From Cyclobacterium marinum DSM 745 (GTDB lineage Bacteria; Bacteroidota; Bacteroidia; Cytophagales; Cyclobacteriaceae), in assembly GCF_000222485.1 (NCBI RefSeq), contig NC_015914.1, positions 434,001-498,000 on the forward strand: a DNA stretch of 64,000 nt. The letters run 5' to 3'. Under the pieces are notes generated by a model, which was not told where the DNA came from, searched no databases, and saw only the letters and a program-made list of their open reading frames with translations. Shown here in pieces: positions 1-64,000 of the stretch. Each line of letters opens with the position of its first letter. Position 1 is the stretch's first letter. The position numbers and the translations under genes were made by a program.

Positions 1-148
1 AACTATTGGGAAATATGCATGGCATTGTAAGCATCATTTGACCCATATAAATAATGCCATTGCTTCGAACGGAAAATACAATTAGCCAAAAACACGCTAA
101 GCATCACAGAAAAGGAAGGTTATTAATGCCCTTTACAATAACACTTAA

Positions 149-832
149 TCATTCCACACTAATTAATGTATGACCTTCGGTATCAAAAATAGCCTCAGGA
201 AAAGATTCCTTTATATTTACCACCCGCATAACCACATCAGCTTTCCCTACTTTGCTTTTTAATTTTATAAATAGAGGCAATATTTGGACACCAAATTTAT
301 CGAACAAACTCGATTCATCCTGTGACTTCCCCGCACCTACACTTTGGTAACTTAATACACTGGACATGGATATTTGAATATCCTCGGCAAGCATCATTGT
401 TGCAGCATATTCTTCAATTTCTGCTACAACTTCCCGGCAGTAATATCCTTCTAAAGTTGCTTCATTTCCGGTGTAATTCAGTTTATTTCGCGGACCGGAA
501 TTAAAAGAACGTAAAGCATATTGCATTCCCGGCCAATGTTTTTTATCCATGGGCAAAATATACCCTCCTTTCTTTCCATTCATTTCAAAAAGATTGGTAA
601 TCGTAGAATCTTGCTTATTAAATACCATGCGCATGTCAGGATCTCTTCTCTTTCCGTAAATGATTATCGCTGATTTGGCTTTCCCCAAAAAATAAGAAAT
701 CGTATCAATGCGCTCATTTCCATTTGGGAAATGATGCCTTACAACTAAATCAAAACTACCAGTAAATGTTTGTGCATTTAGCAACGTAGGGATTAAAAAA
801 ATTGCGAAAAATAAAGAAAGATCCTTTTTCAT
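149..832 (-). CDS. Secreted DUF4412-like protein
   Basis: A 227-residue protein with a clear signal peptide: a Lys-rich start, a hydrophobic stretch and a cut after NAQ near residue 21. The rest is soluble and beta-rich, with a short G-Y-Y-C-R-E motif near residue 127, the kind of segment seen in Bacteroidota DUF4412-type proteins (GYKCxE). It has no catalytic motif that I recognise and is probably periplasmic or surface-exposed. It stands alone, with the next minus-strand gene 190 bases upstream. The family assignment rests on general resemblance; that it is a real secreted protein is much safer. Confidence 0.7.
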   Translation of the reverse strand: MKKDLSLFFAIFLIPTLLNAQTFTGSFDLVVRHHFPNGNERIDTISYFLGKAKSAIIIYGKRRDPDMRMVFNKQDSTITNLFEMNGKKGGYILPMDKKHWPGMQYALRSFNSGPRNKLNYTGNEATLEGYYCREVVAEIEEYAATMMLAEDIQISMSSVLSYQSVGAGKSQDESSLFDKFGVQILPLFIKLKSKVGKADVVMRVVNIKESFPEAIFDTEGHTLISVE

Positions 833-1021
833 AGAGGAGGATGAATTATTAATTACATACCTAAACCGACAACAAAGAAAAGCATGAAGATCGTTGGAGG
901 ATTAATGTTAATTATACGCTTGATAACCAGCTCACTTATTTACCTGATACCATGCTCCCATATCTTTTGAAGCATTTAGCCAGTTTTGTTACCTTTCGGC
1001 TGCTATTTGCTCAAATTTTTC

Positions 1022-1561
1022 TTACAATAGCTTTTTCACCATTATTACCGAATCCTCATAGTCGGGAACAAAATTAATAGGAAGATTTTTAGTTTCATTA
1101 AAACCAGCTTTGGTATAGGCCCTGATTGCTTTTAGATTTCGTTTAGAGGGAGCAATGTAGATGGTATTGCATCCAAAATTTTGGTTCAAATATTCACATA
1201 GTAGTCTTAATGCTTCACCCCCAAAACCTTTGCCGGTAAATTTTAGATCTGCCATCCAAATGTCAATTTCCGTTGATTGGGTAATAGGGTCAATTTCGTT
1301 ATGGTTTATTTGCCCCAACTCCTCTCCATTTAATGTTATTATGAAACATTGTCCTTTTAGTGGACGTGAACCATCAAAATAATAGGCTTTATAATCTTCA
1401 TTAAATTCCTCCCAAGTTGGAATTGGAATCTCGGGGAAATTTGGCGTCCCTAGCATATCTCTGGTCAAGTTAGAATGCGCCAACCATATGTAGATATTTC
1501 TCCTGTCCTGTAAAGTAGCAGGTTTTAGGGTCAATATATTGGTTGCCAATCCTTTTTCCAT
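1022..1561 (-). CDS. GNAT family N-acetyltransferase
   Basis: A 179-residue protein of the GNAT fold. The acetyl-CoA pyrophosphate-binding loop is visible as G-K-G-F-G-G-E-A-L near residue 112, followed by a strand and then N-L-K-A-I-R-A-Y-T-K-A-G-F, the usual last helix and strand of RimJ/RimL and aminoglycoside 6'-type acetyltransferases. The acceptor substrate (ribosomal protein, amino sugar or small amine) cannot be told from the sequence. Reading in frame past the stop gives another 29 codons with one internal stop before the next terminator at 932, so the C-terminus may have been shortened, but the core domain is complete. Confidence 0.85.
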   Translation of the reverse strand: MEKGLATNILTLKPATLQDRRNIYIWLAHSNLTRDMLGTPNFPEIPIPTWEEFNEDYKAYYFDGSRPLKGQCFIITLNGEELGQINHNEIDPITQSTEIDIWMADLKFTGKGFGGEALRLLCEYLNQNFGCNTIYIAPSKRNLKAIRAYTKAGFNETKNLPINFVPDYEDSVIMVKKLL

Positions 1562-1695
1562 CCACGAAAATCTATTTCTATAAATGATGATTATTTTAAC
1601 ACAGCCTTCTTCTATAACCCTAACGGGATTTTTCCAGAAAATACTTTCTCAATAAACCATTGTCTTTATTTGTCACAACTATTTGATAGTATATT

Positions 1696-2472
1696 CTATT
1701 GTGCCCATCCAAGAGCTTTTTCGGCATTATTTATTTTTTCCATGGCCTTATTCAATTCATTTTTTGAAGGTTCTTGAAGTGTCTGAGTCCGCTTTACACT
1801 TTCCTGAGATTTTTGATGGTCCTTAAACTTTTTGTAGATTTCATCTATTTCATCTAACTGTTTAGATATTTCATCTGGAGTGAAACCAGTTGCTTTTTCA
1901 TACAAATTATTCTGATAAAGCTGAATAAAAGTATTGTAATCAAGTGTTTCTGCATTTATTGTTGATTTACACATCACAAAGGCACTGATTTGTTCAGCTG
2001 ATTCGGAGAGACTTTTCACATTGGTGAATCGCTTCCATGCTTTTAAATCCAATCAAACTAGTGCTCTTCCTTCCGCAAAAACTGATTTGAAGTGAGATAC
2101 ATCCTCGTTTCCTTCTTTGCTAGCGAATAATAATTGAACAGCTTTTGTCATTAAAGAACCTACCCCTTTCATTACATTATCATTTCCACCCTTAATAAAA
2201 TCACTAATACCTTCAGTTATCGTAGTCGCAATGGCGTCTGCACTAGAACTAGCATAAGCATGTGTCTGTCGCGTATAATCAATTATAAAACTTACTGGAA
2301 TATCTTTACTAGAGCCTTGTCCTGCATTAGCTAAATCCTCTTTTAGCACTAATTCAAAATAATCTGCTTTTGCTGTTGCAAGTGCAGTCATATTGTCCCG
2401 CTGCACTTCTAGTTCTTTTTTGGCTTCGTCAGCCCCATCAAATGATTTAATTGCATTTTTAATTGCTCCCAT
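1696..2472 (-). pseudogene. Hypothetical gene split by an in-frame TGA
   Basis: Two open stretches lie in the same frame and are separated only by TGA at 2053-2055; the next codon is TTG. The second stretch (to 1696) encodes a charged helical protein with many Glu, Lys and Gln residues and ends G-W-A-Q. No ATG lies near its beginning; the first in-frame ATG is about 26 codons in. A TGG to TGA change, a sequencing error, or stop read-through would all restore one 257-residue protein. I favour a nonsense mutation or an error. The function is unknown. Confidence 0.6.
2053..2472 (-). CDS. Hypothetical protein, N-terminal half of an interrupted gene
   Basis: 139 codons from ATG to a TGA at 2053-2055. 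The product is hydrophilic, helical and rich in Ala, Lys and Asp, with no signal peptide, membrane segment or known motif. The same frame continues without a gap into another 118 sense codons. The second part has the same style (charged, coiled-coil-like, Lys/Glu-rich) and no separate ribosome-binding region. The simplest view is that this is the first half of one protein of about 257 residues. I do not recognise the family. Confidence 0.55.
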   Translation of the reverse strand: MGAIKNAIKSFDGADEAKKELEVQRDNMTALATAKADYFELVLKEDLANAGQGSSKDIPVSFIIDYTRQTHAYASSSADAIATTITEGISDFIKGGNDNVMKGVGSLMTKAVQLLFASKEGNEDVSHFKSVFAEGRALV

Positions 2473-2802
2473 TTTATAAAATATTAAAAATTGATGCTTA
2501 CTCTAATCAGTTTTCAGCCTCCCTGTAGGTTATCTTTTGAAAATTGTCATTTTCTTTTTATGAGGTCAGTTAATTAAAAACCTAGTCATTTTTGTGAATC
2601 CCTATTTTTTTGATATTTGCTTATGGTAGCCGTGCAAATGCAACCTGAAAATTTTCTTCTTCTTACTAAAATTTATGGCAAGAAATCTATATAATTTGCA
2701 AATTTTTATTTATAAATGCAAAAAATATAACTTTATCTTTCTGATTATTAACACCTTAAGGACAACAAAAGATAAAACCAATCAAAATCCCGTTTTAATC
2801 TT
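2473..2802. other. AT-rich intergenic region
   Basis: 330 bases between the interrupted gene and a decayed gene tail. It is AT-rich, with several short A/T runs. No open frame, strong hairpin or clear TAnnTTTG promoter was seen. It presumably holds the promoter of the minus-strand gene that begins at 2472. Confidence 0.4.
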
Positions 2803-3059
2803 TAAAAACAGGCCACATATAACCTGGAAATAAACCAACAAGAAATAGAAAACTGTCCGCAGAAATACGAGATTTTTGAAACATTACGCACTTGGAAAAA
2901 GGCTCGAGCGGCCAATGCCTTCCAAAGGAAAACAAAAAATTATTGACTGATCCTAAAAGAAACTGGGACTTAGAGCAGGATGAAAATAAAAATTCTTGGA
3001 TACTGATCGAATTAAAGGAAGGCAAGCCTATAAAAAAATATCCCCTTCACAAAAATTAA
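2803..3059 (+). pseudogene. Decayed 3' gene fragment, possibly a sulfatase tail
   Basis: From 2806 one frame reads Y-N-L-E-I-N-Q-Q-E-I-E-N, then Q-K-Y-E-I-F-E-T-L-R-T-W-K-K-A, and stops at TGA 2944-2946. Near 2920 the sense passes to another frame, which runs P-K-E-N-K-K-L-L-T-D-P-K-R-N-W to a TAA at 3057-3059. The composition of both parts looks coding, and the first is similar to the C-termini of sulfatases (LYNLExDxxExxNxAxxYPExFExL). There is no start codon, and a stop (TAA 2803-2805) lies directly upstream. I read it as the frameshifted remnant of a lost gene; the sulfatase assignment is a guess from motif shape. Confidence 0.35.
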
Positions 3060-3233
3060 GGTTGCTAGAGGAGTTAACACCTGTATCAGTTATGATTTTG
3101 GCTATTTTTCTAAAGTATTTGAATTTTTAATAAACCAATTCACTCGGTTTTCAATTTAATAAGTAATCGCTAATTTTAGGCCTTTTACCGCATTGCTGAT
3201 CTTTTCCCATTACGTTATCGCCTCATTCAAAAA

Positions 3234-4553
3234 ATGAAACAACATAGAAATAGAAATAAAAACCTCGGTCTTGTTGAATTAATCGCCATAGCCCTGGGCG
3301 GCATGGTGGGCGGAGGAATTTTCACCATCCTTGGAATTTCGGTAGCATTGATTGGAAACTTGACCCCTATAGCAATTGCCGTTGGGGGTATAATAGCTGC
3401 TTTAGCTGCTTATTCCTATGTAAAACTTGGCACTTATTATAAAGATGAAGGAGCCACCTATTCCTTTTTCAAACGCACCTATCCAGGGTCTAATTTTTCT
3501 GCATCTGCCATAGGTTGGTTTATCATCTTTGGATACATCAGTACCCTGGCTTTGTATGCTTATACATTTTCTTCTTACGCCCTAAGTAGCACCGACTTTG
3601 CGGAAAATATTATCATGCGAAAAGTGGTCGCAATTACCGTCATTGGCCTTTTTACCTTGATCAATGTTTGGAGTGTAAACGGTATGGGAAAAATTGAAGA
3701 CTTTATGGTGTATACCAAGCTTATCGTCTTATCGATAATCTCATTTGTTTTGATTTATCATGGCTCAACAGATGTGGAAACATTTTTGGAAATCATGGCT
3801 CTAGACGCCGAAAATGCAAATGTATTTTCCATAATCATTGTTGCCTCCCTTACCTTTGTCGCCTACGAAGGCTTTCAATTGGTAATCAATGCAGTAAATG
3901 AAATGAAGAATCCGGACAAGAATATCCCAAGGGCAATTTATAGCGCCATTGTTTTGGCGGTGGTGATATACCTTGTCATCTCCATGGGAGCTTTATTTGC
4001 TATTCCTTCTGAAGAAATTATCAAAAATAAAGAGTTTGCCCTTGCTGCCGGAGCAGAAAGTATCTTAGGTAAAATTGGGGCAAATCTTGTCATTCTGGGC
4101 GCTATCCTAGCCACTAGCAGTGCGATAAGCGGAACACTCTTTGGCTCTTCGCGACAAATGGCTGTCATTGCTAAAGATGGATTTTTTCCACATATCCTCT
4201 CCCATAGAAAAAATAATATCCCCAAAAATGCCATAATAGCCATGGCAATCATTTCCAGTCTTTTGATTTCAATAGGTGGTTTGCAATTGATCCTTGAGTT
4301 TGGGAGTGTAACTTTCTTACTGGTTTCATTTTTAATGGGCATTGCTAATTATAAAATAAGAGCCAAAACCAAGTCCTCTACTTTTATCACCCTGCTCTCT
4401 ATTGTTGGCCTTGGAATTGGAGGCATACTAATTCTCTATTACGAATTGACAAATAACTGGGAACAAATGCTAGCCATCCTGGTGCTTTACACTTTCCTTG
4501 GCTTGGGAGCTTGGCGATTTGCCAAAAGACAGGCGACTATGCAAAATCTTTAA
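3234..4553 (+). CDS. APC-superfamily amino acid permease
   Basis: A 439-residue polytopic membrane protein with about 12 hydrophobic segments. The first membrane helix carries the glycine-rich unwound motif of the amino acid-polyamine-organocation family (G-G-M-V-G-G-G-I-F, residues about 18-26), and the loop after helix 2 has G-A-T-Y-S-F-F-K-R-T-Y-P. It should take up an amino acid or related solute by proton or sodium coupling; the substrate is not readable. The C-terminus is short and cytoplasmic. It is a single gene with no partner on either side. Gene identity is safe at family level only. Confidence 0.88.
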   Translation: MKQHRNRNKNLGLVELIAIALGGMVGGGIFTILGISVALIGNLTPIAIAVGGIIAALAAYSYVKLGTYYKDEGATYSFFKRTYPGSNFSASAIGWFIIFGYISTLALYAYTFSSYALSSTDFAENIIMRKVVAITVIGLFTLINVWSVNGMGKIEDFMVYTKLIVLSIISFVLIYHGSTDVETFLEIMALDAENANVFSIIIVASLTFVAYEGFQLVINAVNEMKNPDKNIPRAIYSAIVLAVVIYLVISMGALFAIPSEEIIKNKEFALAAGAESILGKIGANLVILGAILATSSAISGTLFGSSRQMAVIAKDGFFPHILSHRKNNIPKNAIIAMAIISSLLISIGGLQLILEFGSVTFLLVSFLMGIANYKIRAKTKSSTFITLLSIVGLGIGGILILYYELTNNWEQMLAILVLYTFLGLGAWRFAKRQATMQNL

Positions 4554-4841
4554 AGTGAATACGTAAGAGTTAATTGAAAAAACTTTTTCTCTCAAAGCGA
4601 TTAATTGAATAAAATTGTTTTCCGGATAAATAGAAAATAGTATTTTGTGCTTTCAAAGAAACAGTCCTGATTTATTGGAGAAAACCAGGCTTTCTTAACC
4701 CATCCATGAACTTACTTTTTTAAGCTTCAGGTAAATATTTTTGACCCAAATTAATCCTTCTTTCTATGTGTTAGGCAAAACCAAATCGAATAGAATTTTT
4801 CATATTAAAGCTATTTTTATCACCTTATATAATTAAACACC

Positions 4842-5630
4842 ATGAAAAGAGTATCATTTACACTTCTGTTTTTTTCTTTAATAATTGTTTCAAAACCCCT
4901 ATACGGGCAAATAGATGTTAACATTACAGATCTAGGTAATGATGAAACCATCAAATTTGGCGATATCTATGAAATCTATGACCTAGACAAAGAGTTGCCA
5001 ACCCTTGTCATTACCTGGAGCGGAAAATGGTGTTTCCCTTGTATCAACTTGATCAATCGATACTTGGATTGTGACATGTCTATGATGAACCTTATCACCA
5101 TCAATGTAGACAATGAAGAAAATCGAGATGAAGTGTTAAATGAAGGCTACCACGATAGTTGGAGAAAAGCCCTAAACTTTCATGCAAACATAGGGGAGGA
5201 TGAAAAAGGTTTTGATAACGTCTTCAATGTAAGCTCTGCCCCACTGATACTTTATTTAGTCGATGGAAATATTTCGGATGCGCTGGTAAGTTATTCTGTT
5301 TACCCCTATCGAATGATACAAACAGGCCGCATTGATGACATTAATTTTGTATGGGACAGCTCAAGTGATTTAAACTCTTTGGCCTGGGCCTATTACAAAA
5401 ATGAAGACGATGAGAGCAAATTGGAAGAGGCAAAGGAATGGGTAATACGTTCTATTGAACTAGATAAAAACTATTCCAATACGGATACTTATGCGGCTTT
5501 ACTTTTCAAAACCGGAGATTACACAAAATCTCTAAAAGTAGCCAAAGAGGCAATAGAAATCGCCAAAGAAAATGATGAAGATTACAGTACCACAACAGAT
5601 TTAATCAATTCTGTTATTGAAAAGCTATAG
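4842..5630 (+). CDS. Secreted thioredoxin-fold protein with TPR-like tail
   Basis: 262 residues beginning with a signal peptide (cut near residue 22, after L-Y-G-Q). A thioredoxin fold follows, with the active-site motif W63-C64-F65-P66-C67 and a cis-proline segment S-A-P-L-I-L-Y near residue 135. From about residue 175 the protein is all helix, with two TPR-like repeats (L-N-S-L-A-W-A-Y-Y-K and Y-A-A-L-L-F-K-T-G-D-Y). It should act in the periplasm as a thiol-disulfide oxidoreductase; the helical tail may bind a partner. A hairpin terminator follows at 5649, so the transcript probably ends here. Confidence 0.82.
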   Translation: MKRVSFTLLFFSLIIVSKPLYGQIDVNITDLGNDETIKFGDIYEIYDLDKELPTLVITWSGKWCFPCINLINRYLDCDMSMMNLITINVDNEENRDEVLNEGYHDSWRKALNFHANIGEDEKGFDNVFNVSSAPLILYLVDGNISDALVSYSVYPYRMIQTGRIDDINFVWDSSSDLNSLAWAYYKNEDDESKLEEAKEWVIRSIELDKNYSNTDTYAALLFKTGDYTKSLKVAKEAIEIAKENDEDYSTTTDLINSVIEKL

Positions 5631-5648
5631 TTAAAAACTTAAGAATAC

Positions 5649-5685
5649 AAAGGTCGTGGTTCATTTGATTCACGGCCTTTTTTTG
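5649..5685 (+). terminator. Rho-independent terminator after the thioredoxin-fold gene
   Basis: Ten-base arms at 5649-5658 and 5671-5680 pair with one G-U wobble around a 12-base loop, and a run of seven T (5678-5684) follows. It lies 19 bases after the stop codon. Confidence 0.85.
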
Positions 5686-5867
5686 TCTTTACATACCATA
5701 CTCTTTGCCAAAACCATTTTATAGCACTATAAATTAACTAATCCACACTTGACAAGAATTTAATTCTTGAATAGCAATCAATACCAAACCCACTAAATAT
5801 TCCTATCTTTAGCTAAAACTACAGGAGTGCAAACCTAGCTTTTATTAAGTTCTACGATTAATCAATC

Positions 5868-8800
5868 ATGAAATTAATAGCTTTCATCGATACAGAAACA
5901 GCTGTCAAATCCCAGAAGGTGCTTGACATAGGAAGTATAAAAAGTACAGGAGAGATTTTTCATTCACCTTCCATGAACGCCTTCATGGAATTTTTAAAAG
6001 GAACTCAGTTTATCTGTGGGCATAATATCATCAAGCATGATCTAAAATACATTGGCAGAGGACTAACTGATATCAATTTTGACACTTCAAAAATCATTGA
6101 CACCCTGTTCCTTTCCCCTTTACTTTTTCCCAAAAGACCTTATCATGCACTCGTTAAGGACGATAAACTTCAAACAGAAGATAAAAATAATCCCTTGAAT
6201 GATGCCAAAAAGGCCAAAGATCTTTTTTTTGATGAAATCTCAGCTTTTCAACAACTAAGCAAATCCCTACAGGAAATTTATTATATGTTGCTTGGGGAAA
6301 AACCGGAGTTTAAAGCCTTTTTCACTTTTCTAGATTACCAAAGCCACAGCACTGAAATTGAAAGTTTCATAAGGAAAGAATTCTACAATGACATTTGTCA
6401 AGAGGCTAATTTGTCAAAACTTATTGAATACTCACCTACCGCACTTGCTTATAGCTTGGCTTTAATCAATACCAGAAGCCGACTATCCATCACCCCACCC
6501 TGGGTAATAAAAAATTACCCGGACATTGAAAGTATTTTGTACCAATTGAAAAACAACCCTTGTTTACCCGGATGCCAATATTGCAATCAGGCATTAGACA
6601 TCCACAGGGGGTTAAAAAAGTTTTTTGGCTTTGAGACATACAGAACCTATGGAGAAGAGCCCCTGCAAGAGAAAGCTGTTAAAGCTGCAATTGACAATAA
6701 ATCAATCTTAGCTGTATTTCCTACCGGAGGGGGCAAATCCATCACCTTTCAGGTACCTGCTTTGATGTCAGGAGAAAATGCAAAGGGTTTGACCGTGGTG
6801 ATTTCCCCGCTACAGTCTTTAATGAAAGATCAGGTAGATAATTTGGAGAAGAGCGGGATTACTGATGCCGTAACTATCAATGGTCTTTTAGACCCAATTG
6901 AAAGAGCAAAATCTTTTGAAAGGGTAGAAAATGGAGCAGCTTCTATTCTTTATATCTCTCCGGAATCCCTGCGGTCAAAATCCATTGAATACCTTTTGCT
7001 GGGTAGAAATATCATCCGATTTGTAATCGACGAAGCCCATTGTTTTTCTTCTTGGGGACAAGACTTTAGGGTTGACTATCTATATATCGGAGATTTTATC
7101 CATGCCTTACAAAAGAAAAAAAACAAGGCCGAACCCATACCTGTTTCCTGTTTCACTGCCACCGCCAAACAAAAAGTCATTGAGGATATTTGTCGTTACT
7201 TCCAAGAAAAACTTTCCTTGGAACTGCAGATATTCAGGTCAAAAACTTCCAGGACCAATTTACATTATAAGGTTTTCCCTAAAGAAGACGAAGAACAAAA
7301 ATACAATGCGGTCAGAAGTTTAATTGAAGAAAAAGATTGCCCTACAATTATATATGTTTCAAGGACCTACAAGGCCTATGTACTGGCTGAGCACTTAACC
7401 AATGATGGTTTTAGCGCAAAGCCATACCATGGAAAGATGGACAAACAGGAAAAGTCTGAAAATCAAGATGCATTTATCAATGGATCGGTTCAAGTAATGG
7501 TGGCCACCTCTGCATTTGGCATGGGAGTAGACAAGAAAGATGTAGGAATGGTGATCCATTATGAAATTTCAGACTCACTTGAAAATTATGTACAAGAAGC
7601 CGGCAGGGCAGGAAGGGATGAAAATATCTCAGCAGATTGCTTTGTATTATTCAATGAAGAGGATCTCAGCAAACATTTTATTTTACTCAATCAAACCAAG
7701 TTAAGTATAAAAGAAATCCAACAGGTTTGGAGGGCCATCAAAAATATCACCCGCTTTAGGTCAACGGTATCCAATTCTGCCTTGGAAATTGCCAGAAAAG
7801 CCGGTTGGTATGACAATATTAGGGAAATAGAAACTAGAGTAAAAACAGCTATAACAGCACTGGAGGAGGCCGGTTATATCAAAAGGGGGCAAAATATACC
7901 AAAAATATACGCCAATAGTATTCTCGCTCAAAATGCCCAAGAGGCCATCGATAAAATTAATGCTTCTGAAAAATTTCAGGACAATCAAAAACAAAACGGT
8001 ATTCGAATAATCAAAAAGCTTTTTTCGAGCAAAAGCAAAAATCACTCAAATGAGGAAGAAGCAGAATCCCGCATAGATTATATTTCTGACCATCTAGGAA
8101 TTGTTAAAGAGGAGGTCTTTAAGATTATCCGCCTGTTGCGTGAAGAAAATATCTTGGCAGACTCCAAAGATTTAACTGCCTTTATAAAAAATGGAGAGAA
8201 CAAAAACCGCCCACTCGCAATAGTAGAAGCTTATGCCCACATTGAAAATTTCCTTCTTTCTACCTTTGGAGAAGACGAGAAGACCTTTCAAATTAAAGCC
8301 TTGAATGAAGCTGCAGAAGAAAATGGCTGTAAAGAAGTTAGCCTCAATAAAATCAAAACCATCATCAACTTCTGGGCAATTAAAAATTGGATCAAACGAA
8401 AAGCACTTAGTTATTCCAATTCTCACATCAATATATTTTGCATTCAGCCAAAGGATAAATTAAGTGAAAAGTTAAAAAAACGACATGAACTTGCCGTCTT
8501 TATCATCAATTTTCTGCATTCAAGGTACCTATCTAACGTTCCTGAGGTAGAGCAAAGCAAAACACAGCTCCTAATCGAGTTTTCCGTGCAGGAGTTAAAA
8601 GAAGCCTACGAAAATTCATCCCTACTTTTTAAGGTTCCTATCACTGCTGAGGACATCGAAGATACCCTCTTTTACTTATCGAGAATTGAAGCTTTAAAAA
8701 TAGAAGGGGGATTTATGGTGGTTTACAATCAATTAACCATTGAGAGAATTGAACAGGACAATAAAATCCGGTACAAGGTCGATGACTACCAGAAGTTGAA

Positions 8801-10724
8801 TGAATTCTATGAAAACAAGGTACAGCAGATTCATATCGTAGGAGAATATGCCAAAAGAATGTTAAATGATTATAAGGAAGCCTTGCAGTTTGCTGAAGAT
8901 TATTTCCAATTGAATTACAACGTATTTTTAAACAAATACTTTAAAGGAAGCCGACAAAATGAAATCAAAAGGAACATCACCCCGAGTAAATTCCGGCAAC
9001 TTTTCGGTGAACTTTCCCCCCGTCAATTAAAAATAATCAAAGACAATCAATCCAATAATATCGTGGTAGCTGCAGGACCCGGCAGTGGAAAAACCAGGGT
9101 TTTGGTTCATAAACTGGCTTCTTTGTTGCTAATGGAGGATGTAAAACATGAGCAATTGCTAATGGTTACTTTTTCTAGGGCCGCAGCCTCAGAATTCAAG
9201 CAAAGACTTCTTAAGCTTATTGGCAATGCGGCCAATTTTATCGAGATAAAAACCTTTCATTCCTATTGCTTTGACTTGCAGGGAAAAATTGGAGACTTAG
9301 ACAAATCGACCGATATCATCAAAAAAACAGTAGAGAAAATTACCGGGGGAGAAGTGGAAGCCAACCGAATTACCAAGACAGTTTTGGTGATAGATGAAGC
9401 CCAAGATATGGATGCCAATGAATTTGCTTTAATCAAGGCCTTGATGGAGCAAAATGAAGAAATGAGAGTGATTGCTGTGGGAGATGATGACCAAAATATA
9501 TTCGAATTTCGAGGCGCCAATGCTAAGTACCTGGAACAATTTATCCATAAAAAACAGGCCGTTAAATACGAATTGACAGAAAACTACAGGAGCCAAAAGA
9601 ATCTGGTTGATTTCACCAATCAATTTATCAAAAGGCTTCCAAACCGTTTAAAAACCAATCCAATAAATGCAATATCCGACAAAAATGGAAAAATTAAACT
9701 TGTAAAATATCAGGGCCAACATCTCATTTCACCTATAGTAAATGACATCCTAAGTTCGGAGCTTAAAGGAAGTACTTGTGTATTGACCCGATCCAATGAT
9801 GAAGCATTGCAAATCACCGGTTTATTGCTCAAATACAAAATTCCCGCTAAATTAATTCAAACAAATGATGGCTTTAATTTATTCAATCTTATAGAGCTTC
9901 GCTTTTTCTTTAATCATTTGGAATTAGCTGATGATGTATATGTAATTGATGAACAACTGTGGAGACATGCCAAAAAAGCTTTGTGGCAGAAATACAAAAA
10001 GAGCTCGAAAATTGAAGTATGCATCAACTTGATTAAGGAATTTGAAGCTTCCCATCCTAATAGAAAGTACAAGTCTGATCTGGAGCTTTTCCTCAAAGAG
10101 TCTAAGTTAGAAGATTTTATTTCCCGCAATGGAGACGCTATCTGGGTTTCGACCATACATAAAGCCAAAGGTAAGGAGTTTGACAACATCTTTCTGCTTT
10201 TACAAAACCTCAGCCGACTACTAGACGAGGACATCAGGCTTTTGTATGTAGCCATGACAAGGGCCAAACAGCAGCTGTCCATTCATTTAAAAGGGGATTT
10301 TCTGGACAATATTATTGTTGACGACCTGGTCAAAGTGACTGACTCCACCCATTGGCCTGAACCGGACATTATGGTGATGCAACTCAGCTATAAAGATGTC
10401 TGGCTAAGTTTTTTTAAATATACCCAATACAGGACTTCCCATTTAAAAAGTGGCGATGAACTCCAGGCAAAGGAAGGCACTTGCTTCGATCAGGAAAACC
10501 ATCCCATCTTAAAATTCTCGAAAAAATTCAAAATGCAACTTGAGGATCTGGAAAAAGGAGCTTACCATCTTGCCTCTGTTAAAGTAAACTTTATCGTTTA
10601 TTGGAAAGCGGAGGAAACTGAGGAAGAATTATTAATCGTCTTGCCTGAATTGCATTTCAAAAAAAAGACCAATCCGATTGAAAGTATCATACAAGCAGCC
10701 AGTACCCCCACCACCACTAAATAG
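5868..10724 (+). CDS. Exonuclease-RecQ-UvrD fusion helicase
   Basis: A 1618-residue three-part DNA-processing enzyme. Residues 1-120 look like a DEDDh 3'-5' exonuclease: D-T-E-T near residue 8, G-H-N-I-I-K-H-D-L near 51, and a later H...D pair. A C-x3-C-x2-C cluster lies near residue 232. A RecQ helicase core follows: Walker A P-T-G-G-G-K-S near 285, V-I-D-E-A-H-C-F near 387, and Q-E-A-G-R-A-G-R-D near 577. The C-terminal third is a UvrD/Rep superfamily 1 helicase: A-G-P-G-S-G-K-T near 1069, D-E-A-Q-D-M near 1175, Y-R-S-Q near 1242, and V-A-M-T-R-A-K-Q-Q near 1460. No HRDC domain was seen. Two opposed or cooperating motors with a nuclease suggest end processing in repair or defence; this role is inferred. 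It stands alone, not in an obvious operon. Confidence 0.9.
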   Translation: MKLIAFIDTETAVKSQKVLDIGSIKSTGEIFHSPSMNAFMEFLKGTQFICGHNIIKHDLKYIGRGLTDINFDTSKIIDTLFLSPLLFPKRPYHALVKDDKLQTEDKNNPLNDAKKAKDLFFDEISAFQQLSKSLQEIYYMLLGEKPEFKAFFTFLDYQSHSTEIESFIRKEFYNDICQEANLSKLIEYSPTALAYSLALINTRSRLSITPPWVIKNYPDIESILYQLKNNPCLPGCQYCNQALDIHRGLKKFFGFETYRTYGEEPLQEKAVKAAIDNKSILAVFPTGGGKSITFQVPALMSGENAKGLTVVISPLQSLMKDQVDNLEKSGITDAVTINGLLDPIERAKSFERVENGAASILYISPESLRSKSIEYLLLGRNIIRFVIDEAHCFSSWGQDFRVDYLYIGDFIHALQKKKNKAEPIPVSCFTATAKQKVIEDICRYFQEKLSLELQIFRSKTSRTNLHYKVFPKEDEEQKYNAVRSLIEEKDCPTIIYVSRTYKAYVLAEHLTNDGFSAKPYHGKMDKQEKSENQDAFINGSVQVMVATSAFGMGVDKKDVGMVIHYEISDSLENYVQEAGRAGRDENISADCFVLFNEEDLSKHFILLNQTKLSIKEIQQVWRAIKNITRFRSTVSNSALEIARKAGWYDNIREIETRVKTAITALEEAGYIKRGQNIPKIYANSILAQNAQEAIDKINASEKFQDNQKQNGIRIIKKLFSSKSKNHSNEEEAESRIDYISDHLGIVKEEVFKIIRLLREENILADSKDLTAFIKNGENKNRPLAIVEAYAHIENFLLSTFGEDEKTFQIKALNEAAEENGCKEVSLNKIKTIINFWAIKNWIKRKALSYSNSHINIFCIQPKDKLSEKLKKRHELAVFIINFLHSRYLSNVPEVEQSKTQLLIEFSVQELKEAYENSSLLFKVPITAEDIEDTLFYLSRIEALKIEGGFMVVYNQLTIERIEQDNKIRYKVDDYQKLNEFYENKVQQIHIVGEYAKRMLNDYKEALQFAEDYFQLNYNVFLNKYFKGSRQNEIKRNITPSKFRQLFGELSPRQLKIIKDNQSNNIVVAAGPGSGKTRVLVHKLASLLLMEDVKHEQLLMVTFSRAAASEFKQRLLKLIGNAANFIEIKTFHSYCFDLQGKIGDLDKSTDIIKKTVEKITGGEVEANRITKTVLVIDEAQDMDANEFALIKALMEQNEEMRVIAVGDDDQNIFEFRGANAKYLEQFIHKKQAVKYELTENYRSQKNLVDFTNQFIKRLPNRLKTNPINAISDKNGKIKLVKYQGQHLISPIVNDILSSELKGSTCVLTRSNDEALQITGLLLKYKIPAKLIQTNDGFNLFNLIELRFFFNHLELADDVYVIDEQLWRHAKKALWQKYKKSSKIEVCINLIKEFEASHPNRKYKSDLELFLKESKLEDFISRNGDAIWVSTIHKAKGKEFDNIFLLLQNLSRLLDEDIRLLYVAMTRAKQQLSIHLKGDFLDNIIVDDLVKVTDSTHWPEPDIMVMQLSYKDVWLSFFKYTQYRTSHLKSGDELQAKEGTCFDQENHPILKFSKKFKMQLEDLEKGAYHLASVKVNFIVYWKAEETEEELLIVLPELHFKKKTNPIESIIQAASTPTTTK

Positions 10725-10775
10725 CCAGTATTAAAGGGCTATTTGAAAGAGGATAGTTTTGATCAAGTATAATTT

Positions 10776-11954
10776 TTACTCTAGCTTCCCAAACATAATG
10801 CGTTCCTTACGGCTATCAGAATGATCACCTTGAGTAGCAATTAACCAAATGCTATTGTTGTGTTTTGCAAAACTTGGATATTGAAAGGATTGGTTGGTTC
10901 TAAAACTGTATTTTCTTTCCCAATTTTTACCATCTAGCGACACGTCAATATTAAATACGCTGCGAGAGACTCCATCCACCTTTGTGTTTTCTTGCCAGCC
11001 TAAGTAATAAATCCCATCAAAAAAATCAAAAGTAGGTTTTGAGTTGGTTCCATTGGGAATGGATGGAATTGATTCGGCGTCGGTCCAGTCCTGACCATCT
11101 TTGCTATAGGTAATGAGGTAATTCTTATCTCCATCATCCCTCCTACAAATAGCCATCCAGGTGCCATCCGGAAGACGGTTAACGGCAGATTCAGACAATT
11201 GAGCTGATTGTGGTTCATTATAATGGCCAAGAATTTCAAAGGTATCTAACTTTTTATTGGCAATAGCCAGAGCATTTTGCTTTCCCGGGAAATTGTTCAA
11301 GGTTGTATAGATTTTGCCGTCAAACCCTTTAAAGGAATCAAAAAGGTAGGCGCCGTATCCAACCGGCTTTTTATTGAATCCATGTGCTATGGCATCCTTA
11401 TAAAAGTTCTCTGTGGTGAAATCAAGTTTACCGGCTGAAGTTTTAATTTTTACTTTATGAATCTTTTTGGAAAAAGCACCGGAGCGCATATCATAGTCAA
11501 TGTACCAAACCTGAGAATATGGGATTTCTCCGGCTCGTTCATTGACAAAGTAGATGCGAAGGGTTTTTTTGTCCTTCTGTAGGATTCGTGGAATCCAACA
11601 TTGCCCTTCAGGTAAGGTGACATTGGCGAATTGCTGTTCGCTGTGGGCAAAGGGAATAATTTTTTCTACGGACATGGTCTTTAAGTTTACGATAGACATG
11701 GTCGAATAAATAAAAGTCCAATGCCCACTTTCTCCGGCTTTCAAATCATTGACCTCAGCCACAATGTAGGCGTAATCATCTACCAGAACAAACTCTGCGT
11801 CATGGGCTCCCTTTACTTCAGGGGCTGTCACCTTGACTAGTCCTGAAAGTACTGCATCCGCTACTCCCACAGGATCCCAATTGTTTGGCAGTATGCTTTG
11901 TGCATGTACAGACAATGAATAGAATATAGAAAAAACTAACAAAAAACTTCTCAT
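10776..11954 (-). CDS. Secreted BNR/Asp-box repeat protein, sialidase-like
   Basis: 392 residues from the chosen start at 11954, where a signal peptide begins (M-R-S-F-L-L-V-F, cut after V-H-A-Q). The longer reading from 11996 puts 14 extra residues before it and is less likely. Two Asp boxes are visible, S-K-D-G-Q-D-W and S-L-D-G-K-N-W, as in beta-propeller sialidases and related exo-hydrolases. The usual sialidase arginine triad and R-I-P motif are not evident, so it may be a non-sialidase propeller. The gene follows a broken YhhN-family gene on the same strand. Confidence 0.7.
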   Translation of the reverse strand: MRSFLLVFSIFYSLSVHAQSILPNNWDPVGVADAVLSGLVKVTAPEVKGAHDAEFVLVDDYAYIVAEVNDLKAGESGHWTFIYSTMSIVNLKTMSVEKIIPFAHSEQQFANVTLPEGQCWIPRILQKDKKTLRIYFVNERAGEIPYSQVWYIDYDMRSGAFSKKIHKVKIKTSAGKLDFTTENFYKDAIAHGFNKKPVGYGAYLFDSFKGFDGKIYTTLNNFPGKQNALAIANKKLDTFEILGHYNEPQSAQLSESAVNRLPDGTWMAICRRDDGDKNYLITYSKDGQDWTDAESIPSIPNGTNSKPTFDFFDGIYYLGWQENTKVDGVSRSVFNIDVSLDGKNWERKYSFRTNQSFQYPSFAKHNNSIWLIATQGDHSDSRKERIMFGKLE

Positions 11955-11996
11955 GGGTTTATATTTTAATTTTTCAAATAAAACTACTGTGACCAT

Positions 11997-12633
11997 TTAA
12001 TTTCTATGGTTTTTCTCACTATTGCCATAAGCCCTTATTAAAGAAAAGCTAATGCTAAGGTGGGCCAAATAATAGGTGGGTAATATCATGTAATTATAAT
12101 TATTATTACCCAAAAACTCTTTAAGGGAGATTATGGTATCTGAAATAAGAATTAAAAAGACCCCAAAAACAAAGGCCCATTTGGCTATCGCCGATCCATT
12201 CATGCCTACAGCCATTCCTAATGACAAACAGGAGATAAGCAAATAAATTAATACCGCCAGTAGCAACATGGTTTCTTCAAATCTTGGCCATAATAAGAAA
12301 TAAAAATACAGCAAAAATGAGGAGAGCAAAATCACCGTAAACTTCCGGTTGAGCTTACCATTCAGTGCTGCATACCATAAATAGCCCAAGTGAGCAATGA
12401 AATACAATGCAAAACCCTTGATAAACAAACCGTTGTCGCCTTTCATGATTGACAAAAACCAACCACACAACCTTGGGAGGTTTTAACCTTTGAAACTGGA
12501 GGAGCAAAATAATCAGGGCTCCAATCCCTGCTGTAGCTGATTTATACACAAATCCTGAAGTATTTAAGGCAAGGACTGCCGTAGCTGCCGACAATACCAA
12601 AAAGCCATATAGGCAGAATTTTATGCTCCACAT
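11997..12633 (-). pseudogene. YhhN/TMEM86-family membrane protein with a frameshift
   Basis: The first frame, from ATG at 12633, gives two membrane helices and ends its sensible part near L-K-P-P-K (about 12470). The second frame then carries I-M-K-G-D-N-G-L-F-I-K-G-F-A and F-I-A-H-L-G-Y-L-W-Y, matching the conserved GD...LFxxGxxxFxxAHxxY block of YhhN (lysoplasmalogenase-like) proteins, and five more membrane helices to the stop at 11997. The joined length of 637 bases is one base more than 212 codons, the usual family size, so a single-base shift near 12455-12475 is enough to explain it. It is either a recent pseudogene or an assembly error. Known members hydrolyse the vinyl-ether bond of lysoplasmalogens; activity here is unproven. 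Confidence 0.65.
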
Positions 12634-13227
12634 TTTTTTATTTTTATGTGTAAAAGTCGCTTCTTTGCAACTGTATAGTTATTATCTAAAATCTTAGTAC
12701 CTTATTTTTCAACATTCCAAATTCAAGTTTAGTAATTTAAGTACTTGTCATATGGGCTACCTATATAGAGACACAGGAATGTAGTAATGCTATTAGTTAT
12801 TAGTAAAGCTAGAAAAATACTATGTTCAATCTCCCTCATATACTTAGTTATTTTTATATCCTGTTCATAGGGGGTAAGGATTTAGTAAGGATTGTTGTTC
12901 ATCATCTAATCCCATATTCTGAATGTTATCCAATACTTTCAATAAGGGCAAGTATACGTTTTTTTGTCGAATTTGAAACACAATTTTTTTCACTGTCACT
13001 CCAATTTTTTAGTTAAAAAATTATTCCTATTAATTACTTCACCCGCCATAAACGATATAACCCACTCTAGTTAGGAATTCTTTGGTTATTGCCAAGTTCC
13101 TAAATTGTAATATCAATAAGCCCCTTATAGCCCGCCGGCTTCTTTCATTGCGCTCAGAAACCGGCTCTAAAGACCAAGCTTTAGACAGGGGACTAAGTTT
13201 TACCAAAGTAATCAAAACATACAACCT
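12634..13227. other. Intergenic region without a supported gene
   Basis: 594 bases between the YhhN-family gene and the VOC lipoprotein gene. Short open frames occur on both strands (64 codons at 12822-13016, 61 codons at 13039-13224) but neither has a signal peptide, motif or coding-like composition. The stretch 13125-13165 is locally GC-richer, with an imperfect inverted repeat around GCCGGC. No clear terminator was found. Confidence 0.4.
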
Positions 13228-13722
13228 TTAGTTTGGAGAATGCAGCCCCATTTTATTCCCTTCTGAATCAAGGAAGATGGCGAAAAACCCACTCTCATCT
13301 GCATGGAGGGATTTTGGAACAATTATTTCTCCCCCATTTTTCTCGACCTTATCAAGAATTACTTGTAGGTCATCACCTCCATTTAAATAGATGGTCACCC
13401 CAGAGGCCGAGGGAGTGTAACCTTCTGCCTTCATAATCACCCCCGTAACCATTTGCTCTTCGTATGGGAAGATTCCCATTTGCATTTCCGGGAATTCCAT
13501 CTTCACAATGTGGATGTCCAAAATTGCCTGATAAAAATCAACTGCTCTTGAAATCTCTGTCGCGGGAATTTCAAAAATTGAAATAAAACTGTTCATAGGA
13601 ATGTTCTTTTGTGTTCCGTTTAAATCAATGGGGCGGTTTACAGTATTTGATTGGTCCTGACCCTCACAGGCGGCCAGGCAAAAGCCAAGTAAAACCACAC
13701 CATTGCGTATTAAATATTTCAT
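13228..13722 (-). CDS. VOC-family (glyoxalase-like) lipoprotein
   Basis: 164 residues. The N-terminus is a lipoprotein signal with lipobox L-A-A-C, cysteine 19 becoming the lipidated residue. After a short linker, one vicinal-oxygen-chelate domain runs from about residue 45 to the end (F-E-I-P-A-T-E-I-S-R-A-V-D-F-Y-Q, G-V-T-I-Y-L-N-G-G-D-D-L, G-F-F-A-I-F-L-D-S-E-G-N-K-M-G-L-H). Such domains are usually cytosolic, so membrane anchoring is somewhat unusual. The AraC regulator gene lies 71 bases upstream on the same strand, and the two may be co-transcribed. The substrate is unknown. Confidence 0.8.
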   Translation of the reverse strand: MKYLIRNGVVLLGFCLAACEGQDQSNTVNRPIDLNGTQKNIPMNSFISIFEIPATEISRAVDFYQAILDIHIVKMEFPEMQMGIFPYEEQMVTGVIMKAEGYTPSASGVTIYLNGGDDLQVILDKVEKNGGEIIVPKSLHADESGFFAIFLDSEGNKMGLHSPN

Positions 13723-13793
13723 ATTTTCTGTGTATGTTCACCATACAAATATGAAATAGGAACCTCAGCTAAAATTGTAAAAATGCGACACCT

Positions 13794-14609
13794 TTACTGA
13801 TAAAAAAGCCTTGATAGGGTCATGTTTTCATGGCCTAAAAATTCTTTGGGGTTGATACCTGTAAATTCTTTAAAATCCTTGATAAAATGTGCTTGGTCGT
13901 AATATTCAGTTTGGTAGGCAATGGCAGTTAAACTATCCGACTCTTGGTTTAGCAACATTTTTATAGCTGTTTGAAGGCGGATTACTTTGCCCAACTGTTT
14001 TGGGCTGACGCCAATTTGTTTTTTAAACTTCCGCTCTAGTTGCCTTCTTTTGGACAAGTCCTTTTTGAGAATTGCGCGTATCGATTCTGTTCCATTGGAG
14101 GATATCAGGGCATCGACAGTCTTTTTTACGATATTGTCAATGATTGCTTTTTCATTCAACTTTTCCAAGAGAAAACTCTCAATGATTGCAATCCGCTGTT
14201 GGCTATGCTTTGCCTGAATTATTTTTTGTTCCAAGGCATTGGCCGTATGCTCTTCAAACAAGCCTGCAATAGGGGTTTCTCTATTGACCAAATCTTTAAT
14301 AGGGCTTGTAACAAAATTGGCAAAGCCATAAGGATAAAATCTAATCGCAAAAGTATTTACTTGGCCCAAAGGCTCGATAAAAAATGGGTCCACGGTTTGT
14401 CCAAGAACCATTGCCCGAGGTTGTAGGATAAATTCATCCTGAGAAATGTACCGCTTGATATCATCTCCAAGAATAAATGCCATTTCAATGCATCCATCGG
14501 GAATAATCCGTTGCCTTTTGGCTTCCCCTTCAGCAGGAACTTCCAAAGTCCAATAACAACTTATAAGAGAGGCTAAATCCGGATGGGGTTGGAAGGTTTG
14601 ATAGTTCAT
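13794..14609 (-). CDS. AraC-family transcriptional regulator
   Basis: 271 residues. The N-terminal half begins H-P-D-L-A-S-L-I-S-C-Y-W-T-L-E and looks like the DUF6597-type sensing domain common in Bacteroidota AraC proteins. The C-terminal hundred residues form the double helix-turn-helix: L-E-R-K-F-K-K-Q-I-G-V-S-P-K, then L-T-A-I-A-Y-Q-T-E-Y-Y-D-Q-A-H-F-I-K-D-F-K-E-F-T-G-I-N-P. It probably controls itself and the VOC lipoprotein gene downstream. Neither ligand nor target is readable. Confidence 0.88.
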   Translation of the reverse strand: MNYQTFQPHPDLASLISCYWTLEVPAEGEAKRQRIIPDGCIEMAFILGDDIKRYISQDEFILQPRAMVLGQTVDPFFIEPLGQVNTFAIRFYPYGFANFVTSPIKDLVNRETPIAGLFEEHTANALEQKIIQAKHSQQRIAIIESFLLEKLNEKAIIDNIVKKTVDALISSNGTESIRAILKKDLSKRRQLERKFKKQIGVSPKQLGKVIRLQTAIKMLLNQESDSLTAIAYQTEYYDQAHFIKDFKEFTGINPKEFLGHENMTLSRLFYQ

Positions 14610-14842
14610 TAATGAATGAATTTTATAGGCTTAATCGCTCTGAATAGCCCAAAATGGTTTAATTTTATTGTGATAAAACATGATTTTTATTCACCTGACA
14701 TACAACCTTACCACCGAACACTCTATATCAATAAGGCTACACCTAATACCCTATAACATTACCTCTTTTAGATTTTTCCCCTGTGCACTATCTAGTTGTA
14801 TTACAAACTCAAATTTACCATTGATCCTTAATAAAACAAGGA

Positions 14843-15605
14843 GGACCGAGCGTAGTAAACAATTTATAAGAAACATACAAAATTTCACGCAGAGTCGCAG
14901 AGACGCATTGAGGGAATTTCCTAACCTTTGCGTCTTTGCACCTTTGCGAGCTTTCAACAGTATCCCATAAGTTTCTTCTACTCGTTTAACTTTGAGCGAT
15001 GGTGATAAAAAATTTATATGAACAATAAAAAAATTTCGCGCAGAGACGCAGAGACGCAATAAGGGAATTTCCTAATCTTTGCATCTTAGCGCCTTTGCGA
15101 GCTTTCAACAGTATCCCATAAGTTTCTTCTACTCGTTTACCTTTGAGCGATGGTGATAAAAAATTTATATGAACCATTAAAAAATTTCGCGCAGAGTCGC
15201 AGAGACGGAATGAGAAGATTTCCTAACCTTGCGTCTTAGCGCCTTTGCGAGCTTTCACCAGTATCCCATAAGCTTCTTCTACTCGTTTGACTTTGAGCGA
15301 TGGTGATAAAAAATTTATATGAACCATTAAAAAATTTCGCGCAGAGTCGCAGAGACGCAAAGAGAGGATTTCCTAACCTTTGCGTCTTTGCACCTTTGCG
15401 AGCTTTCAACAGTACCTAACAAGTTTCCTCTAGTCTTCTCCCTTAGAGGAATAGTTGTAAACAATTTATAAGAAACCTTAAAAAATTTCGCACAGAGTCG
15501 CAGAGATGCAATAAGGGAATTTCTTAACCTTAGCGTCTTTGCGCCTTTGCGGGCTTTCAACAGTGTCCCAAAAGATTCTTCTAGTCTTCACCCTTTGAGC
15601 GAATC
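14843..15605. repeat. Five tandem copies of a 151-bp repeat
   Basis: The core AATTTC(A/G)CGC-AGAG begins at 14881, 15032, 15183, 15333 and 15484, so the unit is 151 bases (once 150). Each unit holds CAGAGTCGCAGAGACGCA on one side and GCGTCTTxGCGCCTTTGCGA about 40 bases later; these two arms can pair imperfectly into a hairpin. The middle units are nearly identical, while the first and last differ more at their outer edges. Short open frames inside the array are by-products of the repeat. Sequences of this CGCAGAG type are, as far as I recall, scattered through many bacterial genomes. No gene lies between 14610 and 15658. Confidence 0.9.
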
Positions 15606-15610
15606 TAACT

Positions 15611-15642
15611 ACCCTTAAAGGCTTTAAAAGCCTTCAAGGGTT
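15611..15642. terminator. Hairpin between the repeat array and the GreA-like gene
   Basis: ACCCTT-AAAGGCTTT pairs with AAAGCCTT-CAAGGGT, giving an almost perfect inverted repeat with a tiny loop. It lies 17 bases beyond the stop of the minus-strand GreA-like gene. Neither side has a strong T-run, so its role as terminator is probable rather than certain. Confidence 0.5.
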
Positions 15643-15658
15643 TATACGATACGACACA

Positions 15659-16111
15659 TCAAACTACTTGCAGAATCTCAATGGCTCGGCCTCTAAAATC
15701 CACCTTATCTCCTGCACATTTACCTTTTAAGGCAATCACCAAGGGAGAATCAGCCGATACCACCTGAACTTCCTGCCCCTCATGCATGACCTTGCCAATG
15801 GAAGTAGCCACCCATAGCCAGCCAAGTTGAACCTTAACCAAGGCTCCGAGGCATACAGTAGCAGAAGGATCCACAGAGGTCTGGATTACCATTTTCTCAT
15901 CCCGATCCAACAGAACCTTTTGCTTTTCTAATAAATCCCTGCTTTGGTTGATGCTCTCTCTACCTGTCTCATATTTGTCTCCCATACTGCTTTTGGTATC
16001 AGCATTGGAGGCTTCTTGCAAGGCAAGTAATTGGGAATTAAGATCTTCTTTTTTCTCTGCCATTAAGGTCAGTACAGCATTTTTTAGGCCGGCTTTAAAG
16101 GTACTTTCCAT
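15659..16111 (-). CDS. GreA/GreB C-terminal-like protein
   Basis: 150 residues. The N-terminal half is a helical stretch with the block D-T-K-S-S-M-G-D-K-Y-E-T-G-R-E, typical of a Bacteroidota family often mislabelled 3-oxoacyl-ACP synthase. The C-terminal half (G-A-L-V-K-V-Q through V-I-A-L-K-G-K-C-A-G-D-K-V-D-F-R-G-R) resembles the FKBP-like domain of transcript cleavage factors GreA/GreB. The tip acidic residues of Gre are not clearly in place, so transcript cleavage is doubtful, but an RNA-polymerase-binding role is plausible. It lies 30 bases downstream of the aminopeptidase P gene, probably in the same transcript. Confidence 0.7.
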   Translation of the reverse strand: MESTFKAGLKNAVLTLMAEKKEDLNSQLLALQEASNADTKSSMGDKYETGRESINQSRDLLEKQKVLLDRDEKMVIQTSVDPSATVCLGALVKVQLGWLWVATSIGKVMHEGQEVQVVSADSPLVIALKGKCAGDKVDFRGRAIEILQVV

Positions 16112-16141
16112 CTATGAAAAATAAGCGTGAAGGTTTAACAA

Positions 16142-17434
16142 TTATTTTTCATTCATTAGGCTTTCTATTTCATCAGGCTCAATTGGAATATTTCCCATCA
16201 GGTCGGTATAGCCCTTTTCATTGATCACAATATTGTTTTCCAGCCTGATGCCTATTTCTTCTTCCAACACATAGATGCCCGGCTCCACGGTAAAGACCAT
16301 ACCCGCCTGAATCGGTTCATACATGGTACCTACATCATGCACGTCCAGCCCTAAGTGATGAGAAGTACCATGCATAAAATATTTTTTATATGCCGGGTTT
16401 TTGGGATCCTGGTTTTTTATATCCGTCTGATCAATCAAGCCCAAACTTAAGAGCTCACCTTCCATTATCAAACCTATTTCCTTATGGTAGGATTGTATAT
16501 CCACTCCCGGTCTTAGCATGGCCATTGCTTGTCGCTGCACCCTTAAGACAGCTTCATATATCTGCCTTTGTCGCTTGGTAAAGCGACCATTGACAGGAAT
16601 GGTTCTGGTCATGTCTGCATTGTAGTTGCCATATTCAGCACCTACATCCATAAGGATCAGGTCCCCATCCTTACAAGTCACACTATTGTCCAAATAATGC
16701 AGCACACAGGCATTTCTTCCTGAGCCAATGATGGGCTCATAAGCAAAACCTCTGCTGCCACTTTTTATAAACTGGTGTAGGTATTCCGCTTCTATTTCGT
16801 ATTCAAGTACCCCAGGTTTTACAAAATCCAATACCCTTCGAAAACCCGCCTCCGTGATATCACAGGCCTTTTGAATCTGATCAATCTCTTCCGTTTCTTT
16901 TACCGCCCTAAACTTGTGCATCATGGGGGCCAATCGATGGTATTGATGTAGCGGATACCTGGCCTTACATTCTTTAATAAACCGAGCAGTCCTAGTTTCC
17001 ACCTCCACAACAGCCCTGAGATGTTCATTTGTATTTAAGAAAACATGCTTACTAAGGTTCATCAAAGTATTAAAGATACTATCAAAATCCGTCGTCCATT
17101 TGATAGTACTTATGCCGGAAAGGGCAGTAGCTTCTCCCATGGTGAATTTATGTCCCTCCCAGATGGCAATATGTTCGCTGGTAGGTTTGATAAAAAGCAC
17201 CTCTCTCAATGCAGGATCCGGAAAGTCAGGACATATCACCAAGATGGTCTCTTCCTGATCGATTCCGCAGAGGTATAAAAGGTCATTGTTTTGCCTGAAC
17301 TTCATGGTCCCATCTGCATTGGTAGGCATGATATCATTGGAATTTAAAACCGCTAAAGAATTGGACGGCAATTTATTGGCAACTTTTGCCCTATTTTTGA
17401 TATAGAGGGATGCTTTGGCAGGTTCGTATCTCAT
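16142..17434 (-). CDS. pepP: Xaa-Pro aminopeptidase (aminopeptidase P, M24B)
   Basis: 430 residues. The N-terminal domain (1-170) is of creatinase/aminopeptidase P type and includes F-R-Q-N-N-D-L-L-Y-L-C-G. The C-terminal pita-bread domain carries all five metal ligands: D in L-M-D-V-G-A-E-Y, D in N-A-D-M-T-R-T, H in H-G-T-S-H-H-L-G-L-D-V-H-D, E in T-V-E-P-G-I-Y, and E in G-I-R-L-E-N-N. It removes the N-terminal residue in front of proline and should be cytosolic. The next gene downstream encodes the GreA-like protein. Confidence 0.93.
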   Translation of the reverse strand: MRYEPAKASLYIKNRAKVANKLPSNSLAVLNSNDIMPTNADGTMKFRQNNDLLYLCGIDQEETILVICPDFPDPALREVLFIKPTSEHIAIWEGHKFTMGEATALSGISTIKWTTDFDSIFNTLMNLSKHVFLNTNEHLRAVVEVETRTARFIKECKARYPLHQYHRLAPMMHKFRAVKETEEIDQIQKACDITEAGFRRVLDFVKPGVLEYEIEAEYLHQFIKSGSRGFAYEPIIGSGRNACVLHYLDNSVTCKDGDLILMDVGAEYGNYNADMTRTIPVNGRFTKRQRQIYEAVLRVQRQAMAMLRPGVDIQSYHKEIGLIMEGELLSLGLIDQTDIKNQDPKNPAYKKYFMHGTSHHLGLDVHDVGTMYEPIQAGMVFTVEPGIYVLEEEIGIRLENNIVINEKGYTDLMGNIPIEPDEIESLMNEK

Positions 17435-17565
17435 AAAATATTGGGTTTTAACAAAGGTAAAAAATATACTTTGATCACAAATTTAACTAGCCAAGGAAAT
17501 GGCATTTTTTGCCCTGCCTGCTAAAACAAGAAAGTTTTGACCGATTCCCGCTAATATCCTTAAAT

Positions 17566-17829
17566 CTAATTTTCTATCACTTTCTCGGAACCGGCTGTAA
17601 AAGTATAGCGAAGCAGAACTTTTGTTACACTTGCTACAACACCTGTGGCTACAGTCCATAGCAATGCTTCTTTTAGGGAATTATTTTCCGGATAAGGGTT
17701 TTTTGGAGCTTCCTCACCTGTCTTTTTCTCATACAATTGTTCCAGTCCTTTCCGCACTAAAAAAGCGCCAAGGATGGTTCCTCCTGTAATTACTAAAGAT
17801 TGCAGATACTCTTTGTTTTGTTGTTTCAT
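17566..17829 (-). CDS. Small DUF4235-like membrane protein
   Basis: 87 residues with two hydrophobic segments (I-T-G-G-T-I-L-G-A-F-L-V at about 13-25 and L-L-W-T-V-A-T-G-V-V-A at about 57-68). They are separated by a charged loop, K-K-T-G-E-E-A-P-K-N-P. This layout (helix, VxGxxPPxNP-like loop, EALxWAxxSG helix) is that of the DUF4235 family of small membrane proteins of unknown role. It stands alone. Confidence 0.6.
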   Translation of the reverse strand: MKQQNKEYLQSLVITGGTILGAFLVRKGLEQLYEKKTGEEAPKNPYPENNSLKEALLWTVATGVVASVTKVLLRYTFTAGSEKVIEN

Positions 17830-18173
17830 GATATGATAAGTTTTTTACACTTACTACCATTAAATAATCATGCCAAACCCTTAAGGTTTTAAGCGATATT
17901 TTGGATTTTTTTTTTGCACTGGTACACATTGAAGGGTAATTGGTTGACTTTTTTTAAAGATGCCAATTCTTCATAAAATCCAACTTTGACTAAGGGGAAT
18001 TTTAGGGAAATGGGGTTTGATGCTGAGTTTGTATCACCCATCGGGCTGAATAGACTAATGCATTTACCGTAACTTTTAATCCGAACGAATCTAAATCCCC
18101 CCCTTCAATTGGGCAAAGGGGGATTTATTACGTAAACTGCAAACCAATTGTAGGTTTTAAACCAGTAACTTTC
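17830..18173. other. Intergenic region with a C/G-run hairpin
   Basis: 344 bases. The only clear structure is the hairpin listed at 18093-18126, followed by CGTAAACTG (18131-18139), a nine-base word that recurs after another hairpin-like stretch at 34189. Nothing else is visible here. Confidence 0.4.
18093..18126 (-). terminator. Probable terminator of the amidohydrolase end of the locus
   Basis: Nine-base perfect arms AAATCCCCC (18093-18101) and GGGGGATTT (18118-18126) lie 47 bases after the stop of the minus-strand amidohydrolase. The T-run after the stem is short, so termination efficiency is uncertain. Confidence 0.45.
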
Positions 18174-18959
18174 TCACAGCCCTAAAAACCTTTTGATATT
18201 TCCGGACTGTAAGTTCGCCCTGGTTTGAGCATCTGCTTCATCTTCTCGCAAAGAGGCTATCCTTAAGGCCCCGGTTTTGTAGTCCAGGATAGGAGAATGC
18301 GTACCAAAGCCAAACTTTTCTTCACCGAAAGTATCCATCAACCCCCTTAGTTCCAACACATTTCTTCCTGAGGTATCCATAAACACATCCCCTTTCTTAA
18401 ACAAATCCAAATCCTCAGTTTCTAGGTGGGTGCTACCGGACAAATTCAGCACCATAAACTTGGCATCAGGTACAGCTTTAACAATAGGCATCACATCACT
18501 TAGCTTCCACTCATTGCTAATATCCAGCCATGAGCTGGGGCGGCTATCCACCATTCTAAGCGTTAATCCAACCGGCACCTCCAGATCTCTGCACCTTTTC
18601 ACCAATTCAACACAGGCCGGCAAGTCAAGTCCATAACGATGGTATTTTGGAAATATTCTTACCCCCTTCATTCCTAAATTTTCTATACTCTCATGCAAAT
18701 CTTCTCTCCAACCTGAATAGACAGGGTTGATTACTGCAAAAGGAATCAATCGCTCCTCCCATTTCCTATTAAACCTGATCTCTTCGTAAGTCTCCTTGTT
18801 CGCAGCTTGGGTATCTTTATAAAATATTCCATTAATATTGGTCAAAACCGAAGCGCTAATATCATTGGCATCCATTCTCTCTATAAGATCCCTACAGCTA
18901 CTATTTTTTACCTGACGAAAAGGCCAGTGTCCTATATATGCATTACTATCTATCCACAT
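18174..18959 (-). CDS. Amidohydrolase-family protein lacking the HxH motif
   Basis: 261 residues with the TIM-barrel layout of the amidohydrolase-2 family. It begins D-S-N-A-Y-I-G-H-W-P-F-R, where active relatives have D-x-H-x-H; the first metal-binding histidine pair is therefore absent. Other landmarks remain: G-V-R-I-F-P-K-Y-H near residue 96, M-D-T-S-G-R-N near 193, and F-G-T-H-S-P near 219. It may be a metal-free hydrolase or decarboxylase, or a non-catalytic partner. It overlaps the upstream amidohydrolase by 14 bases, so the two are translationally linked. Confidence 0.8.
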   Translation of the reverse strand: MWIDSNAYIGHWPFRQVKNSSCRDLIERMDANDISASVLTNINGIFYKDTQAANKETYEEIRFNRKWEERLIPFAVINPVYSGWREDLHESIENLGMKGVRIFPKYHRYGLDLPACVELVKRCRDLEVPVGLTLRMVDSRPSSWLDISNEWKLSDVMPIVKAVPDAKFMVLNLSGSTHLETEDLDLFKKGDVFMDTSGRNVLELRGLMDTFGEEKFGFGTHSPILDYKTGALRIASLREDEADAQTRANLQSGNIKRFLGL

Positions 18960-19854
18960 GGTTTCCTGACTTTTTTAGTACATTGTTATAATTATCAAAG
19001 AAGAGCTTTTTTCTTTGACTATCTGTAAGGGTAGCAGCCATCATATGGCCTACACCTTGAAAAAAGCTATTGTCGCAACCAAAGAAGATCCTATCCTCGC
19101 CAATATACTCCATGGCATAGGGAATGATATCTCCTTCATTATTACTCCCTGAAACATCTACAAATACATTTGGAAAAGGAGCGACAGCCTTGCAGGCATC
19201 CATCCAGTCTCCACCACCGGCAAGGTGGGCCAATTGAAACATGGCCTCAGGATACCTTTTGGCTGCAATTACAAAATCCTCCGGTGTAGAGACATTTTCC
19301 GGTTCTCTAGCATCAAATATCACCCTAGACTTGCCTATCCCCATATGCATCAAAATGATCATCTTCATGTCTATGTATTTCTCTATAATGGGATAAAACA
19401 AGGGATCACTTATTTTCACATGGTTGTAAAGCTTTAAGCCGGTCATTCCCTGATCTATACACCTGTCAATTTCATCTAAAGATTCTTTGGCGAATGTAGG
19501 ATTGATCGTAGGCTGACCAATAAACCTGTCAGGATACTTCTTTACAGACTTAAGAATCAAATCATTGCAACCAATAAACTCTTCCGGAAGACCTTTACTT
19601 CCTGGCCTCATTGGCCTTGAAATCACCAATTTATCTATCCCTAACCTATCCGCATATTCTATCTGTGTTTCCGGGCTATCCGAAGTAAAATAGACATGGG
19701 CATGGGAATCAATCTTTTTGTATTTCATGACCTCCTTCATCAGGTCATTCTCCATAACGGGCTTTTCTTTGCTTTTAAAGCCCGACAGATGTGCACCCAA
19801 TGCAATTCCTGAAACAGAAACAGCACTGGTTGAAAAAAACTTTCTTCTATTCAT
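18946..19854 (-). CDS. Amidohydrolase with Tat-type signal
   Basis: 302 residues. The N-terminus M-N-R-R-K-F-F-S-T-S-A-V-S-V-S-G is a twin-arginine signal, so export after folding is likely. The barrel keeps the metal-binding motif D-S-H-A-H (near residue 50), H in I-L-M-H-M-G-I-G, H in Q-L-A-H-L-A-G-G, and D in F-F-G-C-D-N-S. It belongs to the amidohydrolase-2 family, whose members hydrolyse or decarboxylate small cyclic or carboxylated substrates. It is 81 bases downstream of the heparinase-like gene and overlaps the next amidohydrolase gene. Confidence 0.85.
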   Translation of the reverse strand: MNRRKFFSTSAVSVSGIALGAHLSGFKSKEKPVMENDLMKEVMKYKKIDSHAHVYFTSDSPETQIEYADRLGIDKLVISRPMRPGSKGLPEEFIGCNDLILKSVKKYPDRFIGQPTINPTFAKESLDEIDRCIDQGMTGLKLYNHVKISDPLFYPIIEKYIDMKMIILMHMGIGKSRVIFDAREPENVSTPEDFVIAAKRYPEAMFQLAHLAGGGDWMDACKAVAPFPNVFVDVSGSNNEGDIIPYAMEYIGEDRIFFGCDNSFFQGVGHMMAATLTDSQRKKLFFDNYNNVLKKSGNHVDR

Positions 19855-19935
19855 GTTTTCAAATTGTTTTTTCGAAGTGGTATTATTAATACGTGACCGA
19901 CGACTAAAGCGCGTCGCAAGTATAAAATTTTAGCA

Positions 19936-22593
19936 TTAAGGAAGTGTTTCCTTCCAAACCAATCCCCCGTTTTGAACCGAGGCAGCAGCAAAATGTCCAC
20001 TTAACTTGATCTTGTCCGATTCAATGCTTACCTCACCTTTATTATGCAAGGACATGATATAATCAACCCCTAAAGTAGTCTCAACCCTTACAAGTCCCTG
20101 CTTGTCTATCAACTCTACTTTCTTGACAATGGACGTCCCTTTTTCAAAGCCTTCAAAGACAGAAACAAAAGTTTGAAGCTCATTTCCCCTTTTTCTCCGA
20201 ACAAAGTAAGGAATAGTAGCTCCAATATCGGCATTTTTCCAATCTCTTTGTCCCCATCCGGTACCCACAAACATTTCTTCACCTTCTTGCCCTAAACACC
20301 AAGCCTTGGTGTAAACACCTGTTTCACTTTTCCATTGGCTTTTCCAAGTCCTATTACCTTTAGCCGTTCTGATGTCACTAAAATCATAAAGTGACAGTTC
20401 CGGATCAGGATTTGGAGCTATGTCTAGAATTTCCATATCATTGGTTGATGCATGGAATACGTAATCCTGAATCTCCCCACCTTGCACTCTAAAAAAATCT
20501 ACCACATAACTCTGCCCATTTCCATGGTCCACTAAGATTGTGGTTCGTTTGTAAACCAAGGCCTGAGAATATGCGGTCGAAGCCATTTCCATTACCTTCA
20601 CCTTCGGGAAAGTTTTAAACAATAAAACTTCTCCTCCCCTCCCTTTTTTAATTTGATTTTGCTCATCCAAGAGAACTGTATTGTGTGCCAGTGCCCTGAT
20701 ATTATTGGGCTTATGAGGGTGATCCCATAAGTAGCCCAAATCCGATAGTAAGGCTGTACCTTTTTTCCAATAATAAAGATTAAGGCTGTCATTTTCATGA
20801 TGAGTACCCCAAGGACTGGCACTCAGGAGCACCAAACTTTCTCTTCCATCGACCCCTGTTCTAAAATGTCCAATTTGTAAATTGGGTGGACACCAATCCG
20901 TGAATTTTAACACGGGATTACTCTCTTGACTCAGCTGTGGTTTTCTGTAATACAATGAGAAAGACAAAGCGCCATTGGGCTTGGTAAGGTCATAAGGAAG
21001 CCGCAACACCGGCTCCACTTCACTCTCAGTAAATTCACTATTGAATCTCTGAGATCCGCTATGCAATAAAAGTGCATCTCCACACATTTCCTTCAGTAAA
21101 GCCAAGTAGGATTTTTTCTCCGGATAATTGGCGACCATTAAGTCTACATAAGCTACATCAAGTGTAGTGTTTACGAAGGAGTCCGCATAAGGAGGATATT
21201 TCAAATCCCCCTGAAGACCATTATAAAAAGCCTCCCAAACGGATTTATAATTGGTGGCATGATATAGATCCAGCCTTTCAATTCGCTTACCATCGGAATC
21301 CCGATAGCCTTCAGGATCTGAATACCCCTGGCCTGCTTGAGCCATGTCCCAAATACCTCCCAAAGTCATCAAACCATAAAAAGGGGATTCACTGGTAGTG
21401 CCATCAGGCAAATACCACCCGTTAATGGTCATATCGAACCCTTCAAGTCCAAACCGAACCAAACCCGGATGACCTACACACATTCCTACCAAAGCCACGG
21501 CAGTCCGGTTACTAACAGATTTATTGTTCAGTTTCTTGTCGCAAACCAGCAATAGGGTGCTTTCCAACAACAAGTCCTTTTCTATTTTTATTTTTTCAGC
21601 TTCTGAAAACAAAGAAGATCCATCTGTTTTTTTTGCTTGACAGGTAAGGTCATAGGCTGTCACTACTTTTCTTACAAAATCAGCCTCTAAACCAACCCCA
21701 CTAGCTCTCCCGGCACTCCAAAATCCAGTCCAAAGCGCATGATCAGGTTTATTGGGAGGAGGACAAAGTTCAGGTTCAGGCAAATTCATTATATTTAGTG
21801 CGGCCGTTTTTGGAGCCATGTCAGCATACTCCCCATACCCCACATGAACCAACCATCCAGGATAGCATTCTGCCAAACGAAGCAAGATTTCTCTACATTT
21901 TGCCGCATAGGAATAGTTTCCTGTTAGGAGGTACCCCTCAGCCAAGGTTTTGCAAAAACCTGCAATCCACTGAACTCTTCGCGCCCTGACATTTGCTGTA
22001 AAACTAGGTCTTCCTTCTTTGTATCTGAAAATCACAAAAGGTTCACCACCACAATAGGAAATCTTTTGAGGCTTACCCCATTTGGTCTCCAATACTATTT
22101 CCTCAGGATACTCATTGTTGGGAAAAACCACATGACAGGCAGTACATTGGATCTCATGAGGCTTTTCAACATCCCAAGCCCACAATCCATGTGGATGCAC
22201 CGGTAAACCCTTATCCCTGCAAGAAGGGCATGGTGTCCAAAGTGGATCACCGGGAGTAGTTTCCTCTATCATTTCAAGCAGAAACTCAGGAGTAATCTTA
22301 GCAATATGATTTTGAATCACTTGCTCTATCCGCTCAAAATGATCCTTTGCCCAATCGTGATTTTGAATATTTTTTAGGGCAAGTTCTTTGTTCTCCTGTT
22401 TGATGGTTAGGCAAGGATGATGAACTTTTTTCCTATATTTTTCCCAGTCTGACCAATCCATCAATTGTTCAGTATCCGGATAATTATTTTTGCTTAAATA
22501 TTTTGAAGGATAATTGATGGGATTGATATACAATCCCAAGCCCAATAGGGTACTTTGTTTAAGAAATTCCCTTCGATGAGTCTTATTATTCAT
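19936..22593 (-). CDS. Heparinase II/III-family polysaccharide lyase-like protein
   Basis: 885 residues with a Tat-like start (H-R-R-E-F-L-K-Q-S-T-L-L-G-L-G-L). The middle part is an alpha/alpha toroid with repeated H-P, W-x-x-G and A-Y-D-L-T segments. The C-terminal part is a beta-sandwich with H-N-T-V-L-L-D (near residue 645), the hallmark of heparinase II/III-like domains. A cysteine group C-x2-C near residue 122 and another near 152 (C-T-A-C-H) may bind a metal. It should cleave uronic-acid-containing glycans or a related substrate; the exact target is unknown. It sits between the ceramidase-like genes and the amidohydrolase genes. Confidence 0.82.
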   Translation of the reverse strand: MNNKTHRREFLKQSTLLGLGLYINPINYPSKYLSKNNYPDTEQLMDWSDWEKYRKKVHHPCLTIKQENKELALKNIQNHDWAKDHFERIEQVIQNHIAKITPEFLLEMIEETTPGDPLWTPCPSCRDKGLPVHPHGLWAWDVEKPHEIQCTACHVVFPNNEYPEEIVLETKWGKPQKISYCGGEPFVIFRYKEGRPSFTANVRARRVQWIAGFCKTLAEGYLLTGNYSYAAKCREILLRLAECYPGWLVHVGYGEYADMAPKTAALNIMNLPEPELCPPPNKPDHALWTGFWSAGRASGVGLEADFVRKVVTAYDLTCQAKKTDGSSLFSEAEKIKIEKDLLLESTLLLVCDKKLNNKSVSNRTAVALVGMCVGHPGLVRFGLEGFDMTINGWYLPDGTTSESPFYGLMTLGGIWDMAQAGQGYSDPEGYRDSDGKRIERLDLYHATNYKSVWEAFYNGLQGDLKYPPYADSFVNTTLDVAYVDLMVANYPEKKSYLALLKEMCGDALLLHSGSQRFNSEFTESEVEPVLRLPYDLTKPNGALSFSLYYRKPQLSQESNPVLKFTDWCPPNLQIGHFRTGVDGRESLVLLSASPWGTHHENDSLNLYYWKKGTALLSDLGYLWDHPHKPNNIRALAHNTVLLDEQNQIKKGRGGEVLLFKTFPKVKVMEMASTAYSQALVYKRTTILVDHGNGQSYVVDFFRVQGGEIQDYVFHASTNDMEILDIAPNPDPELSLYDFSDIRTAKGNRTWKSQWKSETGVYTKAWCLGQEGEEMFVGTGWGQRDWKNADIGATIPYFVRRKRGNELQTFVSVFEGFEKGTSIVKKVELIDKQGLVRVETTLGVDYIMSLHNKGEVSIESDKIKLSGHFAAASVQNGGLVWKETLP

Positions 22594-22644
22594 AAATATT
22601 AGTTATTGCTCTTAACCTTCTTAGCATAGGGTAGCAAAAAAAGT

Positions 22645-24021
22645 TTAGAATTGATCCATCATGTCATTGATGCACTTAAATATTTTAGTTTCTAATGTGG
22701 GTTTCCACGTTCCCGGAAGTCCAAAAGCGATTTGAGAAGTGGCTCCCTCATAACCTCCCTCTGCAAGCACTGTCCTGGAGGGAATATAGGCCATGACATC
22801 ATTTGAATATCCCAGAACAAATAAGTTGCTGCCGTATTGGGTTTTTAACTTTACAGCATAATCTACCACCGGTTCTCCCCCAAGGGCAACCATCATTTGC
22901 TCACCAAGCTTCCAAATTTGAATGGGGTATGGATAGGATTGAACTACTTTATTGTTTTTGACTTTCTCATGCATCATCTTTGCCCATCGCTGATAATGAC
23001 CCGTACTCTCTTTGATCATTTTTTCCAAAACCTCATTGGAAGGTGGGGCATTTAATTCAAGATTTACTTCAGCATAAGTAGTTTTTAATGTGGACGCCAG
23101 CGGTTTCATCTCTTCGTTAAGCACATTTTCAACCGCGACTGCCAATTCTTTACCGTATTTCTTGGCCAAAGGAATAGACCGCCTGGGCAAAGGATTTTGG
23201 TTGGCTCCTGCCCCTTGGAAAAACATGGCCGTTGCACCCGGGTACATTTTTTCCAATGCTACCTGTGCAAACCCCGGATAATCTCCGGACCATTGCGTGG
23301 CGGATAATACGGTAGCATGACAGGCATAGCCAAAGGCAACTGCCATGATGTTATCTTTTCTATCAGTCACTTTTAATACCGGAACGGCATAATCATTCGG
23401 GCCATTGGTAGTGGTGGTGGCTCCCAGTTCAGCTTCTGTATTGTTTCTTCGATTTACCTGAAACCTGGTAAGTCCGTTCTCTGTAAAAATTTTGGCAGGA
23501 ATCAATCCTTTTAAGGCTTGCCCCACCAATTCAACTATTTGATCTTCCAGCCAATCCGAGTAGGTATTTACCTTATCGATTTCGTCATCACTCAAAGGGT
23601 AGACATGGTACAAATAATCTTTGAGCACGGGTCCGGAATGAGAATGGGAAAAGTTCAATAATACAGCATCCTCATTTAGGCCATACCTTGTTTTGATTTT
23701 CTTCTTTATTCGAGTGCTCATGTCTCTCGGCATGCCGGAAAGATCATTTGTAATCAATACAGCCGTATTCTTGTCTTTGTCTTGAATAACAAGGGCTTTG
23801 GACCAGATCGGGTGAATGACTCCTTGAGAAGGCTTGGTTCTTGAAGCAAAACCGGCCATCCACATAGGGGCTTTTGGAGTAATATTGATTTTTGCTACGT
23901 TGGCTTTCCACCCGATTGAATCCAACTGAGCTTTTAGCAGGTTTGGAATCAATAAGCAACTAAGAAAAAGCAAGAAGCTTGGAAATTGAAGGGGTCTTAA
24001 ATAGGATATGTAGTTTTTCAT
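22645..24021 (-). CDS. Neutral/alkaline ceramidase-like protein, second copy
   Basis: 458 residues with a signal peptide (cut near L-L-K-A-Q). It holds the N-terminal catalytic domain of neutral non-lysosomal ceramidases: N-I-T-P at the start, the zinc-binding N-F-S-H-S-H-S-G-P near residue 133, and G-Y-A-C-H-A-T-V-L-S near 236. The C-terminal immunoglobulin-like domain of true ceramidases appears to be missing, as in many bacterial relatives. It overlaps the upstream paralogue by 4 bases (ATGA), so the two are co-translated. Amide hydrolysis is expected, but whether the substrate is a ceramide is open. Confidence 0.85.
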   Translation of the reverse strand: MKNYISYLRPLQFPSFLLFLSCLLIPNLLKAQLDSIGWKANVAKINITPKAPMWMAGFASRTKPSQGVIHPIWSKALVIQDKDKNTAVLITNDLSGMPRDMSTRIKKKIKTRYGLNEDAVLLNFSHSHSGPVLKDYLYHVYPLSDDEIDKVNTYSDWLEDQIVELVGQALKGLIPAKIFTENGLTRFQVNRRNNTEAELGATTTTNGPNDYAVPVLKVTDRKDNIMAVAFGYACHATVLSATQWSGDYPGFAQVALEKMYPGATAMFFQGAGANQNPLPRRSIPLAKKYGKELAVAVENVLNEEMKPLASTLKTTYAEVNLELNAPPSNEVLEKMIKESTGHYQRWAKMMHEKVKNNKVVQSYPYPIQIWKLGEQMMVALGGEPVVDYAVKLKTQYGSNLFVLGYSNDVMAYIPSRTVLAEGGYEGATSQIAFGLPGTWKPTLETKIFKCINDMMDQF

Positions 24022-25424
24022 GGCGATATAAGAGGGTATGCTATAGTTTGAATACCTACATTTTCCGCTAGTTTGGTCGCTTCATAAAGGATATCATCTT
24101 CTATTGATGCTGCCCATTGCGAAGTCAAATAAGGGGATCTATTGGCTTCATATCCGCCTTCAGAGAGCACCATCTTGGTGGGAATATATCCCATCACATC
24201 ATTGGAATAGCCCATTACAAATATATCGGGACCAAAAATCTTTTTAAGTTCAAGCGAATACCCCACCAGAAGTTCCCCTCCTAAAGCAAAAATTGCTTGG
24301 TCACCTAATTTCCAAACTTGAACAGGATAAGGATAAGTTGATTTTAAATGTTCTCCATTGTTCAACCTTGAAACCAGCACTTTTGCATTTTCCTTTAAGT
24401 AGTTGGGATAACCGGGGGTTTCACCGCTAATGATATCTTCCAATTCTTCCCTAGTGGGCACTGCCTTGGCAAATTTCAAGTCAATTTCCGAATAAGCGGT
24501 GGAAAGGTTTCCTTCCAATACATTCATGTCCTCATTCACTACCCGTTCAACAGCTGCAGCCAATTCTTTGCCATACTGTTGGGCCAAGGCTACTGACCTT
24601 CTGGGCAAAGGGTTTTGATCAGCGCCTGCTCCTTGAAAAAACAAGGCTGTAGTTCCCGGATAAATTTTCTCCAATTCCATCTGAGCAAAACCTACGTAGT
24701 CTCCTGAAATCTTATAATCTGATAAAACGGTAGGATGACAGGCATAGCCAAAAAGAATCGCCTTAAGGTTTCCTTCCGGGTCTTCAACTTTAATCACTGG
24801 TACAGCATAATCATTGGGACCATTTAATTCAGTTTGTGCGTTTATTTGGGCTTCTTTATTGTTTCTTCTATTGACCTGAAATCGGGTAATTCCATTTTCG
24901 GAAGAAAGAGTTACCGGTTCAAGCGATGCTATGGCTTGGCCAACCAATTCAACTATTTCTCTCTCTACTCGATCGGCAAAATTTTGAATTTTATTGTATT
25001 CGTCTTTACTAAGTTGGAATTGATATCGCGGATGGTCCGTCTCCGGTCCGGTATGTGTATGTGAACTGTTGAGAATTATTTGTTCTCTGGAGAGACCATA
25101 TTTAGCTTTCAGTTGATCTCTTATTTTATCAGATAAAAATTTCCTGAAAGCCAACAAATCTGCAGTTACCAATACGGCGAGTTTTCCGTTAGTGTCTTCA
25201 ATGGCAAGGACTTTTGCCCATACCGAATGTCTAATTCCCTCTGAAGGACGATTTCTTGCAGCATAGCCTCCCATCCATATAGGGCCATGTGGTGTGATTT
25301 CAACTTTTTTTATTCCTGCTTTCCATGTTCCTGAATTTTGTTGTGAGTAGGTAGGCATGCTTAATAGCAATATAGCTATTCCAAAAAAAATTAAGCAAAT
25401 GGATTTCAGGAATATATATTTCAT
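24018..25424 (-). CDS. Neutral/alkaline ceramidase-like protein, first copy
   Basis: 468 residues with a signal peptide cut near P-T-Y-S-Q-Q. It aligns along its length with the next gene: W-K-A-G-I-K-K-V-E-I-T-P, N-S-S-H-T-H-T-G-P near residue 127, G-Y-A-C-H-P-T-V-L-S, and G-Y-S-N-D-V-M-G-Y-I-P. The zinc-site histidines are present in both copies. The pair arose by tandem duplication and both have kept their key residues. It is first in the transcript after the SusD terminator, with about 300 bases of upstream sequence that should hold a promoter. Confidence 0.87.
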   Translation of the reverse strand: MKYIFLKSICLIFFGIAILLLSMPTYSQQNSGTWKAGIKKVEITPHGPIWMGGYAARNRPSEGIRHSVWAKVLAIEDTNGKLAVLVTADLLAFRKFLSDKIRDQLKAKYGLSREQIILNSSHTHTGPETDHPRYQFQLSKDEYNKIQNFADRVEREIVELVGQAIASLEPVTLSSENGITRFQVNRRNNKEAQINAQTELNGPNDYAVPVIKVEDPEGNLKAILFGYACHPTVLSDYKISGDYVGFAQMELEKIYPGTTALFFQGAGADQNPLPRRSVALAQQYGKELAAAVERVVNEDMNVLEGNLSTAYSEIDLKFAKAVPTREELEDIISGETPGYPNYLKENAKVLVSRLNNGEHLKSTYPYPVQVWKLGDQAIFALGGELLVGYSLELKKIFGPDIFVMGYSNDVMGYIPTKMVLSEGGYEANRSPYLTSQWAASIEDDILYEATKLAENVGIQTIAYPLISP

Positions 25425-25725
25425 GACTTATTTTTTATCATTAACAACTTTGTTTGTTTTTGATGAATTTAAATTAAAAAGAAAGCCCATATCGGCGTTT
25501 TGAACATATATAGTTTTCTGAATTAAGTCAAAAAGTTAGGTGTAATTGATATTTAGTGTATTTGTAAATATACAGCCTCCAATTAATGGAAAGCTATTTT
25601 AATATAGGAAAAATAAGCCAAAGTAGCTCAAAATCACATTGGTTTTATAAAACACCGGAGTTGAATTCCTAATGTAGTTTAAAGAAAAAAATCCCTCTGT
25701 TTAGTTAAACAGAGGGATTAATTAA
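25425..25725. other. Intergenic region between susD-like and ceramidase-like genes
   Basis: 301 AT-rich bases containing the susD terminator (25681-25718) and probably the promoter of the ceramidase-like genes. No convincing TAnnTTTG element could be picked out on the minus strand. Confidence 0.4.
25681..25718 (-). terminator. Rho-independent terminator after susD-like gene
   Basis: A perfect 13-base stem (25691-25703 with 25706-25718) closes on a two-base loop. On the minus strand it is followed by TTTTTTCTTT. It starts 8 bases after the susD-like stop codon, so SusC/SusD form their own transcript or are attenuated here before the enzyme genes. Confidence 0.92.
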
Positions 25726-27483
25726 TTATTCAACGACTTCCAAAGGAGCAACGTTGTTTTCAGCACCCACATAACCTTCATTTTGGTTAATGGTCCCTAA
25801 GGTATTTGCTGTTATTACATTATTATTTATTGGCCAAAGTACATGGAATGGTGCAATCGCAGGAGTATTCCCAATCACTATTGGCTTAATTGTGTACATG
25901 ATGTTTTTCTCCATGATTCTATCATACCACCAGTTGTTGTCTGAAAATGATTCAAGGCTATAACCTCCCAAATTTTGAGACGCCATGATATAAGAAACTC
26001 GAACCATTTCTGAATGACGAGGAGATTCTAAGAATAGCTCACGGGCTCTCTCATCAAAGATGTATTCAATGGTTACATCAGAAGCATCAATTGGTAATGC
26101 ATTTGCTCTTGTTCTCACTTCGTTAATATCAGCAGCAGCAGCATCTAATTGGTTTTTCCAATAGTAAGCTTCGGCACGTAGTAGGTACGTTTCCGCAAGT
26201 CTATATATATACCAGTCGCCATTTCCTCCCATAGGTACAGCAGTAGGAGATTGTTGAGGCTGATATGTCTTATAGAAAATAAATGGGAAATGTTTATAAA
26301 CTGAATCTTGTGGAGCGGTCATGTACATAGGATTAACCGGCTTTCCGAAGTCTACAGATTCAGGATTGGTATATACCAATTCATGCTTATCAATCCAGTT
26401 TACATCACTTCTTCTAAGGTCAGGAGTAGTCATGTAATCGAAACCATTTTCTTCCCAAATATCATAAAATCCGTAAGGAGTAGAAATCATATCCGGGTTT
26501 CCTCTTCCTAGTGAATCATATCTAGGGCCACTATCAAATGTACCTCTTAAACCTTGGCTATCACGAATAGAAGAATGCCACCAAGAGCCATGGAAATGTC
26601 TCATGGTATACAAACCGGCTGTTTGTGCACCTGCAGGAGCTTCAAATCTATCAACCATTGCTAAAATGGTTTCAGTATTTGCCCCAATATTCTTGTTTTC
26701 AGGACGGTGAAGATCCCAGATTACATTTTTCTCTGCGATATCTCCTTCACTTCCAAATCGATCTTTTACCAAAGCATAATTTCCATTGATTATGGCTGAA
26801 GAAGATTCGATGGCTTTATCAAATTCCAAATTGGCAAGGTAAACCTTGGTCAACAAATGATTCCCTGCACCCTTAGTTATAGCTCCCGGCACTGCAGTTT
26901 CTGGCAACCACTGTACAGCATATTCCAAATCTGATTGAATTTTATCAAGGATTGCCCATCGGCTATGCGTCTGGTAATCTAACCTTACACCTCTAACTTC
27001 TTCTCCTACAAATGGAACATCACCATAAGAGTTGATTAACCAATAATACCAGAAAGCCCTGTGCCACAAACTTTCAGCCAAGATGGCATTTCTTGTAGAC
27101 TCATCCTCCCATTCAATGTCATCAATTCTACCAATTACAACATTGGCATTCTTGATAAATTCAAAGGACTCTGTAAAAAGAGGAAGGAAGGTATAATACC
27201 TATCAAAGAAAGGAGTGGTTTGAAACCAATCCATTTGGAAGGTTGGCGTTCCGGCCTCTGACGCAGACCACTCACCTACCATATAATGCCTTCTACTACC
27301 TGTAACGCCCTCTGTTAAGGCTTTTCTCATAGTAACCAAACCTGCTTCATACCCGGATGCATCAATAAAAACATTTTCGGGTGCAAAAAACGATTTTGGT
27401 TTTTGTTCTAGTAAGTCTTCTGAGCAGGAAAATGCTAATAAACCCACCAGAAAAAGGAACAAATATTGTTTTATATATTTCAT
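25726..27483 (-). CDS. SusD/RagB-family nutrient-binding lipoprotein
   Basis: 585 residues. Lipoprotein signal with lipobox L-L-A-F-S-C, cysteine 20 lipidated. The helical TPR-like SusD fold is indicated by L-W-H-R-A-F-W-Y-Y-W-L near residue 140, Y-R-L-A-E-T-Y-L-L-R-A-E-A-Y-Y-W near 428, and D-I-N-E-V-R-T-R-A near 452. It forms the lid of the SusC pore on the outer face of the outer membrane and captures the substrate. It lies 28 bases after the SusC-like gene. Confidence 0.95.
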   Translation of the reverse strand: MKYIKQYLFLFLVGLLAFSCSEDLLEQKPKSFFAPENVFIDASGYEAGLVTMRKALTEGVTGSRRHYMVGEWSASEAGTPTFQMDWFQTTPFFDRYYTFLPLFTESFEFIKNANVVIGRIDDIEWEDESTRNAILAESLWHRAFWYYWLINSYGDVPFVGEEVRGVRLDYQTHSRWAILDKIQSDLEYAVQWLPETAVPGAITKGAGNHLLTKVYLANLEFDKAIESSSAIINGNYALVKDRFGSEGDIAEKNVIWDLHRPENKNIGANTETILAMVDRFEAPAGAQTAGLYTMRHFHGSWWHSSIRDSQGLRGTFDSGPRYDSLGRGNPDMISTPYGFYDIWEENGFDYMTTPDLRRSDVNWIDKHELVYTNPESVDFGKPVNPMYMTAPQDSVYKHFPFIFYKTYQPQQSPTAVPMGGNGDWYIYRLAETYLLRAEAYYWKNQLDAAAADINEVRTRANALPIDASDVTIEYIFDERARELFLESPRHSEMVRVSYIMASQNLGGYSLESFSDNNWWYDRIMEKNIMYTIKPIVIGNTPAIAPFHVLWPINNNVITANTLGTINQNEGYVGAENNVAPLEVVE

Positions 27484-27511
27484 AATATTTAAATCTTTTT
27501 GGTACTAAACA

Positions 27512-30500
27512 TTAAAGCGAAAGGTTGATACCTGCAGAAAACGATTTTGGCATCGGTACGTTTCCTGATTCAGGATCATAACCTGGCCAGTTTGTAAACG
27601 TTGCTAAGTTTCTTGCAGACACAAACACTCTGATACTTTTTGTTTGCAATTTTTCTGCGATATAAGAAGGAATATTGTAAGACAAGGAAACATCCTGAAC
27701 TCTCAAGAACCCTGTAGGCTTAAATACTCTCAATCCACCTCCATATGCACCATGAACCTCAGAGGTACGCGCATATTCTGTCTCTCCGTTGGTTGGAGTC
27801 CAGTAAGGAATGTTCATGATATTGATTCTATCATAGGTTGAAGACTCATGTGTGGCATAAGTAAATTCTCTTTGATGACCTAGGTCAGCTCTTAAGAAGA
27901 TGGTTGCGGTAAAATCTTTTAGGAAAGTAAAATCATTTCTCAAACCCAAACGATATCTAGGTCTGGTGTAACCAATAAATTGCTTATCAACCAAGGCATC
28001 ATATACTCCATCATCATTTACATCTTCTGATTTATAATCACCAGGCTGCATATTGTAAACAGCGGCTTCATCAGCTTCGTCTAACTGCCAAACGCCTTGT
28101 ACATTATAATCCCAAATTACATCAATAGCCTCACCTGGGAACCATTCGTTGGTATAGTCCGGTACTTGTCTAGTAACAGTTTCTCCATTGATGATCACTT
28201 CTTCCGTATCACCAAATAAACTTACAATTTCATTTCTATTCAATGAAAATACGAAGTTGGATTTCCATAAAATATTAGGACGGTTTACGTTAACTGTATT
28301 GATGGTTACATCAAACCCTTTGTTACGTAATTCTCCCAAGTTGGCAGTAATACTAGAGAATCCGGTAATTTCAGGCAATTGCCTATTCATCAACAGATCA
28401 GTGGTAGTCATGTCATAGTATTCTGCAGAAATATCAATTCTATTTTCTAACAAACCTAAGTCTAAACCAATGTTATAAGATTCAGTTTTCTCCCATCTTA
28501 AGCCTTGGTTGGCCAAAGTATTGTTATATAATCCAAGTTGAACACTTGTGCCATCATAGTACAAGTTGGTACCAATCTGTGCCAATGAAGAATAGATTCC
28601 AATGTCTCTGTTACCGTTAACACCCCAAGAACCTCTTAGTTTCAATAAGCTGATGGCGGTATTTTGAGGGAAGAAAGGTTCTTCAGAAACAATCCAACCC
28701 AAAGCCACTGCAGGGAATGTTGCTACATTGTTGTCTGCACCAAAAGCAGAGTAACCATCTCTTCTAACAGAGGTAGTTAACAAATACCTATCTAAATAGG
28801 TGTAGTTAAGTCTAGCCATATAAGCATTTCCACCAGCTTCAGTATCTTCATTACTAACCAATGGTCTTGAACCAAACTGAAGTCCATTGTATCCTAAAGC
28901 TTGGTTAGGTTGAAAAGTTTGGTTTTCACCATAAGAACTGAAAGTTTTGGTTTGCTCTGCATTATATAGCAAGGTTACATTGAAATTATGCTCGCCAAAT
29001 TCTTTGTTCCATGTTAAAATATTATCTACCATCCAGGCATTTAAGGAGTAATCCGTTCTCGTACCATAGCCATCTAACCTGTCTCTTCCACCAACAAGTG
29101 TTTCAGGACCCCAAAAGTTATAGTCTTTCTGAAAATTAAATCTAGGCTGGTAGGACAATTTATATTGAATCCCAAAAGGCAATTTCACATTGGCATACAA
29201 AGAAGCAAAAATACCCGTGGTCTTATTCAATCGCTCCTGATAAGTAGCATTGATCAAAGGGTTTGAAATAATAGGATACCCGTGAGGATACCAGCTTAAG
29301 CCACCATCTTCATCATATACAGTACTATAAGGGCTAATGGAAGCATAGTTGGTACTAGCAGGTACAGAGCTATTATCGGTATTCGAGAATTGCGTGTTCG
29401 TACCCACATTTAACCATTCGGTTACTTTAAAGTCTAAGTTTAGCCTAGACCTGATGGAGCTAAAGTCATCCCCAACTAGGTAGTTCTGATTGTCTACATA
29501 CCCTAAGGACCAGTAGTATTGGAATTTCTCGTCACCACCACTGATACTCAAATCATAATCTTGACGTACACCGTTACGTGTCGTTTCTTTCAACCAATCG
29601 GTAGTATTTCCTGCTAAATATTGATCAATTTCAGTATCAAAGAAATTAAGTCTATTCAAATACTCCAATGTATTGTCTGTATTAGAATTGGCATTGGCAC
29701 TTCTCCATTGATCAAGTGTCACCCCATCAGAAAGATTAGAAGGGTCATCCCAGTAATAATCCGGGCGATCAGCAACACCTAAAGTCCTAAAGAAATCTCT
29801 TCTAAATTCTTCATATTGTTCAGCATTTCTTGGTCCAAAATCTTTATTCGTAAATGTATTGATACCTGTTTTAGCTGAGAAGTTAATGGATGGAGCACCG
29901 GACTTACCTTTTATCGTAGTGATCATTACCACACCTGAAGCTGCCTTAGATCCAAAAACTGCAGCAGAACTCGCGTCTTTTAAGATATCAATTGACTCAA
30001 TATCATTTGGGTTAATATCGGATAGTTCTCCATAAAAGATCACTCCATCAACGACAATAAGCGGAGATGTTCCTCCAGTAAGAGATGTAGGCCCCCTCAC
30101 CTCTAATGAACTACCTCCTGAAGCCGAAGTACCTTGAGTACCGTAAAAACCGGCTACTGTTCCAGCTAACATATCAGAAACCTGAGTCAAGGGTTGGTTC
30201 TTAAATGTAGCTGCATCCACACGGGTTACCGCACCTGTAAGGTCACTTTTCTTTTGGGTACCATAACCTACAACTACTACTTCGTTTAAGTCTGTAGCAC
30301 TGGTGGTTAACCGAACATCAATTGTAGTTTGGTTTCCTACCGTAATTTCTTGGTTTAAGAAACCAATAAATGAGTAAACCAAAACGGCTTCATTGTTGGG
30401 AACATTTATGGTATAACTACCATCAATATCCGTAATGGTACCGATACCGCTACCTTTCAAAAGAATATTTACTCCAGGTAATGTTTCACTTGAAGCGGCA

Positions 30501-30685
30501 TCCATTACAACACCGGTAACGGTGATCTCATTCTGTGCATTAGCGTTTGAAACCCCTGCGAAAGTGAGTGCAAACATTGCTATTAGACTAAATGCCAAAC
30601 CACGCAATTTAACCTTGCCCGGCTGGAAATTAGGTTTTGAAAAAGCATCAATGTGCTTTTTCAAATTGGTAAGAATTTTTATCAT
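27512..30685 (-). CDS. SusC/RagA-family TonB-dependent transporter
   Basis: 1057 residues from the chosen start at 30685; an in-frame reading from 30739 adds 18 residues in front of the natural signal region. A hydrophobic export segment ends near A-N-A-Q. It is followed by a carboxypeptidase-regulatory-like domain (T-G-V-V-M-D-A), the TonB-box region L-N-E-V-V-V-V-G-Y-G-T-Q, a plug domain and a 22-strand barrel ending in I-N-L-S-L. It imports oligomers through the outer membrane using TonB energy. The gene is first in the locus, with 1.2 kb of AT-rich sequence upstream. Confidence 0.95.
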   Translation of the reverse strand: MIKILTNLKKHIDAFSKPNFQPGKVKLRGLAFSLIAMFALTFAGVSNANAQNEITVTGVVMDAASSETLPGVNILLKGSGIGTITDIDGSYTINVPNNEAVLVYSFIGFLNQEITVGNQTTIDVRLTTSATDLNEVVVVGYGTQKKSDLTGAVTRVDAATFKNQPLTQVSDMLAGTVAGFYGTQGTSASGGSSLEVRGPTSLTGGTSPLIVVDGVIFYGELSDINPNDIESIDILKDASSAAVFGSKAASGVVMITTIKGKSGAPSINFSAKTGINTFTNKDFGPRNAEQYEEFRRDFFRTLGVADRPDYYWDDPSNLSDGVTLDQWRSANANSNTDNTLEYLNRLNFFDTEIDQYLAGNTTDWLKETTRNGVRQDYDLSISGGDEKFQYYWSLGYVDNQNYLVGDDFSSIRSRLNLDFKVTEWLNVGTNTQFSNTDNSSVPASTNYASISPYSTVYDEDGGLSWYPHGYPIISNPLINATYQERLNKTTGIFASLYANVKLPFGIQYKLSYQPRFNFQKDYNFWGPETLVGGRDRLDGYGTRTDYSLNAWMVDNILTWNKEFGEHNFNVTLLYNAEQTKTFSSYGENQTFQPNQALGYNGLQFGSRPLVSNEDTEAGGNAYMARLNYTYLDRYLLTTSVRRDGYSAFGADNNVATFPAVALGWIVSEEPFFPQNTAISLLKLRGSWGVNGNRDIGIYSSLAQIGTNLYYDGTSVQLGLYNNTLANQGLRWEKTESYNIGLDLGLLENRIDISAEYYDMTTTDLLMNRQLPEITGFSSITANLGELRNKGFDVTINTVNVNRPNILWKSNFVFSLNRNEIVSLFGDTEEVIINGETVTRQVPDYTNEWFPGEAIDVIWDYNVQGVWQLDEADEAAVYNMQPGDYKSEDVNDDGVYDALVDKQFIGYTRPRYRLGLRNDFTFLKDFTATIFLRADLGHQREFTYATHESSTYDRINIMNIPYWTPTNGETEYARTSEVHGAYGGGLRVFKPTGFLRVQDVSLSYNIPSYIAEKLQTKSIRVFVSARNLATFTNWPGYDPESGNVPMPKSFSAGINLSL

Positions 30686-30940
30686 AACATTAAATTTTGG
30701 TTTGTGATTACCTTTAAAACTTTCTGAGTCAAATATCATCTGAAAGGCTTAAAAGAAAAGGAAGAGTAAGCAGGTTATTTTTTCGTTAAATTTTAAACCA
30801 TATTTCAACAATTAACAGGTATTTCCTTCGAAACACGCTTAAAAGTTATTACAATTATTTTTAATACTGATAAAACTAAAAAAATAAGTTTCTATTATTT
30901 TATATGAATGGCTAAGAAATCCGCCAGTTTAGTTGGTAAA

Positions 30941-30973
30941 CAAAAGATATTTTTGAATTAATTCTATCAAAAA
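30941..30973 (-). promoter_or_regulatory. Possible promoter of the susC-like gene
   Basis: On the minus strand TTTTTG (30968-30973) is followed after 18 bases by TATCTTTTG (30941-30949), close to the Bacteroidota pattern TTG-N19..21-TAnnTTTG but with one extra T. It would give a leader of about 240 bases. In such AT-rich sequence this could be chance. Confidence 0.3.
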
Positions 30974-31755
30974 TAAAATTAAACACTTATTGAAAATATG
31001 TTTTTTACCTATTATTAGTTTAAAAATAATTATACCATTAAATACAAGAAAAATCACTCATAAACTTTATCACTTAAACAACTTAGTTAAAAATGGTGGA
31101 AAACCGACTATTGAAAATGCCCAATAGAAACTAAAAAATATTGGAACTTACCCTCCTTAAAATCCACGTTTCACCATTACAATTTCTTTGATTTTTTAAA
31201 TATTAAATAATTATAATACAATTTTTGACATGGTTAGATTTCAACCTATATTCAACATATTTTTCGTATTCTATTAATATTTTGATTTCATATAAATCTC
31301 GTATTTAAATATTTTATTCATTTTATTTTTTTTTAGACATAAAATACACCCTATTTTCTCAATAAACCAAAACATAAAATCCCTTAATAGATTCGTATTT
31401 AATACAACTTGGCATATCATATTTCGCGCAGCTAAAACAACTAAATGGAAGTTGAAATTAAATGATTAGTCTGGCAATTTAAAGTGGGCTCGTCAATGAA
31501 ACCTTTTTCTCACAAACGTTCTTTTCCACTTTGAACAAAACCAAACGGACTCCTTACCTAATGCTCACAACTAGAAGTTGTCGGAACTTTTATTGTCCAA
31601 TTCGAGTGCTATTTTTATTGCGATCAGTCCTTCGCCAATGAATTTCTTTGTTTTTATAAGAGGTTAAGGCAGTTCAGTTGATATTTCTATAAAATAAAGT
31701 CGAAAAAAAAAATTGAATAATAACCTATTCTAAACAAAGATATAACCCATATTAT

Positions 31756-31957
31756 GTAATAAGATTTCACCTTCTGACAATAGCCGGAGTGGAAACCTGT
31801 CCCGTGTTCATGTGAAGTATTGCCATCGCAGGTAGATCAGCTTGTTGGGTAATTTTAACATGGCACTACTAAGGTGAAATTGAAAACCGCAATGCAGTGG
31901 CTGATTTTGAAGCGGTTTCAGCTGGTAAATGTTTGTCAATTGCATATTTCGTTTAAG
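31756..31957. repeat. Copy 1 of a ~200-bp dispersed structured element
   Basis: About 202 bases that match 36087-36286 from end to end, by eye at roughly two thirds identity. Shared words include CTGACAATAG, TGATTTTGAAGCG and CATATTTCG. The unit can fold: TTTCACCTT (31765-31773) pairs with AAGGTGAAA (31871-31879), and AAACCGC (31884-31890) pairs with GCGGTTT (31912-31918) around the conserved TGATTTTGAA. In copy 2 the second stem has different bases yet still pairs. It has no open frame. The function is unknown; a non-coding RNA or a small non-autonomous mobile element are the main options. Confidence 0.65.
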
Positions 31958-31988
31958 CTCTACCAAAGTAATTCGCTTTGGTAGAGCA
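31958..31988 (-). terminator. Hairpin downstream of the outer-membrane protein gene
   Basis: A perfect 12-base stem, GCTCTACCAAAG (31958-31969) with CTTTGGTAGAGC (31977-31988), and a 7-base loop. It is 34 bases beyond the stop of the minus-strand gene at 32023. The T-run is weak (TTAAACG), so it could also be an RNA-end stabiliser. Confidence 0.55.
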
Positions 31989-32022
31989 GAGGATAATGGC
32001 TATTTTAATACTACTTGCCTCA

Positions 32023-32589
32023 TTAACGACCAAAAGTCACCCCTAAGTTAATTCCTGAGCCCCATCCTGTATTTCCTGCTGAGGCAAATTCTGCCATGAT
32101 TCCAAAATTCTTTTTATCACCGGGGTACCATCTTGTTCCCAATACAATTCCAAGTTTGCTATGATTAACAAATGAGCCATAACTGTGACCAATCGAAGGC
32201 CAATATTGACCGAAAGTAAAACCGAAATAGGGTTCCAACCCGGCAACACTAATATCGTCACCGGAAAACTCTTCAACTGCCTGGAAGGCGTAACCAACAG
32301 CTCTAAGTGTCAAGCCCAAGGTTACCCAAGTTTCATCTACATAGGAAGGGTTTCTTAAATCTGTCCCTACAGCTACTCCGACGCTCATAAAGTTGGCTAT
32401 ACCACGTTCTATATATAAGGCAACGGGGGGAATTGTAAGATTGGTGACACGATTACCTCCAAAAGTAGGATCCACTGCTAAGGTATAAAATGTACCATCT
32501 TTTTCAGTTTGAGCATTTACTTCTTCATTCACAGCTACCGTTCCAACCAGTAGCAACAGGATTAGAATTTTAATTTTGATCATTTTCAT
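32023..32589 (-). CDS. Secreted outer-membrane beta-barrel-like protein
   Basis: 188 residues with a signal peptide (I-L-I-L-L-L-L-V-G, cut near N-A-Q). The mature part consists of alternating hydrophobic strands (V-A-L-Y-I-E-R-G, F-M-S-V-G-V-A-V-G, L-E-P-Y-F-G-F-T-F-G, S-K-L-G-I-V-L-G-T-R-W-Y, I-N-L-G-V-T-F-G-R), as expected for a small eight-stranded barrel. No specific family or enzyme motif is recognised. It is a single gene with a possible hairpin terminator. Confidence 0.7.
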   Translation of the reverse strand: MKMIKIKILILLLLVGTVAVNEEVNAQTEKDGTFYTLAVDPTFGGNRVTNLTIPPVALYIERGIANFMSVGVAVGTDLRNPSYVDETWVTLGLTLRAVGYAFQAVEEFSGDDISVAGLEPYFGFTFGQYWPSIGHSYGSFVNHSKLGIVLGTRWYPGDKKNFGIMAEFASAGNTGWGSGINLGVTFGR

Positions 32590-33183
32590 ATTTAGTTAGT
32601 TTTTGTTGAGTCTGGGGTTTGTAATCATTTAATTAAAATCAAAACACAGCAATCCTTACAATAAAATTTATTATAATTACCTTATAATCTGACACCTATG
32701 CGATTCTAATTGTATTCAAATGTATTGTTAAATAAATAGACTGAGAATTAGAATTCGTGAAGGGTGGCTAATTATTCGTGAATGCAATTGTTGGTTGTGT
32801 GAAGGAGAAAAAAAAACAGCCAAACATATAGGCAAAACTGCCGCCCCCTTCATTAGGATCTCCAAAAAAAATATTTATCACTTTAAATTAACAAGTAATT
32901 TGGGGCAAAGGAAAAATTTTAAATTGTTTCTACATACAAAAAACCATTTTATTTTTTAGATCAAAAGGCTATTAGTTTAAGAATAGTTGACAACTGATAG
33001 GAATCAATCATATATTATAGCAGGATACCTGATATTCAAAAACTTACAAATATAATCCGATATGGATTTACCTTTTATTTTTCGTATTTTGAGTTTCAAT
33101 TGACAGCATAGGAAAATACTATTGACGATCTTTTATTCTTTTGCTTCACTATTCCTACCCATACATTTTAACCAAAAAACATC
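32590..33183. other. AT-rich divergent intergenic region
   Basis: 594 bases between the divergent barrel and DUF5996 genes. On the minus strand TTCCTTTG (32906-32913) resembles the -7 promoter box, with a TTTG-like word 23 bases upstream; the spacing is longer than usual. Nothing else was found. Confidence 0.35.
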
Positions 33184-34098
33184 ATGAGTAAGCCCCTATC
33201 AACTGAATGGCCGGTTTTAGATTTTTCAGCAATGCAGGAGACTGTTGAAACCATGCACCAATGGCTACAAATAATAGGTAAAATCCGGTTAAAAACCATG
33301 CCTTGGCAAAACCACTCCTGGCACACAACATTGTACCTCTCTCCAGTAGGTTATTCTACTCAGGCCATTTGTTTTGATGGTGGTATTTTTGAAATAGAGT
33401 TGGATTTTATCCACCATCAACTGCACATCAAATCTTCAAATGCTGAAACGCAACACATTGCGTTAAAAACAATGAGTGTAGCTGACTTTTACAAAGCACT
33501 TTTTGAGAAATTAGCCGCTTTGAGAATTAACGTAAAAATCCATGGCAGTCCAAATGAAATGGAACCGGCCATTCCTTTTTCCAGCAATACGGCCATCAGT
33601 ACCTACGATCCAGAAGCTGCCAACCTACTTTGGAAAGCCATGCTCAAGTCAAATGGTGTATTCAATAAATTTCGAAGTGACTTTATTGGTAAATCCAGTC
33701 CTGTTCACCTATTCTGGGGTGCTTTTGATTTGGCTGTAACCCGATTTTCCGGAAGACCTGCGCCCCTACATCAGGGAGGCGTACCCAACATGCCACTCGA
33801 CGTAATGCAGGAAGCCTATTCTCATGAAGTAAGTAGTGCGGGATTCTGGCCGGGGTCCAAAGATTCGCCCGTGCCCGTTTTTTATGCCTATGCCTATCCC
33901 GGTAATGAAGCGTATGCAAAGCAAAAGGTTTTACCCGAACAAGCATTTTACAGTCCTGAAATGGGAGAGTTTTTCCTTAAATATGAGGACGTACAATCTG
34001 CTTCGGATCCGGAGAAAACCTTAATGGATTTTTTACAGACCACCTACGAGGCAGCAGCCAATACCTCAAACTGGGACCGAGATGCTTTGGAAAAGTGA
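33184..34098 (+). CDS. DUF5996-family protein
   Basis: 304 residues, soluble, no signal peptide. Typical family landmarks are W-P-V-L-D-F near the start, M-P-W-Q-N-H-S-W-H-T-T-L-Y near residue 39, and V-H-L-F-W-G-A-F-D-L-A-V-T-R-F-S-G-R near residue 175, with E-V-S-S-A-G-F-W-P-G further on. The family is widespread but has no established function. It stands alone, with no terminator seen after it. Confidence 0.8.
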   Translation: MSKPLSTEWPVLDFSAMQETVETMHQWLQIIGKIRLKTMPWQNHSWHTTLYLSPVGYSTQAICFDGGIFEIELDFIHHQLHIKSSNAETQHIALKTMSVADFYKALFEKLAALRINVKIHGSPNEMEPAIPFSSNTAISTYDPEAANLLWKAMLKSNGVFNKFRSDFIGKSSPVHLFWGAFDLAVTRFSGRPAPLHQGGVPNMPLDVMQEAYSHEVSSAGFWPGSKDSPVPVFYAYAYPGNEAYAKQKVLPEQAFYSPEMGEFFLKYEDVQSASDPEKTLMDFLQTTYEAAANTSNWDRDALEK

Positions 34099-34185
34099 AG
34101 CGGGAATAGCTAGATGGTTTTGTAGATGTGTTAACCCCTCCCTACTCTGCCGGAACAGGCACTGCCTCTTGATTTGAGGGATTAA

Positions 34186-34326
34186 TTCGTAAACTGTAAT
34201 ATAAAGCAGTATTTAAACCTTAAGTATTTTGAGGTCTTTTTAGAAAAATATGCTGACAAAATAGTTGAAAAATGCATTAGCTATTTTGTATACCATAAAG
34301 ATGTTGAGTTCGATAAAATTACTTAA
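34186..34326 (+). pseudogene. Possible gene remnant upstream of the DUF2442 gene
   Basis: Forty-six in-frame codons without an ATG, ending in TAA at 34324-34326, only 8 bases before the DUF2442 start. The product (Y-F-E-V-F-L-E-K-Y-A-D-K-I-V-E-K-C-I-S-Y-F) looks like real protein. It may be the tail of a lost partner gene; DUF2442 genes often follow another small gene. The evidence is composition and spacing only. Confidence 0.25.
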
Positions 34327-34334
34327 AAATTAAA

Positions 34335-34640
34335 ATGAAAATAATTGTTGACTATAAAGATTCTGAGTCTGGAGTTAATCAGTTGAAAATTGATTCTGCT
34401 AAGTATTTGTGGGATTATGCGATTCTGATTGTTTTTAACGATGGTAAGGAGAGGCTTATTGACTTTAAACCATTTCTATCAAAATCCCTTCATCCATCTA
34501 TTAAAAAATATTTAGATGAAAATAAATTTTCCAACTTCTCATTGATTGATGGAAATTTAAACTGGAATGATTATGATTTGATTTTTCCAATTTCTGATTT
34601 ACATAAAGGCCAGATTGACACGAAATTCACTAAACCTTAA
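34335..34640 (+). CDS. DUF2442 domain-containing protein
   Basis: 101 residues. The domain shows D-Y-A-I-L-I-V-F-N-D-G-K-E-R-L-I-D-F-K-P-F-L, F-S-N-F-S-L-I-D-G-N-L-N-W and Y-D-L-I-F-P, the usual order of DUF2442: strand with FxDG, D-x-x-P-L, then W-x-x-x-x-D-L. Members often pair with DUF4160 proteins in toxin-antitoxin-like modules, but no intact partner is present. The function is unproven. Confidence 0.7.
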   Translation: MKIIVDYKDSESGVNQLKIDSAKYLWDYAILIVFNDGKERLIDFKPFLSKSLHPSIKKYLDENKFSNFSLIDGNLNWNDYDLIFPISDLHKGQIDTKFTKP

Positions 34641-34834
34641 TCGTGTCGACAGGCCCTCAAGATTTCTCTGGCGGAGAGTACCGCACGTAGGTTTCATGAG
34701 CTTTTCGCAATGCTATTTCAGTCAACACAAGGCTCACTCCTCTGTCTAAAGAAAGTTGAAAACATTCGGCATTACTGGTCCAAGTTACGCTTCGCCAAAC
34801 TTAGACCAGATACGGGCACGTCTCAACCATCCCC

Positions 34835-35980
34835 CTAAACCTTTACATACCAGCGGTTCCTATCCATCCACCAACCTATCAGCCATATGATCAGCATAAA
34901 AGAAATTGAGAACAATAAACTTGCCCACCCTTCGGGAAATACCGGTTCATAAAGGGTTTTATAGGTCAGATTTCGGATGGATTGACCTTCAATCCTTATC
35001 ATTCCCAAGATTCTTACCAATACACCTGATAAGATGTACAAAGCCAAGGGGTTTTTGCCAAAGACTTCGAAAAAGTAGGCCCAACCTTTGATAGACCGTA
35101 CTTCCAATATAAACATTAATAGAGCTAAGGTAAGGGTGGAATATCCGACCGTAACCAGCGTAAAAGAACTGGTCCAAATCTTCTTGTTAATTGGGAAACC
35201 ATAATCCCAAAGGTAACCTACGACAAGTAAAATCACTGCAAACATGGCCAACCAAAGAACAGTCTCAATGTCCCCTCCTCTCTTTTGTATCTGGAGACCT
35301 ACCCAATAGCCCAACAATACATTGACCATGGCAGGAAAAGTACTTAACAGACCTTCAGGATCAAAGGCAAACCCATTCATCTTGTAGAGGTTATCAGGTG
35401 AAAAAAGCCAGAGATCCAATCGACCACTTGCATTGCCTTCCAAGGAAAAGGGATCCATACCCGGAACGCCAAAAAGAAACATTACCAGCCAATAGGAGAG
35501 TAAAATAAGACCACTTGTAATCAGAATCTTTTTAGGACTCAAAAAATAGATCAAGGTAGCACCAAGTCCATAACACAAAGCTATTCGCTGCAAAACACCT
35601 AAAATTCTAATGCTAGTAAAATCATAGGGGACCACTCCGCTGTCGTTAACTCTAAAGAAGGGGAAAGCTGTCAAAAGCAGGCCAATTATAAAAATTAAGG
35701 CTGTTCTCTTAAATACTTTACTAAAATAGGCTTTACCCCCTTTCAATTTAAATTTACCGAGACTGAAGCTCATCGCATTGCCTACTACAAACAAAAAAGA
35801 AGGAAATACCAAATCTGTTAAAGTTAATCCATGCCAATCAGCATGTGTTAAAGGGCCAAAACTAGTACTTCCATCTCCCGGAGTATTTACTATAACCATC
35901 AAGGCCAATGTCAATCCCCGTAAAACATCTAGGGATTGATACCTTGTATGGGGCGTAATGGAATCCAATGTATTTGTCAT
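34835..35980 (-). CDS. NagX/heparan-alpha-glucosaminide acetyltransferase-like membrane protein
   Basis: 381 residues with about ten membrane helices. The N-terminus has R-Y-Q-S-L-D-V-L-R-G-L-T-L-A-L-M-V-I-V-N-T-P-G and then H-A-D-W-H-G-L-T-L-T-D-L-V-F-P-S-F-L-F-V-V-G. This is the conserved H-x-x-W-x-G-x-x-x-x-D-x-x-F-P signature of the DUF5009/NagX group related to human HGSNAT. It probably moves an acetyl group across the inner membrane onto an amino sugar, or acts as a transporter; which is not settled for bacterial members. Confidence 0.82.
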   Translation of the reverse strand: MTNTLDSITPHTRYQSLDVLRGLTLALMVIVNTPGDGSTSFGPLTHADWHGLTLTDLVFPSFLFVVGNAMSFSLGKFKLKGGKAYFSKVFKRTALIFIIGLLLTAFPFFRVNDSGVVPYDFTSIRILGVLQRIALCYGLGATLIYFLSPKKILITSGLILLSYWLVMFLFGVPGMDPFSLEGNASGRLDLWLFSPDNLYKMNGFAFDPEGLLSTFPAMVNVLLGYWVGLQIQKRGGDIETVLWLAMFAVILLVVGYLWDYGFPINKKIWTSSFTLVTVGYSTLTLALLMFILEVRSIKGWAYFFEVFGKNPLALYILSGVLVRILGMIRIEGQSIRNLTYKTLYEPVFPEGWASLLFSISFMLIIWLIGWWMDRNRWYVKV

Positions 35981-36086
35981 CGTATAGCTATGTTATTTTT
36001 TTAAAAGTGAAAAACGCTAAATAAAATTTATCCGGTCAGATCCCAAAACAGCCTACAAGTGTATGGGTTGATTAAACCAGAATTAA

Positions 36087-36286
36087 GTAATCAGATTTCT
36101 CCGCCCTGACAATAGGGGTGATGGCCTTTTCCGTGTTTAGGGGAAGTGTTGCAATCGCAAGAAATCCAACTTGTTTAGAGGTTTTAGTATAGCACCGTTA
36201 GGGTAAAATTGAAAGAAGCAACGAAACAGTTGATTTTGAAGCGCTTTCAACACATAATAGATTGTCTATTCCATATTTCGAGTTAA
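36087..36286. repeat. Copy 2 of the ~200-bp dispersed structured element
   Basis: 200 bases colinear with 31756-31957. The second stem is GAAAG-aa-GC (36211-36219) with GC-g-CTTTC (36241-36248), different bases from copy 1 but still able to pair, around the same TTGATTTTGAA loop. The outer stem is weaker here. Flanks differ fully from those of copy 1, so the element has defined ends. No open frame. Confidence 0.65.
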
Positions 36287-36746
36287 ATTTTGATGTAACA
36301 AACTTTTAATAATCTATGTATTTCTTCCAGCCCTTGGAAAAACGAGTAGCTAATCAAAGCATCAATTATGGACTTCACAGTTCCTATCTGTCAAATCATA
36401 AAATTTAGGCTAAGTTTATTGAGGGTTTAATATGCAAAATGAATAAAAGAGCCATAAATAGCATGTTAATGCTCCTGTAGCCAATGGCTTGGTCAAGAAA
36501 ACCATTGTTTTCGGCCCTTAATTTCTATCAACCCAATCAAAAAAACAAAAGTATAGCCACTTATTATGATATTAATCAGGCCCTAGAAGAAAAATATCTG
36601 AATCAATGGGCTTTCTTTTCAATCTTTTTTATGACCCCCTTAAAAAATCGGAAATAGATACCCCTTTACTAAAGATTAATCAATACCTTATTCAAAAGTC
36701 ACTAAATCATATTCGGTAATTTCAAATCACCTAAACTACCGAAAAT

Positions 36747-36796
36747 AGAAAAAGCCATTCAGTACCTGTAGGATATGGTCCTGAATGGCTTTTTCT
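36747..36796 (-). terminator. Strong terminator after the cupin gene
   Basis: A perfect 16-base stem (36747-36762 with 36781-36796) and an 18-base loop. On the minus strand it continues TTTTTCTATTTT. It lies about 80 bases after the stop at 36878. Confidence 0.88.
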
Positions 36797-36877
36797 AATA
36801 GGAATCAATAGTACTTGTAGGTCTGAAAATCATCGAAGTCATGATTTCTAACCTGGGTATGCACTTCAAAAACTATT

Positions 36878-37390
36878 CTATTTTCTGGAAAAATCGTCTT
36901 GAACACGTACAATATCTTCTTCATCTGATGGGTTTTCAGGATCTGTATGCATCCAAATTTCTGCAACCACTCCCCAGTTGTTCAAACCTACTAACCTGTG
37001 TCTTTCACCTTGTTTTAGGCGTTGCACTTCTCCTATCGCCATTTTTTGCAACGCTCCTTCAGTATCATTGTCACTGGTTATCAATCCGCCTTCTCCTTCT
37101 ACCAACTTCCATATCTCTGCCCTTCTGTGGTGGTATTGCCAAGACAATCTTTTACCGGGCCCAACGAGCAAAATTTTTGGACTTAGTTTATTTTTTAATT
37201 GCTCGGGTGACAAGCTTACTTCAGGAAAAAACTTTTCCTTGAATTTGCTGATTTGGTCTTCATTGATAACAAAAAAACCACCCCAGGGTCTGGTTTCGTC
37301 TTGGTTTATAATTTGAAAGCCTTCGGCTGCTAACCAATCATCAACCGTTTTAAAAATAGCTGCTTTAGATAAATCTTTCTCTATTTTCAT
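36878..37390 (-). CDS. Cupin protein of the mannose-6-phosphate isomerase type II fold
   Basis: 170 residues. After a helical start there is T-R-P-W-G-G-F-F-V, then L-V-G-P-G-K-R-L-S-W-Q-Y-H-H-R-R-A-E-I-W-K-L-V-E-G and L-K-Q-G-E-R-H-R-L-V-G. This is the P-G-x-x-L-S-x-Q-x-H-x-x-R-x-E-x-W signature of the C-terminal isomerase domain of ManC-type enzymes. It is a stand-alone domain without the nucleotidyltransferase half; similar Bacteroidota proteins are often called phosphoheptose isomerase. It should act on a sugar phosphate. It is 70 bases after the ROK gene. Confidence 0.8.
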   Translation of the reverse strand: MKIEKDLSKAAIFKTVDDWLAAEGFQIINQDETRPWGGFFVINEDQISKFKEKFFPEVSLSPEQLKNKLSPKILLVGPGKRLSWQYHHRRAEIWKLVEGEGGLITSDNDTEGALQKMAIGEVQRLKQGERHRLVGLNNWGVVAEIWMHTDPENPSDEEDIVRVQDDFSRK

Positions 37391-37460
37391 TCTATTCTAT
37401 AATTAAACAAAGTAATAAAAATTGCTCTTTTAAATAATGCTCAAAAGATAATGATTTTTT

Positions 37461-38333
37461 TTATTGTTTTTTTTCAAACAAACTGGCGGCTCCTATCATC
37501 GCCGCTTTTTCTCCCAATTTACTTATAAAAATTTCCGGATTGGCCTTATTGGCACTCAAAACTCGCTGTACTTCAGGCAAAAATAAATCTCCGGCTTTTA
37601 CCATATTCCCACCGATCACAACTTTATCGATCGCTTTTCCTTCCATTTGCAATAGCATCAGTTCGGCCAAATTTTGACCGAATTCTTTGAGAACATTTAA
37701 AGTGTCCGATCTCCGTTCTGGCATCGCTAGCAGTATTTTCAAACCATCTACTTCAATGTCAAAGGTTTCTTTTGCCCACCTTACAAAAAATGACGTACTA
37801 ATTAAATCTTCTGCAATACCTCCTTTAAAAGGCACCGACCAAAATGCACCATCTTCAGCTTTATCACCAAACTTATAGGAACCTCCTAGCCCTGTACCTA
37901 AGGTGATTCCCATCAGCCTCTCTTGGTTAGGCCAACCGGCTACAAAAGCCTCTCCTTGTAAAAAAGCAGCAGCATCATTAATAAAGGCGATATTTTCCAC
38001 AGGAAGTTTTAGTCTTTGAGCAAGTGCCTCTTTAAGGTTAACCTGATAAAGAGACCTGTATTTCCCCTGATCTAAAATCAAAGAAATCCCTTGATCATAA
38101 TCGAAGGGGGCAGGCATTGCAATGCCTAGACAGGCATCTTTTTTGATATTCAAAGACAATATACAGTCGATCCAAGCATTTAAGATTTCCTGTTTGGTAC
38201 CTAAAGAATCCACCGGCATTCTTGAAATCTTTTCATCCAGAATACTTGAACTTTGGTTATCCAAAAGCCCTGCACTAATATGTGATCCTCCAATGTCTAC
38301 ACCAACAATCTGTTTCATTTTAATTTTTTTCAT
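37461..38333 (-). CDS. ROK-family sugar kinase, glucokinase-like
   Basis: 290 residues. The phosphate-binding motif V-D-I-G-G-S-H-I-S-A-G is at residues 11-21, a second ATP motif G-I-T-L-G-T-G-L-G-G-S-Y lies near 144, and N-D-A-A-A-F-L near 119 holds the catalytic aspartate. The classical ROK zinc motif (CxCGxxGC) is not visible, as in many shorter members. ATG at 38333 gives a long lead; an ATG at 38318 is equally possible. It begins one base after the stop of the upstream TPR lipoprotein gene, so the two are one operon. Glucose, mannose or an amino sugar is the probable substrate. Confidence 0.85.
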   Translation of the reverse strand: MKKIKMKQIVGVDIGGSHISAGLLDNQSSSILDEKISRMPVDSLGTKQEILNAWIDCILSLNIKKDACLGIAMPAPFDYDQGISLILDQGKYRSLYQVNLKEALAQRLKLPVENIAFINDAAAFLQGEAFVAGWPNQERLMGITLGTGLGGSYKFGDKAEDGAFWSVPFKGGIAEDLISTSFFVRWAKETFDIEVDGLKILLAMPERRSDTLNVLKEFGQNLAELMLLQMEGKAIDKVVIGGNMVKAGDLFLPEVQRVLSANKANPEIFISKLGEKAAMIGAASLFEKKQ

Positions 38334-38334
38334 T

Positions 38335-39873
38335 TCACCTAATCACCTCTTTGAAACCTTCTTTATTATGGTAGGCTGCAAATTCATAGTCAGCGGCCGC
38401 CCGATCTCTCAAAAATTGATTTCGGGTAATGGCTTTTTTAAGGTTTTCATAAAGCTTTGTTTCCTCACCATTTCTGGCAGCAATTATTGCTAAGCCATAA
38501 AAAGGAAAGCCATTGCTCATATTTTGTATGGCACTATTTTCAAATTGAATTGTAGCATTGTAATAATCTCCTGACAAAACATTTGCTAAACCCTGATTAA
38601 AAAGGTTTACCGGACTTTTCTCAGCATTGTTCAAGTGGATTACAGCCAATCTATAATCTCCATTGAATATAGAAACTGCTCCCAAAGCTGCTTGATGTAC
38701 TTTTTTAATTTCATCAAACTCCGTAAGCGTAAAAGCCCGATAAAAACTATTGTAGGCACTAAATTTATCTTCCCATAACCAAAATACTATCCCTAAATTA
38801 TAAACCGCATATGGGTTCTCAAAAATAGCATTAGACCGATTGAAGGCAAAAAGTGCATTTTCCAGCAACTGGTTTTTGTCTTTGGTATTTCTGGTTCTAT
38901 TTGCCTTATTGGCAAAAACAAAACCGAGATTATTAAAAGCAAAAGCACTTGGATAAACTTCTACCATGGCCCTTAAAATCTCCTCTTTTTCATTCCATCC
39001 AGGTTCCATATCCACTGCCCGAATATAATCATTTTCAGACAAGGTATCGGCAGGAACCTGTCCTTTGCGAATACTTCTACTTAAAATAGAAAGTTGAAGA
39101 TCAGATATACCTTCACCGTCCCAGGGTGCACGAACTGCCTTTTGGACAAATGGGTTCAAGACCTCTCGCTGGACTTTACCAAATGAGGGTAAAGCTTTTA
39201 ATTTCTTTAATTTATAGGTCCAATCGCCCGGACCTTCCAAAACCTTTAAAAAGGGAGCTTTGGCAGTAAATGGTATCCCACTATAGGAAGAAAAAGCATC
39301 CTTCAAATCCTTAAAGTTATTTTTTGAAAGCATGCCAACGGTTTCCTGTTGGTAGGGTTCTATCCATAAACCCAAGACGGGATATTGTTCCTGACCGCGA
39401 TATTGTCCTATCTGGGAAAGAGAGGCAGTAGTTATTATCCCTGTTGAAACAAGAACTTCCTCTGTCTCATACTGCCTCACACCTTGGTTATTTGAAACTT
39501 CTCCTTTGGCATATAAACTGCCATTTTCCATACCATTCACAAAAGGCATGGTATAGCTTTCTGTTAACTTCACGCTCGAATAAACATCAAGGGTATCCCC
39601 TTTTACCCTTAACTTTTTCTCAAAAAAATACGTTTCATTATCATACTTGAAATAAGGAAATAAAGCGTAGGTTTCATTCCTTAATAGCATGGCATTTGGG
39701 AGAATTACAGTTAAATCAAACCTTACTGAATCACCTAAACGCTCTAAATTATTTGGGTCTAAATAAATTTTTTGGTTATCTGCTTTTTTTTTAACTTGTA
39801 CAACATTACAAGAATAGCTTGCAATTGTCGTACATAAGATAAAAAAGGCAATGTATTTTTTTACCATATTCAT
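38335..39873 (-). CDS. TPR-repeat lipoprotein of unknown function
   Basis: 512 residues with a lipoprotein signal (lipobox A-S-Y-S-C, near residue 22). Residues 30-260 are beta-rich and of unknown family. From about 300 to the end there are TPR-like repeats (A-F-A-F-N-N-L-G-F-V-F-A, A-V-Y-N-L-G-I-V-F-W-L, Y-Y-N-A-T-I-Q-F-E-N-S-A, F-Y-G-L-A-I-I-A-A-R). It should be anchored at the inner face of the outer membrane and may scaffold other proteins. It is followed at once by the ROK kinase gene. Confidence 0.75.
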   Translation of the reverse strand: MNMVKKYIAFFILCTTIASYSCNVVQVKKKADNQKIYLDPNNLERLGDSVRFDLTVILPNAMLLRNETYALFPYFKYDNETYFFEKKLRVKGDTLDVYSSVKLTESYTMPFVNGMENGSLYAKGEVSNNQGVRQYETEEVLVSTGIITTASLSQIGQYRGQEQYPVLGLWIEPYQQETVGMLSKNNFKDLKDAFSSYSGIPFTAKAPFLKVLEGPGDWTYKLKKLKALPSFGKVQREVLNPFVQKAVRAPWDGEGISDLQLSILSRSIRKGQVPADTLSENDYIRAVDMEPGWNEKEEILRAMVEVYPSAFAFNNLGFVFANKANRTRNTKDKNQLLENALFAFNRSNAIFENPYAVYNLGIVFWLWEDKFSAYNSFYRAFTLTEFDEIKKVHQAALGAVSIFNGDYRLAVIHLNNAEKSPVNLFNQGLANVLSGDYYNATIQFENSAIQNMSNGFPFYGLAIIAARNGEETKLYENLKKAITRNQFLRDRAAADYEFAAYHNKEGFKEVIR

Positions 39874-39942
39874 AGGTTAACCAATTTATTATCAATAAGT
39901 TGCTTTAATTTTAATTCTTAGAACGCTTAAATGGTCATTAAC

Positions 39943-40161
39943 ATGGAAAATATAAAATTATTCTTCCAAGAACGAGCCTTCGGGGTTTGCTCAAAATTAG
40001 GAGAAAAACTTCATTTCCCTATTGACAGCATTCGATTGTTTTTTATTTACAGTTCTTTCATTACATTGGGTTCTCCCATCATTCTGTATGTGACACTTGG
40101 GATGCTAATGAAAATAAGAACTTATTTAAGGAGAATGAATAATCCGGCTTTATTTGATTAA
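39943..40161 (+). CDS. Small PspC-domain protein
   Basis: 72 residues from M-E-N-I-K-L-F; four codons upstream (ATG at 39931) would be an alternative start. It has the PspC pattern: a short basic helix with F-G-V-C-S-K-L-G-E-K, then I-D-S-I-R-L-F-F-I-Y-S-S-F and one long membrane helix. Such small proteins sit in the inner membrane and are linked to envelope stress in other bacteria. Its stop overlaps the stop of the facing glycosyltransferase gene by 3 bases. Confidence 0.75.
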   Translation: MENIKLFFQERAFGVCSKLGEKLHFPIDSIRLFFIYSSFITLGSPIILYVTLGMLMKIRTYLRRMNNPALFD

Positions 40162-41168
40162 TTCATCTCAGAATATTTTTTCTTTCCTTTGAGATAATAA
40201 GACCATATGATGCAGTAAACAGCAAGTGGTTTTGCTGAAGTATGTTTTTTTACCTTTTGAGACTGGCGATATCTCAATGCATCACGATTGATAACAAAGT
40301 CCCGATAGGCCCTTATTATTGCCCAACTGTGGGGCACTCCCTTGGTCAACAGCAGATGCATAAAAGCCCCGGCATCCAAAATCATTCGCAAAATCAAAAC
40401 TTTAATAAAACCGATTAACTCTAGATTACCTTTCAGCATATATAAACTGTTTCTAAAATTAAGGTAAGTTTTCAAAGGGTTTACTTGAGACAAGGTGCCG
40501 CCTCCAAGGTGATAAACACTCGTTGCTCCACAGTGATGAATTTTATAACCTTTATTCCTCATCCTCCAACACAGATCAATTTCCTCCATATGAGAGAAAT
40601 AAAAAGGATTAAAACCTCCAAGATCATGGAAAACAGCTGATTTAACACAAAAACAGGCCCCCGAGGCCCAGTCTACTTCAATAGAATCATCGTATTGCCC
40701 TTGATCTTCTTCCAATAAATGGAGAATCCTTCCTCGACAAAATGGATAGCCAAGCTGATCTAAAAAACCACCTGCAGCACCTGCATAATCAAAGTAACCT
40801 TTTTTCTTCAAGGAAAGCACTTTGGGCTGACAGGCTGCCACTTTCGGATATTGTAAAAGATAGCCAACTAGAGTTTTGTCCCAGCCATTTGAAACTTCCA
40901 CATCTGAATTGAGAAGCAGGTAAAAGGAATAGGCATCTTTTAATTCCTTTAACCCTAGATTATACCCTTTGCTGTACCCGTGATTTTCACTTAGCAATAC
41001 CAATCTTATTTCAGGAAAATCTCTTTGAAGGTAAGAAATGGATCCATCATTGCTACCATTATCTATGACAACAATATCATAAACACTATTGCTTATTACT
41101 TGAGGCAAATATTTCTGCAGCATGGCTTCCCCATTGTAATTTAAAATAACAATAGCAGCCTCTTTCAT
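40158..41168 (-). CDS. GT2-family glycosyltransferase
   Basis: 336 residues. The GT-A fold is shown by A-I-V-I-L-N-Y-N-G at the start, V-V-I-D-N-G-S-N-D-G-S near residue 34, the nucleotide-sugar binding L-L-N-S-D-V-E-V near 83, and W-A-S-G-A-C-F-C-V-K near 166. E-E-I-D-L-C-W-R near 192 is typical of rhamnosyl-transferase-like members. It transfers a sugar from a nucleotide donor, probably to a lipid or glycan at the inner membrane. It overlaps the YbaB gene start by a single base. Confidence 0.9.
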   Translation of the reverse strand: MKEAAIVILNYNGEAMLQKYLPQVISNSVYDIVVIDNGSNDGSISYLQRDFPEIRLVLLSENHGYSKGYNLGLKELKDAYSFYLLLNSDVEVSNGWDKTLVGYLLQYPKVAACQPKVLSLKKKGYFDYAGAAGGFLDQLGYPFCRGRILHLLEEDQGQYDDSIEVDWASGACFCVKSAVFHDLGGFNPFYFSHMEEIDLCWRMRNKGYKIHHCGATSVYHLGGGTLSQVNPLKTYLNFRNSLYMLKGNLELIGFIKVLILRMILDAGAFMHLLLTKGVPHSWAIIRAYRDFVINRDALRYRQSQKVKKHTSAKPLAVYCIIWSYYLKGKKKYSEMN

Positions 41169-41500
41169 TACATCATGCTTCCAAAATCCATACCCGGAAT
41201 ATTAGGCATCATACCTGCGGTGGCAGAACTCATTTTTTCTTTGATTTTCACATCTATATTCTCCAAGGCCTTATTGGTTGCCCCAACAATCAGATCCTTC
41301 ATCATATCCTTGTCTTTTTCATTCACCAAACTGGAATCAATTTCTATGTCTAACACTCTTCTTTCACCATTTACGATTACCTTGACCATACCGGCCCCCA
41401 CTTCACCTTCTGCTTGTAAATGCACCAATTCAGCTTGGGTGGCTTTAATTTTGGCTTGAGCCTCCTTCACCTTGTTCATTATATTCATCATGTCAAACAT
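41168..41500 (-). CDS. YbaB/EbfC-family nucleoid-associated protein
   Basis: 110 residues. Family pattern: M-M-N-I-M-N-K-V-K-E-A-Q-A-K, V-V-A-type strand replaced by V-K-V-I-V-N-G-E-R-R-V-L-D-I-E-I-D, and D-L-I-V-G-A-T-N-K-A-L-E. The C-terminus is rich in Met, Gly and Pro. It binds DNA as a small dimer. In other bacteria the gene stands beside dnaX and recR; here it stands before a glycosyltransferase gene. Confidence 0.92.
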   Translation of the reverse strand: MFDMMNIMNKVKEAQAKIKATQAELVHLQAEGEVGAGMVKVIVNGERRVLDIEIDSSLVNEKDKDMMKDLIVGATNKALENIDVKIKEKMSSATAGMMPNIPGMDFGSMM

Positions 41501-41627
41501 ATGCTTTCCTTTCTTTTTAAATCAATATTATTTTATTACCTATTTTATTTATAGCTTAAACTCCTTTACAAAGTAAATTTCCCCACCATCTAATGGAAGG
41601 AATGATGTTAAGCAATAAGTCATTTAT

Positions 41628-43004
41628 TTAGACCTTCTTTATTTTTTTAACTACATCTGCTAGACTTAGACTTTCTTGTTCACCACTTGTCATGTCTTTC
41701 AAGCTAATGGTATTGTTCTCTAGTTCCTCCGAACCCATTACGCCTACATATGGAATACCCTTTTTGCCTGCGTAGTTAAACTGCTTTTTAATTTTTACCA
41801 AATCAGGATAAATTTCAGCAGCAATGCCTTCCTTTCTTAAAGCAGCCAATACACCTAAGCAAGCCTCTTTTTCTTCTTCACCAAAATAGGCTAACATTAT
41901 TTGTGTACGTTCTACTTCATCATCAGGAAAGATATTTAACTCTTCAAGCACGTCATATAGCCGATCCACTCCAAATGAGAAACCAACGCCGGAAACTCCT
42001 TTTAGGCCGAAAACACCAGTAAGATCATCATATCTACCTCCTCCACTTACAGAACCAATCCCAACTCCATTGACCTTCACTTCAAATATCGCTCCAGTAT
42101 AATAAGACAGGCCTCTGGCCAAAACAGGATCAAACACCACATGATGTTGGTTTTCTCCCATCTTACTTAGGTAGGAAAACACCTCTTCAAGTTCATTAAT
42201 TCCCTTTAAACCTATCTCGCTTTCCGCAAGGTATTTTTTCAAAAACTGTAACCAACCCACATTGTTTTTTTCATTTTGTGAAAGGATCGGTGACAATTTT
42301 TCAATGGCATCTTCAGAAAAATTTCGCTCTTTCAATTCTACTTTCACCTTTTCCCATCCAATTTTATCCAATTTATCAATGGCCACACATAAATCGGCCT
42401 CTTTTCCGAAAGCGCCAATCACCTCAGCAATTCCGGTAAGAATCTTTCTATTGTTGATCTTGATATCATAGTCATTTAGTTTAAAATCTGAAAAAACCCT
42501 TTTTATCATGCAAAGAATTTCTGTTTCACAAATTAAACTATCAGTCCCCACCACATCTGCGTCACATTGATAGAACTCCCTATATCTCCCTTTTTGTGGT
42601 CGATCAGCTCTCCAAACTGGCTGCATTTGAAAACGCTTAAAGGGATAAGTTATTTCATTTTGATTCATGACCACATACCTTGCAAATGGTACTGTGAGAT
42701 CATATCTCAAACCTTTTTCTGAAATCTTAGGTAACACTTTGCTTTCTCCGGCTTTAAAAGTTTCAGAATCCACCTTCTTTAAAAACGCACCACTGTTTAG
42801 TACTTTAAACAAAAGCTGGTCTCCTTCATCTCCATATTTCCCCGTCAAGGTACTAAGGTTTTCCATTGTTGGTGTCTCCAACTGCTGGTACCCAAATAAT
42901 TTGAATGTATCCTGTATGGTATTAAAAATATAGTTTCTTCGGGCCATTTCTTTAGGGCCAAAATCGCGCATACCTTTAGGTATCCCTGGTTTTTGTTTGC
43001 TCAT
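41628..43004 (-). CDS. hisS: Histidine--tRNA ligase
   Basis: 458 residues of class II aminoacyl-tRNA synthetase type. The N-terminus has K-P-G-I-P-K-G-M-R-D-F. Motif 2 is visible in F-Q-M-Q-P-V-W-R-A-D-R-P-Q-K-G-R-Y-R-E-F. Histidine motifs include G-L-S-Y-Y-T-G-A-I-F-E-V and S-G-G-G-R-Y-D-D-L. The C-terminal anticodon-binding domain spans about the last 95 residues. Charges tRNA-His in the cytosol. It diverges from the small basic protein gene at 43171. Confidence 0.96.
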   Translation of the reverse strand: MSKQKPGIPKGMRDFGPKEMARRNYIFNTIQDTFKLFGYQQLETPTMENLSTLTGKYGDEGDQLLFKVLNSGAFLKKVDSETFKAGESKVLPKISEKGLRYDLTVPFARYVVMNQNEITYPFKRFQMQPVWRADRPQKGRYREFYQCDADVVGTDSLICETEILCMIKRVFSDFKLNDYDIKINNRKILTGIAEVIGAFGKEADLCVAIDKLDKIGWEKVKVELKERNFSEDAIEKLSPILSQNEKNNVGWLQFLKKYLAESEIGLKGINELEEVFSYLSKMGENQHHVVFDPVLARGLSYYTGAIFEVKVNGVGIGSVSGGGRYDDLTGVFGLKGVSGVGFSFGVDRLYDVLEELNIFPDDEVERTQIMLAYFGEEEKEACLGVLAALRKEGIAAEIYPDLVKIKKQFNYAGKKGIPYVGVMGSEELENNTISLKDMTSGEQESLSLADVVKKIKKV

Positions 43005-43124
43005 CCTCTGGAATTTTGGCCAAAGTTAAAAAATTAAAAAGTATATTGGAGGATATTATCAGGGCAATTTGGGGGCTAAACCCAACTTCTTTAATTAATT
43101 CCTGTATTTAATTAATATTTTACT

Positions 43125-43132
43125 TACCTTTG
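43125..43132 (+). promoter_or_regulatory. -7 promoter box of the small basic protein gene
   Basis: TACCTTTG is a perfect match to the Bacteroidota -7 consensus TAnnTTTG. It lies 38 bases before the ATG at 43171. The -33 region (TGTATTTA area) is weak. Confidence 0.6.
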
Positions 43133-43170
43133 CCCTTCATTTCAAGCGAGAACAAAAAACAAACAATACA

Positions 43171-43320
43171 ATGGCTGTTACTACTTTAAAAAGAAAATTA
43201 AGAAGAAAAAGACAGGCACAGAATGCAAGGGTACAAAAAATCAAATTATTGAGTGCTCAGCCTGTCCTCAAAAATGTAGATGTAGAAGAAATTAAGAAAG
43301 AATTTTCTTCAAGCAAATAA
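43171..43320 (+). CDS. Small basic, ribosomal-protein-like protein (49 residues)
   Basis: An ATG-to-TAA frame of 49 codons. It begins M-A-V-T-T-L-K-R-K-L-R-R-K-R-Q and ends with the block V-L-K-N-V-D-V-E-E-I-K-K-E-F. The first half is strongly basic, like a small ribosomal protein that threads into rRNA. It has its own consensus promoter box and a good terminator. I recall proteins of this shape in other Bacteroidota genomes, without a firm name. Because it is short it is easily missed. Binding to the ribosome is an inference. Confidence 0.75.
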   Translation: MAVTTLKRKLRRKRQAQNARVQKIKLLSAQPVLKNVDVEEIKKEFSSSK

Positions 43321-43334
43321 AAAAAATAAAGAAG

Positions 43335-43357
43335 CCCGAATAACATCGGGTTTTTTT
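43335..43357 (+). terminator. Terminator shared by two facing genes
   Basis: CCCGA (43335-43339) and TCGGG (43346-43350) form a short stem followed by seven T. The minus-strand phosphoesterase gene ends inside the T-run (stop 43356-43358). On the minus strand CTTTATTTTTT follows the stem a few bases on, so it may act in both directions. Confidence 0.8.
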
Positions 43358-43856
43358 ATATCCTGCCTCTTTTTCCTAGTTCAATTACCTTGAGGTTTTT
43401 GACGGTTTGATCCAATTCAAAAGTCAACATTGTTTTTATTTGATGAAATCCGTGATTGCCAATAGCCCCGGGATTCATATATAGCACACCCAATTCTTTG
43501 TCTTGCACCACCTTGCAAATATGAGAATGTCCACATACAAATAAGTTGGGTTGGTGATTTTTGATTTTAGCTTTTACTCCTTTTGCATATCGTGGTGGTG
43601 TTCCGCCGATATGAATCATAAACACTTTCACTCCTCCACTTTCGAAAAGCACTTCTTCAGGAAGTTCTCTCTTTAAGTGTTGGTCATCGATATTCCCGAA
43701 TACTGCCCTTAATAATGGCTTTTTGGGTAATTTTTCCAATATCATGGGGTCTCCAACATCTCCAGCATGCCAAATTTCATCCACTTCCTCCAATGATTGA
43801 ATTGCATTTTCAGGAAGGCTGCTGTGGGTATCACTAATCAAAGCTATTTTGACCAT
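43356..43856 (-). CDS. YfcE/MJ0936-type metallophosphoesterase
   Basis: 166 residues. The calcineurin-like motifs are all present: I-S-D-T-H-S (residues 7-12), H-A-G-D-V-G-D near 30, F-G-N-I-D-D near 53, I-H-I-G-G-T near 81, and C-G-H-S-H near 108. It is a small two-metal phosphodiesterase of the YfcE family, cytosolic, with no known natural substrate in most species. It faces the small basic protein gene. Confidence 0.9.
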   Translation of the reverse strand: MVKIALISDTHSSLPENAIQSLEEVDEIWHAGDVGDPMILEKLPKKPLLRAVFGNIDDQHLKRELPEEVLFESGGVKVFMIHIGGTPPRYAKGVKAKIKNHQPNLFVCGHSHICKVVQDKELGVLYMNPGAIGNHGFHQIKTMLTFELDQTVKNLKVIELGKRGRI

Positions 43857-44101
43857 AGAATGTAAATTTTCATCTTATTTGGAGGGCAAATCAAAGACAA
43901 TTGACAATGGAAAACAAACCTCCTTTCCCAATTCATTGTAGATAAAATTATTATTTCATAAAAATAAAAAAAACCGCACTTTTTATTTTTATTCCTCTAT
44001 CTGCCACCTATCAATTAATGCTTTAGCGACTTATGAATTTATCAAAGTTTGTGAGCAGTTATTTTTAATTATAAGAAAACAACCTTTAAAAGATGCCAAA
44101 C

Positions 44102-44132
44102 TTGTTAATTGAAAGATTCCTTTCTATTTTTA
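44102..44132 (+). promoter_or_regulatory. Probable promoter of pdhB
   Basis: TTG (44102-44104), a 20-base spacer and TATTTTTA (44125-44132) fit the Bacteroidota TTG-N19..21-TAnnTTTG pattern with one mismatch. The ATG follows 25 bases later. Confidence 0.45.
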
Positions 44133-44157
44133 CGAGGATAGAAAATTTTGTATATAA

Positions 44158-45138
44158 ATGAAAGAAATACAATTCAGAGATGCCGTTCGGGATGCAATGT
44201 CCGAAGAAATGAGACGCGATAAAAATGTGTTTCTTATGGGAGAAGAAGTTGCTGAATACAACGGTGCTTACAAAGCAAGCCAAGGAATGCTGGACGAGTT
44301 TGGTCCGGACCGTGTATTAGACACTCCTATTTCGGAACTTGGATTTTCAGGATTAGGCGTAGGTGCTGCCATGAATGGTCTTAGACCTATAATAGAGTTT
44401 ATGACATTTAATTTTTCATTGGTAGCAATGGACCAATTGGTAAATTCAGCAGCTAAAATGCTCGCCATGTCGGGAGGTCAATACAGTGTTCCCATCGTTT
44501 TCCGAGGACCAACTGGAAATGCTGGTCAGTTGGGTGCTACCCACTCTTCTAATTTTGAAAACTGGTTTGCAAACACCCCAGGATTAAAAGTTGTTGTTCC
44601 TTCCAACCCATATGACGCCAAAGGATTATTGAAAGCTTCCATCAGAGATAACAACCCTGTTATTTTTATGGAATCAGAAGTAATGTATAGCGATAAAGGT
44701 GAAGTACCTGAAGGTGAATATTTGCTTCCTTTGGGGGTGGCCGAAATCAAAAGAAAGGGAGATGATGTTACCCTTGTCTCCTTTGGTAAAATGATGAAGG
44801 TAGCTTACCAAGCAGCTGATGAATTGGCAAAAGACAATATTCATGCTGAGGTTATAGACCTAAGAACAGTAAAACCAATCGACTACCCAACTGTTATTGC
44901 CTCTGTTAAGAAAACCAACAGATGTGTAATTGTTGAAGAAGCAAACCCTGTTGCGGCGTTGTCTGCAGACATTGCCTACAACATTCAAAAACAAGCCTTT
45001 GATTTTCTTGATGCACCGGTTATACGTGTAAATTCAATGGACGTTCCATTGAGCTATGCACCTACCTATATTGAAGCAACGCTTCCAAACGTAAAAAGGA
45101 CAATTGATGCTGTGAAATCTGTTACTTATAAGAAGTAA
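44158..45138 (+). CDS. pdhB: Pyruvate dehydrogenase E1 component, beta subunit
   Basis: 326 residues with the two domains of the transketolase-type beta subunit: residues 1-180 (F-L-M-G-E-E-V-A-E-Y-N-G-A-Y, G-A-T-H-S-S-N-F-E) and a C-terminal domain (V-T-L-V-S-F-G-K-M, I-D-L-R-T-V-K-P-I-D, V-E-E-A-N-P-V-A-A). It joins an alpha subunit, not in this window, to decarboxylate pyruvate with thiamine diphosphate. The related branched-chain 2-oxoacid E1 beta is possible, but the Y-N-G-A-Y motif and ending favour pyruvate. It is a single gene with a terminator. Confidence 0.93.
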   Translation: MKEIQFRDAVRDAMSEEMRRDKNVFLMGEEVAEYNGAYKASQGMLDEFGPDRVLDTPISELGFSGLGVGAAMNGLRPIIEFMTFNFSLVAMDQLVNSAAKMLAMSGGQYSVPIVFRGPTGNAGQLGATHSSNFENWFANTPGLKVVVPSNPYDAKGLLKASIRDNNPVIFMESEVMYSDKGEVPEGEYLLPLGVAEIKRKGDDVTLVSFGKMMKVAYQAADELAKDNIHAEVIDLRTVKPIDYPTVIASVKKTNRCVIVEEANPVAALSADIAYNIQKQAFDFLDAPVIRVNSMDVPLSYAPTYIEATLPNVKRTIDAVKSVTYKK

Positions 45139-45160
45139 TCATATTCCGGCTTCCAATAAA

Positions 45161-45193
45161 AAAAGGTAGCATCCATGGATGTTGCCTTTTTTT
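45161..45193 (+). terminator. Terminator of pdhB
   Basis: GGTAGCATCC pairs with GGATGTTGCC (two G-U pairs, two-base loop), flanked by an A-run before and seven T after. It lies 22 bases past the pdhB stop codon. Confidence 0.88.
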
Positions 45194-45214
45194 ATCACCA
45201 ATTGAAAAAAACCT

Positions 45215-45273
45215 ATTATAGAAATAAAAGAGGGCTGAAAACATTGTTTTCAGCCCTCTTTTATTTCTATAAT
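45215..45273. terminator. Perfect 28-bp hairpin between pdhB and ffh
   Basis: Arms 45215-45242 and 45246-45273 are exactly complementary over 28 bases with a three-base loop (ATT). The core AGGGCTGAAAAC/GTTTTCAGCCCT is flanked by A/T runs on both sides, so each strand has a T-rich tract. It ends 10 bases before the ffh stop codon and serves mainly as the ffh terminator; a second use as a barrier between facing genes is plausible. Confidence 0.85.
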
Positions 45274-45283
45274 TTAATGAGAA

Positions 45284-46621
45284 TTATCTTCTTCTCATAT
45301 TTCCACCTAGGGCACCCAATGCCTTTTGAGCGCCACCCATTTTATTCATTTGTTTCATCATCTTTCTCATATCAGCAAATTGCTTCATAAGATTATTAAC
45401 CTCTTGGATAGTCCGTCCACTTCCTTTTGCGATTCTTCTCCTGCGACTTCCGTCAATTATTGATGGGTTACCTCTTTCATCCGGAGTCATACTTCGGATG
45501 ATAGCTTCAATAGGAATAAAAGATTCGTCATCAATATCCAAACCTTTAATAGCTTTGCCCATACCCGGTATCATACCCAAAAGATCTTTAATATTTCCCA
45601 TCTTCTTGATTTGATCAAGTTGGGAAAGAAAATCATCGAAATCAAACTGGTTTTTCCTGATTTTCGCATTAAGTCTTTTGGCCTCATCCTCATCAAATGA
45701 TTGTTGGGCTTTTTCAACCAAGGAAACCACATCACCCATACCCAGAATTCGCTGAGCCATACGATCAGGGTAAAACAGGTCAAGGTTTTCCATCTTCTCG
45801 CCTGTTGAAATAAACTTAATTGGCTTATTAACAACATGACGAATTGAAATGGCTGCCCCACCCCTACTGTCACCATCTAATTTGGTTAGTACTACACCAT
45901 CAAAGTCCAGCCTTTCATCAAAGGTTTTGGCAGTATTGACAGCATCCTGACCGGTCATTGAATCGACTACGAATAATGTCTCTGAAGGATTCAAGCTTTG
46001 TTTCAAAGCAGAAATCTCATCCATCATTACCTCATCTACAGCCAAACGACCTGCTGTATCTACGATAACAGTCTTTTTCCCTGATTTCTTAGCATATTCA
46101 ATGGCATTAGAAGCAATTTCTAAAGCATTTTGATTACCCGGCTCGGCATAAACCTCTATACCAATTTGCTCACCAAGGGTTTTTAATTGCTCAATTGCAG
46201 CAGGACGGTAAATATCACAGGCCACCAATAATACTTGACGACCTTGTTTTTTAAGATAAGTCCCTAATTTTCCAGAAAATGTGGTTTTACCTGAACCTTG
46301 CAAACCAGAAATTAACACTACAGAAGGGTCTCCCTTAAGGTTAATTTCCTCCTTAGCTCCTCCCATCAACTGGGTCAATTCTTCCTGAGTAATTTTAACC
46401 AACAACTGACCCGGAGAAACTGCTATCAACACATCTCTGCCTAATGCCTCCTCTTTAATTTTGTCAGTAACCTCTTTGGCTACTTTATAATTTACATCAG
46501 CATCGATCAGGGCTCTCCGAATTTCCTTAACAGTGGTAGCTACATTTATTTCTGTAATCTTCCCTGTACCTTTTAAGGTTTTAAAAGCTCTATCTAATTT
46601 AAAACTGAGATTATCGAACAT
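45284..46621 (-). CDS. ffh: Signal recognition particle protein Ffh
   Basis: 445 residues from the start at 46621 (M-F-D-N-L-S-F-K-L-D), which fits the family; the upstream ATG at 46645 would add 8 residues. The GTPase motifs are G-L-Q-G-S-G-K-T-T-F (G1), D-T-A-G-R-L (G3), and T-K-L-D-G-D-S-R-G-G-A (G4/G5). The Met-rich M domain is at the C-terminus (M-M-K-Q-M-N-K-M-G-G). It binds 4.5S RNA and signal sequences and targets proteins to the membrane. Confidence 0.97.
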   Translation of the reverse strand: MFDNLSFKLDRAFKTLKGTGKITEINVATTVKEIRRALIDADVNYKVAKEVTDKIKEEALGRDVLIAVSPGQLLVKITQEELTQLMGGAKEEINLKGDPSVVLISGLQGSGKTTFSGKLGTYLKKQGRQVLLVACDIYRPAAIEQLKTLGEQIGIEVYAEPGNQNALEIASNAIEYAKKSGKKTVIVDTAGRLAVDEVMMDEISALKQSLNPSETLFVVDSMTGQDAVNTAKTFDERLDFDGVVLTKLDGDSRGGAAISIRHVVNKPIKFISTGEKMENLDLFYPDRMAQRILGMGDVVSLVEKAQQSFDEDEAKRLNAKIRKNQFDFDDFLSQLDQIKKMGNIKDLLGMIPGMGKAIKGLDIDDESFIPIEAIIRSMTPDERGNPSIIDGSRRRRIAKGSGRTIQEVNNLMKQFADMRKMMKQMNKMGGAQKALGALGGNMRRR

Positions 46622-46786
46622 GTCATTTTCGTTTAGAATCAACAAAAATAGAGATTTTTTTTAAGCAAGTACATCTAATACCTTAAAAGAATACGTACAT
46701 TCTTTAAAAGACGTTTATAATAGCATAAGTCATGAAATTTTATCTTTTTCATTAGGAAAAAGACAAAATGTTGCATTTGGTATACA

Positions 46787-46810
46787 AAAATACCCTGATC
46801 AGGGTATTTT
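46787..46810. promoter_or_regulatory. Perfect 24-bp palindrome upstream of the DUF6508-like gene
   Basis: The half-site AAAATACCCTGA is followed at once by its exact complement, centred on TGATCA. It lies 83 bases before the ATG at 46894. It could be the operator of a dimeric regulator. With no loop and a run of T after it, it could also terminate a transcript. Confidence 0.5.
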
Positions 46811-46893
46811 ATTGATCAAAAAAATGTTGTTACTTACAAACTCAATTCAAACAGTATCAAACAATTATCATTTAAACTATAAACTATTTAATA

Positions 46894-47388
46894 ATGATAA
46901 AGGACCAAACCCCGCTTTTTATTCCAATTGGAAATTTTTCTGATCATTGTAACAGCCTTGACGGAAGAAAACTGATGCCCTTGGTAAATCTTATTCAGGA
47001 AATGGAAATGAGTTTCTATAAAACTGAAAAATTTCACGGAATTAACGATTTAAGTGGTATTACTTTAAGTGGTATCGGCTTGAACGGAATTCATGTGAAG
47101 TTATTGGATGCCGTATTGAAATTAAGATTAGTCCCTCTCTTTGATTGGCTTTCTTGGAAGTCCGAAGCTGAAAGATTTTATCAAAACCCTTCATTATTAA
47201 GAAGTCAAGATACCGTGACCCTTGGCAAAATAATGACAGTATTGCTGAGGTCTCAGACAATTTATGGCCCGACATTTCTTGAGTCAAAGATAAAAGACAA
47301 GTTTGTGCTTGCCTTATTAAAAGCTATCGTAAATTCTTTAGACACTACGAATGTTTCCGGATATATAAATACAGATATTGTAGATTAA
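46894..47388 (+). CDS. DUF6508-like hypothetical protein
   Basis: 164 residues, no signal or membrane segment. The ending pattern V-P-L-F-D-W-L-S-W, then T-V-L-L-R-S-Q-T-I-Y-G-P-T-F-L-E-S and F-V-L-A-L-L-K-A-I, resembles DUF6508 proteins (PFDWxxW ... LLTAxVRxxRFxEGxL ... IxxxLxxL). An internal short repeat L-S-G-I / L-S-G-I / L-N-G-I spans residues 54-66. Role unknown. It stands alone in an AT-rich setting with a palindrome upstream. Confidence 0.6.
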   Translation: MIKDQTPLFIPIGNFSDHCNSLDGRKLMPLVNLIQEMEMSFYKTEKFHGINDLSGITLSGIGLNGIHVKLLDAVLKLRLVPLFDWLSWKSEAERFYQNPSLLRSQDTVTLGKIMTVLLRSQTIYGPTFLESKIKDKFVLALLKAIVNSLDTTNVSGYINTDIVD

Positions 47389-47810
47389 CCCAATTAACCG
47401 CCAGTATTATTGATTTTTTTTTAGTATAGTATAAATTTTTTACGCTTAACGCCCTCTATTTTTTTTATTATTGGCCTTATAATTGTGAATACAGGTTCAA
47501 CTGATAAATTATTAATAGCGTAAATGATATAGGTTGGAAGAGATATTTATATTGTAAAGCAGTGTAATCCAAATGAGATTTATTTGCGTTACTTTATAAC
47601 GAAAATAAATTTAGGTGCCGCGCTTTTCAATAGACACCTTAGAAATATTGAATAAGAAGGAAGCATAAAATAATGCGTTTCCTTTAAATTGACAAAACCA
47701 ATTAAGCTGTTGAATTTGAAGCAATTTAACCCTGTTGCAAAATAATTTTCAGTTTAATTAAAAAACTAAATAGTTTAATCGATCCTTTAAAACATCACTA
47801 GGTAAAACCA
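47389..47810. other. Intergenic region with a weak third copy of the dispersed element
   Basis: 422 AT-rich bases ahead of the large adhesin-like gene. The stretch 47684-47729 recalls the 3' part of the dispersed element: AAATTGACAAAACC, then GCTGTTGAATTTGAAGC. Its flanks TTAAATTG (47684-47691) and CAATTTAA (47722-47729) pair perfectly. The rest of the element is not recognisable, so this may be chance. Confidence 0.35.
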
Positions 47811-47816
47811 GTGTTA

Positions 47817-50800
47817 ATGAAAATCAATCAAATGATCACCCCACATTCAAAGAATGTGCACCTTATTTATTTGTTTTTGCTTGCGATTGGGCTTCATTCC
47901 AATTTAATGGCACAAACAGAACCCACTATAGATTTAGAAAAGCAAGACCCTTCCTGCTCAGGCAATGGACGCATCACAGCATTGCTTCAGAATTCAGACA
48001 ATGCGGGGAATTTGGTCTACAACTTATTTCAGCTTCCAAGTGAAACGCTTCTAGCAAGCAACGCAAATGGTTTTTTCGAAGGATTAGATGCAGGTTTATA
48101 TAAGCTAAGTGCCAACTTTACAATCGATGACAGCCCTCAAGAAATTTCCGTGGAGGAAACATTAAATTCTGTATATAACCCGTTGTCATTTACCGTAATT
48201 TCAAAAACAATCTGTGAAAACGAATTGGGTAGTATAGAAGTATTTGTTAATGAAGGAGCGCCTGCCTCATATGAATTATTAGGTCCCTCTGAAAGACCTG
48301 CTCAAGAAAGCAATGTGTTTGAAGACCTTATGGAAGGAGCTTATACAATAATTGTTACCGATGAATGTGGAGATAGACTTTCTCAATCTTTTGAGATTCA
48401 AAAGGCTGCGTTTTTTATTGATGAAAACTATCAAGGGTTTGAAAACACGCTTAATAGTTGTAACGAAATTAATGTTGGCCACTTAGTAAAGTCCGTTGGA
48501 GCTAGTATATCATACCCATTATATGTCAATTATGTGGTCCATACACCGATGGGGACAACCGAAGAAATCAATACAGAAATCACAACCGGTGATCCTTCAG
48601 AAAACATATTTTTCAATACCCTCCCTTTCTATTATGACGAAGCCTATACATATGACCTGAAAATCACAGATAATTGCGGGCAAGTTTCCACATTAGAGGG
48701 AATTTCAATTGATAGAAAGTTGACGATTTCAAATGACCTTTTGTGGGGTGCAGGGTCTTGTGGTAAAAGAAGACTATCCATTAAACCTTCCAATTTCACC
48801 GCACCATTTACAATAAATTTTACCGAATTTCCGGATGGATTTGACCCTGAAATCTTTAATTCCCAATATCCAGGTCCTTTTACCGAAGAAAATATTTTTT
48901 TCGGCTCTACTGATATGCCTATTCCTACAGGGAATTATGCCTTTACATTAGAAGATGCTTGTGGGCATACTGCAAGTATTTCTAAAGAACTATTAGACAA
49001 ATTAAGCGGCCCGGGGGCTACGGTTTATAAAGGTTGTGGGCCGGATATGGGCTCTGTACAATTGAACAGCTTTGATTTTGAATTTACCACCGTAGAACTA
49101 ACAAGTGCACCGGCTTCATTTAGTGGCTCTTTGCCCTTAGATGTCACCAATAACATCAGTAGTGTAGATCCCAGAAGGTTTTATATGAACAGTCTTCCAG
49201 AAGGAGAATATGAATTCACCTCCTATACAAGCTGCAAAACCACCCATCTCACCAAGGTTACCATTGAAGGAATTGAGGTAATTGATAATCAAATTGATAT
49301 TATTGAAAATTGTGGGGCCTTTAACATCTTCTTGAAACATGAAGACAATTCAACCAATGGCCAATCCCCGCTATTCGGAATCCAAAAATTAGATCCTTCA
49401 TCCGGTGAATGGGGCCATCCTGAAACCGGCCAAGTATATAACCCTACAGATCCATTGACAAATGAGAACGCAATTTTATTGGTCAATGGAGCTACCAATA
49501 TCAATCAAAATTATTCGGGAACATTAAGATTGGTAAAGTCATTGAACATCTGGAAAATGGGTGAAGACATGATGGTAAATAGGCCCCAGATCACATATTG
49601 TTTGGAAACATTAAAAACCTTTGAGATTAAAGAAAAAAGCACCTTCAATAGTATCAATACCTTTAAATGTAGCGGAGATAACTACGAGGTTTCAGTGAAT
49701 GCAGAAGGCTACCTTCCCATTACCTATAAGATCGTTGAAAAAGATGGCCTCCCTTTTATCATTGACAATGGGGAAGATCCATTGTTTAAGGGGCTTGAAT
49801 CAGGCCGATATAAACTGCAGTTAGAAGATGCTTGTGGGAACCTGACCAACACTTCAGTTCAAGTAAAAGGAGAGAATTTACCTAAAATCATTCCTGAGAA
49901 CCTATGTGAAGGTGAAAATGGAGCACTTTTAATTAAAAACCTGGATTTCCTCGAATTTGAATGGTACAAAGAGGGTGCTCCAGAAAACATTTTAAGCACA
50001 AATTCTCGTCTGGAATTTCCATCATTTAATTTATCAGCCAATGCAGGTACATACTATGTCCAGATCAGCGATAACAATCCTGAGTCTTGTGTAAACAAAA
50101 CCCTTGAATTTACTATTGATACCTCAAGTCTAAATCCTGATGCCGGAGAAGGTCAGGAAGTTGAGATTTGTAAAGGAGAAATAATAAACTTATTTGATTA
50201 TTTGAGCGGGCCATATGACAATTATGGTACTTGGAAAGAAATCACTAATAGTGGTAATTTAATAGAAAACGCTTGGTCATCGGATGATCTGTCCCCCGGC
50301 ACTTATACCTTTGAATACACTATTACAGGAATATGCTCAGGTGAAAAAAGCACAGTTGTTACAATTAATTTGACTGATGTGCCGGAGGTTCCTAAAGGCA
50401 ATGCTATTCAAGAATTTTGTAGCCCTGGCCAGTACACCCTGGCATCACTTGTGGTTGAGGGTACAAATATTCAATGGCATACTTCCCCTCTTGGTGAAGA
50501 AATACTCCCCGAGGAAACAATTCTCCAAAATGGTAGGACATACTATGCCACACAATCCAATGGCACTTGTTTTTCGGATGAAAGGTTAGCAGTAGAAGTA
50601 TTGATACATACTCAGGTTGAAAATAATATGATTTCCGCTGAACAAACGTTGTATCAGATGGAAAAACCGGAAGAAATCATTGGCACTGAACCACAAGGAG
50701 GTTCCGGGAAATTCACTTATATATGGGAACAGAAAACAGAAGGCTCGGAATGGGAAATTATTGAAGGCGCTAAAAGGAAGGACTATTCACCTAAGCCGCT

Positions 50801-52184
50801 CTTAGAAACAACAAGCTTTAGAAGGACAACCTCTGATGAATTATGTGGTGATTTTATAAGCAATGAGCTAACTATTGAAGTTTTAGTTGCTCCTATTGTA
50901 GCAAATGATGATTATTATGGGCCACTAATTAATTATGAATCTTACTTACTACCTACAATATTATTGAATGACAGCCTTAAAAATAAACCAATCCTACCTG
51001 AAGATATAAGAATTAGCGTCTTAAGCATCAAAGATGAAGATGGGAATAATGTTACATTGGATAACAGGTACAGTATGGATACAGAAGGTGTTATTTCATT
51101 ACCTGAAGACATCACAGCAGGTAATTACATCGTTCGTTACAGCATTTGCCAAAAAGATGTTCCTGCCAATTGCAGTGAAGCCAATATAATCCTATCCGTT
51201 ATTGGCATTTCTATTGATGCAGCAAAAACAATTGATAGAACACAGGCATTGCCGGGTGATATAGTAAATTATACCGTTCGCTTAAAAAACACCAGCACAT
51301 TTAGTCTTGACAAAATTATTCTAACAGAGATATTACCTGAAGAACTGATGCTTCTTTCTGCCAGTCCTGCCTTAAGTCCTTCCAATACTTGGGAAATAAG
51401 TAATCTTGCACCTGAAGAAACGGTTGAGTTGGGATTGTCGGTAATGCCAACCATAGATGGAAACTTTACGAATGAAGTTAACATTAAGGTAGAAAATTAT
51501 GACCAAACAATTCAAAGTGAAGAGTTACAGGTAAGGCCCAAAATGGTTGACATGGCCATAGAAAAGACTTCCTTTAACACCACAGTGAATGATGGTAGTT
51601 CTTTTGATTACCAAATAACAGTGACCAACAACGGACCTGACCCAGCTGACAATGTGCGGATTGTGGATTTTTTACCTGCACAATTAGCTTACGAGTCAGC
51701 AGTGTTTGATACTGAAGGATTACTTTCTTCACCTACTTTTACGCAAGCGGATGATTTACTGGTTTGGAATGTACCTCAGTTTGATGTGGATGCAACCCTA
51801 ACCATCACCTTAACTGTCAAGGCTATTGGCGATGGAAGGATCAGAAACAGGGCCGAGGTGAGTGCTGATGGACAAGATATATTACCAGAGAACAACACAT
51901 CAATTGAAGTAAAAACAATCCTTCCCCTATTTATCCCTAATGTATTCAAACCAGATGGAGATGGGAAAAATGAAACTTTTGTAATTAGGGCCGCCCATAG
52001 ATTTGAACGGCTTGAATTAGTAATATTTAACCGCTGGGGGGACATCGTTTATTCTTCTAAAGATTATCAAAACAATTGGTATGCTGAAGGTTTATTGCCT
52101 GGAACTTATTATTATCAAGTTAAAGGCGTAGATTTTGATAAGAAAGAGAAACAATACAAGGGCTGGGTACAAGTGATTAAATAA
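47817..52184 (+). CDS. Large type IX secretion (type B) surface protein with DUF11 repeats
   Basis: 1455 residues from ATG at 47817 (an in-frame GTG lies two codons upstream). A signal peptide ends near L-M-A-Q. The long middle part consists of cysteine-paired beta domains with C-G-x motifs, probably immunoglobulin-like repeats. Two DUF11-type domains follow (about residues 1130-1235 and 1243-1365, with V-N-Y-T-V-R-L-K-N and D-Y-Q-I-T-V-T-N-N-G-P). The last 85 residues are the gliding-motility-associated (type B) sorting domain (F-I-P-N-V-F-K-P-D-G-D-G-K-N-E, then F-N-R-W-G-D-I-V-Y). It should be carried across the outer membrane by the type IX system and displayed or released. The PorP/SprF gene begins 3 bases after its stop. 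Confidence 0.9.
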   Translation: MKINQMITPHSKNVHLIYLFLLAIGLHSNLMAQTEPTIDLEKQDPSCSGNGRITALLQNSDNAGNLVYNLFQLPSETLLASNANGFFEGLDAGLYKLSANFTIDDSPQEISVEETLNSVYNPLSFTVISKTICENELGSIEVFVNEGAPASYELLGPSERPAQESNVFEDLMEGAYTIIVTDECGDRLSQSFEIQKAAFFIDENYQGFENTLNSCNEINVGHLVKSVGASISYPLYVNYVVHTPMGTTEEINTEITTGDPSENIFFNTLPFYYDEAYTYDLKITDNCGQVSTLEGISIDRKLTISNDLLWGAGSCGKRRLSIKPSNFTAPFTINFTEFPDGFDPEIFNSQYPGPFTEENIFFGSTDMPIPTGNYAFTLEDACGHTASISKELLDKLSGPGATVYKGCGPDMGSVQLNSFDFEFTTVELTSAPASFSGSLPLDVTNNISSVDPRRFYMNSLPEGEYEFTSYTSCKTTHLTKVTIEGIEVIDNQIDIIENCGAFNIFLKHEDNSTNGQSPLFGIQKLDPSSGEWGHPETGQVYNPTDPLTNENAILLVNGATNINQNYSGTLRLVKSLNIWKMGEDMMVNRPQITYCLETLKTFEIKEKSTFNSINTFKCSGDNYEVSVNAEGYLPITYKIVEKDGLPFIIDNGEDPLFKGLESGRYKLQLEDACGNLTNTSVQVKGENLPKIIPENLCEGENGALLIKNLDFLEFEWYKEGAPENILSTNSRLEFPSFNLSANAGTYYVQISDNNPESCVNKTLEFTIDTSSLNPDAGEGQEVEICKGEIINLFDYLSGPYDNYGTWKEITNSGNLIENAWSSDDLSPGTYTFEYTITGICSGEKSTVVTINLTDVPEVPKGNAIQEFCSPGQYTLASLVVEGTNIQWHTSPLGEEILPEETILQNGRTYYATQSNGTCFSDERLAVEVLIHTQVENNMISAEQTLYQMEKPEEIIGTEPQGGSGKFTYIWEQKTEGSEWEIIEGAKRKDYSPKPLLETTSFRRTTSDELCGDFISNELTIEVLVAPIVANDDYYGPLINYESYLLPTILLNDSLKNKPILPEDIRISVLSIKDEDGNNVTLDNRYSMDTEGVISLPEDITAGNYIVRYSICQKDVPANCSEANIILSVIGISIDAAKTIDRTQALPGDIVNYTVRLKNTSTFSLDKIILTEILPEELMLLSASPALSPSNTWEISNLAPEETVELGLSVMPTIDGNFTNEVNIKVENYDQTIQSEELQVRPKMVDMAIEKTSFNTTVNDGSSFDYQITVTNNGPDPADNVRIVDFLPAQLAYESAVFDTEGLLSSPTFTQADDLLVWNVPQFDVDATLTITLTVKAIGDGRIRNRAEVSADGQDILPENNTSIEVKTILPLFIPNVFKPDGDGKNETFVIRAAHRFERLELVIFNRWGDIVYSSKDYQNNWYAEGLLPGTYYYQVKGVDFDKKEKQYKGWVQVIK

Positions 52185-52187
52185 ATT

Positions 52188-53162
52188 ATGAAGCCAATAA
52201 CTTTACATCGCATTCTTTTAACCATTAGTGTTTTCTTTTCACTAACCGCCACTCAGGCACAACAACTTCCTCAGTATAGTCAGTATGTATTTAACCCCTT
52301 ACATATCAATCCCGCCTATGCTGGATACAAAATAGACCCTTTTGTTCAAGCTACTTACAGAAGTCAGTTTAATGGCTTTGAAGGTGCCCCACAAACCTTT
52401 TCTGTTGCTGCAGATATTGGAAATTTAGAGCAAACCATGGGTTTTGGTATACAAATTAATTCAGACAAATTTGGAGCAAGTGATATTCAGAATTTACTCC
52501 TTACTTACTCTTATAGTGTCCAATTGTCCTATAGTAGTTATTTAAGCTTGGGCGTGAGCTCAGGTATTGCTTCTTATGGCCTTGACGCAAGTCAATATCA
52601 ACCGGATGACCCAAGTGACCCTGGCATACCTCAAGGTAAAATAAGTGCCATTACTCCCAATTTAAACCTTGGCATATTTTTTCATACGCCACAGTTCTTC
52701 ACCGGTGTAAGTGCTTATAATTTAGTGGGGCAAAACATATTAGAAAACAAAAATCTGGCAGTAGCCACACACAATTACCATTTTTATTATCAATTGGGGG
52801 CACTATTGCCTTTATCCAATGCAGTTTCCCTTAAACCTTCAATTTTAATTCGTGAAGAGCTGAATGGTCCAACAAGTTTTGATATCAATGCGATGTTTCT
52901 CCTAAGAGAAAATTATTGGATAGGCACTTCCTTCAGGTCAGGGTTGGTCAAAAACCAGGCTTCCATTTCTGAAATTGGAAACAATAGGAAAGCCCTTGCT
53001 CTGTTAATGGATATATTTATTACTCAAGAACTCAGAATGGGTTATGCTTACGACTTTAACCTTAATAGCAAAAGCAATTACACCAATAATAGCCATGAGC
53101 TTTCACTGGGATATTATATCAATAACAAATGGTTTGATTCACCCTCCCAAAGAAATTTTTAG
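52188..53162 (+). CDS. PorP/SprF-family type IX secretion outer-membrane protein
   Basis: 324 residues with a signal peptide (cut near T-Q-A-Q-Q) and the family start L-P-Q-Y-S-Q-Y-V-F-N-P-L-H-I-N-P-A-Y-A-G. The rest is a 14-strand-like outer-membrane barrel. In Flavobacterium, SprF is needed to deliver SprB to the surface; family members next to type B substrates probably serve that one substrate. The 3-base gap to the upstream gene indicates one operon. Confidence 0.93.
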   Translation: MKPITLHRILLTISVFFSLTATQAQQLPQYSQYVFNPLHINPAYAGYKIDPFVQATYRSQFNGFEGAPQTFSVAADIGNLEQTMGFGIQINSDKFGASDIQNLLLTYSYSVQLSYSSYLSLGVSSGIASYGLDASQYQPDDPSDPGIPQGKISAITPNLNLGIFFHTPQFFTGVSAYNLVGQNILENKNLAVATHNYHFYYQLGALLPLSNAVSLKPSILIREELNGPTSFDINAMFLLRENYWIGTSFRSGLVKNQASISEIGNNRKALALLMDIFITQELRMGYAYDFNLNSKSNYTNNSHELSLGYYINNKWFDSPSQRNF

Positions 53163-53431
53163 CTCTTTCTAAAAGCATTATGGCTAAGATAATAGCAGCT
53201 GGTCATTTAAGTCTTCTGCTTTCTTCATTACTTTAGTATAATAAAAATTGATGTCCCATATCTGCTTGATAATTAATTTTCTAATTAGAAATGAGGCTTA
53301 TTACTGCAATTTTAATTCGTTTGAAATTAAGGTTCTCCACCCCCTACCAGCCTAGCTAGAGATAGATCAAATAAATTCAGCACTGTATAAATTTCTTGTA
53401 ACCCACCAACCAATTTATCATTAGTACGAAT

Positions 53432-55156
53432 TTATGTTTTGGATTGAAGGGAGATTCTGTCTTCAATAGCTGTTTTTTCATGCGAGGGGTTACAATGTTC
53501 AAATGCCTCATTGGTCTGAACGAAAAAATTATCCTTTCCTATGGCATCGATAAGACCACTACTATAAAAGATATCTCGCGCAGGACCAATGGCCCCTGCT
53601 ACCAAGAGTTTAATTCCTTTACTATTTAATTCTTGAATTAGCTGACGCAACATATGAATGGCACTGCTGTCAATATAATTGATGGCCTCTGCATTCAGAA
53701 TAATAAACTTCAATTCCTTCCCTTTTTGTTCGAGTTGATTTTGTAATTCTTTTTTGAAATATTCCCTATTTCCAAAGTACAACTGAGCATCAAATCGAAT
53801 AATTAAAATATTGGGATAGGTTTCGGTATCTTCAGGAAACCGGGCTATGTTTTTGAAATAATCCGTGTTTCTAATTCTTCCAAGAACAGCGATATGAGGC
53901 CTTGAAGTCCTGTACACCAATAACAATAATGAAATTAGTACGCCAAGTAATATCCCTTCCTTGATACCCACAGTAAGAGTGATTAAGAAAGTTGCTAGCA
54001 AGAGATAAAACTCATCTCTTCTGTTTCTAAAAAGCTCTACCGGGTAATTAATATCAATTAGCCCAAATACAGCAACCATAATGATAGCAGCCAATACGGC
54101 ATTGGGTAAATAATAAAATAAAGGTGTTAAAAACAATAAAGTTAAACCTACTACTAATGCACTTACCACAGGAGCAACACCGGTTTTAGCTCCTGCTTGG
54201 TCATTGACAGCTGTCCTAGAAAAGCCCCCAGTTGTGGGATAGGACTGAAATAAAGACCCCAAAACATTAGCTGTTCCAAGAGCAATTAACTCTTGATTGG
54301 AATCCACCTTATAATCTGAATGCTTTTCCTCAATAGCTTTGGCTACAGATATGGCTTCCATAAATGCAATCAATGAGAGTGTTAAGGCTATGGGCAAAAG
54401 CTCAGTAACTCTGGAAAAACCTAAAACAGGTAATTTAAAAGATGGCAAACCACTTGGAACCTCACCAACAATTTTAACCCCTTGCTCATTTAAGTTAAAA
54501 AAATAAACAGTCAAAACTCCCAAAACCACCACTACCAAGGCAGCTGGTATTCGGCTATTAAAATGCTTGATCGATTTAATAACCACAATGGCAAAGATGC
54601 CTATAGCCAAGGCAATCCAATTGGTTTCAGATAGTGTCGCTAGGGCATTTATCAACAATATATGGATCTGATTGCTTCCCTCAATATCAGTTCCTAAAAG
54701 ATGCTTTAACTGACTTAATCCAATAATAATGGCTGCAGCAGAGGTAAATCCACTAATAACAGGTTTTGACAGGAAATTCACCAGGAACCCCATACGTAAC
54801 AGCCCCAGACCTAATTGTATTAAACCCATAAATAGGGCCAAAAAAACAGCCATGGCAATGTATTCATCAATCCCCGAAAGGGCAAGTGCACCAAGGCCAG
54901 AGGCAACTAAAAGGGAATCCATAGCTACCGGACCTACAGCCAATTGTCTGGAGGTGCCCATCAAGGCATAAACAATCTGGGGGATCAAAGAAGCGTAAAG
55001 TCCAAAAACAGGCGGTAATCCGGCTATCATTGCATAGGCCATTCCTTGAGGAATAAGCATGATACCTACAGTCAATCCTGCTCCGATATCTCCTGAGAGA
55101 TAGGATTTTTTGTAATCCGGAAGCCAATCTAAAATGGGAAAGTATTGTTTCAACAT
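53432..55156 (-). CDS. SulP-family anion transporter with STAS domain
   Basis: 574 residues. The membrane part (residues 1-400) has the SulP signature D-I-G-A-G-L-T-V-G-I-M-L-I-P-Q-G-M-A-Y-A followed by G-L-P-P-V-F-G-L-Y-A-S. The C-terminal STAS domain spans about 440-555 (I-L-N-A-E-A-I-N-Y-I-D-S-S-A-I). It moves sulfate, bicarbonate or another anion over the inner membrane. It stands alone with no carbonic anhydrase neighbour to favour bicarbonate. Confidence 0.92.
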   Translation of the reverse strand: MLKQYFPILDWLPDYKKSYLSGDIGAGLTVGIMLIPQGMAYAMIAGLPPVFGLYASLIPQIVYALMGTSRQLAVGPVAMDSLLVASGLGALALSGIDEYIAMAVFLALFMGLIQLGLGLLRMGFLVNFLSKPVISGFTSAAAIIIGLSQLKHLLGTDIEGSNQIHILLINALATLSETNWIALAIGIFAIVVIKSIKHFNSRIPAALVVVVLGVLTVYFFNLNEQGVKIVGEVPSGLPSFKLPVLGFSRVTELLPIALTLSLIAFMEAISVAKAIEEKHSDYKVDSNQELIALGTANVLGSLFQSYPTTGGFSRTAVNDQAGAKTGVAPVVSALVVGLTLLFLTPLFYYLPNAVLAAIIMVAVFGLIDINYPVELFRNRRDEFYLLLATFLITLTVGIKEGILLGVLISLLLLVYRTSRPHIAVLGRIRNTDYFKNIARFPEDTETYPNILIIRFDAQLYFGNREYFKKELQNQLEQKGKELKFIILNAEAINYIDSSAIHMLRQLIQELNSKGIKLLVAGAIGPARDIFYSSGLIDAIGKDNFFVQTNEAFEHCNPSHEKTAIEDRISLQSKT

Positions 55157-55629
55157 GTCTTTAATTTATACCCAAAAGTACTGTAGAACAAATTAGGTTA
55201 CAGTAACAATGGTCACAAAGATCCAGCAGACACTGCAATGCATTATTATGGGCCATCCTTCATACCGAAATGATCAGCAGTGAGCCCAGAATACATGCAG
55301 GAAATTTTTTCACATTGTAACCCTAGCTTGCAATTTTCATTTGGTAAAATCCCTGATTTTCAATATCATAAACATTAATTAAAACTGACAACCTTTCGTA
55401 GGAATATCTTATAAATTAATAAATTCCCAGCATCTTTTTAAAAATTTGTTAGACCTCCATTCTAAATTGTCTGAAACTAGCACAGCCAGCCAAGCCTAAA
55501 GTACGTAAACAGGGTAAATGAAAATGATTATTGAATACAAGCCTTAGGCCGAAATAACCCATTGATATAAAATAACTATATTGCTTAAATGCCAAATAAA
55601 GAAATCCATTTAATAATTTTAGAAATATC
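55157..55629. other. Intergenic region without clear features
   Basis: 473 bases between divergent genes. No coding frame above background, no strong hairpin, and no consensus promoter box that stands out. Confidence 0.35.
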
Positions 55630-56325
55630 ATGACTTCAAAAACCAACCTAAATTCGATTGTCATGTTGGGTGCCAGTGGTGCGGTAGGTTCGGAAGCTTT
55701 AAAATCGCTACTGGACCATAAGGATTTACATCAATTAACTTTGCTTGGGCGAACCCCCATTTCTGGCATTAACAAAGACTATGTTTTTCAACATCAGATC
55801 AATGTAAGCGATCCCGATAGCTATAAAGAATTCCTCCCCGGTCATACCATTGCAATTTGCACATTGGGTGTAGGAGAGCCTAGTAAGGTTAGTAAAGAGG
55901 AATTTATAAAAATTGATAAACAAGCTGTGCTAGAATTTGCGAAAGCCTGTAAGAATTCAGGCGTCAGGCATTTTGAGTTATTGGCTTCCGTTGGTATAAG
56001 TTCAAAGTCGAGTTCTTTTTACCTGCGAGCTAAAGGTGAATTGGTAGATGAATTAAAAGCGTTGAAATTTGAACGATTGAGTATTTTTCAACCTTCAATG
56101 ATTTTGACCCCAACCAACAGGTATGGAATTTCTCAAGCAATAGTATTAAAAGTTTTCCCACTACTAAAACCGTTTTTAATGGGAAGTTTACGTAAATACA
56201 GGGGAATTCCTGTTTCTGTCTTGGGTCAATCTATGGCTAAAAATGTTTTTATAGCAGGCAAGAATTACGAAACTTTTCACTGGGACCAATTTTATTCCAT
56301 AATTGAAAAATCAAACAAACCTTAA
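55630..56325 (+). CDS. NAD(P)-binding Rossmann-fold protein, HTATIP2-like
   Basis: 231 residues. The dinucleotide-binding loop M-L-G-A-S-G-A-V-G-S-E is at residues 12-22, followed by L-L-G-R-T-P-I. Later motifs are C-T-L-G-V-G-E-P-S near 76 and H-F-E-L-L-A-S-V-G-I-S near 113, where short-chain-like relatives of human HTATIP2 keep H-x-L-x-S-S. The catalytic Y-x3-K is present only loosely (F-Y-L-R-A-K-G). Oxidoreductase activity is likely, substrate unknown. Confidence 0.78.
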   Translation: MTSKTNLNSIVMLGASGAVGSEALKSLLDHKDLHQLTLLGRTPISGINKDYVFQHQINVSDPDSYKEFLPGHTIAICTLGVGEPSKVSKEEFIKIDKQAVLEFAKACKNSGVRHFELLASVGISSKSSSFYLRAKGELVDELKALKFERLSIFQPSMILTPTNRYGISQAIVLKVFPLLKPFLMGSLRKYRGIPVSVLGQSMAKNVFIAGKNYETFHWDQFYSIIEKSNKP

Positions 56326-56563
56326 AAACATTTAAATTGGTACGATTTTCAAGTTACCACGTTGACCAATCCTAATCTTTAATTATAAAAAGTGGCTTTT
56401 CTAACTAAGGATTTTTGAGCAAGCATGAAGAATTTTCAAGAAATCACTTTCTAATTATTAAACTTTACACCTAAGCAGACCATGAGTCATTTACTATTAT
56501 CCGGTGTTTTTTGTTAATTTGCGTATTGAATTTAAACCTAACTTAATTCCAGACGATTAGACC

Positions 56564-59002
56564 ATGAAGTTTGATTTTAAAGCAGATGTATTGCCTCATT
56601 TTTTAGCGATTTCTTCCTTTTACCTGATCGTTGTACTTTATTTTTCTCCCATTGTTTTTGAAGGGAAGATGATTTTCCAAACAGATATCCTTCAATGGGA
56701 AGGTTCTGCGAAGGAAATTTTAGACCATAGAGAAAGCACAGGGGAACAAGCGCTGTGGACCAACCGAATGTTTGGAGGAATGCCGGCCTATTTGATCCAT
56801 TTGGATCCCAAGGGAGACATTACTAATTTCTTAATCAAAGTATTTACTTTCGGCCTTCCCCATCCTATAAGTGCACTTTTCTTTGGAATGGTCTCTATGT
56901 ACTTACTCCTGATCTGTTTTAAAGTTAGACCATATATTGCCATAATAGGAGCTTGGGCTTTTGCACTGAATACTTTTAATTTCTTAAGTCTGGAGGCCGG
57001 CCACAACGCTAAAATTTGGGCCATAGGAATTGTACCATTATTACTGGCAGGCGTACACTTGGCATTCAGCGGCAAAAAGTTACTGGGCATCGTTATGACA
57101 GCATTCGCTGTATTGCTGCAGTTAAAGTTCAACCACCTTCAAATTACTTATTATACCTTACTACTCGTCATTGTTTATGGCCTAGGCCAATTGGTTCTGG
57201 CCTATCAACAAAAAAAATTACCGGATTTCGCAAAAATCACTGCTATGCTTCTATTGGCCGCTGTTATTGGAGCGATGGGCCATGCCGCGCGGCTGAGTTC
57301 AGTATTGGAATATGGAACCTACTCTATTAGAGGAGAGCGAAATCTCCCTCTGGACGAACACAATGACACTGGTCTAGACAAGGAATATGCTTTCAATTGG
57401 TCTAATGGCAAGCTTGAAACTTTTACATTGCTTATTCCAAATTACTTTGGTGGGGCATCCCAGGGAGAAGTCCCTAAAAACTCCGCATCGGAGAAAGCCC
57501 TTCGATCCAATGGTGTGGACAATGCTCAGGTAAACCAATTTCTAAATGGAGCCCCCACCTATTGGGGAGATCAACCATTTACAGGAGGTCCGATATACGG
57601 TGGAGCAGTGATGATTTTTCTTTTTATTCTAGCTATTATCTTTTCCCCTCCACTCTATAGAAATGTATTCCTATCGATGGTAGTCCTAACCCTAATGCTT
57701 TCTTGGGGTAAAAACCTTGCATGGTTTAATTATGCGATCTTCGACTATCTACCCGGATACAATAAATTTAGAGCGGTATCCATGGCCTTAGGAATGACGC
57801 TTTTCGTTATTCCTTTATTTGGTGCCATAGGTCTAGAAAATGTAGTTGATAGAATAGGAAAGAAAGAAAGTTTGAAACCATTCTTAATTGGTACAGGTAT
57901 AAGTTTAGGCTTAATTCTAGTTGGGATTGTTTTTGCATCTTGGGCCGGTTACCAATCTTCCGCAGGTAATCCCGGATATCCGGACTGGTTAATGGAAGCG
58001 TTGAAATCTGATAGAAAAAGCCTTTTGAGGACAGATGCGCTAAGGTCTGCTATCTTCATTTTGATACCAGCTATATTATTAGGCATGGTCTATCTTAATA
58101 AATTAAAAATTAACTTTGCCCTATTAGGTATAGGCTTGGTGTTAATAATAGACCTTTGGGGAGTCAATAGTCGTTACTTAGATACAGACAGCTTTATTGA
58201 CAATCCAAGTGAACAACATTTTGCCGCAACACCGGCAGACAATAAAATAAGTGCAGACAAAGGGTATTTTCGTGTGTTAAATATTCAAAACCCATTCAAT
58301 GATGCCAGAACGAGTTACCGTTTCAATAGTATCGGAGGATACCATGGTGCTAAAATGAGTAGATATGGTGATTTAATTGATCACATTCTTCTTCCAGAAA
58401 TCAATGGATTTGTCAAAAAAGCCCAAGAAGGAAATTTTGACTATAAGAGCATTCAAAGATTAAATATGCTTAACACGAAATACCTATTGGCAGGAAGAGC
58501 TGAAAACGCTGTATTCTTAAACCCTGAGGCCAATGGTCCTGCTTGGTTTCCGGAGAATATTGCCAAAACAAGTTCAAATGAGGAGGAAATAGAAACATTG
58601 GCAAAAATAAACACCAAAGAAACAGCCACCTATAATGCGCAGGACAATGGCAATCAAAGCATAATTACCGGAAGCGGGACCATTAACCTAGAAAATTACG
58701 CTCCAGATGCATTGAGTTATAAAGCCGTTGTAGAAAAGGCAGGATTGGTCGTTTTTTCCGAAATCTACTACCCAAAAGGCTGGAAAGCGTTTATTGACGG
58801 GGAAGAAACACCGATCTTACGAGTTGATTATTTGTTAAGAGGGCTAGTGCTACCGGAAGGAGAGCATACTGTAGAGATGCGCTTTGAGCCTAGTTCTTAT
58901 TACAAAACGAAAGCACTTTCCATTACTTTTCAATATTTAATTATTTTATTTTTATTTGTCGGGATCACTTTAACGGCAAAGGATTCGATGGATCATGAGT
59001 AA
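56564..59002 (+). CDS. YfhO-family membrane protein
   Basis: 812 residues with about 13 membrane helices and a C-terminal extracytoplasmic part. The first loop has Q-T-D-I-L-Q-W-E-G-S-A and W-T-N-R-M-F-G-G-M-P-A-Y, typical of YfhO-like proteins, which share the GT-C glycosyltransferase layout. The C-terminal part (Y-Y-P-K-G-W-K-A-F-I-D-G-E-E, V-D-Y-L-L-R-G-L-V-L-P-E-G-E-H-T-V-E-M-R-F) is also typical. It probably transfers a lipid-linked sugar outside the inner membrane. The glycosyltransferase gene starts 8 bases before its stop. Confidence 0.9.
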   Translation: MKFDFKADVLPHFLAISSFYLIVVLYFSPIVFEGKMIFQTDILQWEGSAKEILDHRESTGEQALWTNRMFGGMPAYLIHLDPKGDITNFLIKVFTFGLPHPISALFFGMVSMYLLLICFKVRPYIAIIGAWAFALNTFNFLSLEAGHNAKIWAIGIVPLLLAGVHLAFSGKKLLGIVMTAFAVLLQLKFNHLQITYYTLLLVIVYGLGQLVLAYQQKKLPDFAKITAMLLLAAVIGAMGHAARLSSVLEYGTYSIRGERNLPLDEHNDTGLDKEYAFNWSNGKLETFTLLIPNYFGGASQGEVPKNSASEKALRSNGVDNAQVNQFLNGAPTYWGDQPFTGGPIYGGAVMIFLFILAIIFSPPLYRNVFLSMVVLTLMLSWGKNLAWFNYAIFDYLPGYNKFRAVSMALGMTLFVIPLFGAIGLENVVDRIGKKESLKPFLIGTGISLGLILVGIVFASWAGYQSSAGNPGYPDWLMEALKSDRKSLLRTDALRSAIFILIPAILLGMVYLNKLKINFALLGIGLVLIIDLWGVNSRYLDTDSFIDNPSEQHFAATPADNKISADKGYFRVLNIQNPFNDARTSYRFNSIGGYHGAKMSRYGDLIDHILLPEINGFVKKAQEGNFDYKSIQRLNMLNTKYLLAGRAENAVFLNPEANGPAWFPENIAKTSSNEEEIETLAKINTKETATYNAQDNGNQSIITGSGTINLENYAPDALSYKAVVEKAGLVVFSEIYYPKGWKAFIDGEETPILRVDYLLRGLVLPEGEHTVEMRFEPSSYYKTKALSITFQYLIILFLFVGITLTAKDSMDHE

Positions 59003-60041
59003 AATAAAAATTCTATTTGTAACTCCTTCATTTCAGTCATTTGTGAAAAATGATATCAATATTCTTCAGGAATATTTCAAGGTTACAATCAACCATTACC
59101 CTTGGCAAAATAAATCCTTGGCACCGTATTATTTTATACTTCAATTTTTTTCAATTCTGAAAAAAATACTTTCTGTCAAATATATTGTAGTCAGTTTTGG
59201 AGGATATTGGTCCTTCTGGCCAAGTGTTTTAGGGAAAATATTTTCGAAAAAAGTTTTCATAATTTTACATGGCACCGATTGCGCTTCCATTCCTGAGATT
59301 AATTATGGAAGCTTAAGACTCCCAATATTAAAGTTCATCTGTGGAATTTCTTATAGGAGTGCACACTGTTTATTACCAGTAAGTGAATCACTTGCAAAAA
59401 CTAAATTAGATTTTCTTCCATCCCTTAAAGCCAAAAATCAAGGATTTCAATACCATTTCCCAAATTTAACTACTCCATATATTACAATCAATAATGGTTT
59501 TTCTCCTGATGATTGGCCGTGGGGAGAAGAAATTAATAGGTTACCCCACTCATTCCTTGCGGTTTTCTCAAATGAGCAGTACATTTTAAAAGGAGGAGAC
59601 CTAATTTACAAAATTGCAGCTGAACTGCCAGAATCCACCTTTTTTATTGCAGGAATGTCTAAACCGGAGAATATGGAAGAATGTCCAAAAAATCTAAAAT
59701 TTCTTGGAAGATTAAGTCAACAAGAACTTTCTCATTGGTATCGGAAGGTAACTTTTTACTTTCAATTATCTCTTTTTGAAGGATTTGGTTGTGCCTTATG
59801 TGAAGCCATGTTGTCAGGATGTATACCTATCGGATCAAATGTCAATAATATCCCTCAGATTATCGCAAAAAATGGTGAAATACTAAATGTCAAGTGTGAG
59901 AAAGAACTGGTTGATCTAATTAAAAAAATAAATTTAAGAAAAGATCTTGATGATTTGTCAATGAAGTCCAGAACTCATATCCTCAAAAATTATTCAATAA
60001 TGTTAAGAAAAAATAAGCTTCTAGAATTACTTTCTAATTAA
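58995..60041 (+). CDS. GT4-family glycosyltransferase
   Basis: 348 residues of GT-B layout. The C-terminal donor domain shows L-F-E-G-F-G-C-A-L-C-E-A-M-L-S-G-C-I-P-I-G-S, the E-x7-E region of GT4 enzymes, preceded by F-L-G-R-L-S-Q-Q-E-L. The N-terminal domain has H-G-T-D-C-A-S near residue 93. It is coupled to the YfhO-like gene by overlap and to the FkbM gene by a 15-base gap. A role in surface glycan synthesis is likely. Its AT content is higher than in the flanking YfhO gene. Confidence 0.88.
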   Translation: MSKIKILFVTPSFQSFVKNDINILQEYFKVTINHYPWQNKSLAPYYFILQFFSILKKILSVKYIVVSFGGYWSFWPSVLGKIFSKKVFIILHGTDCASIPEINYGSLRLPILKFICGISYRSAHCLLPVSESLAKTKLDFLPSLKAKNQGFQYHFPNLTTPYITINNGFSPDDWPWGEEINRLPHSFLAVFSNEQYILKGGDLIYKIAAELPESTFFIAGMSKPENMEECPKNLKFLGRLSQQELSHWYRKVTFYFQLSLFEGFGCALCEAMLSGCIPIGSNVNNIPQIIAKNGEILNVKCEKELVDLIKKINLRKDLDDLSMKSRTHILKNYSIMLRKNKLLELLSN

Positions 60042-60056
60042 AAAATATAAATAACA

Positions 60057-60905
60057 ATGGCCGAAGCCCTTCTTGCACATTTTACCCGATACCTTTACCT
60101 CATTCCAGGAGGGTATTTTATAGTAGTGTTTATAAAGCGTATTATCGGAAAAACTTACTTAAATCCAACCTGGCGAACTTTTTCATTTCGAGGAATTAAA
60201 TTTAAGACAGATCTTTCTAAACAAATGGGAAAAGACATCTTTTGGAGAGGTGCTCATGATTGGGCTCCTGTATTTACTTTAGAAAAGATTTTAAAAGGGG
60301 GGCAAACTTTTATAGACATAGGGGCAAACCAAGGAGAATATACTCTTTGGGCCCTTAAAAAAGTTAGAACAACAGGAAAAGTAATTGCCTATGAACCAGC
60401 AGATAAACTATATAATCAATTAAATGAAAATGTTAACCTAAACCCTCAATTTAAGGATGCTTTTTTTTCTAGAAAAATAGGGCTTTCGGATGTCCCAGGC
60501 CGCATTAAATTGTATACCAAGCCAGGCATAAATGAGGGAGTCAATAGCATTTATCCCTCTGGAGATCATGATGTATATTTAGGAGAAATAGAACTATCTA
60601 CCTTAGACATTGAATTAAATTCATTGGAATTGAAAAGCGTGGACTGTATAAAAATAGATGTGGAAGGAGCAGAACTAAATGTACTTAAAGGAGCCAAAAA
60701 CACTATAATAACACATAGACCCACCATTATTACTGAAATCAACAAAGATTCATGTAAGGCAGCTGGATATGAAGCCATTGAGATCCTAACATTTTTAAAG
60801 AATCTCGATTATAAATTATTTGAAATAGGTTTAAGAGGTAAGTTATCTCCATTACAAATAGAAAAAATATCAGAATTCTCAAATATCGTAGCTTTTCCAA
60901 ATTAA
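60057..60905 (+). CDS. FkbM-family methyltransferase
   Basis: 282 residues. A hydrophobic segment near residues 14-30 may attach it to the membrane. The SAM-binding motif is F-I-D-I-G-A-N-Q-G-E-Y-T near residue 85, followed by V-I-A-Y-E-P-A-D and, near 200, I-K-I-D-V-E-G-A-E, the hallmark of FkbM enzymes. It probably O-methylates a sugar made by the neighbouring glycosyltransferases. Its stop codon abuts that of the facing gene with no base between. Confidence 0.88.
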   Translation: MAEALLAHFTRYLYLIPGGYFIVVFIKRIIGKTYLNPTWRTFSFRGIKFKTDLSKQMGKDIFWRGAHDWAPVFTLEKILKGGQTFIDIGANQGEYTLWALKKVRTTGKVIAYEPADKLYNQLNENVNLNPQFKDAFFSRKIGLSDVPGRIKLYTKPGINEGVNSIYPSGDHDVYLGEIELSTLDIELNSLELKSVDCIKIDVEGAELNVLKGAKNTIITHRPTIITEINKDSCKAAGYEAIEILTFLKNLDYKLFEIGLRGKLSPLQIEKISEFSNIVAFPN

Positions 60906-63863
60906 TTACCTAATTAAAGAAAATCCTCCTTTTTCTTGTTTCTCTATTCCATTCATGTCAGTATAGATGAGCTTATAAGCATAGCGACCATTGGGCACTT
61001 TCTGTCCATTGTGATTTCCATCCCAACCTTTACTACTGGGGTCATCCGTGAAGAAAAATAGTTCTCCCCACCTATTGAACACCCAAAATTGTATATTGGA
61101 TACTCGCGAAAAAACCGGAAAAAAATAATCATTAATATTATCTCCACTTGGACTGAAAGCTGTAGGTACTCTCAAAAAGGATTCATTGATTTCAATTAAT
61201 TCTTCAAATGAAATCTCACAGCCAAACTCATCTCGGACGATAAGTTTTATCAAATATTGTCCCTTTTCATTATATTGAAAAAGTGGATTCCGTTGATTAC
61301 TTTCTTGACCATTTCCAAAATCCCAGTAATAAGTAAGTCCTTCACTTAAATCAACTTCACTGATAAATTGGATTTCAGTATTTTGGTACAAAACCTGATT
61401 GGAAATGTATGAATCGGAATAATAACTGAACGAGACTTGCCTATCCAATTGCACTACTTCTTCAATTTCAACCATTTTAGAAATTACACATTCTTTTGAA
61501 TCCTTTAAATATAAACTAAAGGTACCCCCTGGCAAATTCGTAATTTGATGCCGACCACCTTCAGTTAATAATATTTGACCGGTATAAGGAAAATCATCTT
61601 CATATTCTTCCACTATGTCAACAACAAACGGTGAATTTTCACCTTCCACATCTATTACAATCGAACCTAGCCCCTCTTCATCACAATCTAGCTCCAAATT
61701 ACTTTCCAGCTCCAAAATTTCAAATGAAAAAGGAGATGGTTCTGGTAGACTTACCACTCCTTGAACACTACAACCTAAGGAATCAGTTACAGTTACCCTA
61801 TACTCTCCAGCTTCAATAGCTTTCAGAGTTGGGCTGGTAGCATTGCTAAAATCATCCCATACATAGGAATACGGTTGAACCCCTCCCGAAACCAATACCC
61901 CAATTTCATTTTCACCTGCCTCCTCGCAGCTATTTGTATTGATCACTACAGGTTCGATAACTATTTCACTACTTACAACTTTGAATTCTCTATAACATTC
62001 TGCTTCAGGAGTAAATTTAGTGTATAGTGTCAATTTGTTAGTAGGCATAGGAACATATTGACTTTCTATATAAAACGGCTCATCAGGGTCAATTGGAGGG
62101 TTGAGATAAAAGAGGCTACCAGCCGGAAATGAATTTGAAAATTCACTTACCATTAAATTATTGTCTGGGGGAACACAGACTTGAATCTCTAAATTCTCAA
62201 AATTTATCCCACAATTATCATTTAAAAATTCATCTAGCTCCAACATAAACACCAGAGGTTCTCCTATTGGTAAATTCATGCATTCTGTAGATTGAGAATA
62301 TCCCTGAATGAATGGGATTGGGTCAAGTGAAGTTTGAGTGAGGGAATTCTCTCCATACAATAGCCCATCAATTGACAATTCATTATTACAAATCAAAACC
62401 AGTTCATCACAAACCTCAGTAATTACCAAAGAATATTTAAAGGTACCCAAAACATCCTCACTATCTTCAGGTACAGGCAATTCACCAATTTCCCATCCAA
62501 TGTATTTTTCTTGATTTTCATCATCTACCAAATAATAATTACCATTAGATTTTTCGTTAAAAATTAAATTAGGTTCCGCGTTTAAAAAACCTACCCATTG
62601 AGGCAATGGGATTTCTATTCTAGTTTTATCTATGGCTATATCACCTTTATTTTTAATGGTAGTTAAAATTTCAAGTGTATCCCCAGGATTTACTTCTGGA
62701 ATCTCATTTTCAACCGGTTCGCCATTTTTTGTTAAAAATTCATGCATCGTTTCAGCCTTAACATCATTGGCGTCAATAGCCATCGTTATATTATAAATAA
62801 CATAAACATCCCAATCTGAACCATATTGAAATTTAGTTGATGTTTGATTATTCTGGATTAACCTATTACCTTGATTGTCTAATTCAAATACAGATATATC
62901 CATGCCTGTATTGTTTTTCAAATATGGATTCCTAGAGTTGACGCCGGTATAAATAGATGAATTAAAAAAATTATTATTGTCATTGCCACCGTGACTTAAT
63001 CTTTCAAAGTTATTGGTATTAATACCTGTCTCGATTGCTAAATAATCTCCACTAGCTCCAACATCTCCTTCACCTGCCATCACTCCTAACTTAACTTTTA
63101 CCTCTCCAACATCAGCAGCTGAAAAACCGCTTACCGGAATATCAAACGAATTCGATCCTTGACCTCTAACAAAAGCATATCCGTCAAAAACTGAGACATC
63201 TCTTTTTTTCATTAAAGGATTTTCGTATACTATAACCATCCCCCACCCGCCATAGTGATAATTTGTCCCTTCTAACAAGCCTATATCTGCAACTGTATAT
63301 TCTCCTTCCCCCCAATCACGGACCAATGTCGTAACTTCTTTAAACCCCACAAAAAGACCTAATTCATCATTTAAAGACTCAGGATACCGGATTTCATTAT
63401 CCAAAGCTTCAAGTTCTATATAGTTCTGTTGGCCAGGTCCTTTAATTTTAAGCTTTCTTTTATCAAACTGCCTATTGACTCCATTATTAGAATTATTAAA
63501 AATAATATCTGAAGGCCCTCTACCAGACCAATATAAACCAGCAAACAATACTTTTGTGCAAGAGGAATTGGCACCATTTTCCTTTGAAAACTCTAGGAAA
63601 GCTGAAGAACTATTGAACGTTGAGGGATCAGAATCGACATCGACAAATACCATCATTCCATCATTCATCAAGTTATCACCATAGTTCTGCAGAGTTAAGT
63701 TTGTATTTCCAATCATAGAAAAGTCCCCATTAATACTGTATATAGAACGTAATGGGGATTCTAAAGAAGTTCTATGCCTAAAATCCACACTTACTTGCGA
63801 GAAAGAACTCTCATTTAAACTAAAAAATAGAGTTACAATACCTATTAAAAACTGCCTATTCAT
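60906..63863 (-). CDS. Second type IX secretion (type B) surface protein
   Basis: 985 residues from the chosen start at 63863, where the signal peptide begins (M-N-R-Q-F-L-I-G-I-V-T); an in-frame start at 63905 adds 14 residues. The N-terminal 350 residues have G-L-Y-W-S-G-R-G and G-G-W-G-M-V-I-V-Y-E-N-P, a beta domain common in Bacteroidota adhesins. Then come a DUF11-like segment (D-T-L-E-I-L-T-T-I-K-N-K-G-D), a SprB-type repeat (G-G-V-Q-P-Y-S-Y-V-W-D), a PKD domain (Y-W-D-F-G-N-G) and the type B sorting domain (V-P-T-A-F-S-P-S-G-D-N-I-N-D). Surface adhesion or gliding-related display is expected. No PorP/SprF gene is next to it in the window. Confidence 0.88.
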   Translation of the reverse strand: MNRQFLIGIVTLFFSLNESSFSQVSVDFRHRTSLESPLRSIYSINGDFSMIGNTNLTLQNYGDNLMNDGMMVFVDVDSDPSTFNSSSAFLEFSKENGANSSCTKVLFAGLYWSGRGPSDIIFNNSNNGVNRQFDKRKLKIKGPGQQNYIELEALDNEIRYPESLNDELGLFVGFKEVTTLVRDWGEGEYTVADIGLLEGTNYHYGGWGMVIVYENPLMKKRDVSVFDGYAFVRGQGSNSFDIPVSGFSAADVGEVKVKLGVMAGEGDVGASGDYLAIETGINTNNFERLSHGGNDNNNFFNSSIYTGVNSRNPYLKNNTGMDISVFELDNQGNRLIQNNQTSTKFQYGSDWDVYVIYNITMAIDANDVKAETMHEFLTKNGEPVENEIPEVNPGDTLEILTTIKNKGDIAIDKTRIEIPLPQWVGFLNAEPNLIFNEKSNGNYYLVDDENQEKYIGWEIGELPVPEDSEDVLGTFKYSLVITEVCDELVLICNNELSIDGLLYGENSLTQTSLDPIPFIQGYSQSTECMNLPIGEPLVFMLELDEFLNDNCGINFENLEIQVCVPPDNNLMVSEFSNSFPAGSLFYLNPPIDPDEPFYIESQYVPMPTNKLTLYTKFTPEAECYREFKVVSSEIVIEPVVINTNSCEEAGENEIGVLVSGGVQPYSYVWDDFSNATSPTLKAIEAGEYRVTVTDSLGCSVQGVVSLPEPSPFSFEILELESNLELDCDEEGLGSIVIDVEGENSPFVVDIVEEYEDDFPYTGQILLTEGGRHQITNLPGGTFSLYLKDSKECVISKMVEIEEVVQLDRQVSFSYYSDSYISNQVLYQNTEIQFISEVDLSEGLTYYWDFGNGQESNQRNPLFQYNEKGQYLIKLIVRDEFGCEISFEELIEINESFLRVPTAFSPSGDNINDYFFPVFSRVSNIQFWVFNRWGELFFFTDDPSSKGWDGNHNGQKVPNGRYAYKLIYTDMNGIEKQEKGGFSLIR

Positions 63864-64000
63864 AAAAACTAAATACCTCAGAAAAATTATGTTAATTAAT
63901 TCCAATTGCCAATGATAATAATAAATTAAGTTTATTCCTTTTTATCAAGTCGAAATTAAAACCATGATAATGGGAGGCTCCTGATAATTATTCCACCAAT

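Follow-up and report, generated by a model that had tools for sequence, protein, structure and literature searches.

Bacterial MITEs are commonly viewed as short-lived, genome-specific remnants of one insertion sequence. Among the described MITEs whose transcripts form hairpins, RU-1, RU-2, QMITE2 and MITECca01 (Cardinium) resemble the element analyzed here in being short, without a transposase, bounded by inverted repeats, mostly intergenic and able to form a stable predicted hairpin, according to the accessible sections of PMC10969869 and PMC9769881. In those same sections, MITECca01 is confined to one strain and is likely maintained by a resident parental element of the IS982 family (PMC10969869, PMC9769881), whereas the Cyclobacterium element is found in many genera and perhaps several phyla, covaries across lineages and in most cases has no visible resident parent. 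BrickBuilt and the other MITEs of Porphyromonas gingivalis are likewise Bacteroidota MITEs, and BrickBuilt is intergenic, but the P. gingivalis MITEs have cores of 23 nt in tandem and different inverted repeats, for example CCGAAAGGTCTC (PMC4596501, in the portion available). The REP/RAYT systems are similar in forming high-copy intergenic palindromes; however, REPs measure 20-40 bp in the available part of PMC3733652, and the Cyclobacterium element is 160-210 bp long and carries target duplications. No report of the Cyclobacterium element was found in the portion of the open-access literature covered.

The window is a stretch of 64,000 nucleotides from Cyclobacterium marinum DSM 745. It contains two 206-bp copies of the element (Table 1), whose end-to-end match is far beyond chance. 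The initial annotation had noticed this match, which was confirmed with borders slightly outside those it drew, and had overlooked the transposable-element nature of the repeat, namely its terminal inverted repeats and 5-bp duplication. The right border of copy 1 was read directly from the window sequence, and no ORF of at least 80 aa overlaps either window copy. The covariance model R2 matched copy 1 at 31820-31921 (36.7 bits, E 5e-6) and copy 2 at 36136-36263 (57.5 bits, E 1.8e-10). A weak relative suggested at 47684-47729 was not recovered, since R2, run with its default filters, gave no match at E <= 10 in that interval.

Table 1. Features of the two element copies in the window
Feature	Position	Strand	Remarks
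Element copy 1	31746..31951	+ (strand of conserved fold)	long form, 206 bp, decayed; 30-copy genome alignment
Copy 1 left flank TATAA	31741..31745	.	sequence read; 4/5 letters in common with right flank
Copy 1 right flank TTTAA	31952..31956	.	sequence read
Copy 1 left terminal inverted repeat CCCATATTATGTAATAA	31746..31762	+	3 mismatches in end-repeat listing
Element copy 2	36077..36282	+	long form, 206 bp, decayed; 30-copy genome alignment
Copy 2 left target duplication TTAAA	36072..36076	.	exact 5-bp pair (L029)
Copy 2 right target duplication TTAAA	36283..36287	.	exact 5-bp pair (L029)
Copy 2 right terminal inverted repeat, read inward CTCGAAATATGGAATAG	36266..36282	-	3 mismatches in end-repeat listing

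The repeat is not a mere pair lacking covariation, a case that had been allowed for: blastn of copy 1 against the host genome gave at least 40 scored places, including itself, among 93 first-look candidates, and the fold covaries. The other 39 listed places, copy 2 among them, have 70-81% identity (E <= 4.8e-15). The element ends are 17-bp inverted repeats near CCCGGATTATGYAATAG, and terminal repeats were also seen in the 30-copy alignment; end-repeat matches with up to 3 mismatches number 149 in the host genome versus 3 in the control. The 5-bp duplication is exact in 14 of the 30 host copies. In 2.4 Mb of the congener G010, 116 good-end pairs remained from 159 after removal of 43 with poorer ends, and 91 of them carry an exact TTNAA-type 5-bp duplication, compared with 1/116 in the shifted control and 1/116 for a 6-bp duplication. 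The duplicated sequences vary (TTTAA, TTAAA, TTGAA, TTCAA and CTAAA). When four host loci were set beside their G010 counterparts, two proved to be empty orthologous sites (L015, with a single TTAAA, and L026), and at L016 and L018 the divergence was too great for the site state to be read. With terminal inverted repeats, a fixed 5-bp duplication and no room for a transposase gene, the window repeat is a MITE.

G010 shows a recent burst of the element: the 2.4 Mb contain 137 non-overlapping blastn matches, and 85 of the 101 with at least 130 aligned bases are at least 95% identical to the G010-derived consensus. The 100 duplication-bearing pairs range from 39 to 296 bp, with main classes of 39, 166, 187 and 205-212 bp. 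Nearly all copies lie between ORFs (76/81 of the duplication-bearing elements longer than 100 bp, and 109/116 without that condition). An apparent bias against neighboring gene orientation in the duplication-intact subset (29 opposite, 12 same) was discarded, as it fades when all copies are taken (33 vs 25, p 0.36).

Relatives of about 160-210 bp were found in Aquimarina, Labilibacter, Saprospiraceae and Roseivirga, and further ones in MAGs labelled Chlorobiota, Gammaproteobacteria and Elusimicrobia. The element spans many genera and perhaps several phyla. The cross-lineage pattern search returned 60 stretches, and identical 5-bp flanks with an end pair no more than 450 bp apart occur at 46 of 61 loci, one of which is viral. 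A MAG copy outside the training of R2 (L227) was matched at E 5.8e-16. Across the phylum, R2 matched at least 6 of 395 genomes, a lower bound with 7 candidates scored per genome, and the plasmid and phage collections searched gave no match.

We consider it probable that the element is a non-autonomous transposon with a covarying fold, which is moved in trans and whose fold is kept as RNA. It has a core form of about 166 bp and a long form of about 208 bp, the latter with two additional hairpins predicted at its 5' side. Insertion at TTNAA sites would be the work of a transposase that recognises the inverted repeats in trans. The hairpin, which has short direct repeats at its base, may sometimes be lost between them, with a scar of 39-57 bp remaining.

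The best candidate class for the mobiliser would be the IS1380 family, at about even chances, because some members from the same bacterial family share the ends and target of the element or have related ones. In a decayed IS1380-family copy (L285; transposase against NF033539, E 4.4e-74), TTAAA is followed by CCCGGATTATGCAATAG, which agrees at 17/17 positions, and the other end agrees at 15/17. Another member (L286) has a 14/17 end and an exact TTAAT duplication, and the ends of a third (L346) match at 15/17; L285 and L346 come from two genera of the same bacterial family. The initial annotation would have counted a match to known insertion-sequence ends against its reading; such a match holds in part, one IS1380 member having the same 17-bp end and others having related ones. 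A 5-bp DR is given for IS1247 of the IS1380 family in the accessible part of PMC3281130 (Table 2). The Cyclobacterium element differs from the IS1380 family in being without a transposase gene. Simple internal deletion of L285 would not yield it, because the likeness, compared by eye, is limited to the outer ~20 bp and the inner arms have no resemblance.

It is possible, if somewhat unlikely, that the mover is instead a resident domesticated transposase without inverted repeats of its own, as in REP/RAYT, or some other helper outside IS1380. G010 experienced its burst, yet has no IS1380 above the cut-off and no parent in the parts scanned, and IS1380 does not reach the family cut-off in any of the 25 genomes of carriers, a set that includes many MAGs, 5/25 having weak matches (best 1.8e-8); both points fit such a mover. 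Among the 12 genomes of the genus, IS1380 lies above the cut-off solely in G011, with different ends. G002 and G005 hold short weak fragments (5e-7 and 2.2e-4), the weak matches in G000, G010 and G009 map to an IS4-family transposase, and PF13701 was absent from G000 and G010. Against a mover outside IS1380 stand the L285 and L346 ends, the parallel drift to CATTG of one element and one IS1380 fragment in G030, and a weak co-occurrence among 25 relatives of other genera, in which IS1380 matches below 1e-10 occur in 3/4 carriers versus 3/21 non-carriers.

The search for a parent in G010 covered end pairs up to 9 kb apart in 2.4 of 6.16 Mb and found none. Four end pairs lie near 1.7 kb; the two that were opened each have a nested IS3-type element, identified by eye on the basis of its ORFs, in the interior, at slightly different positions, and blastn found the same inner sequence in the remaining two. 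Of two restricted patterns run on the whole G010 genome, the first gave 13 matches, of which the 8 loci opened are element or mini-element ends or nearly so, and the same was true of the 11 matches to the second, judged on 25 letters.

Other transposases were considered and rejected as mobilisers: an IS4-family element has ends CAATGTCG and a duplication of 10 bp, and the ends of two additional DDE_Tnp_1 elements differ from those of the MITE. As a separate observation, the IS4-family element targets the tips of the inverted repeats of the MITE. This resembles IS231, which reportedly inserts at the ends of Tn4430, although the host phylum and the target are different there.

The fold was assessed in the cross-lineage alignment A3, whose 20 copies comprise 2 of the 30 host copies and 18 taken from the 61 loci L210-L270; it omits near-duplicates, contig-end copies, later-found copies, copies with large insertions (L227, L235, L237, L248) and aberrant copies (L210, L229, L244, L247, L250, L252, L253, L266). 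In the shared fold 89.8% of cells are paired, and 35 of 63 pairs have changes on both sides, amounting to 155 cells versus 49±6 in shuffles. The covariation score is 0.375 versus at most 0.081 for slid versions; in the test with a tree-based null it is 0.383, whereas 150 simulations reach at most 0.190, and the alifold energy is -97.8 versus a best of -41.5 among 60 refolded nulls. The covariation thus exceeds a phylogeny-aware null, as expected of a structured RNA. The first reading that the arms change together is borne out across lineages, with a different pairing from the one named: the supported fold pairs TGATTTT with AAAATCA. The named stem, AAACCGC/GCGGTTT around TGATTTTGAA, was rejected: in the 20 copies of A3, 60.6% of its cells are paired, which exceeds slid versions (33-50%) but does not exceed shuffles (63.0%), and it scores 0.141 for covariation, under the shuffled mean of 0.164. 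On the 30 host copies, RNAalifold run with its defaults predicted just 3 pairs, and the resulting model R1 was set aside. The absence of a known family was upheld, with no Rfam match in the window at the gathering score and no credible one in a relaxed search (best 17.5 bits for a cut-off of 50 and 22.9 bits for a cut-off of 140).

That one fold is kept across genera indicates that selection on RNA or on the hairpin seems to act, as had been proposed from the window, and the retention of the same hairpin in relatives while the letters change suggests that the fold itself may be useful. On the fold strand, G-T cells outnumber A-C cells 75 to 23, an asymmetry that does not represent 98 independent events because the cells count related sequences; on the 54 pairs also recovered from opposite-strand folding the counts are 55 and 21. 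Since this excess of G-U over A-C lies on one strand, an RNA is favored, and the fold may be retained through a function as RNA from that strand.

A quite unlikely explanation is that the covariation is self-correction, in which template switching during replication of an imperfect palindrome copies one arm onto the other with no selection, so that the arms would co-vary in any old hairpin MITE. Copy L017, which contains a near-perfect extended palindrome, fits this explanation, as do the common 39-bp forms compatible with hairpin loss, of which 17 in the 2.4 Mb of G010 have an exact duplication, and the hairpin may therefore well form or slip in DNA. However, self-correction is expected to be strand-blind, contrary to both G-T excesses; an asymmetric 2-bp side hairpin covaries in its own right, with GC, AU and GU pairs and 82.5% of its cells paired; and the core loop and 160-210-bp size recur in distant hosts.

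Very improbable is movement as a single-stranded hairpin of the IS200/IS605 or integron-cassette type, with the fold as recombination substrate. The fold strand is more stable than the other in 20/20 copies, and at the turn of the cumulative GC skew, in the final 0.4 Mb of the G010 stretch, minus copies outnumber plus copies 13 to 4, two observations in favor of such movement; but orientation is even in the first 2.0 Mb of steady skew (52 plus, 47 minus) and overall (56 to 60). To our knowledge, neither mechanism produces a 5-bp target duplication such as that of the G010 pairs. A regulatory leader, or a host gene for a structured RNA, that was duplicated by chance and does not itself transpose would account for the strongly conserved fold and strand asymmetry but is scarcely credible in view of the inverted repeats, the fixed-length duplication of varied sequence, the two empty orthologous sites and the burst of similar dispersed copies.

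Returning to the trans-mobilised transposon with a fold kept as RNA, our guess is that the RNA has a role in the tolerance or spread of the element itself, through-transcripts becoming a compact branched hairpin. A bolder version, which we hold to be unlikely, is that of a protein-free mobile element with a conserved structured RNA as sole cargo, which occurs in several phyla, outlives its helpers and is aided in its life cycle by this RNA, perhaps by binding of the transposase or a common host factor. If true, the cargo RNA would be a bacterial counterpart of SINE RNAs, moving as DNA.

The MITE family provides a repeat marker for the genomes of Cyclobacterium and Aquimarina and is itself a defined target for an insertion sequence of the IS4 type. 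Across genera, perhaps phyla, an element without any protein keeps a single fold through many compensatory changes, which raises the testable question of whether a non-coding element can persist by means of a functional RNA cargo.

The two regions that the initial annotation had paired are present, and a sequence comparison confirmed that they match from one end to the other. They are not the only copies in the host genome (one contig of 6.22 Mb, in which the window spans 434001-498000), since copy 1 as a query gave 40 scored places, itself included, as the best of 93 first-look candidates, which sets the family at no fewer than 40 scored places. Both copies lie between long minus-strand ORFs; copy 2 is flanked by an exact TTAAA duplication and copy 1 by TATAA and TTTAA. 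Adjoining copy 1 is a perfect 12-bp hairpin (GCTCTACCAAAG/CTTTGGTAGAGC) that may serve a neighboring gene as its terminator, and an altered version of this hairpin is found at the orthologous site of the congener G010.

Positions of the element copies and of the features associated with them
Feature	Position or locus	Genome
Element copy 1	31746-31951	window
Element copy 2	36077-36282	window
12-bp hairpin	31957-31987	window
Gene possibly served by the hairpin	32023-32589	window
Element nested within another element	L252:3396-3732	Saprospiraceae MAG
Two-ORF element inside two element copies	C1:1083482-1085219 and 1216460-1218200	G010
IS4-family copies	L073, L083, L085, L087, L089-L098	G010, G009, G000 (host)

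The marks of mobility are plain. In an alignment of 30 host copies, with loci on the reverse strand turned beforehand, the borders are sharp (CCCGGATTATGTAATAG and CTATTGCATATTTCGGG mark the two ends, with TTNAA flanks), and 14 copies carry exact 5-bp duplications, including TTCAA, TTGAA, TTAAA, and ATTAT. The inverted repeat with at most three mismatches matched the host genome 149 times, whereas the reversed repeat used as a control matched 3 times. Across 2.4 Mb of G010, exact duplications were found in 100 of 159 end pairs spaced 30-320 bp (TTTAA 46, TTAAA 40, TTGAA 7, TTCAA 6, and CTAAA 1); among pairs with at most two mismatches per end, 91 of 116 had an exact 5-bp duplication; the shifted control gave a single case, and so did a 6-bp duplication. 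Simple ORF calls placed 76 of 81 large duplication-bearing copies between genes. The same 2.4 Mb yielded 137 non-overlapping blastn matches, 101 of them long; 85 of these long matches were at least 95% identical to a consensus built from the host genome copies. Of 449 G010 candidates, the best 13 were scored, and these reached 98-99%. Four host loci were set beside their G010 counterparts: the orthologous site is empty at L015 and L026, and the counterparts of L016 and L018 are too diverged for such a reading.

The element matched 15 of the 59 genomes searched, counting the host. Congeners account for 10 of these (11 were searched besides the host), and G019, G025, G030, and G033 are also among them. 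A collection-wide scan with TTNAA, the inverted repeat, and one extra restriction returned 60 stretches (by our own estimate, about 1 is expected at random) in Aquimarina, Labilibacter, Saprospiraceae, Roseivirga, Fulvivirga, Cyclobacterium, Sediminibacterium, Winogradskyella, and others, and also in MAGs labelled Chlorobiota, Elusimicrobia, Calditrichota, Verrucomicrobia, Sulfurimonas, and Gammaproteobacteria, labels that can be wrong. Together with one viral contig, these make 61 loci, of which 46 have an end pair within 450 bp and identical 5-bp flanks, mostly at 160-210 bp. The core AGCATAGCACCGCTATGGT, or near forms, and the outer arms recur across loci while the stem letters vary. A very wide spread is disfavoured by the small number of phylum members that the covariance model R2 matched, at least 6 of 395 genomes with 7 candidates scored in each. 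At contig ends of a Sulfurimonas MAG (L271-L274, L277, L280, and L282), ends CCCGAATTATGCAATAGAA or CCCAAATTATGCAATAAAG follow TTNAA-like flanks, and by eye the short ORF starts there look like transposases.

The interior has a covarying consensus fold, with a pairing different from the stem given in the initial annotation. The ribosum consensus of A3, an alignment of 20 copies of diverse origin, has 63 pairs with 89.8% of cells paired; both sides change in 35 of the pairs, giving 155 such cells against 49±6 in shuffles. The covariation score is 0.375, compared with at most 0.081 for slid versions, and a parsimony-on-tree null stayed at or below 0.190 in 150 simulations (observed, 0.383). Sixty refolded nulls reached −41.5, against an observed −97.8. 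A 2-bp side hairpin inside the asymmetric loop likewise covaries. R2 recovers both window copies and, at E ≤ 1e-3, 53 of the 61 loci. Training rows came from 18 of the 61, and many others are Aquimarina near-copies; distinct untrained matches include L227 (5.8e-16), L235, L248, and L215 (2.4e-7). The Rfam check gave no credible match. It is possible that self-correction by template switching, instead of selection, explains the covariation. On the window-plus strand, G-T cells outnumber A-C cells by 75 to 23, although related sequences do not contribute independent cells; the counts are 55 to 21 over the 54 pairs also recovered by folding the other strand and 36 to 16 in the inner helices. This strand is also the more stable one in all 20 copies. 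The G-T excess and the greater stability point to a fold that acts as RNA, or at least concerns one particular strand, and we infer an RNA function of the interior.

The element occurs in discrete size classes. A 39-bp class in G010 (17 with exact duplications in 2.4 Mb) consists of palindromes of barely more than the two inverted repeats, and its length is what would remain after a deletion between the pair of GTAATAG repeats found where the hairpin begins and ends; short forms in other hosts measure 51-57 bp. Both probably represent scars of hairpin loss. One element is nested within another in a Saprospiraceae MAG. In G010, a two-ORF element that by eye looks IS3-type lies inside two element copies, at slightly different insertion points.

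The element is itself a target. Among 29 DDE_Tnp_1 matches across four genomes, the same IS4-family insertion sequence (NF033592, E 5.6e-50; 1392-1393 bp; ends CAATGTCGTTTAGTTAAGG) is present at 14 loci. In 13 cases its position is precisely the outermost 10 bp of an element end, the inverted-repeat tip; the fourteenth site, L090, is end-like without a TTNAA flank. An exact 10-bp duplication accompanies 12 of the 14 copies. This is a target-specific insertion sequence preying on a MITE.

Three observations suggest that an IS1380-family transposase is the helper. In L285 (genome G150), a decayed copy with an IS1380 gene (NF033539, E 4.4e-74), the gene is bounded by TTAAA followed by CCCGGATTATGCAATAG and by a partner end matching at 15 of 17 positions; L286 combines a related end with an exact TTAAT duplication; and in G030 a drift to CATTG is common to one element and one IS1380 fragment. 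A 5-bp duplication is listed for IS1247, of the IS1380 family, in Table 2 of PMC3281130. Among 25 other-genus relatives, an IS1380 match below 1e-10 was found in 3 of 4 carriers versus 3 of 21 non-carriers. At the family cut-off, IS1380 was found in 0 of 25 carrier genomes, with weak matches in 5; among 12 genus genomes only G011 exceeds it, with ends that differ from those of the element, and the fragments in G002 and G005 are short and weak. No parent element was seen in the 2.4 Mb of G010 scanned, and two restricted patterns run over the whole genome gave only element-like ends among the loci examined, which were part of the matches. Since IS1380 is seldom over the cut-off in carriers and no G010 parent was seen, the helper would be transient, lost, or of another kind, and the element seems to outlast it.

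In kind, the element is an ordinary MITE. What is unusual is its widely shared covarying interior fold with strand asymmetry and, as a second trait, its apparent persistence beyond the likely helper.
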